This document shows positions 1 through 48,401 of a stretch of 48,401 bases of DNA, piece after piece. Origin of the DNA: Candidatus Nitrotoga sp. HW29 (GTDB lineage Bacteria; Pseudomonadota; Gammaproteobacteria; Burkholderiales; Gallionellaceae); the NCBI RefSeq assembly GCF_924101635.2, contig NZ_CAKMAA020000092.1, forward strand, positions 1 through 48,401, written 5' to 3'. The translations under genes were made by a program, and so were the position numbers. The notes beneath the pieces were generated by a model. That model had not been told where the DNA came from, searched no databases, and was given only the letters and a program-made list of their open reading frames with translations. Position 1 is the stretch's first letter. Each line of letters starts with the position of its first letter.

Positions 1-53
1 ATGCGCTATACCAAGCCAGCATCAGTTGTTGCACTTCGAACTTGAATCCGCCA
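1..53 (+). repeat. Insertion-sequence end, copy A of a 53-base inverted pair
   Basis: These 53 bases recur in reverse complement at 9825-9877 with a single mismatch. The inner core, gttgcacttcga followed by a ttgaatccgcc-like tip, also resembles the end next to an IS3-type transposase fragment at 28253-28278. I infer the right end of an insertion sequence whose body lies left of the window, with its outer tip pointing to higher coordinates. Confidence 0.65.
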
Positions 54-316
54 AATTCACTTTGTTGTCGCAGCAATTGGAAGCTCAAAATTTTTTCTTC
101 GAGCCTAGAAAAAGCCATTCAGGCGAAAACAATGACGCAAACCACATGAATCCGATTTCCCCGAGGCCTTACTTCTATCGTTTAGGACTGAAGCCGCTTA
201 TCGATACGATGCGGCTATTACAGTGTGCTCAATGAACCTCCATATGTGGAACCGCGTCCGGTGATGTGGGAATGGCGGTAATGATCCCGCCTCCCGATAT
301 CGCTGCCAGATAAATA
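54..316. other. Non-coding spacer between IS end and ABC permease
   Basis: No convincing gene is visible. Short open frames here have no recognisable family. One plus-strand frame ends with NEPPYVEPRPVMWEWR and a stop near 292; it could be the tail of a gene cut by the mobile element, but this is only a possibility. No clear promoter or Shine-Dalgarno stands before the permease start at 317. Confidence 0.4.
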
Positions 317-1282
317 ATGTCCCCACGAGTCCTTTTCCTTCTGTTGCTATGCGCAGTCCCGCTGAGCCTAAGTTTTGGCCTGATGAACGGCTCATTGCCA
401 CTTGCACCGATTGAGGTGTGGTACGCTTTGCTGGGTAATAACGAGGACACTGCAACAGAGGTATTGTGGCAGTTGCGCTTGCCACGTGTATTGGCGGCAT
501 TTGTCTGTGGCGGGCTGTTAGCTTTGTCCGGTGTGCTGTTGCAGGCACTCCTGCGTAATCCACTGGCAGATCCTTATATCCTCGGTATTTCCGGCGGTGC
601 GGCGGTGGGCGCGCTGGCTGCTATGTTGCTTGGCGCCGGTTTGGCTACCACGCAGTTATCGTCGTTTACGGGGGCATTGCTGGCTACAGTCGCGGTATTC
701 GGTTTGGGTTTTCAACACGGCGAACGAAATATCTACCGCTTGCTGCTTACCGGCGTGGTGCTCTCTGCCGGTTGCGGTGCACTGGTCAGCCTGTTGCTGA
801 CATTAGCACAGGGTGAGCAGGTGAAGGGTATGTTGTTCTGGCTGATGGGGGATTTGTCGCATGCGCAAGGTTTGCCATTTGCCTGGTTTATGTTGCTGGC
901 AGTGGGATCGTGCGCCATAGTGTGGTCCGGTGGATTGGATGTGCTGGCGGGTGGGCTGGACAAGGCGGCGGCCCTCGGGGTGGCGGTTGGTCGTTGGCAG
1001 GCGGGATTGTATTTCGCCGCTGCCGTACTTACCGTGACGGCGCTGCAACTCGGCGGTAGCATCGGTTTCGTCGGTTTGATGATACCGCATGCCATTCGCC
1101 TCCTCGGTGTCAACGCACACCGCTGGCTCATCCCATTATCGACGTTATTGGGCGGTAGCTTTTTGGTGCTGGCCGATACTTTGGCACGCATGGTGTGGTC
1201 GCCGTTACAATTGCCTGTAGGCATATTCACCGCGCTGCTGGGTGTGCCGGTATTACTGTGGTTATTGAGCCGGCGGCGCTGA
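317..1282 (+). CDS. FecCD/BtuC-family ABC transporter permease
   Basis: This is a 321-residue, very hydrophobic inner-membrane protein of the BtuC/FecCD/FhuB family, which forms the channel for cobalamin, haem or ferric siderophores. Family hallmarks are the N-terminal LRLPRVLAAFVCGGLLALSG segment (about residues 55-75), the following QALLRNPLADPYILGISGGA stretch, and the late GFVGLMIPHAIRLL motif that contacts the ATPase. The length is typical, with about ten predicted helices. An in-frame stop at 311-313 fixes the start at or after 317. Its stop shares one base with the start of the ATPase gene, so the two are translationally coupled. No periplasmic binding protein or TonB receptor is in view; an insertion-sequence remnant occupies the upstream side. 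The substrate cannot be told from sequence; cobalamin or a siderophore is likely. Confidence 0.9.
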   Translation: MSPRVLFLLLLCAVPLSLSFGLMNGSLPLAPIEVWYALLGNNEDTATEVLWQLRLPRVLAAFVCGGLLALSGVLLQALLRNPLADPYILGISGGAAVGALAAMLLGAGLATTQLSSFTGALLATVAVFGLGFQHGERNIYRLLLTGVVLSAGCGALVSLLLTLAQGEQVKGMLFWLMGDLSHAQGLPFAWFMLLAVGSCAIVWSGGLDVLAGGLDKAAALGVAVGRWQAGLYFAAAVLTVTALQLGGSIGFVGLMIPHAIRLLGVNAHRWLIPLSTLLGGSFLVLADTLARMVWSPLQLPVGIFTALLGVPVLLWLLSRRR

Positions 1283-2052
1283 TGCAAGCATTTTTGGAGG
1301 CGCGTAAACTTACGGTAGCGATCGGCGCCAAAATGATATGCCACGAACTTGATTTGGTGGTTCGTCCCGGCGAGTGTTGGGGCGTGTTAGGACAAAATGG
1401 CGTGGGAAAAACTACCTTGCTCCGAACGCTGGCCGGTTTGCATATGCCACAGTCTGGCATGGTAAGTTGGAATGGTGTGGTGCTGACCGCTCAAACTCGG
1501 CGCAACCTCGCGCGGCATCTTGGGGTATTACTGCAAAATGAAGGCGGTGAATTTTGGGGGAGTGTACAGGAATATGTATTGCTGGGCCGCTTTCCCCATC
1601 GCGCTTCGTTGTTTGGTTATAGCGTACAGGATGAAGCGCTGGCGCAACAGGCTTTGGCACAGATGGAGTTGGAAGGACTGGCACAACAACCCTACAATAC
1701 TTTGTCAGGCGGTGAGCAACAGCGTGCCGCAATTGCCCAGACACTGGCGCAGCAGGTACAGTGTTATTTGTTGGATGAGCCATTACAGCATCTTGACTTG
1801 CGCCATCAGGCACAGACGATGCAAGTGTTCAGCCGGTTGAAGGAGCAAGGGTGTGCGCTTATGATGGTGCTGCATGACACCCTGTGGGCGCAACGCTGTT
1901 GCGATCATGTACTGATGCAGTTTGCTGACGGCCATGTGCTGCATGGTACAGCGCAAGAGTTGCTGACGCGCACACACTTGGAAGCGCTGTATCAGTGCTC
2001 GTTACGCGAGCTGTCCGTGGAGGGAGAACGCTGGTTTGTAGCGGGTGTATAA
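1282..2052 (+). CDS. ABC transporter ATP-binding protein (BtuD/FecE type)
   Basis: This is a 256-residue cytoplasmic ATPase that would power the preceding permease. It shows Walker A GQNGVGKT (37-44), signature LSGGEQQR (141-148), Walker B CYLLDEP (161-167) and the switch histidine in MMVLHD. The open frame runs further upstream, but the ATG at 1282 overlaps the permease stop by one base. It also puts the P-loop at the usual distance from the N-terminus, so I chose it. The gene is complete. The pair lacks an adjacent solute-binding partner, which must be encoded elsewhere if the transporter works. Family membership is certain; whether it serves vitamin B12, haem or a siderophore is inference. 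Confidence 0.9.
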   Translation: MQAFLEARKLTVAIGAKMICHELDLVVRPGECWGVLGQNGVGKTTLLRTLAGLHMPQSGMVSWNGVVLTAQTRRNLARHLGVLLQNEGGEFWGSVQEYVLLGRFPHRASLFGYSVQDEALAQQALAQMELEGLAQQPYNTLSGGEQQRAAIAQTLAQQVQCYLLDEPLQHLDLRHQAQTMQVFSRLKEQGCALMMVLHDTLWAQRCCDHVLMQFADGHVLHGTAQELLTRTHLEALYQCSLRELSVEGERWFVAGV

Positions 2053-2110
2053 TCCACGCTCCTAATTTTGTCGCAGTTTTGTTGCGGCATTTCTGTCACA
2101 GTAGAAAGTA

Positions 2111-3451
2111 ATGATAAAAAAGCTGTTCAAGCGCATATTCGGAAAATCTGTCCGCACCCGGATAGAAGGGAAATGTCACATCATCCCCTTTGATGTACAT
2201 GGCGTTAGCCGCGATGGCATTAGTCCCGCCGCGCGCAAAGTGACGGATGGTTTGCAGGCAGCGGGCTACACGGCTTTCGTTGTGGGCGGTGCAGTGCGCG
2301 ATTTACTACTCAACCGTCACCCTAAAGATTTTGATATTGCAACCGACGCCACGCCGGAAGAAGTGCGCCGCGTGTTTCGTCGCTCGCGCATCATCGGGCG
2401 GCGCTTCCGTTTGGTGCATGTATTGTTCGGCGAGGAAACGGTGGAGACGTCCACTTTTCGCCGCAAAATAGAGAGTAAAGAGGCAGAAACGGATGAACAT
2501 GGCCGGTTGTTGCGTGACAATGAGTTTGGCGATCAGGAGCAGGACGCGGCGCGGCGCGATTTTACCGCCAACGCGCTATTTTACGATCCGTCCAGTCAGG
2601 AAATCTACGATTATCACAATGGCTATGCCGACATCTGCGCCAATACCCTGCGCATGATCGGTGATCCGGCTGTGCGTTACCGTGAAGATCCCGTGCGCAT
2701 GCTGCGCGCGGTGCGCTTATCGGCCAAGCTGGGCATGACGCTGGAGGCAGCTACCGCAGCACCCATTGGAAAAATGAAAGATTTGCTGGGTAACGTGCCG
2801 CAGGCACGCCTGCTGGATGAGATGCTCAAGCTGCTGCTATCGGGCCATGCCTTGGAGTGCGTTAAAAAACTACGGTCTATGGATTTACACCATGGAATGT
2901 TACCAATGCTGGATGTAATATTGAAACAGCCTTTGGGCGAAAAGTTCGTCATGTTGGCTTTGCAGAATACCGATCAGCGTATTCGTGATGGAAAATCTGC
3001 ATCGCCCGCTTTCCTTTTTGCCGCGCTACTATGGCACGATGTACTGTCTGCCTGGAAAACGCATCAGGAAGCAGGCGAACGTCCAGTTACAGCACTCCAT
3101 GCAGCGATGGACGAGGTACTTGGCAGGCAGCAGGCGCAGATCGCCATTCCCCGCCGTTATGATGCAGTCATGAAGGATTTGTGGTTATTACAACCCCGTT
3201 TCGGGCAGCGTGGCGGGCAGCGGCCATTTCGCTTGCTGTCTCAACCGCACTTTCGCGCCGCTTATGATTTTTTGCTACTGCGCTGTGAAAGTGGCGAGGT
3301 AGATTCGCAACTCGGTTTGTGGTGGGATGAATTTCAGGATGCCAAGGACGAGCGTCGTGCCGAAATGCTATTACCTGACGAAGGGGTCAAGAAACGCCGT
3401 CGTCGCAAGAAATCGAATACAACAGCACAAACGGAATTGCCTGCCAAATGA
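2111..3451 (+). CDS. pcnB: Poly(A) polymerase I
   Basis: This 446-residue nucleotidyltransferase adds 3' poly(A) tails to RNA and so marks transcripts for decay. The class II polymerase head is clear: GGAVRD at 59-64 and the metal-binding pair in DFDIAT (D73, D75), then RRFRLVHV near 97-104 and the ARRDFTANAL substrate-binding motif. The C-terminal tail is strongly basic (KKRRRRKKS), as in PcnB and unlike most CCA-adding enzymes. Its place directly before folK and the pan genes is the standard proteobacterial order, which supports poly(A) polymerase over tRNA CCA-transferase. A gap of 139 bases separates it from folK. The ATG at 2111 follows an AGAAAGTA stretch that can serve as ribosome-binding site. 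Confidence 0.95.
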   Translation: MIKKLFKRIFGKSVRTRIEGKCHIIPFDVHGVSRDGISPAARKVTDGLQAAGYTAFVVGGAVRDLLLNRHPKDFDIATDATPEEVRRVFRRSRIIGRRFRLVHVLFGEETVETSTFRRKIESKEAETDEHGRLLRDNEFGDQEQDAARRDFTANALFYDPSSQEIYDYHNGYADICANTLRMIGDPAVRYREDPVRMLRAVRLSAKLGMTLEAATAAPIGKMKDLLGNVPQARLLDEMLKLLLSGHALECVKKLRSMDLHHGMLPMLDVILKQPLGEKFVMLALQNTDQRIRDGKSASPAFLFAALLWHDVLSAWKTHQEAGERPVTALHAAMDEVLGRQQAQIAIPRRYDAVMKDLWLLQPRFGQRGGQRPFRLLSQPHFRAAYDFLLLRCESGEVDSQLGLWWDEFQDAKDERRAEMLLPDEGVKKRRRRKKSNTTAQTELPAK

Positions 3452-3590
3452 TAAGTATCAAAGAAACCGTCATTTGCAGATGGGGAGTAAGCGATGCGCT
3501 GTCATTTCGTCTGCCTATTTTCGTTAAAATGCGATAGATATCGCTTCGCTGCCCACATCCTGCTGAAATCGCATAAGGCATATTTTAAGA

Positions 3591-4088
3591 ATGAATTCCA
3601 AGCATACGGCTTTCATTGGCTTGGGTAGTAACCTGAACGACCCATGCAAACAGTTAGTACACGCTTTGCGGGCATTAGCCGGTTTGCCACATATCCGGGT
3701 ATTGGCGAGCTCTTCGTTCTACCGCAGTGCGCCAATAGGTTATCTCGAGCAGCCGGATTTCATTAATGCGGTAGCGCAATTGGAAACGACATTGAGTCCA
3801 CGCGCCTTGCTGGATGCGCTTCTTGAACTGGAGCGCAAATGTGGTCGCACGCGGGAATTTCATAACGCACCGCGAACCCTGGATTTGGATGTGCTGTTAT
3901 ATGATGATTTGCGTCACCATGAGCACAGCCTGACTATTCCTCATCCGCAGATGCACCTGCGTGCATTTGTGTTGCGCCCCTTGCTGGAAATTGCGCCGGA
4001 TTGTGTTATTCCCGGTGTGGGTGCGGTGGCAGAAGTATTGTTAGGTTGTCAGCAACAGCAATTGGAGCGGGTTGCAGATGTTGTTTGA
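3591..4088 (+). CDS. folK: 2-amino-4-hydroxy-6-hydroxymethyldihydropteridine pyrophosphokinase
   Basis: This 165-residue enzyme transfers pyrophosphate from ATP to 6-hydroxymethyl-dihydropterin, the step before dihydropteroate synthesis in folate biosynthesis. Seen are the N-terminal FIGLGSNLND, the pterin-site segment ending RTLDLDVLLYDD with metal-binding aspartates, and the IPHPQMHLRAFVLRPL signature. The length is normal for the family. The end of the gene overlaps the start of the deoxynucleoside kinase by 11 bases, indicating co-transcription with dgk, panB and panC. The pcnB-folk-pan order is a well-known proteobacterial arrangement. Confidence 0.95.
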   Translation: MNSKHTAFIGLGSNLNDPCKQLVHALRALAGLPHIRVLASSSFYRSAPIGYLEQPDFINAVAQLETTLSPRALLDALLELERKCGRTREFHNAPRTLDLDVLLYDDLRHHEHSLTIPHPQMHLRAFVLRPLLEIAPDCVIPGVGAVAEVLLGCQQQQLERVADVV

Positions 4089-4719
4089 TAAATACCGGTA
4101 CGTAGTGGTCGAGGGACCAATCGGGGTGGGTAAGACTAGCCTGGCGCGCCGTCTTGCTGAACATTATGAAGCGACTGCGCTATTGGAAAAGCCTGAAGAA
4201 AACCCTTTTCTGGCACGATTTTATGAAAATCCTGAACGTCATGCGTTGTCTACTCAATTGTTCTTCTTGTTTCAACGTATTAACGAGGTGCGTGATTTGG
4301 CGCAAATGGATTTATTCCGCGCCAGCACCGTGGCGGATTATTTGTTTGACAAGGATGTGCTATTTGCCCGCTTGAATCTTAGTGACGATGAATTTGTGCT
4401 TTACCAGAACATCTACCATAACCTGGCACCGCAAGTACCTGCACCGGACTTGGTTATTTATCTGCAAGCTTCGCCGGAAGCCTTGGTCGAGCGCGTGCAC
4501 AGGCGTGCTGCACCTTACGAGCAGCAGATTGCTGATTCCTACCTAATGCGTCTGGCACAGGCTTATAGCGATTTTTTTTATCATTACGACACGGCACCAG
4601 TGTTTATTGTGAATAGCGAAAATTTGAATTTTGTGGAGAGTGATGAAGATTTCGCTTTTTTGATACAGCGTATCGAAGGGATGCGCGGGCAGCGTGAATT
4701 CTTTAGTAGAGGAGCATGA
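4078..4719 (+). CDS. Deoxyadenosine/deoxyguanosine kinase family protein
   Basis: This 213-residue kinase of the dNK/dGK family phosphorylates deoxynucleosides for nucleotide salvage. The P-loop [11 protein letters not shown] lies at 11-21. It is followed by the [12 protein letters not shown] and TQLFFLFQR segments typical of the family and a [11 protein letters not shown] strand. A TTG at 4072 extends the frame by two codons, but GGAG at 4064-4067 is better spaced for the ATG at 4078, so I use that. The gene overlaps folK at its start and panB at its end (four bases, ATGA). A deoxynucleoside kinase inserted between folK and panB is common in betaproteobacteria. Exact base preference cannot be read from sequence. 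Confidence 0.9.
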
Positions 4720-5510
4720 TGCGAACGACATTGACATCATTGCAGACATTGCGTGACAAAGGCGAAAAAATCGCTGTATTGACCTGTTACGACGCCAGCT
4801 TTGCGGCATTGCTCGAAGCAGGTGGAGTGAACGCGCTGCTGGTCGGCGATTCGCTCGGCATGGTATTACAAGGGCATGAAACGACCCTGCCGGTAACCTT
4901 GGATGAGATGGTTTATCACACAGCTTGCGTAGTACGTGGCTCAAAACAGGCATTCATAATCACCGATATGCCGTTTGGCACCTTTCAGGTTAGCCCGGAA
5001 AAAACATTTGAAAATGCCGCGCGCCTGATGGCGGCGGGCGCGCAGATGATTAAACTTGAAGGCGGTGCGGCGATGGCTGAGACTATTTCCTTCCTTACTG
5101 GGCGTGGCATTCCAGTATGTGCCCATATTGGGCTTACACCGCAGTCGGTGCATCAGATGGGTGGTTATCGAGTGCAGGGTAAGAATGATGCCGACGCGCA
5201 GCGTCTGTTGCAAGATGCGGTAATCGTCGAGCAAGCTGGAGCGGGATTGATGGTGTTGGAGGCCATGCCTGCGCTGCTGGCTGCGGAAATTACCGCCAAT
5301 GTTTCTATCCCTACCATAGGCATAGGCGCGGGGGCGGCTTGTTCCGGTCAAGTGCTGGTGTTGCATGACATGCTGGATATTTACCCAGGCAAAAAAGCAC
5401 GCTTTGTGAAAAATTATATGCAGGGCGCACAAGGTATTACCGATGGGGTGATGCGTTATGTGACCGAGGTGAAATCCGGTGCTTTTCCCGGGGTAGAGCA
5501 TAGCTTCTGA
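4716..5510 (+). CDS. panB: 3-methyl-2-oxobutanoate hydroxymethyltransferase
   Basis: This is a 264-residue TIM-barrel enzyme of pantothenate biosynthesis. It moves a hydroxymethyl group from 5,10-methylene-tetrahydrofolate to alpha-ketoisovalerate, giving ketopantoate. Diagnostic stretches are [10 protein letters not shown] near the N-terminus, [14 protein letters not shown] with the magnesium-binding Asp, the LEGG motif around 117-120, and [20 protein letters not shown] near 200. The length equals the typical enzyme. The start ATG overlaps the stop of the upstream kinase by four bases, and a GAGGAG ribosome-binding site sits just before it. panC follows after a 21-base gap, so both early steps of the pathway are in one operon. 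Confidence 0.97.
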
Positions 5511-5531
5511 AAAAATAATTAAGGGACATTG

Positions 5532-6368
5532 ATGCGGGTGATTCATACCATTGCCGAACTACGCGTGGGTTTGCGAGGGATAACGGGCATTGTCTTGGTG
5601 CCGACCATGGGCAATCTGCACCAAGGACACCTTGATCTGGTACGGATTGCGCGCCAGCACGGCCAGTTTGTGGTGGTAAGCATATTTGTCAATCCGCTAC
5701 AGTTTGGCATTAACGAAGATTATTCCAAATATCCGCGAACCTTGGAACAGGATTGCAAAGCGCTGGAACAGTGCGGGACAGATGTGGTCTTTGCACCAAG
5801 CGAACATGACTTATATCCGCAGCCGCAACAAGTAACAGTGGAGTTACCACCGGTCGCCAACGAGTTATGCGGTGCTTTCCGTCCCGGTCATTTTCGCGGC
5901 GCGGCGACGGTCGTGCTAAAACTGTTCAATATTGTACAGCCGTATATTGCGGTATTCGGCAAGAAGGATTACCAACAGTTGTATTTAATGCGCCAAATGA
6001 CGGCGCAATTGAATTTGCCGATAGAAATTATCGGCGGTGAAACTGTGCGTGCATCGGATGGCTTGGCGCTAAGTTCGCGCAACCAATATTTGAATGTTGC
6101 GGAGCGAACTGAAGCGGTTTTTTTATATCAAAACCTTGTGAGGACTCGCCAGGCTATTATGGATGGCGCGACGGATTTCTTGAAGTTGGAACGGCAAGTC
6201 ATGGAAGTGCTTGGCGCGCATGGTTGGCGGGTCGACTATGTGGCGATACGCAGTCAAGTCAACTTGGCCGAGCCCACCGCGGGCGAGTGCAGTCTGGTCA
6301 TATTGGCTGCGGCTTGGTTGGGGCAAACTCGACTTATCGATAATCTGGAGGTCTTAAGAGAAGGGTGA
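5532..6368 (+). CDS. panC: Pantothenate synthetase (pantoate--beta-alanine ligase)
   Basis: This 278-residue ATP-dependent ligase joins pantoate and beta-alanine through a pantoyl-adenylate. It carries the adenylate-forming PTMGNLHQGHL motif (HxGH-like) near residue 24, FVNPLQFG, the central GHFRGAATVV and FGKKDYQQL segments, and RASDGLALSSRN, which corresponds to the KMSKS-like region. A TTG at 5529 would add one residue. The AAGGGA at 5521-5526 suits the ATG at 5532, so I use that. The gene ends the pcnB-to-panC operon. panD, which makes its beta-alanine, follows 131 bases later. Confidence 0.97.
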   Translation: MRVIHTIAELRVGLRGITGIVLVPTMGNLHQGHLDLVRIARQHGQFVVVSIFVNPLQFGINEDYSKYPRTLEQDCKALEQCGTDVVFAPSEHDLYPQPQQVTVELPPVANELCGAFRPGHFRGAATVVLKLFNIVQPYIAVFGKKDYQQLYLMRQMTAQLNLPIEIIGGETVRASDGLALSSRNQYLNVAERTEAVFLYQNLVRTRQAIMDGATDFLKLERQVMEVLGAHGWRVDYVAIRSQVNLAEPTAGECSLVILAAAWLGQTRLIDNLEVLREG

Positions 6369-6438
6369 TCCGGGTGTGGCTATCAATTAAAAACTTTCTT
6401 GATGAAGCTTTTGGGTAAAACAGTACCGGGACGAAATT

Positions 6439-6466
6439 TTGATTTATAGAGGCGTCCTTATATAAT
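6439..6466 (+). promoter_or_regulatory. Probable sigma-70 promoter for panD
   Basis: TTGATT at 6439-6444 and a perfect TATAAT at 6461-6466 are separated by 16 bases. They lie in the spacer between panC and panD, about 34 bases before the panD start. Position and match suggest panD can be transcribed apart from panBC. This is a motif reading only. Confidence 0.5.
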
Positions 6467-6499
6467 GCTCACCCTTGTTCTCCCGTAGGGGGTAACGCA

Positions 6500-6880
6500 A
6501 TGCAAAGAACTATGCTCAAAGCCAAATTGCATCGAGTGCATGTGACGCATTCGGAATTGCATTATGAAGGCTCGTGTGCAATCGACGAAGATTTATTGGA
6601 TACCGCTGATATCCGTGAATACCAGCAGATCGATATTTATAATGTCACCAATGGTGAGCGTTTCACCACCTATGCCATCCGCGCACAACGCGGTTCTGGC
6701 GTCATTTCAGTGAATGGTGCAGCGGCACATAAGGCCAACCCAGGCGACATTTTAATCATCGCCACTTACGCAATGTATACCGAACTGGAATTGCAGAAAT
6801 TTCACCCCCAATTGGTGTATGTGGATGAGCGCAATCGTATCATTGCCCAACGTAATGAAATTTCAGTACAGGCAGCGTAG
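6500..6880 (+). CDS. panD: Aspartate 1-decarboxylase precursor
   Basis: This is a 126-residue pyruvoyl enzyme that makes beta-alanine from L-aspartate for pantothenate. The self-cleavage site lies in HYEGSCAID, between Gly24 and Ser25; Ser25 becomes the pyruvoyl group. The lysine in KLHRVHVTH, the YNVTNGERF strand and the VNGAAAH motif complete the active site. Length and cleavage position match the E. coli enzyme as I recall it. The start at 6500 follows a TAGGGGGTA ribosome-binding site. The proenzyme appears intact. panB, panC and panD together give the whole route to pantothenate except ketopantoate reductase. Confidence 0.97.
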
Positions 6881-6952
6881 CACATTCTTTTTTTCTCCGG
6901 CCAGGAAGCTGCACTCCACTACCTGAACGCTTCAACCTCGGTATTCAGCATA

Positions 6953-9811
6953 TCAGTTGAAATTATTCAGTGAATTTGGCGTTGTCAAAGATGGTGTAAT
7001 TGCAGAATGCTCTTGATTGAGCTGATAGCTCACGGCTTGCTTGGTGAGCAAGCTGAGCGGGGGTGGCAGCCGATGGTCGTTGTGTTCTTGCTGCAGGCTG
7101 CGGGACATGCCGCTTACCCCAATAATCTCGCAAATTTTGTCGGCCATATCCAATTGCGCCGGAGTCATTTCATCGTTACGAGGTGCTGAATAGCGGGTTT
7201 CACCACTCAGGTACATATCAACTTCGTTAGCAAGCGCGATCATCTGTACTTCGGCATCAGAAATAGTAATTCGATCGGCATCCGTTAGTATGGCCTGACT
7301 TTTCGGTGATTTCATTCCTCTGAGTGTATAGCTCCTGACCAGACGCTCCACCTTGTTTCCCTCGCCACCGAGTTTACTGCATATATCTTCGCGCGCTGCC
7401 TGCTTGCCTTCTGGATGTGCCGGGCAATGGGTGTATGCCGCGTGTAGCAGCCCGGCCATTACGACTTCAATCCGAAAGTCATAGCGCAGGAGCACGCTGG
7501 CGGTACCTGCCAGGTGGTTAATGAAGGGTCGGCCACATGAGCGGTATCTGCCCGTCATGAGTGCCTGTGCAGTGAAATAGGCAGTGCTTAGCAAGCTAAT
7601 TTCTGCGGCTTGATAGCCGTGGTCTATGGCCATATCCAGCAGGCCTGAACGGGTCTGCTGTAGCTCCTCTTTACGCATAGTAGTATTCCACTCCTGGCGC
7701 GGAGGGATATTTGCCCTGAGCGGATCGATATGACCAACATGCTTGCTCAGAAAAGTACGCAATACGCCAAAGGAACGCTGATCGTTGCAGACGCCCCATT
7801 TTTTTGCAAAATGCAGAATGCATTGTTCGCCCGCTTCACGCGACCAGCGCAACCTGAAAATGGGAAGATCCCCTAGCAGAAAATCGGCGAAAGCAAGGTA
7901 GTTCACGCGCGATGCAGGTTCCATGTAAGTAGAGTAACCCAGCCGCTTAGCCGCAAGTGAAACATCGACATGATCGTTGACAGAGATGATTTTGTCGTCG
8001 AGCAGGCCATGTTCCAGCAGAAGCCGTGTACGAACCAGCATGCAGTGGTATTCAACAAAATCCCAGGGCTTCCTGAAAAGCTGTTCAGGCACGTCCTCTG
8101 GCCGGTGATTGATAAGCAGATGCTCCAATTCCATGACAAGTCCATCACTGCAGACGTCATGGTAAAAATTAATCCTGCCGCCCGCCATGTGAATTTTTGG
8201 AACAGATTTGCCGTCGCTCCAGAGGTACAAAGGCCCCACAATACCGGCCCCTGTCTCATCAGCGCAGGCGATTAACTTTTCCAACCAGCCCGGTTCAACC
8301 TCAACGTCGTTGTCGATGAATACGGTGTATTCAGACGATATGCGATCCAGAGTTTTTATTCTGGCTTGATTAGGCCAGAGGGAATCTTCGGTATCCACCA
8401 ATTCAATTCCGTATTGGTGGGCCAGCGTTTCAAGTTGCTTACGGATCCAGATTGGTGACTGGTAGTCCACAAAAATGAGGCGGAAAATGGGGGGTGTATT
8501 GGACAGAATAGACTTCAAGGATTGGATTGTCAGACTGTAACGTTCCCGTATCGTCATGACGATCGTAACGCGAGCGTTTAGATTGGCCTTAACCATGGCG
8601 GGCTCTTGATTTGGCCGGATAGCTCCGCAACATTCCTTAAAGCGGTGCCCACTGCCGCATGGGCACGGCGCCAGTCGCCCCGGTTGTTGAACACCCGTAG
8701 CGGCAGATTGAGCGGGAGGTGTTGCCCGGGCAGTGACCGGCAGGCGTCGGGCGAGTGCATCGGCTGCCGCCTGAAATGTCGGATTGATTCCCGCTTGTCG
8801 GGCAAAAGCAAGTGCTTCTTCGTATTTATGGGATGCCTCTAGAATGAGTGCCATGGTCATACGAAACTCATCGACTGATGGATTGATTTCGATTGCCCGC
8901 CGAACCAATTTTTCTGCTGTAGCCAGTTGACCTTCGTGAAGATCCAGTCGGGCGAGTCCATGTAAAGCGCTGGGATCGTCCGGGTACGCTACAAGTGTTT
9001 TACTGAATAAGGTTCGGGAAAGTGCAAAATTTCCGTCATGGAAGGCGCGAACTGCCCCCATGCACATCTCAACCAAGCGGCGGGTGTGAAAGGATGATGC
9101 GCCGGACCATTTTAATCGCAAAATATTTTCCGAACGTTCGAGGCGAGATACATCCCGGGTGGCTGCGGAACCCGTGCCCGAGGTGCCTAGGTAAGGATGA
9201 TAATTGAATCCTACAACTGGAACGAACACAAAATCGGAGTGCTCTGCAATTTGATTCAAAAAATCGCGATCCTCGCAAATTTCAAGTGTTTCATCAAAGC
9301 GGCAGCCCAATTCAATGACTTTGCTGCGGATAATCGCTGACTGCCAATAAAACAGCGGCCCGAAGTACATCAATGCGCGGTTGAACGGGCTGCCAAACAA
9401 TTTTTCGACTTTCCCGTTTTCATCAAATATTCTGGTTCGACCGTAAACTAATAGCGCTTCGGGATGGGCATGGGAGGCGCTCAACATGGCCGAAAGGAAA
9501 TCAAAATCATACGTGTCGTCATCGTCCAGAAAGCAGAGCCACTCCCCATTTACGGCTTGCAATCCTTCGTTGGCGGCTTGGGGTCGTGGCAAACGGCGAT
9601 GACCGCCAACGATTCGTATCGAATGGCCGGATTGCCAGGTTATAGCCGGCAGCGCCGGGTGGCTTCCACCCGTTGCATCGACTACGATGACCTCAACGTT
9701 TGGATAATCCTGCCGTGCGATCGACTCCAGCGCCAAGCGAAGTTCTGGTCGTCCCATGCTGCGCACGATGACAGATACTAGTGGTAGCGTCGGTTGATTG
9801 TCAGGATACAT
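6953..9811 (-). CDS. GT2-TPR-SEC-C-GT2-HD multidomain glycosyltransferase
   Basis: This 952-residue protein joins five modules. Residues 10-245 are a GT-A family 2 glycosyltransferase, with VSVIVRS, the VVDATGG strand and acidic FLDDDDT (95-100). Residues about 250-350 are helical, TPR-like repeats. CPCGSGHRFKECC (383-395) is a textbook SEC-C zinc knuckle. Residues 413-690 are a second GT2 domain, with VTIVMTIRERYSL and FIDNDVEV (DND at 500-502). The C-terminal part, about 720-905, resembles HD/RelA-SpoT-like or DUF6817 domains: a histidine in PFINHLAGTASVL and AGLLHAAY, then a basic stretch. No signal peptide or membrane helix is visible, so it is probably cytoplasmic. GT2 enzymes transfer sugars from nucleotide sugars; target and sugar are unknown. 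The gene stands alone between panD and mgtE, and an IS end lies only 13 bases upstream of its ATG. Confidence 0.85.
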   Translation of the reverse strand: MYPDNQPTLPLVSVIVRSMGRPELRLALESIARQDYPNVEVIVVDATGGSHPALPAITWQSGHSIRIVGGHRRLPRPQAANEGLQAVNGEWLCFLDDDDTYDFDFLSAMLSASHAHPEALLVYGRTRIFDENGKVEKLFGSPFNRALMYFGPLFYWQSAIIRSKVIELGCRFDETLEICEDRDFLNQIAEHSDFVFVPVVGFNYHPYLGTSGTGSAATRDVSRLERSENILRLKWSGASSFHTRRLVEMCMGAVRAFHDGNFALSRTLFSKTLVAYPDDPSALHGLARLDLHEGQLATAEKLVRRAIEINPSVDEFRMTMALILEASHKYEEALAFARQAGINPTFQAAADALARRLPVTARATPPAQSAATGVQQPGRLAPCPCGSGHRFKECCGAIRPNQEPAMVKANLNARVTIVMTIRERYSLTIQSLKSILSNTPPIFRLIFVDYQSPIWIRKQLETLAHQYGIELVDTEDSLWPNQARIKTLDRISSEYTVFIDNDVEVEPGWLEKLIACADETGAGIVGPLYLWSDGKSVPKIHMAGGRINFYHDVCSDGLVMELEHLLINHRPEDVPEQLFRKPWDFVEYHCMLVRTRLLLEHGLLDDKIISVNDHVDVSLAAKRLGYSTYMEPASRVNYLAFADFLLGDLPIFRLRWSREAGEQCILHFAKKWGVCNDQRSFGVLRTFLSKHVGHIDPLRANIPPRQEWNTTMRKEELQQTRSGLLDMAIDHGYQAAEISLLSTAYFTAQALMTGRYRSCGRPFINHLAGTASVLLRYDFRIEVVMAGLLHAAYTHCPAHPEGKQAAREDICSKLGGEGNKVERLVRSYTLRGMKSPKSQAILTDADRITISDAEVQMIALANEVDMYLSGETRYSAPRNDEMTPAQLDMADKICEIIGVSGMSRSLQQEHNDHRLPPPLSLLTKQAVSYQLNQEHSAITPSLTTPNSLNNFN

Positions 9812-9824
9812 AGCAAGTACTTTC

Positions 9825-9877
9825 TGGCGGATTCAAGTTCGAAGTGCAACAACTGATGCTAGCTTGGTATAGCGCAT
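9825..9877 (-). repeat. Insertion-sequence end, copy B of a 53-base inverted pair
   Basis: This stretch is the reverse complement of bases 1-53 with one mismatch. The outer tip (tggcggattc) faces the glycosyltransferase gene, whose ATG is 13 bases away. No transposase is next to it: mgtE ends only 80 bases further on. It is therefore a solo end, left by deletion of the element body or by recombination. Family assignment to IS3 rests on likeness to the end beside the transposase fragment at 28061-28246. Confidence 0.65.
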
Positions 9878-9956
9878 CTCCACCCCGAATAGTACTTCAT
9901 TCGTGAAGAATTACCCTTGCTTCGATTTATCGCGCCAAGTCACGCAAATATGGAAT

Positions 9957-11411
9957 TTAATGGATTAAAAATAGAGCAGCGAGTCCAAGGAAAATGAAGA
10001 AACCGCCGCTGTCTGTAATGGCGGTAAGCATTACACTGGAACCGATGGCCGGGTCGCGTCCCATACGCTGCATGGAGAGCGGTATCAGTAAACCAGCCAA
10101 TGCGCCAAGGACCAAATTGAGCACCATGGCGCCAGTTAAAATCACGCCCAGCAGCACACTTTTATACAGGAAATACGCGAATAATCCGGCGACACCACCC
10201 CAAATCAAGCCGTTCAGGGCGGCGATGGTAAGCTCTTTACCGATTAGTCGCTTTGCATTAGCTTGGTTAAGCTGCCCCAAAGCCAGCGAGCGGATGATGA
10301 TAGTAGCGGTTTGGTTTGCCGAGTTGCCGGCGATACCTGCCACGATAGGCATGAGTGCCGCGAGTGCGACAAGTTTTTCGATGGTATTTTCGAATTCGCC
10401 TATCACGCGTGAGGCAAAGAATGCAGTACATAGATTGAGCGCCAGCCACATCCAGCGATTTTTTACGCTCTTCCAGACCGAAGCAAAGATATCTTCTTCT
10501 CCACGCAAACCGGCTGTATTCAAAATGTCGCTTTCCGATTCTGAACGTATATAGTCCATTACCGTGTTCACGGTCACGCGACCAACCAGCTTACCATCCT
10601 CTTCCACCACAGGTGCTGAAACCAAATCATAACGCTCAAATGCTTGTGCTGCCTTTTCCGCCTTGTCATCCGAATGCAATTTGATGGTATCGGTCAACAT
10701 CAGTTTGCTTACGGTTACGTCCGGTTCGTTCACCAATAGACGATTAAGCGGTAAGACACCCTTAAAAATATCGTCTCTGTCCACGACGAATAGCTGGTCA
10801 GTATGATCGGGCATTTCGTCGAAACGGCGCAGATAACGCGATACGACTTCCAGCGTGACATGCTCGCGAATAGTGACCATGTCGAAATCCATCAGCGCGC
10901 CTACCGCATCTTCCGGATAGGACATCGCCGCACGCAATTGCTCACGTTCTTCAATGGTGAGCGATTTAAATACATCGCGTATTACCGCATGCGGCAAATC
11001 ATGCGCCAAATCGGCAATCTCGTCGGTATCCAGCTGCTCTGCAGCTTCGCGCAGTTCCTCGCGACTCATGGTGGCGATCAATGATTCACGTACTGAATCG
11101 GAAACCTCGATCAAGATTTCGCCGTCACAATCAGCCTTGACCAGATCCCATACCAGTAAACGCTGCTCAATGGGCAGGGCCTCCAAGATAAAAGCGATAT
11201 CAGAGGAATGTAGTTTGCTCAGCTTATCTTGCAGCTCGGCCAGATGCTGCTTGTGCAGTATGTTGTCCAACAACTCGTGACGTTCCTGGCGCGGTATTTC
11301 CTGCTTGCGTGCCAGCATTTCGACCAGCTCGTGCTTGTCCAACAGGCTTTGCACCTGATGCAGATGCTCCTGCACGTTTTCTGTGTAATGAGGCTCGTGG
11401 TTTTTGGTCAT
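9957..11411 (-). CDS. mgtE: Magnesium transporter MgtE
   Basis: This 484-residue inner-membrane magnesium channel consists of a helical N domain (about 20-145) and paired CBS domains (about 145-270) that sense cytoplasmic magnesium. About five transmembrane helices follow (about 310-484). Seen in the pore domain are ALMPIVAGIAGNSANQT and, near the end, TAITDSGGFFIFLG, which holds the conserved pore aspartate. The length is usual for the family. It is divergent from sucC across a 514-base spacer and does not appear to share an operon with the glycosyltransferase downstream. Some mgtE genes are riboswitch-controlled, but I could not recognise an M-box in the leader. Confidence 0.96.
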   Translation of the reverse strand: MTKNHEPHYTENVQEHLHQVQSLLDKHELVEMLARKQEIPRQERHELLDNILHKQHLAELQDKLSKLHSSDIAFILEALPIEQRLLVWDLVKADCDGEILIEVSDSVRESLIATMSREELREAAEQLDTDEIADLAHDLPHAVIRDVFKSLTIEEREQLRAAMSYPEDAVGALMDFDMVTIREHVTLEVVSRYLRRFDEMPDHTDQLFVVDRDDIFKGVLPLNRLLVNEPDVTVSKLMLTDTIKLHSDDKAEKAAQAFERYDLVSAPVVEEDGKLVGRVTVNTVMDYIRSESESDILNTAGLRGEEDIFASVWKSVKNRWMWLALNLCTAFFASRVIGEFENTIEKLVALAALMPIVAGIAGNSANQTATIIIRSLALGQLNQANAKRLIGKELTIAALNGLIWGGVAGLFAYFLYKSVLLGVILTGAMVLNLVLGALAGLLIPLSMQRMGRDPAIGSSVMLTAITDSGGFFIFLGLAALFLIH

Positions 11412-11925
11412 GATGCGAAATCTAAAAGACTACGACTATTGTAAAGAGGTTGAAGGACAGACGTGTGAAATAATGATCAATTGTGTTGATGTGGACAATT
11501 TGACTGCTAAATTGCAGCAAAAGTTGCCGAATTGATCGCAATTATTGATTCAATGCTCAGCTATTACGCTTGGTGTTTTTGATCTGTTTATGCGGTATAC
11601 AAGTTTTGTTTTATAGCGTTGACGTGCCGAACCAGCTATGTAGAAACGGTTTTAAGTTCCTGTTCGATTTCGTATTCTGTAAATGACTCGTATATACTTA
11701 ACCCGAGGTGTGTTTTTCACGTACATTTTTGATTTCCTAATGGCTGGGTATTTTTTGTAATCAATCTCTTGAATGCATACTCATGTTAGTTAAAATATAT
11801 ATTAAGTATCAATAATTATTAAAATTTAATCAATATGTTATGTTTTTAAATCAGAGCTGATCGGATAATATTGAGTTGGTAGCGCGTCGTTTGTTTGGCG
11901 CATGAAATAAGGTACGTAATTAAAT
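11412..11925. other. Divergent intergenic region mgtE / sucC
   Basis: This 514-base AT-rich spacer must hold the promoters of both mgtE (minus) and sucCD (plus). A GATAAT-like -10 lies near 11863-11868, but no convincing -35 pairs with it. I see no gene, tRNA or clear hairpin. The long leader on the sucC side could hold regulatory sites that cannot be identified by eye. Confidence 0.4.
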
Positions 11926-13092
11926 ATGAAAATTCACGAATATCAGGCCAAAGAAATCCTCCGTCAGTATGGCGTGCCGACCCCGCGCGGATCGGTGTGT
12001 TTCAGTGTGGATGAGGCCGTTGCTGTTGCACAGCAGTTGGGTGGCCCGGTGTGGGTGATAAAGGCACAGATTCATGCCGGTGGGCGTGGCCAGGGTGGCG
12101 GGGTTAAGGTGGTGAATTCGGTGCAGGATGTTGGTACGCGCGCTGGAGAGATTCTTGGCATGCAATTGGTTACCCATCAGACTAATGCTAATGGGCAATT
12201 GGTCAGGCGCCTGCTGGTTGAGGAGGGTGTGCAGATTGCAAAAGAATATTATGTGGGAATGGTAATCGATCGAAGCAAGCAGCGTGTCGTGCTGATGGCC
12301 AGTAGCGAGGGAGGAATGGACATTGAGGCAGTTGCTGCGCGTTCACCCGAAAAAATTCACAAAGTATGGATAGACCCTTCGTCAGGACTGATTGACGCTG
12401 AGGTAGACGTTGTAGCGCGACAGATTGGTATCCCGAATGTCGCACTTGCTCAGGCGCGTGCCTGTTTTAAAGGTTTGTATCAAGCTTTTGTGGAAAAGGA
12501 TGCGATGCTGGCGGAGATCAATCCGCTCGTGCTAACTGCAGATCAGAATTTATTGGCGTTAGATGCAAAAATTAATTTCGATAGTAATGCGTTATTTCGA
12601 CATTCAGAAATTGTGGCGCTACGCGATCTGGATGAAGAAGATCCGGCCGAGGTTGAAGCTTCACAATTCGATCTTAGCTACATTTCTCTGACGGGCAACA
12701 TTGGCTGCTTGGTGAATGGTGCCGGGTTAGCCATGGCGACCATGGATATCATCAAATTGTATGGTGGTATGCCAGCGAATTTTCTTGATGTAGGCGGAGG
12801 TGCCAGTAAGGAAAAAGTAACCGAAGCATTCAAATTGATGTTGAAAAACCCAAATTTGTGCGCAATTTTGGTAAATATATTTGGCGGAATTATGAAGTGC
12901 GATGTGATTGCTGAAGGAGTGGTGGCAGCGGCCCGTGAAGTACATTTAAAAGTACCATTAGTGGTGCGTCTGGAAGGCACGAACGTTGATCTCGGAAAAA
13001 AAATTCTGGCTGAATCTGGCCTGCCAATTATTTCTGCCGTTGATATGGCAGATGCGGCAGCGAAGGTTGTTACTGCGGCAAAGGGGGCATAA
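11926..13092 (+). CDS. sucC: Succinyl-CoA synthetase, beta subunit (ADP-forming)
   Basis: This 388-residue ATP-grasp subunit works with SucD to convert succinyl-CoA to succinate with formation of ATP or GTP in the citric acid cycle. Markers are the N-terminal [12 protein letters not shown], the nucleotide-binding [16 protein letters not shown] (about 46-61), AEINPLVLT with metal-ligand residues near 200, and the C-terminal [18 protein letters not shown] and [11 protein letters not shown] segments. The length is that of canonical SucC. It is followed by sucD with a one-base overlap, so the pair is one operon. A weak AAGGTA ribosome-binding site precedes the start. Confidence 0.97.
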
Positions 13093-13973
13093 TGTCCATA
13101 CTTATCAATAAAAATACTAAAGTAATGACGCAAGGCATGACCGGTAAAGTCGGCCAATTTCATACATTACATTGTAAAAATTATGCAAATGGAGCAAATT
13201 GTTTTGTTGCTGGAGTGACTCCCGGTAAGGCCGGACAAAGCTATGAGGGTATTCCCATATTCAACAGCGTGATGGAAGCGAGCGCCCAAACCGGGGCAAC
13301 GGTCTCCGTGATTTATGTACCGCCGCCCTTTGCCGCTGCAGCGATTGACGAGGCGGTGGCAGCAGGGCTGGAGCTGGTAATATGCATTACAGAAGGCATA
13401 CCCGTACATGACATGCTACGTACGCGTTACAAAATGCAAGGTAAAAAAACGTTACTGATTGGCCCAAATTGTCCCGGGTTGATTACGCCGGATGAAATTA
13501 AAATTGGCATCATGCCCGGGCACATTCATCGCAAGGGCCGTATTGGCGTAGTGTCACGTTCGGGAACGTTGACTTATGAGGCAGTTTGGCAGCTAACTGA
13601 ACTGGGTTTTGGGCAATCTTCCTGTGTTGGAATAGGCGGTGATCCGATCAATGGCATGAAGCATTTGTCTGTCATGAAATTGTTCAATGATGACCCCGAG
13701 ACCGATGCGGTGGTGATGGTGGGTGAAATTGGTGGCAGTGATGAAGAAGAGTGCGCGCGCTGGATTAAGAGCAATATGCAAAAACCTGTGGTTGGTTTTA
13801 TTGCTGGAATTACCGCGCCGCGCGGTAAGCGTATGGGACATGCTGGTGCAATTATTTCCGGAGGTCAGGGCGGTGCGGAGGATAAATTGGCGGTGATGGA
13901 AGAATGTGGCATACAGATCACGCGCAATCCGGCTGAAATGGGCAAAGTAATGAAGCATGTTTTAAAAGGATAA
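13092..13973 (+). CDS. sucD: Succinyl-CoA synthetase, alpha subunit
   Basis: This is the 293-residue CoA-binding and phospho-histidine subunit. The N-terminal TQGMTGKVGQFHT is the CoA-site motif, followed by AGVTPGKAGQ and LIGPNCPGL. The catalytic histidine is His250 in RMGHAGAIISGGQG, which is phosphorylated during turnover. The length is normal. The start shares one base with the sucC stop, which favours equal synthesis of both subunits. Other citric-acid-cycle genes are not in view. Confidence 0.97.
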   Translation: MSILINKNTKVMTQGMTGKVGQFHTLHCKNYANGANCFVAGVTPGKAGQSYEGIPIFNSVMEASAQTGATVSVIYVPPPFAAAAIDEAVAAGLELVICITEGIPVHDMLRTRYKMQGKKTLLIGPNCPGLITPDEIKIGIMPGHIHRKGRIGVVSRSGTLTYEAVWQLTELGFGQSSCVGIGGDPINGMKHLSVMKLFNDDPETDAVVMVGEIGGSDEEECARWIKSNMQKPVVGFIAGITAPRGKRMGHAGAIISGGQGGAEDKLAVMEECGIQITRNPAEMGKVMKHVLKG

Positions 13974-14161
13974 CTTTCTGATAATGTAAGTTTTACTCAC
14001 TTCGTAATTTTAGGTTATCAAGAAAAAGTGATTGCTCCTGATTTGCTACTCGCCTATTTGGTAATTTTAAAAAGCTACGACAATCATGTAGCTTACCGCA
14101 CAAACAATCTTACAAAATTTGCCCTTCGAGCTGGAGCCTGCCACTGTCAAAAGGAAGAAGA

Positions 14162-15169
14162 ATGATTTTAGTAACAGGTGGGACCGGTTATATCGGCTCG
14201 CATACGGTTGTTGAGCTGATGCTGGCTGGATTCGAGATTTTGATTGTTGACAATTTTTGTAACAGCAAGGCAACGGTTCTTGATCGTATGGAGCGTATTG
14301 TTGGGCGCCGACCGGGATTTATAGAGGCGGATATTCGTGATCGGCAAGCGATGCAAACCCTCTTTGCAGGGCATTATTTTGATGCGGTAATCCATTTTGC
14401 TGGTTTGAAAGCGGTAGGCGAATCGGTGGCTCAACCGTTACGCTACTATGATAATAATGTTTGTGGCAGTTTGGTATTGTTTGAGATGATGGCCGAAGCA
14501 CAGGTAAAAACGCTGGTTTTTTCTTCTTCTGCTACAGTTTACGGTGATCCTGCGACCGTTCCAATTCTGGAGAGTTTTCCGCTTGGTGCGACCAATCCAT
14601 ATGGCAGAAGCAAGCTGATGGTCGAAGAGGTGCTCCGTGATCTTGCGATAGCTGATCCTTCATGGCGCATAGCGTTGCTTCGCTATTTTAACCCTGTGGG
14701 CGCGCATGAAAGCGGATTGATAGGCGAGGATCCTGCGGACATTCCGAATAATTTGCTTCCTTACATTGTCCAAGTAGCACAAGGTCGGCGCAAGGAACTA
14801 TCGATTTATGGTGATGATTATCCAACCATTGATGGTACTGGTATGAGAGATTATATTCATGTCGTTGATCTTGCTATTGGCCATGTCAAGACTTTGGAAA
14901 AACTGGCTGATCAGACGGGAGTCGTTACCTATAATTTGGGCACGGGGCGGAGTAATAGCGTTTTGGAGATGGTGCGCGCATTCGAGCAAGCCAGTGGACG
15001 GAACATACCCTACAAAATAGTGGGGCGTCGCTCCGGGGATGTTGCTACTTGTTACGCAGACACTACGCTAGCGGAACGTGATCTGGGTTGGAAAGCTGAG
15101 CGAACTATAGCGCAGATGTGTGCTGACTCTTGGAGATGGCAGTCTTCAGGAAACCACGGTAAACTTTAA
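14162..15169 (+). CDS. galE: UDP-glucose 4-epimerase
   Basis: This 335-residue short-chain dehydrogenase/reductase-type enzyme interconverts UDP-glucose and UDP-galactose using tightly bound NAD. It shows the Rossmann motif TGGTGYIGSH (5-14), FAGLKAVGES (79-88), SSSATVYGDP (121-130) with the catalytic Ser/Thr, and Tyr147-x3-Lys151 in NPYGRSK. The substrate-loop LLRYFNPVGAHESGLIGEDP also fits GalE. The ATG at 14162 follows an AAGGAAGAAG ribosome-binding site. It stands alone after sucD. UDP-galactose would supply surface polysaccharide or glycosylation, so a link to the glycosyltransferase at 6953-9811 is possible but not shown. Confidence 0.95.
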   Translation: MILVTGGTGYIGSHTVVELMLAGFEILIVDNFCNSKATVLDRMERIVGRRPGFIEADIRDRQAMQTLFAGHYFDAVIHFAGLKAVGESVAQPLRYYDNNVCGSLVLFEMMAEAQVKTLVFSSSATVYGDPATVPILESFPLGATNPYGRSKLMVEEVLRDLAIADPSWRIALLRYFNPVGAHESGLIGEDPADIPNNLLPYIVQVAQGRRKELSIYGDDYPTIDGTGMRDYIHVVDLAIGHVKTLEKLADQTGVVTYNLGTGRSNSVLEMVRAFEQASGRNIPYKIVGRRSGDVATCYADTTLAERDLGWKAERTIAQMCADSWRWQSSGNHGKL

Positions 15170-15287
15170 ATTTGCGTATCACTTCGATGTTCTTGCCACA
15201 TTGAACACCTCCGTTTCAGGTTTGACCAAACGTTGGTGTCCATTTTCTTGGCTCATTGCATCAACATCGCCGATGATGACGTACAGG

Positions 15288-15710
15288 TTATTTGGCGACT
15301 TGTTTTTCGCGAATCTCATCCAGCGTTTTGCAGTCTATGCATAATGTAGCAGTTGGTCGTGCTTCCAAGCGGTTAAGTCCAATTTCTATGCCGCAATTTT
15401 CACAATATCCATAATCACCACTGTTTATTTTACCTAACATTTCGTTGATTTTTTTAATCAGCTTGCTTTCACGATCACGATTACGTAGTTCTAGCGTCAT
15501 GTCTGATTCTTGGCTTGCGCGATCATTTGGATCGGCAAACACAGTGGCATCGTCCTGCATGGAGTGCACCGTACGGTCAATATCTTCACCCAGACCAAGT
15601 TTGATGTTGTTTAGAATACTGCGGAAATGATCCAGTTGCTTAGGGTTCATATAAGTTTCCCCCTTTTTTGTTTTGTAAGGGGCTACAGGCTTTGTGGGTT
15701 GTACCGACAT
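15288..15710 (-). CDS. dksA: RNA polymerase-binding transcription factor DksA
   Basis: This 140-residue protein enters the secondary channel of RNA polymerase and, with ppGpp, tunes rRNA and amino-acid promoters. The coiled-coil tip carries DPNDRA (60-65), matching the DxxDxA motif needed for activity. A four-cysteine zinc finger follows (Cys103, Cys106, Cys124, Cys127). The frame is open nine codons further upstream, but GGAG lies seven bases before the ATG at 15710, so I start there. Both key aspartates and all four cysteines are present, marking canonical DksA rather than a TraR- or DksA2-like paralogue. Confidence 0.95.
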
Positions 15711-15994
15711 CAAATATCTCCAGAAATATACACACAAAATTTAAAATCGCGCTTTAATACCAGAAATGCACCACCACCGCAACTAAATAGGCCTACTCCC
15801 TGGCATAAAAAACGCCTGTAAGCCAAGTTAAATAATTAATAGTTTGTAAAGTGAGTCAGATTTTGTAAGTTATTGTTATGCACTACCTTAGTAGGATCTT
15901 TTCGTTTAATTTATAAATTTATTTGCAATTACATATGCTTATTGAATATTTTAATTGGGTCTGGAAGACATAATGCTGGATATGGCATTTGCGC

Positions 15995-16579
15995 TTATAA
16001 GATTAAAACTCCCTGCGCTTTCAGCATGGATACCAATTGAATAAGAGGTAGCCCAATTAGAGCAGTAGGATCATCACCCTCCATACGACTGATCAGTGCG
16101 ATGCCTAAACCTTCTGATTTCGCGCTGCCTGCGCAGTGATAAGGTTGCTCTTTACGTAAATAGGATTCGATTTCGTCGTCGCTGAAATTGCGAAAGCTGA
16201 CGCAATTTGTTGCTATTTCAGTTTGAGTTTCGTCATTACGTGCATTTAACAGAGTCAATGCAGTATAAAAAGTTATGCTGTGTCCACGCATAGTGCGCAG
16301 TTGTCGTACAGCATTTTCATGAGTAAGGGGTTTGTCCAGTTGTTCTTCACCCAATAATGCAACCTGATCTGAGCCTATAATCAGAGCATCAGGGTAATGG
16401 GTTGCCACCGCACGTGCTTTTTCACGGGAAAGCCGCCATGCGACTTGTTTCGCGCTTTCACCAGGTAGGGAAGTTTCGTCTATGTCAGGAGCAGCAATTT
16501 GAAATGGGATTTTCAAACGTTCCAAAAGCTCACGGCGATAAACTGAAGTAGAAGCGAGAATAAGCGACTGATAATTCAA
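15995..16579 (-). CDS. Maf-family nucleotide pyrophosphatase (YceF type)
   Basis: This 194-residue Maf-fold enzyme hydrolyses non-canonical or modified nucleoside triphosphates. The YceF branch prefers m7GTP. Seen are [17 protein letters not shown] at the N-terminus, the catalytic strand [10 protein letters not shown] and the YceF-like C-terminal [13 protein letters not shown] and [12 protein letters not shown]. The start is TTG at 16579: no ATG exists near enough, and the family fold begins within six residues. GGAG lies four bases upstream. The gene is not linked to the usual rpmF-plsX block. Substrate preference is inferred from subfamily likeness. Confidence 0.93.
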
Positions 16580-16956
16580 TAAACTCCCTTAGGGATGCTT
16601 TAAAAAAACTGAAAAAAGTTCCTGCACAAATTCCACAACAACCTCCGCAGTATGTTATCACTATCTGGTAGTACGTTGCACGGAGTATCTGTTTTGTGCA
16701 TGACGAAAGGTTTTAAAATTTCTGTAGTCGAAAGGTTTTGGGGGGGAAGTAACGATTAATGGGATACTTGAAATGGGCGCACATCCTACGCGAGTTGTTG
16801 GGCAAGATAGGTCTGTTGTCAGAAATTTTCGCACCAAATTGTCGCCGATGGTAATCAAAAAAATAGAGGCGCGAAAATCGCACCTCTATTATCTTTATAC
16901 GTTCGCTAGCAATAGACAACCAGAAAAACGTACGTTACTTAAAGCTTACATAACAA
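16580..16956. other. Spacer between maf and porin
   Basis: This 377-base spacer separates two minus-strand genes. It contains the porin terminator at 16856-16890. Further on are two short direct copies of cgaaaggtttt near 16703 and 16730, and a run of seven G near 16740. No gene of recognisable family is visible. Short open frames here lack family likeness. Confidence 0.4.
16856..16890 (-). terminator. Rho-independent terminator of the porin gene
   Basis: Read on the minus strand, a hairpin with an aatagaggtgcga-type stem (13 pairs, one mismatch) and a three-base loop is followed at once by seven T. It lies about 70 bases past the porin stop. Confidence 0.85.
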
Positions 16957-18318
16957 CTAGAAGTTCATTGCTCCATACACCCAGAACTTGCTCGTATCAA
17001 TACAGGCTGCACAGTTAACGTGGTCGACAGCATTGTCTGCTCTGAAGCGTGCATATCTGGAACCTACAGAATAGGTTTTGTTGATCTGTTTAGTTGCAAT
17101 CAAATCCCACTCTGTTCCATATTTGTTACCGCCATTGTCTGCTTTGAAATCATGATAGTCAGCCCCAAGAACAACACCCGCAACTGTTGTTCTGGCATTC
17201 ACGTAAACATCTCTCAGACCATTTTTTGGAGTAACCAGGAACACATCAGCCCATCCATTAAATGCAAATAGTGTAGCCAAAGGGGTCGAGAGCGATTGTT
17301 TTCCATTGCCGCTAAGCAATTCATAACCTACTTTGAATTGAGCAGCCTTGACATCTATGCCACCTTCTAACAGGGTATAGTGAGCGGAGAAGTTAATCGG
17401 ATTATCTTTATAATCGGTCTGTCTCGCATACTCTGCTGTATATAGCAGTTTATAGTCACCCATTGGCGCATCGCCTTTGATTTTGCCGCCAATTGTTTTC
17501 GTTGAATTGGCCAGACCAAACGCTTTAGCAGACTGATCGTAATCCAGGAAATAACCATACCCAATCACTTCAGCAAAACCCAGCCCCTTGTAATTTACGT
17601 TGAAGATGGGAGACCTCATGTGATGGTTGCCCAAACCACTACCGTTATTGGCGTTATCAATGGAAGCGTCACTGAATACGCGATTAACATTGGTAATTAT
17701 ACCAGCCGTAATTGTAGTGTCAGTGAGCGATTTGTTGACTGCAGTAAACCCATCATACGTTTGATGGTTTTGGCGCCAAACGACGTTACCGATCCATCGA
17801 TCGTTGTCTAACCTTATGAGTTGACGACCCAGTTTTAATCTGGTCTGAGGTAAGCCACTATAACTTATATAGGCCTGATTGAGCTCAGTGACATTTGCAT
17901 CTGCCACAACAGAATAATTAGTCCTGCCATTTACTCTGCTGTTGTATGCATCGTTTGCCGAAATATGCTCAATTTGAACCAAACCACTGAATCCCATATA
18001 TTCTGCTGTCTCATAGCCAAGGCGCAGTCGGAGAGTTGAGGCATTCGCCTCTTTAAGACGAGCCCCGCTTGCTGGGTGTGGTTGATCAACATTTTCATAG
18101 CGGTATTGTAAATTGGCGGAAACCTTGCCGCCAGTTATGGCTTCAGTAAAGGTATCTGCTGCCTTTGGAGCGGGTGCGTATAGCCCACCGACATTGGCGC
18201 CAACTGCCGCATAATCAGTATAATCTGTTGAATACGCCTGTGGAGCCAGAGCCAGTAATGCCAGTGGAGTAATAATTAATGACATTTGCTGAAATAATGT
18301 TCTATTTTTGAGCTTCAT
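16957..18318 (-). CDS. Outer-membrane porin, alginate-export/OprD-like
   Basis: This 453-residue predicted beta-barrel has a signal peptide of about 29 residues (basic start, hydrophobic core IITPLALLALAP, cleavage near AYS). The mature part alternates short amphipathic strands and ends in phenylalanine (GAMNF), the usual outer-membrane assembly signal. NLQYRYENVDQPH and LRLRLGYETAEYMGFSG resemble the alginate-export porin family. The permeating substrate is unknown. AGGGAGGT before the ATG is the strongest ribosome-binding site in the window, and a strong terminator follows. This fits an abundant, singly transcribed protein. It has no partner genes. Confidence 0.85.
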   Translation of the reverse strand: MKLKNRTLFQQMSLIITPLALLALAPQAYSTDYTDYAAVGANVGGLYAPAPKAADTFTEAITGGKVSANLQYRYENVDQPHPASGARLKEANASTLRLRLGYETAEYMGFSGLVQIEHISANDAYNSRVNGRTNYSVVADANVTELNQAYISYSGLPQTRLKLGRQLIRLDNDRWIGNVVWRQNHQTYDGFTAVNKSLTDTTITAGIITNVNRVFSDASIDNANNGSGLGNHHMRSPIFNVNYKGLGFAEVIGYGYFLDYDQSAKAFGLANSTKTIGGKIKGDAPMGDYKLLYTAEYARQTDYKDNPINFSAHYTLLEGGIDVKAAQFKVGYELLSGNGKQSLSTPLATLFAFNGWADVFLVTPKNGLRDVYVNARTTVAGVVLGADYHDFKADNGGNKYGTEWDLIATKQINKTYSVGSRYARFRADNAVDHVNCAACIDTSKFWVYGAMNF

Positions 18319-18609
18319 TGTGTTACCTCCCTAAATTTAATGTTATGACGATTTTTTATTAGAAAACTTTTAATTGTTACATTTCACAATGTTTTTGGTG
18401 CGTTAAACCCGATCGGACTCATTATCTTCAACTGAAACTACCAAAATGGTAATAACTAGGTAACCATTTAAATTTTATGGTAATTCATAAAATTACCAAC
18501 AATTTAGTCGTAGCTTAGTGGGGGGCAGTATATAACGTTTAAGGTTATTTGTTCTTAATTTATAAGAATAAATTAAGAAATAGTGAAATTACAGATGTGG
18601 ATTTAGGCT
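18319..18609. other. AT-rich leader of the porin gene
   Basis: This 291-base, very AT-rich stretch lies between the porin start and the OsmC-like stop. It should contain the porin promoter. Several TTAAAA-like and TAATAA-like words exist, but no pair with correct spacing stands out. No gene is visible. Confidence 0.4.
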
Positions 18610-19041
18610 TCAATTGTTTGAAGATGTTTCTTCAATAACTTCAAAACCATGCGTAATGTTTGCCATTTTACTTAACATAATGGAGGCTGAGCAGTATTTT
18701 TCTGCAGAAAGATGGATGGCGCGCTCGACTTGTTCAGGTTTAAGATTTTTGCCAGTCACGATAAAATGAAAGTGGATTTTGGTAAATATTTTTGGGTCTT
18801 CTGTAGCCCGTTCGGCTTCGATTTTTACCACGCAATTGGTTACATTCTGGCGGCTTTTTTTAAGGATGTGAATAACGTCGTAAGTGGTGCAGCCACCTGT
18901 GCCGAGTAGTACCAGTTCCATTGGGCGTGGCCCGAGATTACGACCACCACCTTCAGGAGGGCCGTCCATTAGGATGGCATGACCGCTTTCGGTTTCGCCT
19001 AAGAAGGAAACCTGTTCTACCCATTTAATACGTGCTTCCAT
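18610..19041 (-). CDS. OsmC/Ohr-family protein (YhfA-like)
   Basis: This 143-residue protein of the OsmC fold has the two conserved cysteines, Cys51 in LGTGGCTTYDV and Cys117 in EKYCSAS. In relatives these form a peroxidatic thiol pair that reduces organic hydroperoxides. The GGGRNLGPRPMELVLLG segment and the ITGKNL-type strand place it with the YhfA-like branch rather than classical Ohr, and its physiological substrate is uncertain. An AAAGGT site precedes the ATG. It stands alone between the porin and rpsU. Confidence 0.9.
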   Translation of the reverse strand: MEARIKWVEQVSFLGETESGHAILMDGPPEGGGRNLGPRPMELVLLGTGGCTTYDVIHILKKSRQNVTNCVVKIEAERATEDPKIFTKIHFHFIVTGKNLKPEQVERAIHLSAEKYCSASIMLSKMANITHGFEVIEETSSNN

Positions 19042-19319
19042 ATTGCTATTACCTTTAGTATAAGTTTCCAGTTGAACGTCATTATTGTCTTCAGGCAGAA
19101 ATATACGGGTATTTTTAGAATGACCTTAACCCATAGAATAAGTACCGTATTTTAACCCATACCATAACAGTCTTTATGCATAATAAAACTGATTACAGGA
19201 AGTTCACTGGTTATGTTAAAGATGAAATTGGGGATGGCTAGGTGTATTGCAATACCTGTTTGTAATATCTTTGATGTAATGCCTTGAAGATTTAGATTAA
19301 AGAACACCTAAAATTCCGG

Positions 19320-19349
19320 TTGTGGAACAGGGCGATATTTTGGTAGAAT
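19320..19349 (+). promoter_or_regulatory. Probable promoter for rpsU
   Basis: TTGTGG at 19320-19325 and TAGAAT at 19344-19349, with an 18-base spacer, sit about 37 bases before the rpsU start. The rest of the 19042-19385 spacer shows no gene. Motif reading only. Confidence 0.4.
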
Positions 19350-19385
19350 CGCGCCCTTAAAAATTTGTTGAAGGGTAGTTTGTTT

Positions 19386-19598
19386 ATGACGACTGTGCGT
19401 GTTAAGGAAAATGAACCGTTTGAAGTTGCAATGCGCCGTTTCAAGCGATCAGTGGAAAAAACTGGTTTGCTAACTGAATTGCGCGCTCGTGAATTTTATG
19501 AAAAGCCTACGGCAGAACGTAAACGTAAGTTGGCTGCGGCCGTGAAACGGCATTACAAGCGCTTGCGTAGCCAAGTTTTGCCGCCGAAATTATATTAA
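19386..19598 (+). CDS. rpsU: 30S ribosomal protein bS21
   Basis: This 70-residue, strongly basic small-subunit protein helps base-pair mRNA leaders with 16S rRNA. The N-terminal [20 protein letters not shown] and the central [14 protein letters not shown] are diagnostic. The frame continues upstream, but AAGGG at 19371-19375 and family length fix the ATG at 19386. It heads the macromolecular-synthesis block rpsU-yqeY-dnaG-rpoD, which couples translation, replication priming and transcription initiation. Confidence 0.97.
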
Positions 19599-19668
19599 TC
19601 CTCCAATAGCTAGCGACACGCGTTGATGCGGAGCCTGTCGTTAAGTTTTCCGCGAGATTGAACCCAAC

Positions 19669-20112
19669 ATGAATCTGACGCAGCAAATCAGAGAAGATAT
19701 GAAGATCGCCATGCGCGCCAAGGATTCAGTGCGTCTTGGTACTATCCGCTTGTTGTTGGCCGCAATCAAACAACGCGAGGTAGATGAACGCATTGAATTA
19801 TCAGACACCGACGTAATTGCAGTCATTAATAAAATGATCAAGCAACGGCGCGATTCAATTACCCAGTTTGAAGCGGCAGCTCGGCAAGAACTGGCCGACA
19901 TTGAGAAGGTTGAAATCAGCGTGCTGCAGACATATATGCCGCAGCCGATGACTGATGCCGAAGTGGGAATTGCTGTCAACGATGCGATTGCCAGTAGTGG
20001 TGTTCAGAGTGCCCAGGAAATGGGTAAGGTGATTGCGCTGCTCAAGCCAAAACTGGCGGGTCGAGCAGACATGAGCAAAGTTTCAGCACTAGTGAAGGCG
20101 CGTTTACCTTAG
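19669..20112 (+). CDS. yqeY: GatB/YqeY domain-containing protein
   Basis: This 147-residue helical protein is homologous to the tRNA-binding C-terminal domain of GatB, the amidotransferase that corrects mischarged tRNA. MNLTQQIREDMKIAMRAKD, TIRLLLAAIKQREVDER and the ETYMP-like QTYMPQPMTDAE are typical. It is a stand-alone domain, and its role in bacteria is poorly known; binding to tRNA is presumed. Its place between rpsU and dnaG is common in betaproteobacteria. Confidence 0.93.
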   Translation: MNLTQQIREDMKIAMRAKDSVRLGTIRLLLAAIKQREVDERIELSDTDVIAVINKMIKQRRDSITQFEAAARQELADIEKVEISVLQTYMPQPMTDAEVGIAVNDAIASSGVQSAQEMGKVIALLKPKLAGRADMSKVSALVKARLP

Positions 20113-20127
20113 TAACATAGTAAATTA

Positions 20128-20176
20128 AACATGTTCAGTATTTCTTCTGATATGTTAGAAATACGAATATCATGTT
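20128..20176. repeat. Interrupted inverted repeat after yqeY
   Basis: Nested arms AACATG/CATGTT (20128-20133, 20171-20176) and GTATTTCT/AGAAATAC (20138-20145, 20157-20164) can fold into one long, AT-rich hairpin in the yqeY-dnaG spacer. No T-run follows directly, so it may be an attenuator or an mRNA-processing site rather than a strong terminator. Confidence 0.4.
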
Positions 20177-20341
20177 AAATTACCCTATACATCGTAGTCC
20201 ACCACCTAATCACACAGTCTTTATTGTCTTCACGAAAATTATAGCTGCGGTGAACATTAGTCTGTTACTAATTACGTTAAATCAATAAGTAAATTTTCCT
20301 AGTGCACATAACGCATAGGTAAAACGTGAGACGGAGCTAGG

Positions 20342-22078
20342 ATGATTCCAAGAAGCTTCATTCATGATTTGCTCAACCGTCTCGACATTGTGGATGTAAT
20401 CGAGCGTTACGTTCCACTTAAAAAAGCAGGTGGTAATTATGTTGCCTGCTGCCCTTTTCACAACGAAAAATCCCCTTCTTTTACCGTCAGTCAAAGTAAG
20501 CAGTTTTATCACTGCTTTGGCTGTGGCGCGCATGGCACGGCTATAGGGTTTGTCATGGAGCATGGTGGATTAGGTTTTGTCGATGCTGTGGAAGAATTGG
20601 CGCGCAGTGCTGGCGTGACGGTGCCGCACGAAGCATCTATACCGGAACAAGCACAGCATAAGATTGCCCCTGATTTATACGAAGTAATGCAGTCGGCAAC
20701 CCGTTATTATCGCGACCAGCTAAAGCAATCGTCACGTGCTATCGACTATCTCAAGCGACGTGGATTGAGTGGTGAAATAGCGTTACGCTTTGGTATCGGC
20801 TATGCGCCGGAGGGCTGGCAAAATTTGGGAAACGCCTTTGTAAACTATCAGGACAGCAGCCTCTTGGAGACGGGTCTTGTAATAGAAAATGAGGATGGCA
20901 AACGGTATGACCGTTTTCGCGACCGCATCATGTTTCCTATTGTAAATGCGCGCGGTCAAGTGATCGGTTTTGGTGGGCGAGTGCTGGACTCGGGCGATCC
21001 CAAGTATCTTAATTCGCCGGAGACCGTGCTATTCGAAAAAGGACGCGAGTTATACGGCCTGTTCCAGGCACTTAAAGCGATACGCGCTAAACGACAGGTC
21101 TTGGTAGTAGAAGGTTATATGGATGTGGTAGCACTTGCCCAGCATGGTATTGAATACGCCGTCGCTACATTGGGAACGGCGACTACGCCCTATCATGTGC
21201 AGAAGATGTTGCGCTTGACCGATAAAGTGATGTTTTGTTTTGATGGTGATGCAGCTGGGCAGCGTGCGGCGTGGCGTGCAATGGAAAATGCGCTGCCACA
21301 ACTGGTCGATGGAAAGCACATCGGTTTCCTGTTTCTGCCTTCGCGGCATGATCCAGATAGCTTTGTACGAGAGCAGGGAACAGCGGTATTTGAGCAGCTG
21401 CTGCAAGAGGCTTTGCCGCTGTCGAGTTATTTGTTACGTGAATTATCAACACAGGTTGATCTGCATACCCAGGAAGGGCGCACTGCTTTGTTGCAGCGCG
21501 CCAAGCCTTTACTAACGGTCATTTCTGCACCTGCTACTGCACTGTTGCTGCGTAAAGAGGTGGCGTCGCTGGCGGGAATTACCCAAACAGAATTGGAAGC
21601 GTTGTATGCGATCAAACCGATAGGTGCTTTGCCACGCCGTGCGCTACAAAAAGCGGCGCGCCCTGTTGTATCCAATTTGCGCGTATTACTGCGCTGTTTA
21701 TTATTCCAGCCTGATCTCGCACGCGAGTTACCAGAAGATTGGATACCAGTAGGAGCGGAGGCAGCAGCGATTACTGCGCTGATTGAATGGTCGCGCATGC
21801 AAGAAGGAGCGATAAGCAGTTCGGCCATGATTCAGAATTTTCAAGGCACAACGTATGAATTATTATTAGGGACAGAACTGGCTGAAATTATGCAATGGGG
21901 TGAAACTTTTAATGTGGTAGCAGAATTTCAAGACGTATTGACCAGATTGCGTAATGAGCAGCGCAAACAGCAATTGCAGGCGTTACATGTAAAAATGCAT
22001 GACACAGGGATGAAGGGTTTAAACGAACAAGAACGATCGCTCTATTTGCAACTATTACAACGCAGTGAGCTCAAATGA
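20342..22078 (+). CDS. dnaG: DNA primase
   Basis: This 578-residue enzyme makes RNA primers for DNA replication. The N-terminal CHC2-type zinc ribbon uses Cys37, His40, Cys58 and Cys61. The catalytic core contains RFRDRIMFPI (191-200) and the TOPRIM centre with Glu257 in VVEGYMDV and the FDGDAAG pair Asp301/Asp303. The last 130 residues or so are the helical DnaB-binding region. The length is typical. GGAG stands five bases before the ATG. rpoD follows after 124 bases with its own -10 element, as is usual for this block. Confidence 0.97.
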   Translation: MIPRSFIHDLLNRLDIVDVIERYVPLKKAGGNYVACCPFHNEKSPSFTVSQSKQFYHCFGCGAHGTAIGFVMEHGGLGFVDAVEELARSAGVTVPHEASIPEQAQHKIAPDLYEVMQSATRYYRDQLKQSSRAIDYLKRRGLSGEIALRFGIGYAPEGWQNLGNAFVNYQDSSLLETGLVIENEDGKRYDRFRDRIMFPIVNARGQVIGFGGRVLDSGDPKYLNSPETVLFEKGRELYGLFQALKAIRAKRQVLVVEGYMDVVALAQHGIEYAVATLGTATTPYHVQKMLRLTDKVMFCFDGDAAGQRAAWRAMENALPQLVDGKHIGFLFLPSRHDPDSFVREQGTAVFEQLLQEALPLSSYLLRELSTQVDLHTQEGRTALLQRAKPLLTVISAPATALLLRKEVASLAGITQTELEALYAIKPIGALPRRALQKAARPVVSNLRVLLRCLLFQPDLARELPEDWIPVGAEAAAITALIEWSRMQEGAISSSAMIQNFQGTTYELLLGTELAEIMQWGETFNVVAEFQDVLTRLRNEQRKQQLQALHVKMHDTGMKGLNEQERSLYLQLLQRSELK

Positions 22079-22122
22079 AGGTACTGTAAAATTGGTGCGC
22101 GGAAAGTTTTTGCAAAATCGTG

Positions 22123-22128
22123 TATAAT
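22123..22128 (+). promoter_or_regulatory. -10 element before rpoD
   Basis: A perfect TATAAT, preceded directly by TG, lies 74 bases before the rpoD start in the dnaG-rpoD spacer. No good -35 is found 16-18 bases upstream, so it may rely on the TG extension or be activator-dependent. Confidence 0.4.
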
Positions 22129-22202
22129 CTGCACCCTTTTCAAAAGCATTGTATTGACCCGCAATGTGTTAACTCATTTAATTAAATGGGAATCCACCGA
22201 AT

Positions 22203-24134
22203 ATGGCAACTCAGCAAGACAAGAAAACACCCATTTCAGCCAAGCAGGCATCAATTGGAAAGCAGGTTGCTGACTCTGTAGAGTTGTTGCAGGATATTGA
22301 GGCACGGCGTACGCGCTTGAAGGCTTTGATTATCTTGGGCAAGGAGCGCGGCTATTTGACTTTCGGCGAAATCAACGATCATCTGCCGGAAATGTTGGAA
22401 GCCGAGCAGATTGAAGGCGTTGTCAGCATGATCAACGACATGGGCATCACTGTCTGTGATGATGCCCCCGATGCTGAAAATCAAATAATGTCGGATGCGC
22501 CACCTGTAGTAGCCGACGAAGATGCGGTAGAAGCTGCTGAGGCGGCGCTTTCTACAGTAGACTCGGAATTCGGCCGTACCACTGACCCGGTGCGTATGTA
22601 TATGCGTGAGATGGGCACAGTGGGTTTGCTCACGCGCGAAGATGAAATCGTCATTGCCAAACGCATTGAGGAGGGTCTGAAGCATATGATTCTGGCGATT
22701 TCTGCCTGTCCAACCACCATTGCCGAAATTCTAACGCTAGTTGATAAAGTTACGCGTGACGAGTTGCGTATTGATGAAATTGTCGATGGTTTTATTGAGC
22801 CTGAAGATGAAACCATAATCGTTGAAGAGGAGCTTAACGATGACGCGATGGAGGATGACGAAGAAGATGTAGAGGACGACGAAGAAGATACCGAGGCTAT
22901 TGCCGCAGCCAATCTGGCCAAACTCAAGGTTGATGCGCTGGAGCGTTTCGCAATCATCCGCGATCTTTTTATTAAGATCGGCAAAGCTTACGAGAAATAT
23001 GGTTACCGCAGCGCGCAGTACAACAAACTGCAAGAACAGATTTCCAATGAACTGACGCAATTTCGTTTTTCTGCCAAGCAGGTAGATTCACTTTGCGACA
23101 CCATGCGCCATTTGGTGGAAGAAGTGCGCAGCCATGAACGTATTATTCAGGAGTTAAGCGTTACTAAGTCGCGTATGCCGCGCCCCCATTTTATTTCGAC
23201 CTTTCCCGGCAACGAAGAGCGGTTAGATTGGGTCGTGCGTGAAGTGGCCGCTAAAAAACCTTACAGCGAAACCCTGTCACGTTTCCAGGCTGCCATCATC
23301 GAGCAACAGCAGAAGCTGCTCGATTTGCAGCAGCGTGTGGGTATTCCCATTCGCGATCTGAAAGAAATTAATAAGCAGATGACTAACGGTGAAGCCAAAG
23401 CACGTCGCGCCAAGCGTGATATGATTGAAGCTAACCTTCGTCTGGTGATTTCCATTGCCAAAAAATACACCAACCGTGGTTTGCAGTTTCTCGATCTGAT
23501 TCAGGAAGGTAACATCGGATTGATGAAAGCGGTAGATAAATTTGAATACCGCCGTGGTTACAAGTTTTCGACGTATGCCACGTGGTGGATACGCCAAGCT
23601 ATTACCCGTTCCATCGCCGATCAGGCTCGCACCATACGCATCCCAGTGCACATGATTGAAACCATCAACAAGATGAATCGTATTTCGCGTCAAATCTTGC
23701 AAGAAACCGGTCTGGAAGCGGATGCTGCAACGATGGCCCTAAAAATGGAAATGCCCGAAGACAAGATTCGCAAGATCTTGAAGATTGCCAAGGAACCGAT
23801 TTCCATGGAAACGCCTGTAGGCGATGACGACGATTCGCATTTGGGTGATTTTATTGAAGATTCGAATACTTTGGCACCTATTGAAGCAGCGGTATATGAC
23901 AGCTTGCGCAATGTCACCAAAGATATTCTCGATTCGCTCACCCCCCGTGAAGCCAAGGTGTTACGCATGCGTTTTGGTATAGAAATGAATACTGATCACA
24001 CTCTGGAAGAGGTGGGCAAACAATTTGACGTGACACGCGAACGTATCCGTCAGATCGAGGCCAAGGCATTGCGCAAGCTTCGCCATCCGTCTCGCTCAGA
24101 CAAGCTGAAAAGCTTTCTTGACGGCGAAAGTTAA
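22203..24134 (+). CDS. rpoD: RNA polymerase sigma factor RpoD (sigma-70)
   Basis: This 643-residue housekeeping sigma factor directs RNA polymerase to -10/-35 promoters. Region 1.1 covers the first 90 or so residues. Region 1.2 starts at about 126 ([12 protein letters not shown]), followed by the long non-conserved region with an acidic tract of Asp/Glu near 212-238. Regions 2.1-2.4 lie around 405-475, with [13 protein letters not shown] and the melting aromatics. Region 4.2 helix-turn-helix, [20 protein letters not shown], lies near 610-630. Length and all regions indicate the primary, not an alternative, sigma factor. It is followed closely by a tRNA gene and a strong terminator. Confidence 0.98.
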
Positions 24135-24173
24135 TTATAATGAGTACTTTTAAAGAGTACTCTAAACAGTATT

Positions 24174-24250
24174 GGGTCGTTAGCTCAGTTGGTTAGAGCA
24201 GAGGACTCATAATCCTTTGGTCCGGGGTTCAAGTCCCTGACGACCCACCA
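24174..24250 (+). tRNA. tRNA with anticodon CAU (Ile2 or elongator Met)
   Basis: This 77-base gene folds fully: acceptor GGGTCGT/ACGACCC, D stem GCTC/GAGC, anticodon stem GAGGA/TCCTT with loop CTCATAA, T stem CGGGG/CCCTG, and an encoded CCA end. The anticodon is CAT. This reads Met in an elongator tRNA or Ile (AUA) if the C is changed to lysidine by TilS. The TTA at positions 8-10 and the TTGGTC variable region look closer to Ile2 than to elongator Met. It is not the initiator, since the acceptor begins with a paired G-C. Confidence 0.95.
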
Positions 24251-24255
24251 TATAG

Positions 24256-24286
24256 AAAAAGGCTTGCAGCGATGCAGGCCTTTTTT
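24256..24286 (+). terminator. Rho-independent terminator after rpoD-tRNA
   Basis: A thirteen-pair stem (aaaaaggcttgca with tgcaggccttttt, one G-T pair) and a four-base loop are followed by a T-run. The A-run on the left arm lets it act on the opposite strand too, as the end of hppA transcripts from 24315. Confidence 0.85.
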
Positions 24287-24314
24287 ATTCCTAGGGAGAT
24301 GCTGATTAATTGGT

Positions 24315-26342
24315 TCATAACAATGGCACGATCATTAGCGCCACAATGTTCATGATTTTGATTAACGGGTTGACAGCAGGGCCGGCAGTATCCTTATAGG
24401 GATCGCCGACGGTATCGCCCGTTACCGCAGCTTTATGGGCTTCCGAGCCTTTGCCGCCAAAGTTGCCTTCCTCGATATACTTTTTGGCGTTATCCCATGC
24501 GCCACCACCATTGGTCATGGAAATTGCCACGAAAATACCGGTGATGATGGCGCCAATGAGCATGCCGCCCAAAGCTTGTACGCCAAGGGTTAGACCGACG
24601 ATTATCGGAACCGCGACCGGCAGTAAAGAGGGTACGACCATTTCCTTGATAGCGGCTTTGGTCAACATGTCAACGCAGGTTCCATATTCAGGCTTGCCGG
24701 TACCTTCCATGATGCCGGGAATTTCCTTGAATTGGCGGCGTACTTCCACCACCACAGAACTGGCGGCACGACCGACCGCCTCCATGCCCATGGCAGCGAA
24801 CAAGTAGGGCACCATACCGCCGATGAAAAGACCAATGATCACCATGTGATTAGATAAATCGAAAGTCAATCCCGGGTGATCAAAGGAAAGCGCATGGGTG
24901 TAATCGGCAAATAGCACCAATGCCGCAAGGCCGGCAGAGCCGATGGCGTAACCTTTGGTCACGGCCTTGGTGGTATTGCCTACCGCATCGAGAGGATCAG
25001 TGATATCGCGGATGTTATCCGGCAGCTTGGCCATTTCGGCAATACCACCGGCGTTGTCGGTGATCGGGCCAAAGGCATCGAGCGCAACGATGATCCCCGC
25101 CATAGAGAGCATTGAGGTCGCGGCGACAGCGATACCGTACAAACCGGCCAGTTCATAGGCGCTCCAGATGGCCACGCACACCGCCAATACTGGCGCAGCA
25201 GTCGACTTCATCGATACACCCAAGCCGGCAATTACATTGGTGCCATGGCCAGTGGTGGAGGCTTCAGCAATATACCTTACCGGACTGAACTCGGTTGCTG
25301 TGTAGTATTCGGTAATCCATACCAGCGTGGCCGTCAGCGCCAGCCCAATGAAAGCTGAACCATATAACGCATTAACGGAATAAACGCCGTTGTCGCCCAT
25401 TAGCCACTGGGTGATGGGATAGAAAGCGATCAGCGCCAACACGGCAGATACGATCAGGCCGCGATAGAGTGCATTCATGATCTTGCCACCCTCCCGTGCC
25501 GTTACGAAATAGGTGCCGACGATAGAAGCGATGATCGAAAACCCGCCCAGTACCAATGGATAAATCACCGCATTTGAGCCAGAATTAGATATCAGCAAAC
25601 CACCCAAAAGCATGGTGGCAATGATGGTCACGGCGTAGGTCTCAAACAAGTCGGCAGCCATGCCCGCGCAATCACCGACATTGTCGCCGACGTTGTCGGC
25701 AATCACCGCCGGATTGCGCGGATCGTCTTCAGGGATGCCCACTTCGACTTTGCCCACTAAATCTGCGCCTACGTCAGCGCCTTTGGTGAAAATACCGCCG
25801 CCAAGACGGGCAAAGATAGAAATCAATGAACTGCCAAAAGCCAGACCGACCAAGGCGTGGGTCGCTTCCATAGCAGTGCTGCCCATTGCAATAGTGAGAA
25901 AGGCGTAGTAACCCGCCACACCCAGCAGACCCAAGCCGACTACCAACATGCCGGTGATGGCTCCCCCCTTGAAGGCTACATTCAAAGCCACGTTGAGACC
26001 GGCGTGTGCAGCCTGTGCAGTACGCACATTGGCACGCACCGACACGTGCATACCGATGTAGCCGGTTAAACCTGACAAAATCGCACCGAGGGCGAAGCCT
26101 ATGGCTGTTTTCCAGCCCAGATCCGGTATTAGAAAAATTATCAGGAACAGTGTTACACCAACGAGGCCTATCGTGCTGTATTGCCGGTTCAGGTAGGCAG
26201 AAGCACCTTCCTGTATCGCAGCAGCAATCTCGCGCATGCGATCATTGCCGGTGGACTGAGCCAAAATCCATCGGATAGAAACCGCTCCGTATATGAGAGC
26301 CGCCATTGCACATAACAGCGTAAATATCAGACCATCAGACAT
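24315..26342 (-). CDS. hppA: Membrane-bound proton-translocating pyrophosphatase, K+-independent type
   Basis: This 675-residue integral membrane protein with about 16 helices splits pyrophosphate and pumps protons. The active-site loops contain [14 protein letters not shown], then [29 protein letters not shown], and near the C-terminus [22 protein letters not shown]. In the subtype-determining loop the sequence is [13 protein letters not shown] lysine here, in place of the alanine of K+-dependent enzymes, marks the K+-independent, H+-pumping class. The next gene upstream is a pyrophosphate-dependent phosphofructokinase in the same direction. A 220-base gap with an inverted repeat separates them, so co-regulation is likely but one transcript is not certain. 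Confidence 0.97.
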
Positions 26343-26453
26343 AAGTTTCTCCCTAGTTAAACCAGCCTGTTAAACCGGCAAACTACAAAAACACAAAAAA
26401 CTAAAATCAGTTATTGACCTTTACGTATTTCGTGACAAATGCCCTTTCAGCAG

Positions 26454-26483
26454 CCATTATTCCCGCAAAAGCCGGAATAATGG
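26454..26483. repeat. Ten-base perfect inverted repeat between pfp and hppA
   Basis: Arms ccattattcc and ggaataatgg (26454-26463, 26474-26483) enclose ten bases. No T-run follows on either strand, so it is not a standard terminator. It could be an operator or an mRNA-processing hairpin between two functionally related genes. Confidence 0.5.
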
Positions 26484-26562
26484 AATGGTAGGTATTGCTT
26501 GTTATGATGCCCTTTTTAAAAATTAAATAGATTGGCTAATATTAATATGTGCAGTATTTAAA

Positions 26563-27822
26563 CTACATCTTAAACTCGTCCAGTTTCTTGGGGATCGCCA
26601 CATTCTTAAGTCGAACGTACTGTGGCAAGCCGTCTTTGTAGGGTGGGTAATCTTCACCCTTGATCAACGGAGTGAGGTATGCACGACACTTGTCGGTGAT
26701 ACCAAAGCCATCCTTGGTGATAAAGTTGCGTGGCATCTTTTTTTCTACATTAGCCACTTTTTTGAGCGGTGTAACACCAATTTTCCATTTATAAGGCTTA
26801 TCGGCGAGCCGAACAATAGTCGGCATAACCGCATTTTCACCCTTCAACGCCAACTGCACCGCAGCCTTGCCGAGTGCATAGGCCTGTTCGACATCGGTTT
26901 TGGAAGCAATATGACGTGCAGCACGTTGCAGGTAATCCGCCACCGCCCAATGGAATTTGTAACCCAGCGCCTCCTTGACCATGTTGGCTACCACTGGCGC
27001 TACACCGCCCAGCTGGGCATGACCAAAAGCGTCCCGCAGCCCCTGATCGGAAAGAAATTTGCCGTCCGCACCTTGCACCCCTTCTGACACCACTACTGAA
27101 CAATAGCCATGCCGCTTTACCATAGCATCGACTTTGGCCAGAAATTTTTCTTTGTTGAAGGGAATTTCGGGAAACAGAATGACAATCGGTAACTCGCAAT
27201 TCGGATCCGAGGCCAAACCACCGGCAGCGGCTATCCAGCCGGCATGTCTGCCCATCACTTCCACCACGAACACCTTGGTTGAGGTCTTGGCCATGGAGGC
27301 AACGTCAAAACTGGCTTCGCGTACCGATACGGCGACATATTTTGCGACCGAGCCAAAACCGGGGCAACAGTCTGTGATGGGCAAATCATTGTCGACTGTT
27401 TTGGGTACATGGATTGCCTGAATGGGATAACCCATTTTGTCAGCCAGTTGTGAAATTTTCAGACAGGTATCAGCGGAATCACCGCCGCCGTTATAAAAAA
27501 AATAACCGATGTTATGTGCCTTGAAAACTTCGATCAGCCGCTCGTACTGCAATCTGTTTTCTTCGATACCTTTCAGCTTGAAGCGGCACGAACCGAATGC
27601 ACCGGACGGGGTGTAGCGCAGTGCCGCGATGGACTTGGCGGACTCCTTGGTCGTATCGATCAGGTCTTCAGTTAGCGCGCCAATGATGCCGTTACGGCCT
27701 GCGTAGACTTTACCGATTTTGTCCTTATGTGCACGGGCCGTTTCGATCACACCGCAAGCCGATGCGTTGATTACTGCGGTTACGCCACCGGATTGGGCAT
27801 AAAATGCGTTCTTCTTTGTCAT
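26563..27822 (-). CDS. pfp: Pyrophosphate-dependent 6-phosphofructokinase
   Basis: This 419-residue enzyme phosphorylates fructose 6-phosphate with pyrophosphate, reversibly, so it serves glycolysis and gluconeogenesis. NGGGDS lies at 111-116, and PKTVDND at 140-146 carries the lysine that marks PPi-dependent enzymes (ATP enzymes have Gly in this place). MGRHAGWIAA is the sugar-phosphate motif. The frame is open 14 codons further upstream, but the conserved start KKNAFYAQSGGVTAVIN and a GGAG eleven bases before favour the ATG at 27822. Together with hppA it forms a pyrophosphate-using module; in methanotrophs such genes are known to be linked. Confidence 0.95.
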   Translation of the reverse strand: MTKKNAFYAQSGGVTAVINASACGVIETARAHKDKIGKVYAGRNGIIGALTEDLIDTTKESAKSIAALRYTPSGAFGSCRFKLKGIEENRLQYERLIEVFKAHNIGYFFYNGGGDSADTCLKISQLADKMGYPIQAIHVPKTVDNDLPITDCCPGFGSVAKYVAVSVREASFDVASMAKTSTKVFVVEVMGRHAGWIAAAGGLASDPNCELPIVILFPEIPFNKEKFLAKVDAMVKRHGYCSVVVSEGVQGADGKFLSDQGLRDAFGHAQLGGVAPVVANMVKEALGYKFHWAVADYLQRAARHIASKTDVEQAYALGKAAVQLALKGENAVMPTIVRLADKPYKWKIGVTPLKKVANVEKKMPRNFITKDGFGITDKCRAYLTPLIKGEDYPPYKDGLPQYVRLKNVAIPKKLDEFKM

Positions 27823-28057
27823 GTGGTCGATAACTCCATATGAATTTATTGATGTTCTAACCATTGGTTGGTAATGCAGGAATTTATCTTACTCCATTTT
27901 TAATGGCTCAGATAATCAAATAATGGACCTTCATTTGGCGCAACGCCTGGTTATTCACCGGGTAATTAACCTGCCAACTCATTGATCAACATCTCAGCTT
28001 GCTTTAACGCCGTTTCAATAACCAGCAATTACATGTCTGGCGGGTAACCAAAACGCA

Positions 28058-28246
28058 GTTATGACGCGTGTGTGGCGTAAGGGCTATGCGAAGAACCATG
28101 CCGAGGCCATGAATGATATCGCGGACTATATCGCGGCCTTCTACAACAACGTCCGCCTGCATTCAAAACTGGGGAATCTGCCTCTTGCTGTCTATGAACA
28201 AAAAATGGCCGCAAAGCAATCTGGTTTAGTGTCCGAAAATACTTGA
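28058..28246 (+). pseudogene. IS3-family transposase (OrfB), C-terminal fragment
   Basis: About 60 residues remain. The segment DIADYIAAFYNNVRLHSKLGNLPLAVYE is the end of the DDE integrase core of IS3-type OrfB proteins, with the typical RLHSxLG motif. The catalytic residues further upstream are missing and the frame to the left is closed by stops, so this is a dead remnant. The gap 27823-28057 between pfp and this fragment shows no gene. The element's right end follows at 28253-28278. Confidence 0.85.
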
Positions 28247-28252
28247 CCACTA

Positions 28253-28278
28253 CAGTTGCACTTCGAATTTAATCCGCC
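28253..28278 (+). repeat. Right end of the IS3-type remnant
   Basis: The sequence cagttgcacttcga and a taatccgcc tip lie just after the transposase stop. This resembles the ends at 1-53 and 9825-9877, with a three-base deletion and substitutions. It links those solo ends to an IS3-type element. Confidence 0.6.
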
Positions 28279-28304
28279 TGTATTTTCTCTGACCAATAAA
28301 TTGA

Positions 28305-29984
28305 TTAGGTAGAACCCGCAGCTTCTACTGCAGGCGCATCCGACAGTACCACCTGATTGCGTCCGGTATGCTTGGCATTATAAAGAGCCTTGTCTGACGC
28401 CTCAATTAACTCGGTAACATCACGAAACTGAGATATGTCAGCGATTCCACAACTAAACGTAACGGTAAACTCTTTTCTATCTGATAAATAACGCAATTGA
28501 GAGAAGTCCTTACGAATAGTATCCAGCACTTGCAATGCCGTCGCTCTATCGGCATTTACCAGGATTACCGCAAATTCTTCGCCTCCATATCGTCCCACCA
28601 AGTCACTCGCGCGCAACCGCTGTTTAAGCAAACGTGCAAGGCTTTTAATTACACGATCCCCAATAGGATGACCATAGGTGTCATTAATCTGTTTGAAGTG
28701 ATCAATATCAATCATCGCAAAGGCTAAGGATGTTCCATGTCGTTTTGATCTGATAACTTCACGGTCCAATTCATCTTTTATAGCAGTGTGATTGAACAAT
28801 CCGGTCAAACTATCGCGTAGCACGAGGGAACGCAAAATAAGCGAACGTCGAATACGGCTATTCACGGAAGAAATCAGGTGTTGCGGTAGTATGGGTTTGG
28901 CAAGAAAATCGTCACCACCCAAACTCATAGCGACCAACTGCTTGTCGAGATCAATTTCTGCCGAAAGAAATACAATCGGAATGCTGACAAAAGCATCAAG
29001 TTGTCGAATGACCTTGGCTAAATCCATCCCGCTACATTTCGGCATATAAAGATCGATCAAGATCAGATCGGGAGCAAACTCAAGTAAAGTTTTAATCACG
29101 TTAAGCGGGTTGTGAACTACCATTGACACCATTCCAGCCTGTTCCAGCACTTCGCTGTAATAGGTAGAAATATCTACCGAATCATCAATAATCATGACAC
29201 GGTACGGCAACGTTGTTAAAGTCGACGTCAGGGCATCGAGTTTATCAATTAGTTTGCTGATATTTAGCGGTTTATTCAGATAGGCAATACCACCGGCGCG
29301 TGCCGCTTCAAGTCGTATCAAAAATTCATCGTTCGCAGAGATAAAAATCACAGGGAGGGGTGTTTCTCGTCCTGCCTGAATTTCTTTTACGACCTCCACC
29401 CCACCCAAACTATTATCTGGGAAAGAAATATCCGTTAGTATTACCACGTCAACAGTTTGCTGCATGGCAACTCTGAAATCCGTCAGCGTATGAAATACCG
29501 TGACTTCATAGCCAAAGTAGCCGAGTTGAACTTTCAGTTCTTCTGCCTGTTCGAGATCATCCTCCAATAAAAAAATACGACGAGGACTAAGCGCATCGTA
29601 GTTGGGTGGCGCAATTGCGATTGAATCAGCCTGGTTATTAAACAAAGCCTCCCGGTAAATAGCGACTTGACGTAACTCACTCATCAATTTTTGTATATGC
29701 TGACGCTGGTCTTCGCTCAATACTGTTTCTGTCTGAACAATCTGCCTTAAATGCTCTTCCAGATTGCGTGCTACATCACTGAGTAAAGCAAAGCCGAAGG
29801 TTTTTCCTGATCCGGTCAAACTATGCACCATGCGATGCAAGGTTTGAAATCCCTCTGCATCCCAATTATCCTGAGGTAATTGCGCCCACATCTGCTCGAT
29901 ATGTTTGAGCTTTTCAGGCAATTGCGCGGCATAGACGTCGCATAGGCGTTCTAACTTTGCTTGTAGCATGCTCGGATTAGTCAT
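28305..29984 (-). CDS. Hpt-REC-REC-GGDEF response regulator (diguanylate cyclase)
   Basis: This 559-residue cytoplasmic protein has an N-terminal histidine phosphotransfer domain with His54 in MVHSLTGSG. It is followed by a receiver with Asp185 (VVILTDISFPD), a second receiver with Asp311 (LILIDLYMP), and a GGDEF domain (about 385-548) with GGEEF at 467-471. The latter is a catalytically allowed variant. An inhibitory-site RxxD (Arg458-Asp461) lies just before it. It should make cyclic di-GMP under phosphorelay control. An Hpt and two receivers in one polypeptide suggest that it can pass phosphate internally. Its start overlaps the stop of the stand-alone receiver gene by eight bases. The likely input is the hybrid kinase two genes upstream. 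Confidence 0.93.
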   Translation of the reverse strand: MTNPSMLQAKLERLCDVYAAQLPEKLKHIEQMWAQLPQDNWDAEGFQTLHRMVHSLTGSGKTFGFALLSDVARNLEEHLRQIVQTETVLSEDQRQHIQKLMSELRQVAIYREALFNNQADSIAIAPPNYDALSPRRIFLLEDDLEQAEELKVQLGYFGYEVTVFHTLTDFRVAMQQTVDVVILTDISFPDNSLGGVEVVKEIQAGRETPLPVIFISANDEFLIRLEAARAGGIAYLNKPLNISKLIDKLDALTSTLTTLPYRVMIIDDSVDISTYYSEVLEQAGMVSMVVHNPLNVIKTLLEFAPDLILIDLYMPKCSGMDLAKVIRQLDAFVSIPIVFLSAEIDLDKQLVAMSLGGDDFLAKPILPQHLISSVNSRIRRSLILRSLVLRDSLTGLFNHTAIKDELDREVIRSKRHGTSLAFAMIDIDHFKQINDTYGHPIGDRVIKSLARLLKQRLRASDLVGRYGGEEFAVILVNADRATALQVLDTIRKDFSQLRYLSDRKEFTVTFSCGIADISQFRDVTELIEASDKALYNAKHTGRNQVVLSDAPAVEAAGST

Positions 29985-30366
29985 GATAGCGCTCCCATAT
30001 CTCCTGCACCCTGCTTGCCAGCTTCATCGGATTGAAAGGCTTGGGAATGACATCGATTACCCCAAGCTCCTTGTAGCCTGCAACCTCACCGGGTTGAACC
30101 TTGGCAGTCATAAAAATTACCGGTGTGCGGGCAAATTGGGGCAGGGCACGCAATATTTTGAGCGTACTTGGCCCATTCATACCCGGCATCATTACATCCA
30201 GCAAAAATAGCTGGGGTTGAAACCCTGGTGCCAGTTGCAAAGCCTCATCACCCGAACTGCATATCGCCACGGTATATCCACCCAGCGCTTCCAAGGCGAG
30301 CCGCGCCACCATCTGGATATCCGGCTCATCTTCCACGTACAAAATACGCACCAACTTGTCTACCAT
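29977..30366 (-). CDS. Single-domain response regulator
   Basis: This 129-residue protein is a bare receiver: acidic pair in YVEDEPD (11-17), phospho-acceptor Asp57 in LFLLDVMMPGMNG, Thr in VIFMTAK and the Lys in VIPKPF. It lacks any output domain, so it would act as a shuttle or interact with another protein. It sits between the hybrid kinase and the Hpt-REC-REC-GGDEF protein, overlapping the latter by eight bases. Its start overlaps the stop of the decayed receiver just upstream by one base. Confidence 0.93.
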   Translation of the reverse strand: MVDKLVRILYVEDEPDIQMVARLALEALGGYTVAICSSGDEALQLAPGFQPQLFLLDVMMPGMNGPSTLKILRALPQFARTPVIFMTAKVQPGEVAGYKELGVIDVIPKPFNPMKLASRVQEIWERYHD

Positions 30367-30566
30367 TACGATCTCTTTTTCTTAAGACATGTCGCTATCT
30401 TGTCCAAGACGCTGGCAGGATTAAGTGGCTTGATCATAAAATCAGTCGCTTCTTTTTTTATCACCGCAGATACTTTATCCATATTTACTCTGGTCGTTGG
30501 ATACGTCGTTCATAACTATTGCCATTATTTCGCCACTATTACCGGAATTTTCCTAATTTCACCATG
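30366..30566 (-). pseudogene. Decayed receiver domain
   Basis: Three frames in turn match a receiver C-terminal half: GEIRKIPVIVAK right after the kinase stop, then AIVMNDVSNDQSKYG, then KKEATDFMIKPLNPASVLDKIATCL with the conserved KP pair, ending at the TAA beside the next gene. At least two frameshifts and the loss of the N-terminal half (no phospho-acceptor) make it a pseudogene. A 37-residue open frame starting with MDKVSAV could still be translated. Confidence 0.6.
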
Positions 30567-33476
30567 CTATTCAATCCCGATCAATCGTTTTATGGTTACC
30601 AGCAATTGCGCATCGCTGGTACGCGATTTCACCATCAGGGAAGCCACGTTTTGTATTTTTTCCCGCTCAACCTCCCGGGCTGAAAATACCATCACCGGAA
30701 TCGGTGGCGTTGCACCATTCAATAGGGGTAGAAGCTCCTGGCCTGAACCGTCGGGTAAGGTGAGATCGAGGATTACCAGGTCGTAACGGCACTGCTTAAG
30801 CAAGTGCTTCGCCTCGGCAAGTATGCCCGCATGGTCAAGATCCGCCATATCGCCTATGAGACCATGCATCACTTTAAACATATCAGGATCGTCTTCGACA
30901 TGCAGTACTCGAGGACGGATGCCGGAAAACCGCCCCACTGCGCGTCTTATCGCTAACACCATCTGCTCTTTGTCGATCGGCTTGGGGATCCAGTCGATTA
31001 TACTGTACGCTTCGCCATCCAATTCCAGACTACCCGCCACCGCCCTGGCCGAAACGACTACGATCGGTAATTTGGCGGTTTTTTCCTCCATGCGCAACTC
31101 ACGGATAAACGCGATACCGTCCTGGCCAGGCAGCGACAAATCAAGCGTCATGGCTGCATAATAACTCTGTGACAGCATGAGCTTTGCCTGTCCGGTATCG
31201 TAGGCGACATCAGCCACGAATCCATCTTGTTCCAGCATAAAGTGTAGCAACGCGGCGATGAGGCGATCGTCCTCGCAAATGAGGATTCGTTTGCTTTTTT
31301 CTCCAGCCTTGCCCGAAGAAAAATCAGCTATCTCTGCCTGTATCGGAAATTCGACAAAAAAAGTGGTCAACACATTGGGTTCTGAACTGAAACCAATCAT
31401 TCCCCCCATCTTCTCGACAATCGCCCGAGTGATGGAAAGCCCCAAGCCCGTTCCCCCTTTCTTGCGGGTGTCCGATGAATCACTTTGGGCAAATTTCTGA
31501 AAAATCTGACTACGGAATGGCTCAGCAATTCCGCTGCCATGATCTTTCACCGTTACACGAACCCGGTTGTTATTGACAATAACAGCAATTATCACCTTGT
31601 CACCTGCAAACGAAAATTTGGCGGCATTGGAGAGCAAATTGGCCAGAACCTGCATCAAGCGGTTCGCATCCACGTTCACCATAATGCCCGGCACATCGTT
31701 TTCCAGTTCGTAACTCACATTGAACTGCCCCCCGTAGGCGCAGTTTGCTTCCAGCGCCTGATGTAGAAGAGGCATCAATTCAACCGGTTCGCAGTGAATA
31801 TCCATCTTGCCAGCCTCGATTTTTTCCATATCGAGAATGTCATTGACCAACAGGATCAAGCGTTCGCTATTCTTGTGCGCAATGTCCACCAGCATCTTGG
31901 CTTGCAGTGGCAGCTCTCCCGCCATCCCGCTGGTGACAAGCCCGAGCGCACCGCGGATGGAGGTAAGCGGCGTGCGCAGCTCATGACTGACGGTAGAAAT
32001 AAATTCGCTTTTCATGCATTCGATATTTTTACGCTCGGTGATGTTCTGGATAATCGCGACAAATACGGGTGGATATTCCTTAGCGGGTAAATGTAAACGG
32101 ACCTCTATGGGGTAAATACTCTTATCTTTCCGTTGATGCTCGGCCTCATAAATCACAACATCCTGCTTTCCAAGCCGCAGAAGGCTGATACGCTGCTCAA
32201 ATAGGTTATGCGTAAGATTGGGTTCGAGGTCTAACACGGTCAACCCCTTAAGTTCATCCATGGTGTAACCCAAGTTGCGCTGTGCTTCGGCGTTGACCAT
32301 GGTGAAATGCAATGTTTGCGCATCGAACACATAAATTTCGTTCGATGATTCGTCAAGAACACGTCCCAAGCGGGTCAATTCATGCTTGGCTTGCTTGCGT
32401 GAAGTGATATCGCGCGAAAGACAAATGAACCGTGGTTCCTGACCAGGCTCGGTAGGCATACGGGAAATAGACAGTTCGAACCACAGCCTGCCTTGCGGAA
32501 GTATAAGTTCGAATTGTTTGCCTTGCGAACGACCTTTTTCATTAGCCTCTAGCAATGCAGACATTCCAATCGCCGCTGCATCGGCCGGGAGAACTTCAAA
32601 TATTGTTTTACCAAGCAACTCCTCCTGGGGAGCCGCTAACAATTCAACACGCGGAGAATGATAAGAATAATAACGTCCGTCCAATCCTACCTCAAAGAGC
32701 AAGTCGGGGATCGCATCGAGCGTAGCTTGCAGCTGATTTCGTGTCGCGAGAATTTCGCGCTCATAATTTTTACGATCTGTGATTTCCCTGGCGTCACCTG
32801 CGATACGAATAATGACGCGAACAAGTAGAAACCCAACCCATAAAACGAACCCTAAACCAATGATCGCCGTAGCGATTAAAATACTGCGAATCGTTTCGTA
32901 GTGATTACGTACCTCGTCATATTCCTGCTTTGCCACGATCAATTGCAGCTTGCCGAGTGTCTTGATACCCTTTCCAACCGGCTGATAAAAGCGCTGGATA
33001 TCTTCCACGACGATTTGATTTGCTCTCTTAATGTCATTGGCCCGCAATGCGACTATCACCGGTTTCAGACCTTGTGTAACTAATTTGTTATGGTCATCGA
33101 CAAATTTTGCCGCCAGTACCTCTTCCTTGGACGTGAGGTAACTGGTCATATAAGCTTTCCATATTTTTTTGATTTCCGCGATATTTTTTTCGATTTTTAC
33201 GGTATTAAGCCTAATCACATCAGGCGTTGGCGTCACCAAACTACTCGCTATAACGAGGCGATTTTCCAATATCAACGATTCAATATCCGTTATCTGATCA
33301 AGCGCAAGGAGGCGGTCATCATAAATATTTTTCAGGCTATCTTTAGCACTGTTCATTTCACACAGAATAATCGATCCAATTCCCAGCAAGATTGCTCCCA
33401 TCAAGCAAAAATAGAAGATCAAGCGTGATTGAATGGTCAAATTTCTTATCATATTTTTCACATGGGTAAGCGACAT
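30567..33476 (-). CDS. Hybrid sensor histidine kinase (4HB-PAS-PAS-HisKA-HATPase-REC-REC)
   Basis: This is a 969-residue inner-membrane sensor. TM1 is at about 19-39 and TM2 at about 198-220; between them is a helical periplasmic four-helix-bundle domain like that of chemoreceptors. Two PAS domains (about 245-360, 370-482) precede the HisKA box with His498 in STVSHELRTPL. The ATPase domain has NLLSNAAKFS, DHGSGI and GGTGLGLSI. Two receivers follow, with Asp779 (MTLDLSLPGQDG) and Asp904 (VILDLTLPDGSG). It has all residues for autophosphorylation and internal transfer. The signal is unknown. Downstream receivers and an Hpt domain in the same direction make them its probable partners. Confidence 0.95.
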   Translation of the reverse strand: MSLTHVKNMIRNLTIQSRLIFYFCLMGAILLGIGSIILCEMNSAKDSLKNIYDDRLLALDQITDIESLILENRLVIASSLVTPTPDVIRLNTVKIEKNIAEIKKIWKAYMTSYLTSKEEVLAAKFVDDHNKLVTQGLKPVIVALRANDIKRANQIVVEDIQRFYQPVGKGIKTLGKLQLIVAKQEYDEVRNHYETIRSILIATAIIGLGFVLWVGFLLVRVIIRIAGDAREITDRKNYEREILATRNQLQATLDAIPDLLFEVGLDGRYYSYHSPRVELLAAPQEELLGKTIFEVLPADAAAIGMSALLEANEKGRSQGKQFELILPQGRLWFELSISRMPTEPGQEPRFICLSRDITSRKQAKHELTRLGRVLDESSNEIYVFDAQTLHFTMVNAEAQRNLGYTMDELKGLTVLDLEPNLTHNLFEQRISLLRLGKQDVVIYEAEHQRKDKSIYPIEVRLHLPAKEYPPVFVAIIQNITERKNIECMKSEFISTVSHELRTPLTSIRGALGLVTSGMAGELPLQAKMLVDIAHKNSERLILLVNDILDMEKIEAGKMDIHCEPVELMPLLHQALEANCAYGGQFNVSYELENDVPGIMVNVDANRLMQVLANLLSNAAKFSFAGDKVIIAVIVNNNRVRVTVKDHGSGIAEPFRSQIFQKFAQSDSSDTRKKGGTGLGLSITRAIVEKMGGMIGFSSEPNVLTTFFVEFPIQAEIADFSSGKAGEKSKRILICEDDRLIAALLHFMLEQDGFVADVAYDTGQAKLMLSQSYYAAMTLDLSLPGQDGIAFIRELRMEEKTAKLPIVVVSARAVAGSLELDGEAYSIIDWIPKPIDKEQMVLAIRRAVGRFSGIRPRVLHVEDDPDMFKVMHGLIGDMADLDHAGILAEAKHLLKQCRYDLVILDLTLPDGSGQELLPLLNGATPPIPVMVFSAREVEREKIQNVASLMVKSRTSDAQLLVTIKRLIGIE

Positions 33477-33750
33477 TATCTGGATTGCTACGGACTAAGA
33501 CTGTTGTACCTGGCTGGCCTGAAGGATTTGTTCATATGGAGAAAGCGCGCTCGCCTTGACTACCGGTCACCGACTGCATTCACGCTGCAATGTTATTAAA
33601 ATAACTCGCTGCTTATGATAACCAGTTGGACTCCACTCTACCAACCGGCTTCACGACGATATATAGTTTGGTTCAATAATTATGAGCTAACCTCAAATAT
33701 CTACCCGTTCTGCTCGTTATGACAAGAATCTACTGATCAATTATTTGGTT

Positions 33751-36700
33751 TTAATTCGCAATAAGCGAACTACTGGTTTGCAATAAAGTGGCGATTTCCT
33801 GTGCCTCCAACGGACGGTTAAAGTAGTAACCTTGACCTTCGTCGCAATCTTGGGCCAGAAGCAATTCGTACTGCTCTTGTGTTTCTATGCCCTCTGCAAT
33901 AATGCGTTTCTTGAGACTTTTACCCATGCTTATCACGGCACTGACAATAGCAGCATCGTCCGGGTTGCTGCACATCTGGTTCACGAACGACTGGTCGACC
34001 TTCAGGGTACCGATCGGAAATTGCCTTAAGTAACTCAGGCTGGAATAGCCGGTACCGAAATCATCGATTGAAAGCCTTACGCCCAAATCTGCAAGCGTAT
34101 GAAGCATAGCATCAATAGGCCCGGCGTCCTGCATGAGAACGCTTTCGGTTAATTCCAATTCCAGATAGCACGGCTCCAAGCACGTTTCTTTGAGCACCGT
34201 GCGAATATTATCCAGAAAATCCTTGGTCCGGAATTCGAGCGCGGAGGTGTTAACCGCAACAATAACAGGCGGTAGGCCAGCCCGCTGCCAAGACTGGGCT
34301 TGGAGACAAGCCTCACGCAAAACCCAGCGGCCCATTGGCAAAATTAGACCACAGTCTTCGGCGATGGCCATAAATTGATTGGGTGTCAGCTGCCCTCGTT
34401 CCGGATGCTGCCAGCGGATAAGCGCCTCGACACCAATAATTGCACCATTTTTAAGATTTATTTTGGGCTGGTAATGCAACACAAATTCTTGCCGTTCAAG
34501 TGCGTGACGCAAGCCGGTTTCAATGGATTGCCACTGGACAGCGTGATCATTCATATCCTGTTTAAAAAACTTGTAATTATTACGACCGTTTTCCTTGGCA
34601 AAATACATCGCGATATCCGCGTTCTTGATGAGGGTTTCTCCATCCTTCCCATCATCAGGATAAATACTGATCCCAATACTTCCGCTGATATGAAGATAGT
34701 GTTGATCAATGTAGTGTGGTAGCGCGAGCGCCGTCAGTATCTTTTGAGCACAGATAGCGGCATCTTCCGGATGCGTTATAGAGGGTAGGAGTAGCACAAA
34801 TTCATCGCCACCTTGACGACTAATGGTATCCGAATGACGCACACAACCTAACAAACATTGCGCAACCGATCGCAGCAGTTTGTCACCAACCGCATGTCCT
34901 AACGAGTCATTGATGTGCTTAAATTGATCGAGATCCACAAACATCACTACAATTTGCCTGCCTTGACGATAGGCCAACTCAATCACTTGGTTAAGCCGGT
35001 ACTGGAACAACATGCGGTTCGGCAAATCAGTGAGCGCATCGTGATGAGCCAAATGATCTAGCCGAACTTTAGCTGCCTCAACTGCCTCTTTTGCCAGCAC
35101 ACGCTCATGGATAATATTACCTGACGGCACAATGTAGGCCATCCGGCCATCAACATCGTGTACGGGATTAAGCGAAAAATCGATCCAAACGAGCGTATCT
35201 CCTGCTACACGTACTTGGACGTCGTAGCGGGAAGGTTCGCCGTCTGCGGCCCGGGCCATAGCTGCGCGCAGCTGTTCTCTCGCCGGTTCGGAATAAGACC
35301 ACCAAAAGGTTTGATCAAACGATTTGCCAATGACATCTTCGGCACGCAATCCAGCAGCAATGAGCCCGGAACGGTTCACTTAAATTAATATACCATTCGG
35401 AGTCATCAGCCCAAGGAATGAGTTGGAGCCGAGCCCATCGATCACTTTGCGCAGTCTCTGCTCGCTGTTGCGTACCGCTGCTTCTGCCTCTTTGCGTGCA
35501 GTCATGTCGAGCACGAAGCAAATACCTTCGTCCGGACGATCCTCGAAAATGGCTGCTCCGAGCAAAACAGGCACTCGCGAACCGTCTTTGCGGATATATT
35601 CCTTTTCGAACGGAGTACAAACGCCAGTCGCGGCGATTTCTTCAAGACCGTACCGATCCAGATGCGCGTATTCGGAGGGCGTCATTTCCGTCCAGGCAAG
35701 GCGGCCGGCCCCCAGATCCTCACGGGTGTAGTTCACGATACGGAGAAACGCATCGTTGGCTTCGAAGATTAAGCCCTTCATATTCCAAAACAGTACGCCC
35801 TGCACATTGGAATCCATAAGCCGACGCATGCGTACCTGCTCTCGTGCCACTTTTTCCGCTGCATTTCTGCGCTCAATCGTAGTCCAACAGCGTTCAACGA
35901 TATCCTGTACGAGGGTGATCTCGCTCGGCTTCCATGCGCGCGGCGTCGTTTGATGCACGATCATCATGGCGCGAAGGCTGCCGTCCTTTACGAGCGGACA
36001 AATAATCATCGCTTTGATACCGATGGTGTTGAGCATTTCCACTCCATCGCCCGGCAAAAGCTCAGCTTCCACATCACGAATAATCAAAGGTTGCCCGTTG
36101 GAGAGCATAGCCACGGCCCGCGCGCCTAAAAGTGAAAGTTGATAACTACCCACCGTGCTCGCGCAGCCATCGGTATAATCGTGCAAGATCGTGAATTGCT
36201 CACCATTTTGCTCCACATCCGCGTAGGCACAACGAGAAACGCGTAAATGTTCACCTAACCTCAACGCCATCACGGCCATAATTTGCGACGAATTGATCAG
36301 CGTACGCGTCGCTTCGATCAAATTTTTGATAAATAAAATATATTTCTCGCTTTCGCGAAGAGTTTGCTCCGTCCGTTTATACGGGGTGTTATCGGTACCG
36401 ATAAACAAATAGCCGATAATAGTGTCTTGATCATTACGTAGCGCCGTGACCGACACAATGGCCGGAAAATGGCTGCCATCCTTGCGAATGTGGGTCAGTT
36501 CGTAAATATCCTCGATACCATGCGAAGCCTTAACCACCAATGCTTCGAAACCCGGCGTGATCGGGATGCCAAGTTCGGCGCTTAAAGCCTTGGCACGCGC
36601 GATTACTTCCTGCGTATCAGAAATGTCGGCCAGAATGATCTTGTTCATGACGTCGGCGGACGTATAGCCCAGCATGCGTTCCGCACCGACATTGAAGATT

Positions 36701-36873
36701 TGAATGATGCCCTTGGCATCAGTAACAATACTCGAGAAATTGGTGCTATTAAAAACCGCGCTCTGTAGAACACCTTTTTTTAGCAAAGCTTCCTGGCGCC
36801 GAGCTTTAATCACACCTCTCCAAGTACACATGGTGCGATTTAAAATCGCAAGATCACGAATTTTTTCTGTCAA
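33751..36873 (-). pseudogene. PAS-GAF-PAS-PAS-GGDEF-EAL c-di-GMP protein interrupted by one in-frame stop
   Basis: Two open frames (36873-35380, 497 residues; 35379-33751, 542 residues) abut in the same frame with only TAA at 35382-35380 between them. The first ends ...GLMTPNGILI inside a PAS domain; the second continues it with VNRSGLIAAGLRAEDVIGKSF. Together they make about 1040 codons: PAS (about 35-165), GAF (180-335), PAS (345-465), a split PAS, GGDEF and EAL. In the second part GGDEF is intact (190-194, with RHSD inhibitory site at 181-184). EAL is complete (EALIRW, ELTES, DDFGTGYSSL, AEGIET). The start is TTG at 36873 with AGAGG upstream. The GTG right after the stop could restart translation. 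If expressed, it would make or degrade cyclic di-GMP. Confidence 0.85.
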
Positions 36874-37353
36874 TGTTAACCTCTGTAAAATGCATGCGAT
36901 GGCATTGGCCGTTACAAAGAATCACTGTGAGTTCACTAATACGCTCTTCTTGATTAAAACTTCATTGGCTTTGCTGATTTTGTTGCATGAGCATAAGTAG
37001 TACTATGCTTTAGGAGCGCTACAAAAATCAAGTTTCAGCAACAATTTTTTGGACTGAAGCCGTATACATTATTGAAACTTGTTCCAAACAATTTTTTACA
37101 CGTTCGGTATTTTCTATAGCTTGCACAAGTAACGGATCGTCCCGAAATTTGACTTTACACCTGTGTCTTTCAACTCGTGTTCTTCCGTCTTGTCGTTTCA
37201 TGCACAATCTATCAACGTGTTGTTAAATTCAATATTTAACGGTTAAGCCATAACCCGATTTGTATTAATTAAATCGAATATGGCTTTGGGATACTTGAAA
37301 TTTTTGCCAGTTCCCCCATCTACTAATCCATAACTTTTATTCAAGGAGCGATT
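36874..37353. other. Spacer before clpB
   Basis: Of these 480 bases the last 60 hold the clpB heat-shock promoter. Inverted arms CAAGTTTCA (37029-37037) and TGAAACTTG (37073-37081) are each followed within a few bases by a copy of AACAATTTTTT (37040-37050, 37087-37097). This might form a terminator-like fold for an unseen small transcript. No protein gene is visible. Confidence 0.4.
37294..37321 (+). promoter_or_regulatory. Sigma-32 heat-shock promoter of clpB
   Basis: CTTGAAA at 37294-37300 and CCCCATCT at 37314-37321 are separated by 13 bases, matching the RpoH consensus (CTTGAAA, 13-15 bases, CCCCATnT). It lies 33 bases before the clpB start, as expected for a ClpB chaperone under heat-shock control. 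Confidence 0.85.
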
Positions 37354-39933
37354 ATGCGATTTGACAAATTTACGACTAAGCTACAACAAGCGCTAGCTGA
37401 TGCCCAAAGTTTAGCTGTGGGTAGTGACAATCAATTTATTGAGCCGCAGCATTTACTGCTGGCCTTGCTTAATGATGCCGATAGTGGCGCAGCCTCATTG
37501 CTTGCACGCGCAGGTGGAAATGTTGTTCCATTAAAAGAGGCACTGACGCAGAGCGTGGCGCGCTTACCTAAAGTAGAAGGACACGGCGGTGAGGTGCAGG
37601 TCGGACGCGATCTCGCTAATTTGTTTAATCTCACCGACAAGCAAGCGCAAAATCGTGGCGACCAATTTATTGCCTCGGAAATGTTTTTATTGGCGCTAAC
37701 CGAAGATAAAGGTGAAAGCGGGCGGCTATTGAAGCAACACGGTGTCGTCCGTTCAGCGTTGGAACAAGCGATCAATGCGGTCCGGGGTGGACAAAACGTG
37801 GGTAGCCAGGAAGCTGAAGGTCAGCGCGAAGCACTTAAAAAATACACTGTGGACCTGACCGAGCGTGCCCGTCAAGGCAAGTTGGATCCGGTGATTGGAC
37901 GTGACGATGAAATCCGGCGTGCTATTCAGGTTCTGCAACGCCGCACCAAGAATAACCCCGTTTTGATTGGCGAACCGGGCGTTGGGAAGACCGCCATCGT
38001 GGAAGGCTTGGCACAGCGTATTGTTAACGAAGAAGTACCGGAATCCCTTAGGGGCAAACGCGTGTTGTCGCTTGATATGGCGGCGCTACTGGCCGGGGCG
38101 AAATATCGCGGTGAATTCGAAGAACGCCTGAAATCTGTGCTAAAAGAAACTGCCATGGAAGAAGGACGGATCATCGTATTTATTGACGAGCTGCATACCA
38201 TGGTTGGCGCAGGCAAGGCTGAAGGTGCAATGGATGCGGGCAACATGCTAAAGCCAGCGCTAGCGCGTGGCGAGTTGCATTGTATCGGTGCCACGACACT
38301 GGATGAATACCGCAAATACATCGAAAAAGATGGCGCACTCGAGCGTCGTTTCCAAAAGGTACTGGTAGATGAACCGACCGTGGAAGCGACCATCGCTATT
38401 TTGCGTGGTTTACAGGAAAAATATGAGTTACATCACGGCGTGGAAATTACCGATCCGGCTATCGTAGCAGCGGCAGAATTGTCGCATCGCTATATTACCG
38501 ACCGTTTTTTACCGGATAAGGCCATTGATCTGATAGACGAAGCCGCCGCCCGCATCAAGATGGAAATTGACTCTAAACCGGAAGTGATGGACAAACTTGA
38601 CCGGCGCTTGATTCAGTTGAAAATTGAACGCGAAGCAGTGAAGAAGGAAAAGGACGAAGCATCGAAAAAACGCATGCAGCTTATCGAAGACGAGATTGAG
38701 AAACTGTTGCGTGAATATGCTGATCTGGAAGAAATATGGAAAACAGAAAAAGGCTCGGCTCATGGCACGGCACAGGTAAAGGAAGAAATCGAACGCGTAC
38801 GTGCCGAAATTATCCGAGTGCAACGCGAAGGCAAATTGGACAAAGTGGCCGAGTTGCAATATGGCAAACTCCCGCAACTCGAAGCGAAATTAAAAGAGGC
38901 AAATCAAGCAGAGGCAGCCAAGCCTCAGAATCGGCTGCTGCGCACGCACGTGGGTGCGGAAGAAATTGCAGAAGTGGTGAGTCGCGCCACTGGCATTCCG
39001 GTTTCCAAAATGATGCAAGGCGAGCGTGACAAACTGCTGCACATGGAAATCAAGTTGCACGAGCGCGTGGTCGGACAGGACGAGGCGGTACGCTTGGTCT
39101 CGGACGCAATCCGTCGTTCGCGTTCCGGGCTGGGAGATCCTAACCGTCCCTATGGATCTTTTCTGTTTTTAGGGCCCACTGGAGTTGGCAAGACCGAATT
39201 ATGCAAGGCGTTGGCCGGATTTTTGTTCGATTCGGAAGATCATCTCATCCGCATCGATATGAGTGAGTATATGGAAAAGCATTCCGTATCGCGACTGATC
39301 GGTGCGCCGCCAGGCTATGTGGGCTACGAAGAAGGCGGTGGACTTACCGAGGCCGTACGACGCAAACCCTATTCCGTCATATTGTTGGACGAAGTGGAGA
39401 AAGCGCATCCGGATGTGTTCAACGTCCTCCTGCAAGTACTGGATGACGGCCGAATGACGGACGGACAAGGGCGTACCGTAGATTTCAAAAACACAGTGGT
39501 TGTAATGACCTCGAATCTGGGTAGCCAAATGATCCAACAGCTATCAGGCGACGATTACCAAGTCATCAAACTGGCGGTGATGGGCGAGGTAAAAAATTAT
39601 TTCCGTCCTGAGTTCATCAACCGTATAGACGAAGTGGTGGTGTTCCATGCACTGGATGAAAAAAATATCAAATCTATCGCGCGGATTCAGTTGGGCTATT
39701 TGGAAACCCGTTTAGCAGCAATGGATATGAAACTTGAAATTACCGATGCGGCTCTAACAGAAATCGCCACCGCCGGTTTTGATCCTACGTACGGCGCCCG
39801 TCCGCTTAAACGCGCTATACAATCGCAACTGGAGAATCCGCTTGCCAAACAACTTCTGGAAGGTCGCTTTGCTGCTAAAGACACCATCAAGATTCATTGC
39901 TTGGGCGGGATAATGAAGTTTGATAAAGGCTAA
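37354..39933 (+). CDS. clpB: ATP-dependent disaggregase chaperone ClpB
   Basis: This 859-residue AAA+ hexamer rescues aggregated proteins with DnaK. The N domain (1-145) is followed by nucleotide domain 1 with Walker A GEPGVGKT (206-213). The coiled-coil middle domain (about 400-520) is rich in Lys/Glu, which separates it from ClpA/ClpC. Nucleotide domain 2 has Walker A GPTGVGKT (about 607-614) and a pore loop GYVGYEEGG. No ClpP-binding loop is evident. AAGGAG precedes the ATG. It is transcribed alone from the sigma-32 promoter and ends before a strong hairpin. Confidence 0.98.
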
Positions 39934-39953
39934 GGTCATATAAAAAATCGTTG

Positions 39954-39988
39954 AAGTGGACGAGTTTCAATCTGAGACTCGTCCACTT
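39954..39988. terminator. Shared hairpin terminator between clpB and DUF4139 gene
   Basis: A twelve-pair perfect stem (aagtggacgagt / actcgtccactt), extended by three more pairs around a short loop, lies between two converging genes. A T-run follows on the minus strand after a few bases; the plus side has only short T stretches. It probably serves both. Confidence 0.7.
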
Positions 39989-39994
39989 TCAATA

Positions 39995-41437
39995 TCAATA
40001 TTTGACACGCACCCGGTAAGTCAATATGGCCTTGCCGTCAGCGGGTACCGCTACTTTCCATTCCGCCATGCCGGATGTCGCTTTGGTGTGAGGTTGAGAT
40101 TCGGATATCATCGTCCAGTCCCCAGGCATGGGCTCTCTTACCACCACAGTGACTGCCTCGTTCTTGGCATTTTTCAATACGATCTCGTAGGCACTTTCGA
40201 AGATGTTACTAGAACGCCCTGCTCCGGCTAATTTTTGAAAATCTGTCTGCTTCTTGTCGGCCGTTACATCAAATGCCTCTCCCAATTTCAGGCGAATAGA
40301 CTCATTTTTAGGTGTGTGATTAATTTGATCTTCACCTACAAATTGGGCATTACTCTGAGCATCTTTTTTGTAAACCCGGATTACTCCCTTGGGGAGCGGA
40401 ATCCCTAAGCCTTCGCCCTTGTTTTGAAATTCTACAAAGACCCCCACTTTAAGCTTCTGACCAATGTCTCCATACTGTCCAGAGTAATAGTAATTCGCAC
40501 CTGTCAATAAAAACTCTTTACTTATTGGTATGCTGGATGCAGACATCAGCGCCACCTGCTTGGTCTGATTCTCCATTAATGTTGTAGAGCGTTGTAGCGT
40601 ATAGAGATGATATTCAAACAGGGATTCTTCTTTCATTTCCTCCGCATCAGCCATTTTTGACGCCATGGCCATCATGTTACGCGGCATGGATTGCGGTTGA
40701 CGTACCCGATTCAGATCGCCGGCAACCAGTTGCAGCTTGGCATTCGGATACGCTGCCCCACTTTGATTGGTTAGCGTAACCCAGCCATTGAGGTCAAGGC
40801 GGTCATCGCGCTCATTTAATTCAGCCACATAATCGGCATGCCATGATAGTCCGGCAGTCAAATAAGAAAGCTCAAGATTTTGTTCGCCCGCAACCGGGTT
40901 GCTGAGTGAAACAACCAGCGTAGGTTTATCGCGTAAGTTTTCTGGAACACCGGAGAATGCCAGACGACCGGGGACGCCGGTCTCTATACGATCGGCAAAT
41001 TTAAGTACGGTACCCCCATTGGTTGCAAGCACGGTGGCTGTTTCCCTGATTTCCGTACCGGTGGCTGGGTTGGTTTGTATTACTGTCACCTCTTTGTTGA
41101 GATATTTTTCCAATAATTTTTGCGGCGTCAACAGATCAAAATCGAAATTTTGCTCCTGCAAATAGAAACCACCAGGATTAGTAAGATTGCGTAGCAGTGC
41201 CGTCTCGGGCCGTATTTGAGCAGAAACTTCGCGCCAGGCCAGTTTATTGAAATCACGATCCAGTTTTATCCTGCGCGTATCCTTAATTAAAGCCAGGTTA
41301 TCGTTGTAAATCGTAACAGCCACTTCCTTTTGATCTGACACCGTTGTGACTTTTTCATCCCGAGGCGCAGCAACTCCATTTAGAGATGTTAATAAGAAGC
41401 TCACTACAATTATGCTAGCAATTGATACCCTGGACAT
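39995..41437 (-). CDS. Secreted DUF4139 domain-containing protein
   Basis: This 480-residue protein has a signal peptide (about 1-23, ending GVAA). The N-terminal VAVTIYNDNLALIKDTRRIKL strand and central LSYLTAGLSWHADYVAEL are hallmarks of the DUF4139 family. The rest is beta-rich, ending in a strand with VRVKY. There are no transmembrane helices after the signal peptide, so it is periplasmic or exported. No catalytic motif is recognisable and the family's role is unknown. It is transcribed towards clpB and has no operon partners. The spacer on its 5' side holds transposon debris. Confidence 0.85.
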   Translation of the reverse strand: MSRVSIASIIVVSFLLTSLNGVAAPRDEKVTTVSDQKEVAVTIYNDNLALIKDTRRIKLDRDFNKLAWREVSAQIRPETALLRNLTNPGGFYLQEQNFDFDLLTPQKLLEKYLNKEVTVIQTNPATGTEIRETATVLATNGGTVLKFADRIETGVPGRLAFSGVPENLRDKPTLVVSLSNPVAGEQNLELSYLTAGLSWHADYVAELNERDDRLDLNGWVTLTNQSGAAYPNAKLQLVAGDLNRVRQPQSMPRNMMAMASKMADAEEMKEESLFEYHLYTLQRSTTLMENQTKQVALMSASSIPISKEFLLTGANYYYSGQYGDIGQKLKVGVFVEFQNKGEGLGIPLPKGVIRVYKKDAQSNAQFVGEDQINHTPKNESIRLKLGEAFDVTADKKQTDFQKLAGAGRSSNIFESAYEIVLKNAKNEAVTVVVREPMPGDWTMISESQPHTKATSGMAEWKVAVPADGKAILTYRVRVKY

Positions 41438-41528
41438 TTAGTTTCTCCTTAAGATAGCCTGCAAATTAAAAATTTTAAGTACGCCTCCTTATGGTGGCTT
41501 GATTTCAATAAATGCTCCAAACGGTGTG

Positions 41529-41897
41529 CTATATCCTCGCCTGGTGTAGTGCTGCATTCTGTTTGGAACTTAACCGGCTATTGGCCGGGATGACTTTTTG
41601 TAGGATATCGCGAGCACTGGCAATCCAGATGAATGGCTTGAGGCTGGTGTTGTGTTGAACAATGTATTCATCATATGCAACCGGATGTTTATGGGTGACA
41701 TAATTGTCGACGATCAGGTGCAATGTTTTATCCTTAAGCGTTTCGTGCTCGATTTTCTTCAAAAATTTCAGCCATTCACCATGGCGATGTTGCTGCCGGC
41801 ACTGCGCGATAACCTGATCGTCGAGCACATTGAGTGGCGGCAAATAATATCGTCGTGCCGTTGCGTTTATGGCAGATTCAACTCTGAAGTGCAACTT
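41529..41897 (-). pseudogene. IS630-family transposase fragment with internal deletion
   Basis: A 121-residue open frame begins in an IS-like end (41874-41897, gaagtgcaac) and continues with LNVLDDQVIAQCRQQHRHGEW and KTLHLIVDNYVTHKHP, the first half of an IS630 DDE domain. It then jumps directly to DEYIVQHNTSLKPFIWIASARDILQKV, the C-terminal end. The middle, which holds the last catalytic acidic residue, is missing, but the frame is kept. It is therefore an inactive internally deleted copy. The flanks at 41438-41528 and 41898-42036 show no gene; gaattcaggtggt occurs twice, near 41908 and 41959. Confidence 0.75.
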
Positions 41898-42036
41898 TTG
41901 TAAGAGAATTCAGGTGGTGAGCTGCGTTACGATCGGGGCTACTTAAACGGGCAAATTGAATTCAGGTGGTAGAAAGTGTCAACTTGAAAGGTGGAGCTTT
42001 GTGTGGTGTGATTTACTATCCATAGCTCGTAACAAG

Positions 42037-42405
42037 TTACAGCAAGATAGCGGCAACCACTTTGCGGTCTTCCCCCATAAGGATATTGTAAGTGCGGCAA
42101 GCGGCGGGAGTATCCATGCTTTCCACGCCAATGCCGGCCGCAGTTAATTGCTGATATAGGCGTGGATGCGGAAAACGCTGCTGCGCGCCCGTTCCGAGCA
42201 GTACAATTTCTGGCTTTATGGCTAAAAGATAGACAAAGTACGATTCATTTAATGCATCGAAACCTTGCGGCTGCCAATCGCTGAACACCTGTTCCGGTGT
42301 AACTACTATAGGATGTTCAAAGCGCTGGCCGCTAACCGTAACATAGCCGGCACCGTGGGCAGTGAAAATTTTTTGGTCTGTGCGGGTATTGAGATGCAGT
42401 TTCAC
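42037..42405 (-). CDS. Mth938-like domain protein (DUF498 family)
   Basis: This 122-residue small alpha/beta protein has FTAHGAGYVTVSGQRFEHPIVVTPEQV and near the end VESMDTPAACRTYNIL with the conserved AACRTYN motif. Both are typical of the Mth938/DUF498 family. Human relatives (NDUFAF3) aid complex I assembly, but the bacterial role is unknown. The frame is open further upstream, but GGAG lies seven bases before a GTG at 42405, and family members start at the next residues (KLHLN), so I use GTG. It is divergent from alaA. Confidence 0.85.
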   Translation of the reverse strand: MKLHLNTRTDQKIFTAHGAGYVTVSGQRFEHPIVVTPEQVFSDWQPQGFDALNESYFVYLLAIKPEIVLLGTGAQQRFPHPRLYQQLTAAGIGVESMDTPAACRTYNILMGEDRKVVAAILL

Positions 42406-42596
42406 GCGAGTTCTCCATTTGCCGACCCAAGCGCGCTCGGTTAGAATCACACCCTTTGTAGTCAGTAATTGCAAGGGCCATAAGTGTATTTATGACGTTT
42501 TTCGTTCGTATCAAATTCTACCATCCAGTGGATTGATGCCACAATTTTGAAGTAACAGATTGAGAGAACCCATTGGAACATCCGGACAGCACAGAT

Positions 42597-43835
42597 ATGG
42601 AGATTGTGCCCCTTATATTGAAATCCACCAAACTGACCAGCGTCTGCTACGACATTCGCGGCCCTGTAATGGCGCGCGCCAAACAGATGGAGGAAGACGG
42701 TCATCGTATTATAAAACTGAATATTGGCAATTTGGCGTCATTTGGCTTCGATGCGCCGGAAGAAATCCAGCAGGATGTAATCCATAATCTGCCTAATTCT
42801 TCCGGCTACTCTGATTCAAAAGGACTGTTCGCCGCGCGCAAAGCCATCATGCACTACGCCCAACAAAAAAATATCGCCGGCGTAGGGTTGGAGGATATTT
42901 TTATTGGCAATGGCGCATCCGAATTGATTGTAATGTCCATGCAAGGACTGCTTAATACGGGTGATGAAGTGCTGGTACCAGCACCGGATTATCCGCTGTG
43001 GACAGCGGCGGTCACCCTGGCAGGCGGTACGCCGCGCCACTATCTATGCGACGAGCAGGCTGACTGGTTACCGGACATAGCTGACATCAGCAGCAAAATC
43101 ACACCCAACACGCGCGCCATCGTGCTGATCAACCCGAATAATCCCACTGGTACGATATACCCGGATTCGTTACTGCAAGAAATCATCGAAGTCGCACGCA
43201 AAAACAGGCTCATTGTATTTGCCGACGAAATTTATGACAAAGTGCTCTATGACGGCGTGAGTCATACCTCAATTGCTTCGCTGGCAGATGATGTACTGTT
43301 CGTTACGTTTAACGGTTTATCCAAGAATTATCGCGCTTGTGGTTATCGTGCCGGCTGGATGATTGTATCGGGCAGAAAAAAGCACGCGCAGGATTATATT
43401 GATGGTCTGAGCATACTTGCTTCGATGCGGCTGTGTTCAAACGTGCCAGGACAATTTGCCATCCAAACCGCGTTGGGAGGTTATCAGAGCATCAATGATC
43501 TGGTCGCTCCTTCCGGACGACTGTGTAAGCAACGGGATCTAGCATATCAATTACTTACCGCTATTCCGGGTGTGACATGCGTCAAACCGAAAGCCGCGCT
43601 ATACATGTTTCCACGTCTGGATTCCAAGATGTACCCGATCCATGACGATCAAAAATTTATCCTTGAGTTGCTGGAAACAGAAAAGGTGTTAGTGGTTCAA
43701 GGTACCGGGTTTAACTGGCCTAATCCCGACCATTTCCGCGTGGTATTTCTGCCTAATGCGGATGATTTAGTCGAAGCGATTGGCCGAATTGCACGTTTTC
43801 TGGAGTATTACCGCAAACGTTATGGGCAGAAATAA
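42597..43835 (+). CDS. alaA: Glutamate--pyruvate aminotransferase, AlaA family
   Basis: This 412-residue class I PLP aminotransferase makes alanine from pyruvate. It shows SELIVMSMQ, VPAPDYPLWTAAV, VLINPNNPTGTIY, the Asp of FADEIYDKVLYD and the PLP lysine (about Lys243) in GLSKNYRACGYRAGW. Overall it is close to E. coli AlaA as remembered. A TTG at 42573 with GAGAG before it would add eight residues; I chose the ATG at 42597, but either is possible. It lies ahead of hom and thrC, as in many betaproteobacteria, which links alanine and threonine synthesis. Confidence 0.92.
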   Translation: MEIVPLILKSTKLTSVCYDIRGPVMARAKQMEEDGHRIIKLNIGNLASFGFDAPEEIQQDVIHNLPNSSGYSDSKGLFAARKAIMHYAQQKNIAGVGLEDIFIGNGASELIVMSMQGLLNTGDEVLVPAPDYPLWTAAVTLAGGTPRHYLCDEQADWLPDIADISSKITPNTRAIVLINPNNPTGTIYPDSLLQEIIEVARKNRLIVFADEIYDKVLYDGVSHTSIASLADDVLFVTFNGLSKNYRACGYRAGWMIVSGRKKHAQDYIDGLSILASMRLCSNVPGQFAIQTALGGYQSINDLVAPSGRLCKQRDLAYQLLTAIPGVTCVKPKAALYMFPRLDSKMYPIHDDQKFILELLETEKVLVVQGTGFNWPNPDHFRVVFLPNADDLVEAIGRIARFLEYYRKRYGQK

Positions 43836-43931
43836 AAAGGAAATCGAAATTTGCCCTAACCCTTTCCAATCTCTACTGTCAGGGGGCTAAGTGGGAATGA
43901 ATAAACGAATTGAATTTTGGAGTAAAAAATA

Positions 43932-45245
43932 ATGAAGCCAATGAACGTAGGTCTACTGGGTATAGGCACCGTAGGTGCGGGCACATTTACCGTGTTGTCA
44001 CGCAATGCTGAAGAAATTTCCCGCCGCGCGGGTCGTCCCATACGCATTGTCGCGGTGGCGGAAAAGGATGTAGCACGTGCCAAGGAAATTACACAGGGTG
44101 CCTGCCGTGTCGTTAACGATGCCTTCGCTGTGGTGAGCGACCCGGAAGTGGATATCGTTATTGAACTCATCGGTGGCTGCAGTATAGCCAAAGAATTGGT
44201 GCTCAAGGCCATTGCGAATGGCAAGCATGTGATTACTGCAAACAAGGCACTACTGGCCATGCACGGGAACGAAATATTTGCCGAGGCACAAAAGCAAGGG
44301 GTGATGATTGCATTCGAAGCGGCAGTGGCAGGCGGTGTACCGATTGTCAAAGCGGTACGCGAGGGTCTGAGCGCCAATCGCATTGAATGGATTGCCGGAA
44401 TTATTAATGGGACGACCAACTTTATCCTATCCGAGATGCGCGATAAGGGACTAAGTTTCGATACCGTGTTGAAAGAAGCACAACGTTTGGGTTACGCCGA
44501 GGCTGATCCGACTTTCGACATCGAAGGAGTGGATGCAGCGCACAAGATCACCATACTCTCTGCGATTGCGTTCGGTATTCCGATGCAGTTCGACAAGGTT
44601 TATATTGAGGGCATTTCCCAGCTTAATGCAAAGGACATAAAGTACGCTGAACAACTCGGCTATCGCATCAAACTGCTCGGGATTACCAAGCGCACGATGG
44701 CAGGTATTGAGTTACGCGTACACCCCACCTTGATTCCCGCCAAACGACTGATCGCCAACGTGGAAGGCGCGATGAACGCCGTGGTGGTGCAGGGCGACGC
44801 AGTCGGGGCAACGTTGTATTACGGCAAGGGCGCGGGTGCGGAACCCACGGCCAGTGCGGTGATTGCCGACCTGATTGATGTGACGCGTATGCACACTGCC
44901 GACCCGGAACATCGGGTGCCGCACTTGGCATTCCAACCAGATCAATTGGTTGATCTGCCCATTCTGCCAATAGCTGAGGTGCACACCTGTTCCTACCTGC
45001 GCCTGCGAGTGCATGACGAACCTGGCGTACTGGCCGATATCACACGCGTACTGGCTGATGAGCAGATTTCGATTGATGCCTTGATTCAGAAAGAACCGGG
45101 TGATGGTGAAGATGAAACGGACTTGATTTTGCTGACCCATTTAACACTCGAAAAACGCGTCAATGCAGCTATTGTCAGGCTTGAAAAACTGTCAGTAGTG
45201 GTGGGTAAAGTGACGCGTATTCGCATGGAAGAATTGGGCAAATAA
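43932..45245 (+). CDS. hom: Homoserine dehydrogenase
   Basis: This 437-residue enzyme reduces aspartate semialdehyde to homoserine in threonine/methionine synthesis. The NAD(P) motif GLLGIGTVGAGTF (about 7-19) is followed by ANKALLA and the catalytic region GTTNFILSEM, YAEADPTFDIEG and AHKITIL. The C-terminal ACT domain (about 355-437, LRVHDEPGVLADITRVL) gives feedback control by threonine. The length is typical of stand-alone Hom. It follows alaA by 96 bases and precedes thrC by 87 bases. Confidence 0.97.
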   Translation: MKPMNVGLLGIGTVGAGTFTVLSRNAEEISRRAGRPIRIVAVAEKDVARAKEITQGACRVVNDAFAVVSDPEVDIVIELIGGCSIAKELVLKAIANGKHVITANKALLAMHGNEIFAEAQKQGVMIAFEAAVAGGVPIVKAVREGLSANRIEWIAGIINGTTNFILSEMRDKGLSFDTVLKEAQRLGYAEADPTFDIEGVDAAHKITILSAIAFGIPMQFDKVYIEGISQLNAKDIKYAEQLGYRIKLLGITKRTMAGIELRVHPTLIPAKRLIANVEGAMNAVVVQGDAVGATLYYGKGAGAEPTASAVIADLIDVTRMHTADPEHRVPHLAFQPDQLVDLPILPIAEVHTCSYLRLRVHDEPGVLADITRVLADEQISIDALIQKEPGDGEDETDLILLTHLTLEKRVNAAIVRLEKLSVVVGKVTRIRMEELGK

Positions 45246-45332
45246 AGCACTCTCTACGGAAATACACTTGTAAAACCTATTCCCGACTCCTCTTGTAAAA
45301 GCGCAGGGATTAAAAGCAAAGCGGACAACACA

Positions 45333-46766
45333 ATGAAATACATCTCCACACGTGGCAATTCACCCGCCAAAAATTTTACCGAAATCTTGCTCGGTGGGCT
45401 CGCCCCTGATGGCGGGCTGTACCTGCCGGAAGAATATCCACAAGTAACACGAGCCGAGCTGGATAACTGGCGCAATCTGCCTTATGCTGATCTCGCTTAT
45501 GCCATATTATCCAAATTTGCAACAGATATTCCGGCAGCCGATCTTAAAGTGATCGTTAGTAAGACCTATACCGCTGCCAACTATCACAACGCCCGCGCTG
45601 ATTCTGACACTCAGCAAATTGCTCCATTGCGTACGCTGGAATCGGGAATACATATTTTAGAATTATCCAACGGCCCAACCTTGTCGTTCAAGGATATGGC
45701 GATGCAATTACTGGGTAATTTGTTCGAATACGTGCTGGATAAGCAGCACGAAGAGCTTAACATCCTTGGCGCCACCTCCGGTGACACTGGCTCAGCGGCG
45801 GAATACGCCATGCGCGGCAAGCGCGGTATCCGTGTATTTATGTTGTCACCGTACGGCAAAATGTCCGCTTTTCAGCGTGCGCAAATGTATTCGTTGCAAG
45901 ATCCAAACATCTTTAACATCGCCATCCGTGGCGTGTTTGACGAAGCGCAGGACTTGGTCAAGGCAGTGTCCAATGATCACGCCTTTAAAGCCAAGTACAA
46001 AATCGGCACGGTTAATTCGATCAACTGGGCGCGTGTGTCGGCGCAGATCGTCTATTATTTCAAAGGCTACTTTGCCGCGACACAATCCAACGATGACAAA
46101 GTTGCGTTTTCTGTGCCTTCCGGCAATTTCGGTAACATCTGTGCAGGCCACATTGCACGCATGATGGGTTTGCCCATCGGCCAGCTTATCCTTGCCACTA
46201 ATGAAAACGACGTATTGGATGAGTTCTTTAGAACCGGTATTTATCGACCGCGCGCGACGGATCATACTTATCACACCAGTAGCCCATCGATGGATATCTC
46301 CAAGGCATCCAACTTCGAACGTTTTATATTTGATCTGGTTGGACGCGATACAGCCAAAGTACGTGAATTCTGGAGCAGCATTGATGCAGGGGGTGCGTTC
46401 GATATCAAGGGCACGCCTTATTGGTATGAACTATCTAAATTTGGTTTCGCCTCCGGCAAAAGTACGCACCTCGACCGCCTCAAAATCATTCGCGAATTGT
46501 GGGGAGATTACGATGTAATGGTCGATACCCATACCGCGGATGGAATCAAAGTTGGCCTCGAACAACGCCGCCCCAGCTTGCCACTGGTATGCCTGGAAAC
46601 TGCATTACCCGCCAAGTTTGAAGACACCATCATTGAAGCACTTGGACGCAATCCGGAACGACCAGCCGGATTAGAATCTATCGAGAAATTACCGCAGCGC
46701 GTCGAGGTTATGGACGCAGATTTGGAGAAGCTTAAAGCATACATCGCTGCCAACATCTCGAACTAG
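45333..46766 (+). CDS. thrC: Threonine synthase
   Basis: This 477-residue PLP enzyme converts phosphohomoserine to threonine. Lys120 in NGPTLSFKDMAMQ binds PLP. GATSGDTGSAAEYA is the phosphate-binding loop. The N-terminal YISTRGNSPAKNFTEILLGGLAPDGGLYLPE marks the long, Gram-negative class. It is complete. A homoserine kinase between hom and thrC is absent here and must lie elsewhere. Downstream, the next genes are on the opposite strand. Confidence 0.97.
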   Translation: MKYISTRGNSPAKNFTEILLGGLAPDGGLYLPEEYPQVTRAELDNWRNLPYADLAYAILSKFATDIPAADLKVIVSKTYTAANYHNARADSDTQQIAPLRTLESGIHILELSNGPTLSFKDMAMQLLGNLFEYVLDKQHEELNILGATSGDTGSAAEYAMRGKRGIRVFMLSPYGKMSAFQRAQMYSLQDPNIFNIAIRGVFDEAQDLVKAVSNDHAFKAKYKIGTVNSINWARVSAQIVYYFKGYFAATQSNDDKVAFSVPSGNFGNICAGHIARMMGLPIGQLILATNENDVLDEFFRTGIYRPRATDHTYHTSSPSMDISKASNFERFIFDLVGRDTAKVREFWSSIDAGGAFDIKGTPYWYELSKFGFASGKSTHLDRLKIIRELWGDYDVMVDTHTADGIKVGLEQRRPSLPLVCLETALPAKFEDTIIEALGRNPERPAGLESIEKLPQRVEVMDADLEKLKAYIAANISN

Positions 46767-46848
46767 AACTCAGCACCCGTCCGTATCCTTAAAAATAGTT
46801 GATGGTGAATTTTAGAACAGCCCTTTACAAGTCTGTACGGTTTGAAAT

Positions 46849-47416
46849 TTAACAGTTATTCCTACCTGCATGCTTGGCATCATATAGCGCCAGATCTGCA
46901 CTCTTCGAAAGAGCCTCCGTATTACGACCATGCATGGAATAATACTGACGCCTATACTGGCGGTAATATGGACGGTCTGACTCTGGATTCCTGTATTTTG
47001 GCATGATTATGCACCTTCTTATGTAACAGACGTACCTCCAGCAAGTTATGAACTCTTGCCAACGTTTCGGCCACCTTAAAAGGTTTGCTAATGAAATCCT
47101 TCGCACCAGCTTGTAGCGCGCGCAACTCTAGTGTTGGCTGGGCAGTAATCACAAGCACGGGAAGATAGTTATCCGATTCAATTTTCTTAAGACCTTCCAT
47201 TACCTGAAATCCGTCCATTCTGGGCATTTGCAAATCAAGCAAGACCAAATCATAACGATGTATGCGATATAACTCGCATACATCAAACGGATTCGTTGTA
47301 GATGTGATAGAAACATAGCCCGCCCCACTCAACATGTGCTCGAGCAAGCGAATATTAACGTCCTGATCATCAACAATCAGAACATTTGCATTAAGAATAT
47401 CAGATCGGCTGACCAT
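46849..47416 (-). pseudogene. Broken REC-GGDEF response regulator
   Basis: The 5' part is an intact receiver (ORF to 46952): VLIVDDQD, Asp in LVLLDLQMPRMDG, Lys in FISKPF, followed by a helical linker. A large deletion removes most of the GGDEF domain. A second frame then gives TVHITASIGVSII, and a third gives GRNTEALSKSADLALYDAKHAGRNN, the last helix of a GGDEF domain, to the stop at 46849. The active GG(D/E)EF loop is gone. The receiver, with Asp, may still be made with a scrambled tail. The start is ATG 47416 with AAGG upstream; a GTG at 47425 is also open. Confidence 0.8.
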
Positions 47417-47425
47417 TGATACCAC

Positions 47426-48067
47426 CTTACTTCAGTTAAATCTGGACAACTTGTTGCCTTCAAAATTAACAGTTGCAGAGTTCTTCACGCAGACATCATT
47501 AGGATTGCGGGTAAGCCGGAGAGAAATAATTGTCCGTCTGTAATAAATATCCGAGCGCTCGTGACTGCCAAGCGAATCGTCACTTTTTTGTAAAGACTTG
47601 TCCGTGCGTTAACACGCATATAACAAATTTTATTATTTGGTGGATTCAATTCTGAAGCTACTGCCTCCCACACTGCGCAACGTATTCCAATATTGAGGAA
47701 ACACTGAATAATTCACTCCGCCAGAGCTCTCGGGGTGAGTTTTGCAGTTTTGGTCGGAGAACTGGCTTGTTTTTGGCATGAATCACGATGATTTTCGAGC
47801 CATTTTCTTCATTTCCCGTTTTCAGAACGCATCTTGGGTGTGTACGTTGAGCAGCTACCAGCAAGCCAGTATGGGAGGAGCAACGAGCGACTGGCAACGT
47901 CACGGTGGGATGCGTTGGGAGAAGTCTTATTATTGAAACTTCTATAATTCATGACAAGACCTGAACCAGCCTCAATTTGATCTGACCATACGCTTGTAAA
48001 AGTGAACATTACCGAGTTTGATATAGGTGTCGAATCTGTCATCAAACTTAAAGAAAGGTAACGCCCA
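47426..48067. other. Degenerate spacer with transposon debris
   Basis: Around 47641 the sequence ggattcaattctgaag resembles the IS ends at 41874 and 9825. No frame longer than about 80 codons shows family likeness. The rest (47700-48067) holds short open frames on both strands without recognisable motifs. It looks like eroded mobile DNA joined to the fragment at 48068-48370. Confidence 0.4.
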
Positions 48068-48370
48068 TGTTTCAAACTGGCAACCCAATCATTAAAACAT
48101 AAAGCAGGATTACTCAAGCTTGCTTCAGAACTTTAAAACGTCTCCAAAGCCTGCAAGATTATGGGCGTATCAAGAGCCATTTTTTATCGCTATCAAGAAC
48201 TCGTTGAAACCGATGGTTCAGAGGGACTCATCAATCGCAAACGCCGATACCTAATCTTAAAAACCGTGTTGACGAAGGCACAGAATAAGCTGTCAGCAGA
48301 CATTCACGATACCTACAGCAAGGTCGTTCATTGCAAGCTGTGCACGACTATAGATTCGGCCCACAAATAG
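48068..48370 (+). pseudogene. Transposase helix-turn-helix remnant (IS481/IS3-like)
   Basis: The frame reads KHKAGLLKLASEL, stop (48134-48136), NVSKACKIMGVSRAIFYRYQELVETDGSEGLINRKRR. This is the N-terminal HTH region of a common integrase-type transposase. The in-frame TAA replaces a residue in an otherwise well-kept segment. After RKRR the match is lost and the frame ends at 48370, before any DDE core. It is truncated and dead. Confidence 0.7.
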
Positions 48371-48401
48371 ATTGAACTTAAGGTTAATGTTTGGGTCGAA
48401 A

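Follow-up and report, generated by a model that had tools for sequence, protein, structure and literature searches.

Identification of a putative multidomain glycosyltransferase gene in Nitrotoga

The window (the whole 48,401-nucleotide stretch of DNA analyzed here) derives from the nitrite-oxidising Candidatus Nitrotoga and contains a whole gene of 952 codons plus a stop at positions 6953..9811, as supported by the frame translation and by orthologues. The first-pass annotation of this DNA gave no strand, and the frame was found on the minus strand, on which all features described below are located. Two GT2 cores, TPR helices, a SEC-C knuckle and a helical C-terminal domain (the tail) had been proposed to share this frame, which was borne out by Pfam profiles and a check of individual residues: LDDDD at 95-99, IDNDV at 499-503, CPCGSG at 383, CC at 394-395, NHLAGT at 765, and AGLLHAAY at 786 were all correctly placed. 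Neither a membrane-like segment nor a Pfam match to a synthetase domain was detected in the 952-residue protein.

When the same domain order was sought in other genomes, as had been recommended, it was found at full length in P0002, P0003, P0006, and L114. The order is thus identical in five full-length genes including that of the window, which come from Candidatus Nitrotoga-type genomes, and the L114 gene belongs to a single-contig genome. Three further genes (L011, L012, and L025) are truncated where their contig or locus stops, and the order visible in them agrees. An assembly chimera was a real concern because residues 3-376 are repeated in the genome and two contigs of one MAG (L017 and L018) end inside the repeat. 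This was ruled out by the same joins being present in the five full-length genes, one of them in the single-contig genome. The repeat corresponds to a GT2-TPR paralogue in the same genome (C6, L002) that is 78% identical over residues 3-376 but has a different end, where the sole match is to NodZ and far below the cut-off (15.8 versus 28.3 bits), and lacks the SEC-C knuckle, the second GT2, and the tail.

Glycosyltransferase cores and the region between them

The PF00535 (Glycos_transf_2) profile matched the protein over its cut-off (E 3.4e-31, 108.9 bits for the whole protein) in two stretches, and an Asp-x-Asp motif is present in both cores (D96-D99 and D500-N-D502). The first GT2/GT-A domain covers residues ~10-240 (9092..9784) and carries the acidic run D96-D99 and CEDRD at 179. 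It was assigned on the basis of PF00535 (best stretch at residues 21-138), a phmmer match to 9jma (E 1.7e-12, residues 11-273), and the structural model, in which residues 11-130 reach a block pLDDT of 79-92 and the remainder is patchier. The second GT2/GT-A domain covers residues ~411-700 (7712..8581), with DND at 500-502, and was assigned from the second PF00535 stretch (located at 413-537 in the orthologue P0006) and from a separate GT2 relative in genome G486 (L112:13276-14364; 33% identity over 264 aa, 134 bits). Among the matches listed from the genome of the window, only one other reached the second GT2 (18.2 bits). Residues 521-680 (7772..8251), the acceptor-side half of this second domain, form a mosaic stretch with two alleles that appears to have undergone recombination.

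The whole-protein model was weak (mean pLDDT 59), and the domain arrangement is therefore not established by it. Foldseek searches with this model returned heparosan synthase 2 at ranks 1-6 and chondroitin polymerase at rank 12, these matches to double-GT2 enzymes having a TM of ~0.17 over the query and an rmsd of ~24 Å in a model with a pTM of 0.37.

Between the two cores lie TPR helices (residues ~250-355; 8747..9064) that are helical in the model and were recognized by TPR_19 (28.2 bits versus a cut-off of 25), TPR_17, and TPR_14, with the remaining TPR profiles under their cut-offs. They are followed by a SEC-C (SecA-like) metal knuckle, CPCGSG-x4-CC, at residues 382-396 (8624..8668), which scored 26.1 bits against the PF02810 cut-off of 20.4 and has the CxCxSG-x4-CC pattern. 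The cysteines are kept in the orthologue P0006, which scored 19.2 bits. The SEC-C-bearing linker has a dN/dS of 0.30, a weaker constraint than that of the GT and TPR parts. In the genome of the window, four of the seven places with SEC-C lie in TPR glycosyltransferases, one being a SEC-C-TPR-GT41 frame, and SEC-C also occurs in unrelated proteins.

The tail is related to RelA/SpoT hydrolase domains

Residues ~715-870 (7202..7669) were assigned to a DUF6817-like, RelA/SpoT-type HD pseudo-hydrolase domain on the basis of profiles, predicted fold, and a tree, and the tail end (residues 871-952; 6956..7201) is the least constrained part (dN/dS about 0.36), with low model confidence. The DUF6817 profile (PF20680) barely passed its cut-off of 25.2 bits on the window tail (26.2 bits at 757-829). 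Among the orthologues, P0002 was over it (26.1) and P0006 under it (20.8). HD_4 (PF13328) remained under its cut-off on the window tail (18.2 versus 27.2 bits). A profile built from 27 RSH rows only gave the tail 33.1 bits, versus 4.8 for the best of 500 shuffles. A search with the tail matched 206 of 398 genomes of the phylum at E <= 1e-6, its own genome counted, with 6.2e-12 as the best value after the window. Among the matches listed these were mostly frames of RSH size, and those fetched mostly show YITHP...LLHD...ADRLH. Foldseek placed Rel and SpoT on top for the tail model (E 2.1e-4), an alignment with 27 RSH rows out of 40 possibly biasing this model towards the RSH fold. The SpoT-like ancestry suggested at first pass was upheld by the RSH profile score and the predicted fold, which together indicate that the tail is homologous to RSH hydrolase domains by shared descent.

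The tree placed the tails with DUF6817 and away from RSH, splitting 14 rows (six Nitrotoga, two stand-alone proteins, and six DUF6817) from the other 28 with a support of 100/98, in an unrooted topology with flagged long branches, and grouped the Nitrotoga tails with the two stand-alone relatives with a support of only 38/66. DUF6817 proteins share the motif H...H[AS]xY with the tail, and an A[ND]..E-like motif occurs later in six canonical members. Unlike the tail, canonical members score 91-116 bits, their frames of 184-428 aa are too short for this architecture (as judged from the DUF6817 profile only), and the Arg44 equivalent kept in the tail is absent from five of five aligned DUF6817 rows.

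The tail shares with RSH proteins, small alarmone hydrolases, and the inactive domain of RelA the fold, profile homology, and the equivalents of H53, H77, and R44. It differs from RSH in lacking the equivalents of D78, D144, E81, and D82 and a detectable synthetase domain, and in sitting behind glycosyltransferases. In the alignment with RelSeq, H766 (7514..7516) is the kept equivalent of His53, while the HD pair has become H790-A791 (7439..7444), with Ala in six of six Nitrotoga rows and Asp in 27 of 27 RSH rows. N862 (7226..7228) stands at the place of Asp144, an assignment that hinges on the alignment of a region of lower identity. The Glu-Asp pair after HD (HDxxED; E81 and D82) is replaced by T794 and H795, and Y793 is common to all 13 non-RSH rows. 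Retention of the metal-binding H...HD residues, singled out earlier as a point to check, consequently held for the two histidines (H766 and H790, invariant in 40 of 40 aligned rows) and failed for the Asp of HD (Ala791) and the distal Asp (Asn862). The RelSeq substitutions D78A and R44Q are reported to abolish hydrolase activity (PMC13299517, available text). An active (p)ppGpp hydrolase was thus discounted in view of the residues found at these positions (A791, N862, T794, and H795). The earlier proposal of a nucleotide-hydrolase-like tail is unlikely in view of these replacements, and coupling to nucleotide signalling, proposed along with it, is left without a catalytic basis by the loss of the HD Asp, the distal Asp, and the Glu-Asp pair, though the tail might still bind a ligand that it does not cut.

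The tail has a dN/dS of about 0.24 (0.14-0.35 in the tail core, ten pairs), and a pseudo-enzyme under purifying selection fits these patterns better. Since it lacks the residues that hydrolysis needs, the tail is likelier to regulate or scaffold than to cut nucleotides. In Escherichia coli RelA an inactive hydrolase domain is described as regulatory (PMC8012599, available text). An RSH-like frame of 661 residues elsewhere in the Nitrotoga genome (L132) also has HA in place of HD.

Distribution and possible origin by fusion

DUF6817 was detected at E <= 0.001 in seven of the 11 genomes of the same genus, including that of the window. Two of these seven (G051 and G039) were under the profile cut-off, the frame in G039 having just 218 residues. 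Across wider taxonomic sets, the profile matched seven of 369 genomes of the class, seven of 398 of the phylum, and eight of 60 of the family. None of the over-cut-off frames in these sets from outside Nitrotoga was long enough for the architecture (the longest was 428 aa), and sub-cut-off matches in G377 and G545 sit in other long frames. Virus origin or spread was dismissed: scanned viral contigs yielded no relatives, the viral fold library gave no match at E <= 0.001, and the window tail found only weak matches among phages, in six records of which two bear a (p)ppGpp hydrolase annotation and the rest none. The stand-alone tail relative of G486 matched no phage. Plasmids gave no match to the window tail, whereas the G486 protein matched a (p)ppGpp synthetase of Monoglobus and two DUF6817 records of Leptospira. 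No publication on this architecture was found, judging from titles and abstract openings, nor, in the literature searched, any paper naming DUF6817.

Three frames follow each other on one strand in G486: the second-GT2 relative, one that matches GT2 weakly, and a DUF6817/HD_4 protein (HD_4 28.5 bits). Since a single gene separates the relatives of the second GT2 and the tail, linked functions appear to have been fused in the Nitrotoga gene. Apart from canonical DUF6817 proteins, the search uncovered just two stand-alone tail relatives, only one of them beside a second-GT2 relative, and searches of the orders of G486 (one genome) and G530 (20 genomes) returned the known ones only. Around one of the Leptospira DUF6817 genes, the 16 kb displayed contain no annotated GT. 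The five genes compared all have a Met at 712 (709 in two of them), a candidate internal start from which the tail might be made as a separate protein, and Met712 lies no more than two columns from the starts that we picked for the two stand-alone proteins. AGGAG precedes Met712 by twelve bases in the window gene, and this word is absent there in the other four. A GT2-TPR-SEC-C gene may have been joined to a GT2 plus a DUF6817-like gene, such as still occur as separate neighbours elsewhere.

Proposed function and alternatives

We give about even chances to the product being a soluble double GT2 glycosyltransferase of fusion origin that adds two sugars in turn to one acceptor and bears a pseudo-hydrolase tail. 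The sequence itself shows that TPR helices and a SecA-like knuckle connect one GT2 with another, which is followed by a DUF6817-type domain devoid of catalytic and some metal-binding residues. The acceptor would be cytoplasmic, either a protein or lipid-linked, with the TPR and SEC-C parts holding it. Cytoplasmic protein glycosylation, as put forward at first pass, is possible given the TPR, the SEC-C, and the lack of a membrane-like segment. Caulobacter FlmG likewise combines TPR and GT within one cytoplasmic protein, its TPR binding the substrate and guiding O-glycosylation, whereas it has a GT-B fold and an N-terminal TPR, and the available text mentions no SEC-C, second GT, or HD-like part (PMC7591256).

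The presence of two GT-A cores within a single soluble chain also recalls polysaccharide polymerases such as chondroitin polymerase K4CP and heparosan synthase 2 (Foldseek 8vh8, 5.0e-13; 2z86, 1.3e-10). The cores would then alternate to build a long two-sugar repeat, with the TPR, SEC-C, and pseudo-hydrolase parts only as scaffold. This agrees with an epimerase/GDP-mannose-dehydratase-family gene at 14162-15169, 4.4 kb away, with the G530 stand-alone tail relative having genes for a polysaccharide pyruvyl transferase and a transferase of GT1/GT4 type nearby, and with the exchange of acceptor halves between lineages, which resembles surface-glycan diversification. A polymerase is nevertheless unlikely: the superpositions are poor, the direct neighbours, which we take to resemble panD and mgtE, do not form a polysaccharide locus, and those enzymes have neither TPR and SEC-C between the cores nor a pseudo-hydrolase after them. 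To our knowledge, the order GT2-TPR-SEC-C-GT2 matches neither of them.

SEC-C can bind the ribosome. In SecA it is a metal-binding domain that binds SecB (PMC8076867, available text). By analogy, the protein might glycosylate a TPR-bound client before secretion while its SEC-C contacts SecB or the ribosome, as the four SEC-C places in TPR glycosyltransferases and the FlmG precedent (PMC7591256, available text) would allow. Such export coupling is doubtful given the occurrence of SEC-C in unrelated proteins, the weaker constraint on the linker, and the P0006 score under the cut-off (19.2 versus 20.4). Turning to the tail, invariant histidines, Y793, and purifying selection might also suit an enzyme with a changed site (H766, H790, Y793, and N862/E863), its substrate being a nucleotide sugar or other phosphate ester. 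We consider this very unlikely, as the HD Asp, distal Asp, and Glu-Asp are gone and the literature searched records no DUF6817 activity. It is quite unlikely that the tail senses alarmones, binding (p)ppGpp or a related nucleotide without catalysis and switching a glycan-building double glycosyltransferase on or off with growth state. That reading draws on features of the (p)ppGpp pocket kept in the tail, namely the fold, the two histidines, and the Arg44 equivalent.

To judge from the mosaic acceptor half of the second GT2, the glycan may differ among Nitrotoga lineages. DUF6817, whose type of HD active site appears rebuilt or dead, is tied to glycosyltransferases by this gene fusion and by one neighbourhood case. 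Should the tail prove to regulate the transferases, other members of DUF6817 would become testable as regulators, and if the sensor reading were true, the stringent response would be coupled to glycan synthesis by direct allostery within one protein.

Domain architecture and conservation

The gene at 6953-9811 on the reverse strand is an open reading frame of 952 residues, in which Pfam profiles placed two stretches of GT2 (PF00535), three TPR models above cut-off (residues about 257-322), SEC-C (residues 382-396), and DUF6817 (residues 757-829, barely above cut-off). HD_4 scored under its cut-off in this protein. The profile search thus recovered in one frame the double GT2, TPR, and SEC-C described by the first-pass annotation, all of whose motif positions proved correct in the translated frame. 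No membrane-spanning segment was apparent in the protein, the highest 19-residue hydropathy mean being 1.16. The closest named matches were Candidatus Nitrotoga and Nitrosomonadales MAGs, at 80-87% identity.

An identical domain order was observed in five full-length genes, namely the window gene and those of four other Nitrotoga-type loci (L009, L010, L013, and L114), while three further copies (L011, L012, and L025) are truncated by contig or locus ends and keep the order in their visible part. This repetition, which includes a copy (L114) from a single-contig genome (G055), contradicts the possibility raised earlier that an assembly error had joined two genes, and an assembly chimera was rejected. 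DUF6817 matches were retrieved from 7 of the 11 genus genomes, our own counted (two of the seven, G051 and G039, score below the DUF6817 cut-off), and the profile search did not find it in the other four. All that the Nitrotoga genome G039 shows is a 218-residue tail frame (L115), apparently a remnant. The gene is real, its architecture is conserved, and its domain order is new with parts of known kinds; a literature search of titles and abstract starts did not find this order, which is no proof of absence.

The gene lies between frames that resemble panD (6500-6880, forward strand) and mgtE (9957-11411, reverse strand). L010 and L114 likewise have an mgtE-like frame ahead of the gene, and a frame of equal size occupies this place in L009. 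Two similar-sized frames follow the gene in L009 (8783-12727) and L114 (8994-12932), and a domain scan of L009 identified its pair as DUF218 and AMP-ligase/carrier/thioesterase/TPR; no counterparts follow the gene in the window. Elsewhere in the window, a signalling run (28305-36873, reverse strand) comprises response regulator with GGDEF, hybrid histidine kinase, GGDEF-EAL, and PAS-GAF frames.

A SpoT-like tail lacking several hydrolase residues

Profile and predicted fold indicate that the DUF6817-like tail (residues ~715-870) is SpoT-like by descent. A profile of 27 RelA/SpoT-type (RSH) rows scored the tail at 33.1 bits versus 4.8 for the top of 500 shuffles. Conversely, a profile built from seven tail sequences had matches at E <= 1e-6 in 206 of the 398 genomes from the phylum and in 174 of the 250 from the order, our own included in both; among the matches listed, frames were mostly RSH-sized, and RSH motifs were present in most of those fetched. 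The top Foldseek matches of the tail AlphaFold model (mean pLDDT 76.6), biased by an alignment with 27 RSH rows out of 40, were Rel and SpoT (E values from 2.1e-4 upwards, query-normalised TM-score about 0.5). In an unrooted tree with flagged long branches, six Nitrotoga, two stand-alone, and six DUF6817 rows split from 28 RSH rows with support of 100/98; grouping of the Nitrotoga rows with the two stand-alone ones reached only 38/66.

The first-pass annotation had also proposed a nucleotide-hydrolase-like tail; read as an actual hydrolase, the tail fails on residues. Of the metal-binding residues, H766 and H790 are kept (conserved in 40/40 aligned rows), but A791 replaces the Asp of the HD pair and N862 the distal Asp, both Asp in 27/27 RSH rows. 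T794-H795 fall where all 27 carry Glu-Asp (in RelSeq presumably Glu81-Asp82, the pair after HD), and R757 aligns with Arg in all 27. The Mn ligands of RelSeq are His53, His77, and Asp144, and its hydrolysis is reportedly abolished by either D78A or R44Q (PMC13299517). By our mapping on motif order, H766, H790, A791, N862, and R757 correspond to RelSeq positions 53, 77, 78, 144, and 44.

Despite this loss, the tail domain is under purifying selection, with dN/dS of 0.14-0.35 (mean 0.24, 10 pairs), next to 0.14 in the first GT2, 0.15 in the TPR, 0.30 in the linker with SEC-C, 0.20 in the second GT2, and 0.36 in the end tail. Inactive hydrolase domains can have a regulatory role, as in Escherichia coli RelA (PMC8012599). 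Nucleotide sensing by the tail is a candidate reading. A 661-residue RSH-like frame of our genome (L132, contig C13) also has a degenerate hydrolase site, with MHAV instead of HD and LAERT instead of ADRLH. At 7436-7700 on the reverse strand, AGGAG lies twelve bases upstream of the Met712 codon of the window gene, a word that the remaining four full-length genes lack at that position; the tail could conceivably have an internal start of its own.

Tail relatives near glycosyltransferases

Of 229 class genomes, 32 (our own included) contained a match to the tail query. The two best matches outside our own genome were stand-alone frames of 250 residues (G486, 31% identity) and 280 residues (G530, 30%), and most of the others lay in RSH-sized frames. 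In G486, one strand carries in order a GT2 gene (33% identity with the second GT2 of the window gene across 264 residues), a frame that matches GT2 only weakly (16.5 bits versus a cut-off of 23.3), and the tail relative (DUF6817 37.2 bits, HD_4 28.5 bits). The surrounding opposite-strand frames are presumably squalene/hopanoid genes, and the one scanned is Amino_oxidase. Genes close to the G530 relative (DUF6817 38.7 bits) include asparagine synthase, polysaccharide pyruvyl transferase, and GT1/GT4-type ones. In other genomes, canonical DUF6817 proteins occupy frames of 184-428 residues, and no glycosyltransferase is annotated within the 16 kb shown around a Leptospira DUF6817 gene. The link between tail and glycosyltransferases therefore rests on the fusion and one or two neighbourhoods.

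Probable module shuffling and recombination

Our genome (2.99 Mb, 96 contigs) holds a second gene (L002, contig C6) that matches residues 3-376 at 78% identity but then diverges, its own end giving no more than a NodZ match below cut-off; the GT2-TPR module seems to have been shuffled within the genus. In L015 the module also runs into a different end with sub-cut-off NodZ only (L002/L015 module identity 78-81%), and L014 and L016 carry it too. TPR glycosyltransferases hold four of the seven SEC-C places of our genome: the window gene and, by domain scan, GT2-GT2-TPR-SEC-C-GT1 (L131, contig C14), DUF5672-SEC-C-TPR-GT9 (L129, C40), and SEC-C-TPR-GT41 (L126, C8) frames. The other three are with DUF5677, with an AAA domain, and in a 904-residue frame that may be SecA.

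Comparison of DNA identity in 40-residue bins revealed a mosaic stretch covering the acceptor-side half of the second GT2 (residues 521-680; 7772-8251, reverse strand). Here the window gene is 91-98% identical to L010, L013, and L012, versus 72-92% in other bins; against L009 the values are 79-92% inside and 80-94% elsewhere. L011 versus L010 drops from 95-98% in most flanking bins to 87-89% inside, but bins before residue 441 also reach only 82-92%, which leaves the window gene as the clearer example. Two protein alleles, VNDHVD/KPWDF and VHEHID/KPCDY, accompany the mosaic. Judging from these sequences, recombination probably swapped this half, apparently between Nitrotoga lineages.

Proposed function

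Foldseek hits of the whole-protein model, which is weak (pLDDT 59, pTM 0.37), comprised heparosan synthase 2 (ranks 1-6), chondroitin polymerase (rank 12), and also single-GT2 enzymes. The likeness to the first two lies in the two GT-A cores; superposition was poor, on a weak model, and therefore the prediction would indicate two GT-A cores and not a common arrangement. We propose that the protein may carry out two successive sugar transfers onto one acceptor, which the TPR and SEC-C would hold, with the tail as a putative regulatory or scaffolding part.
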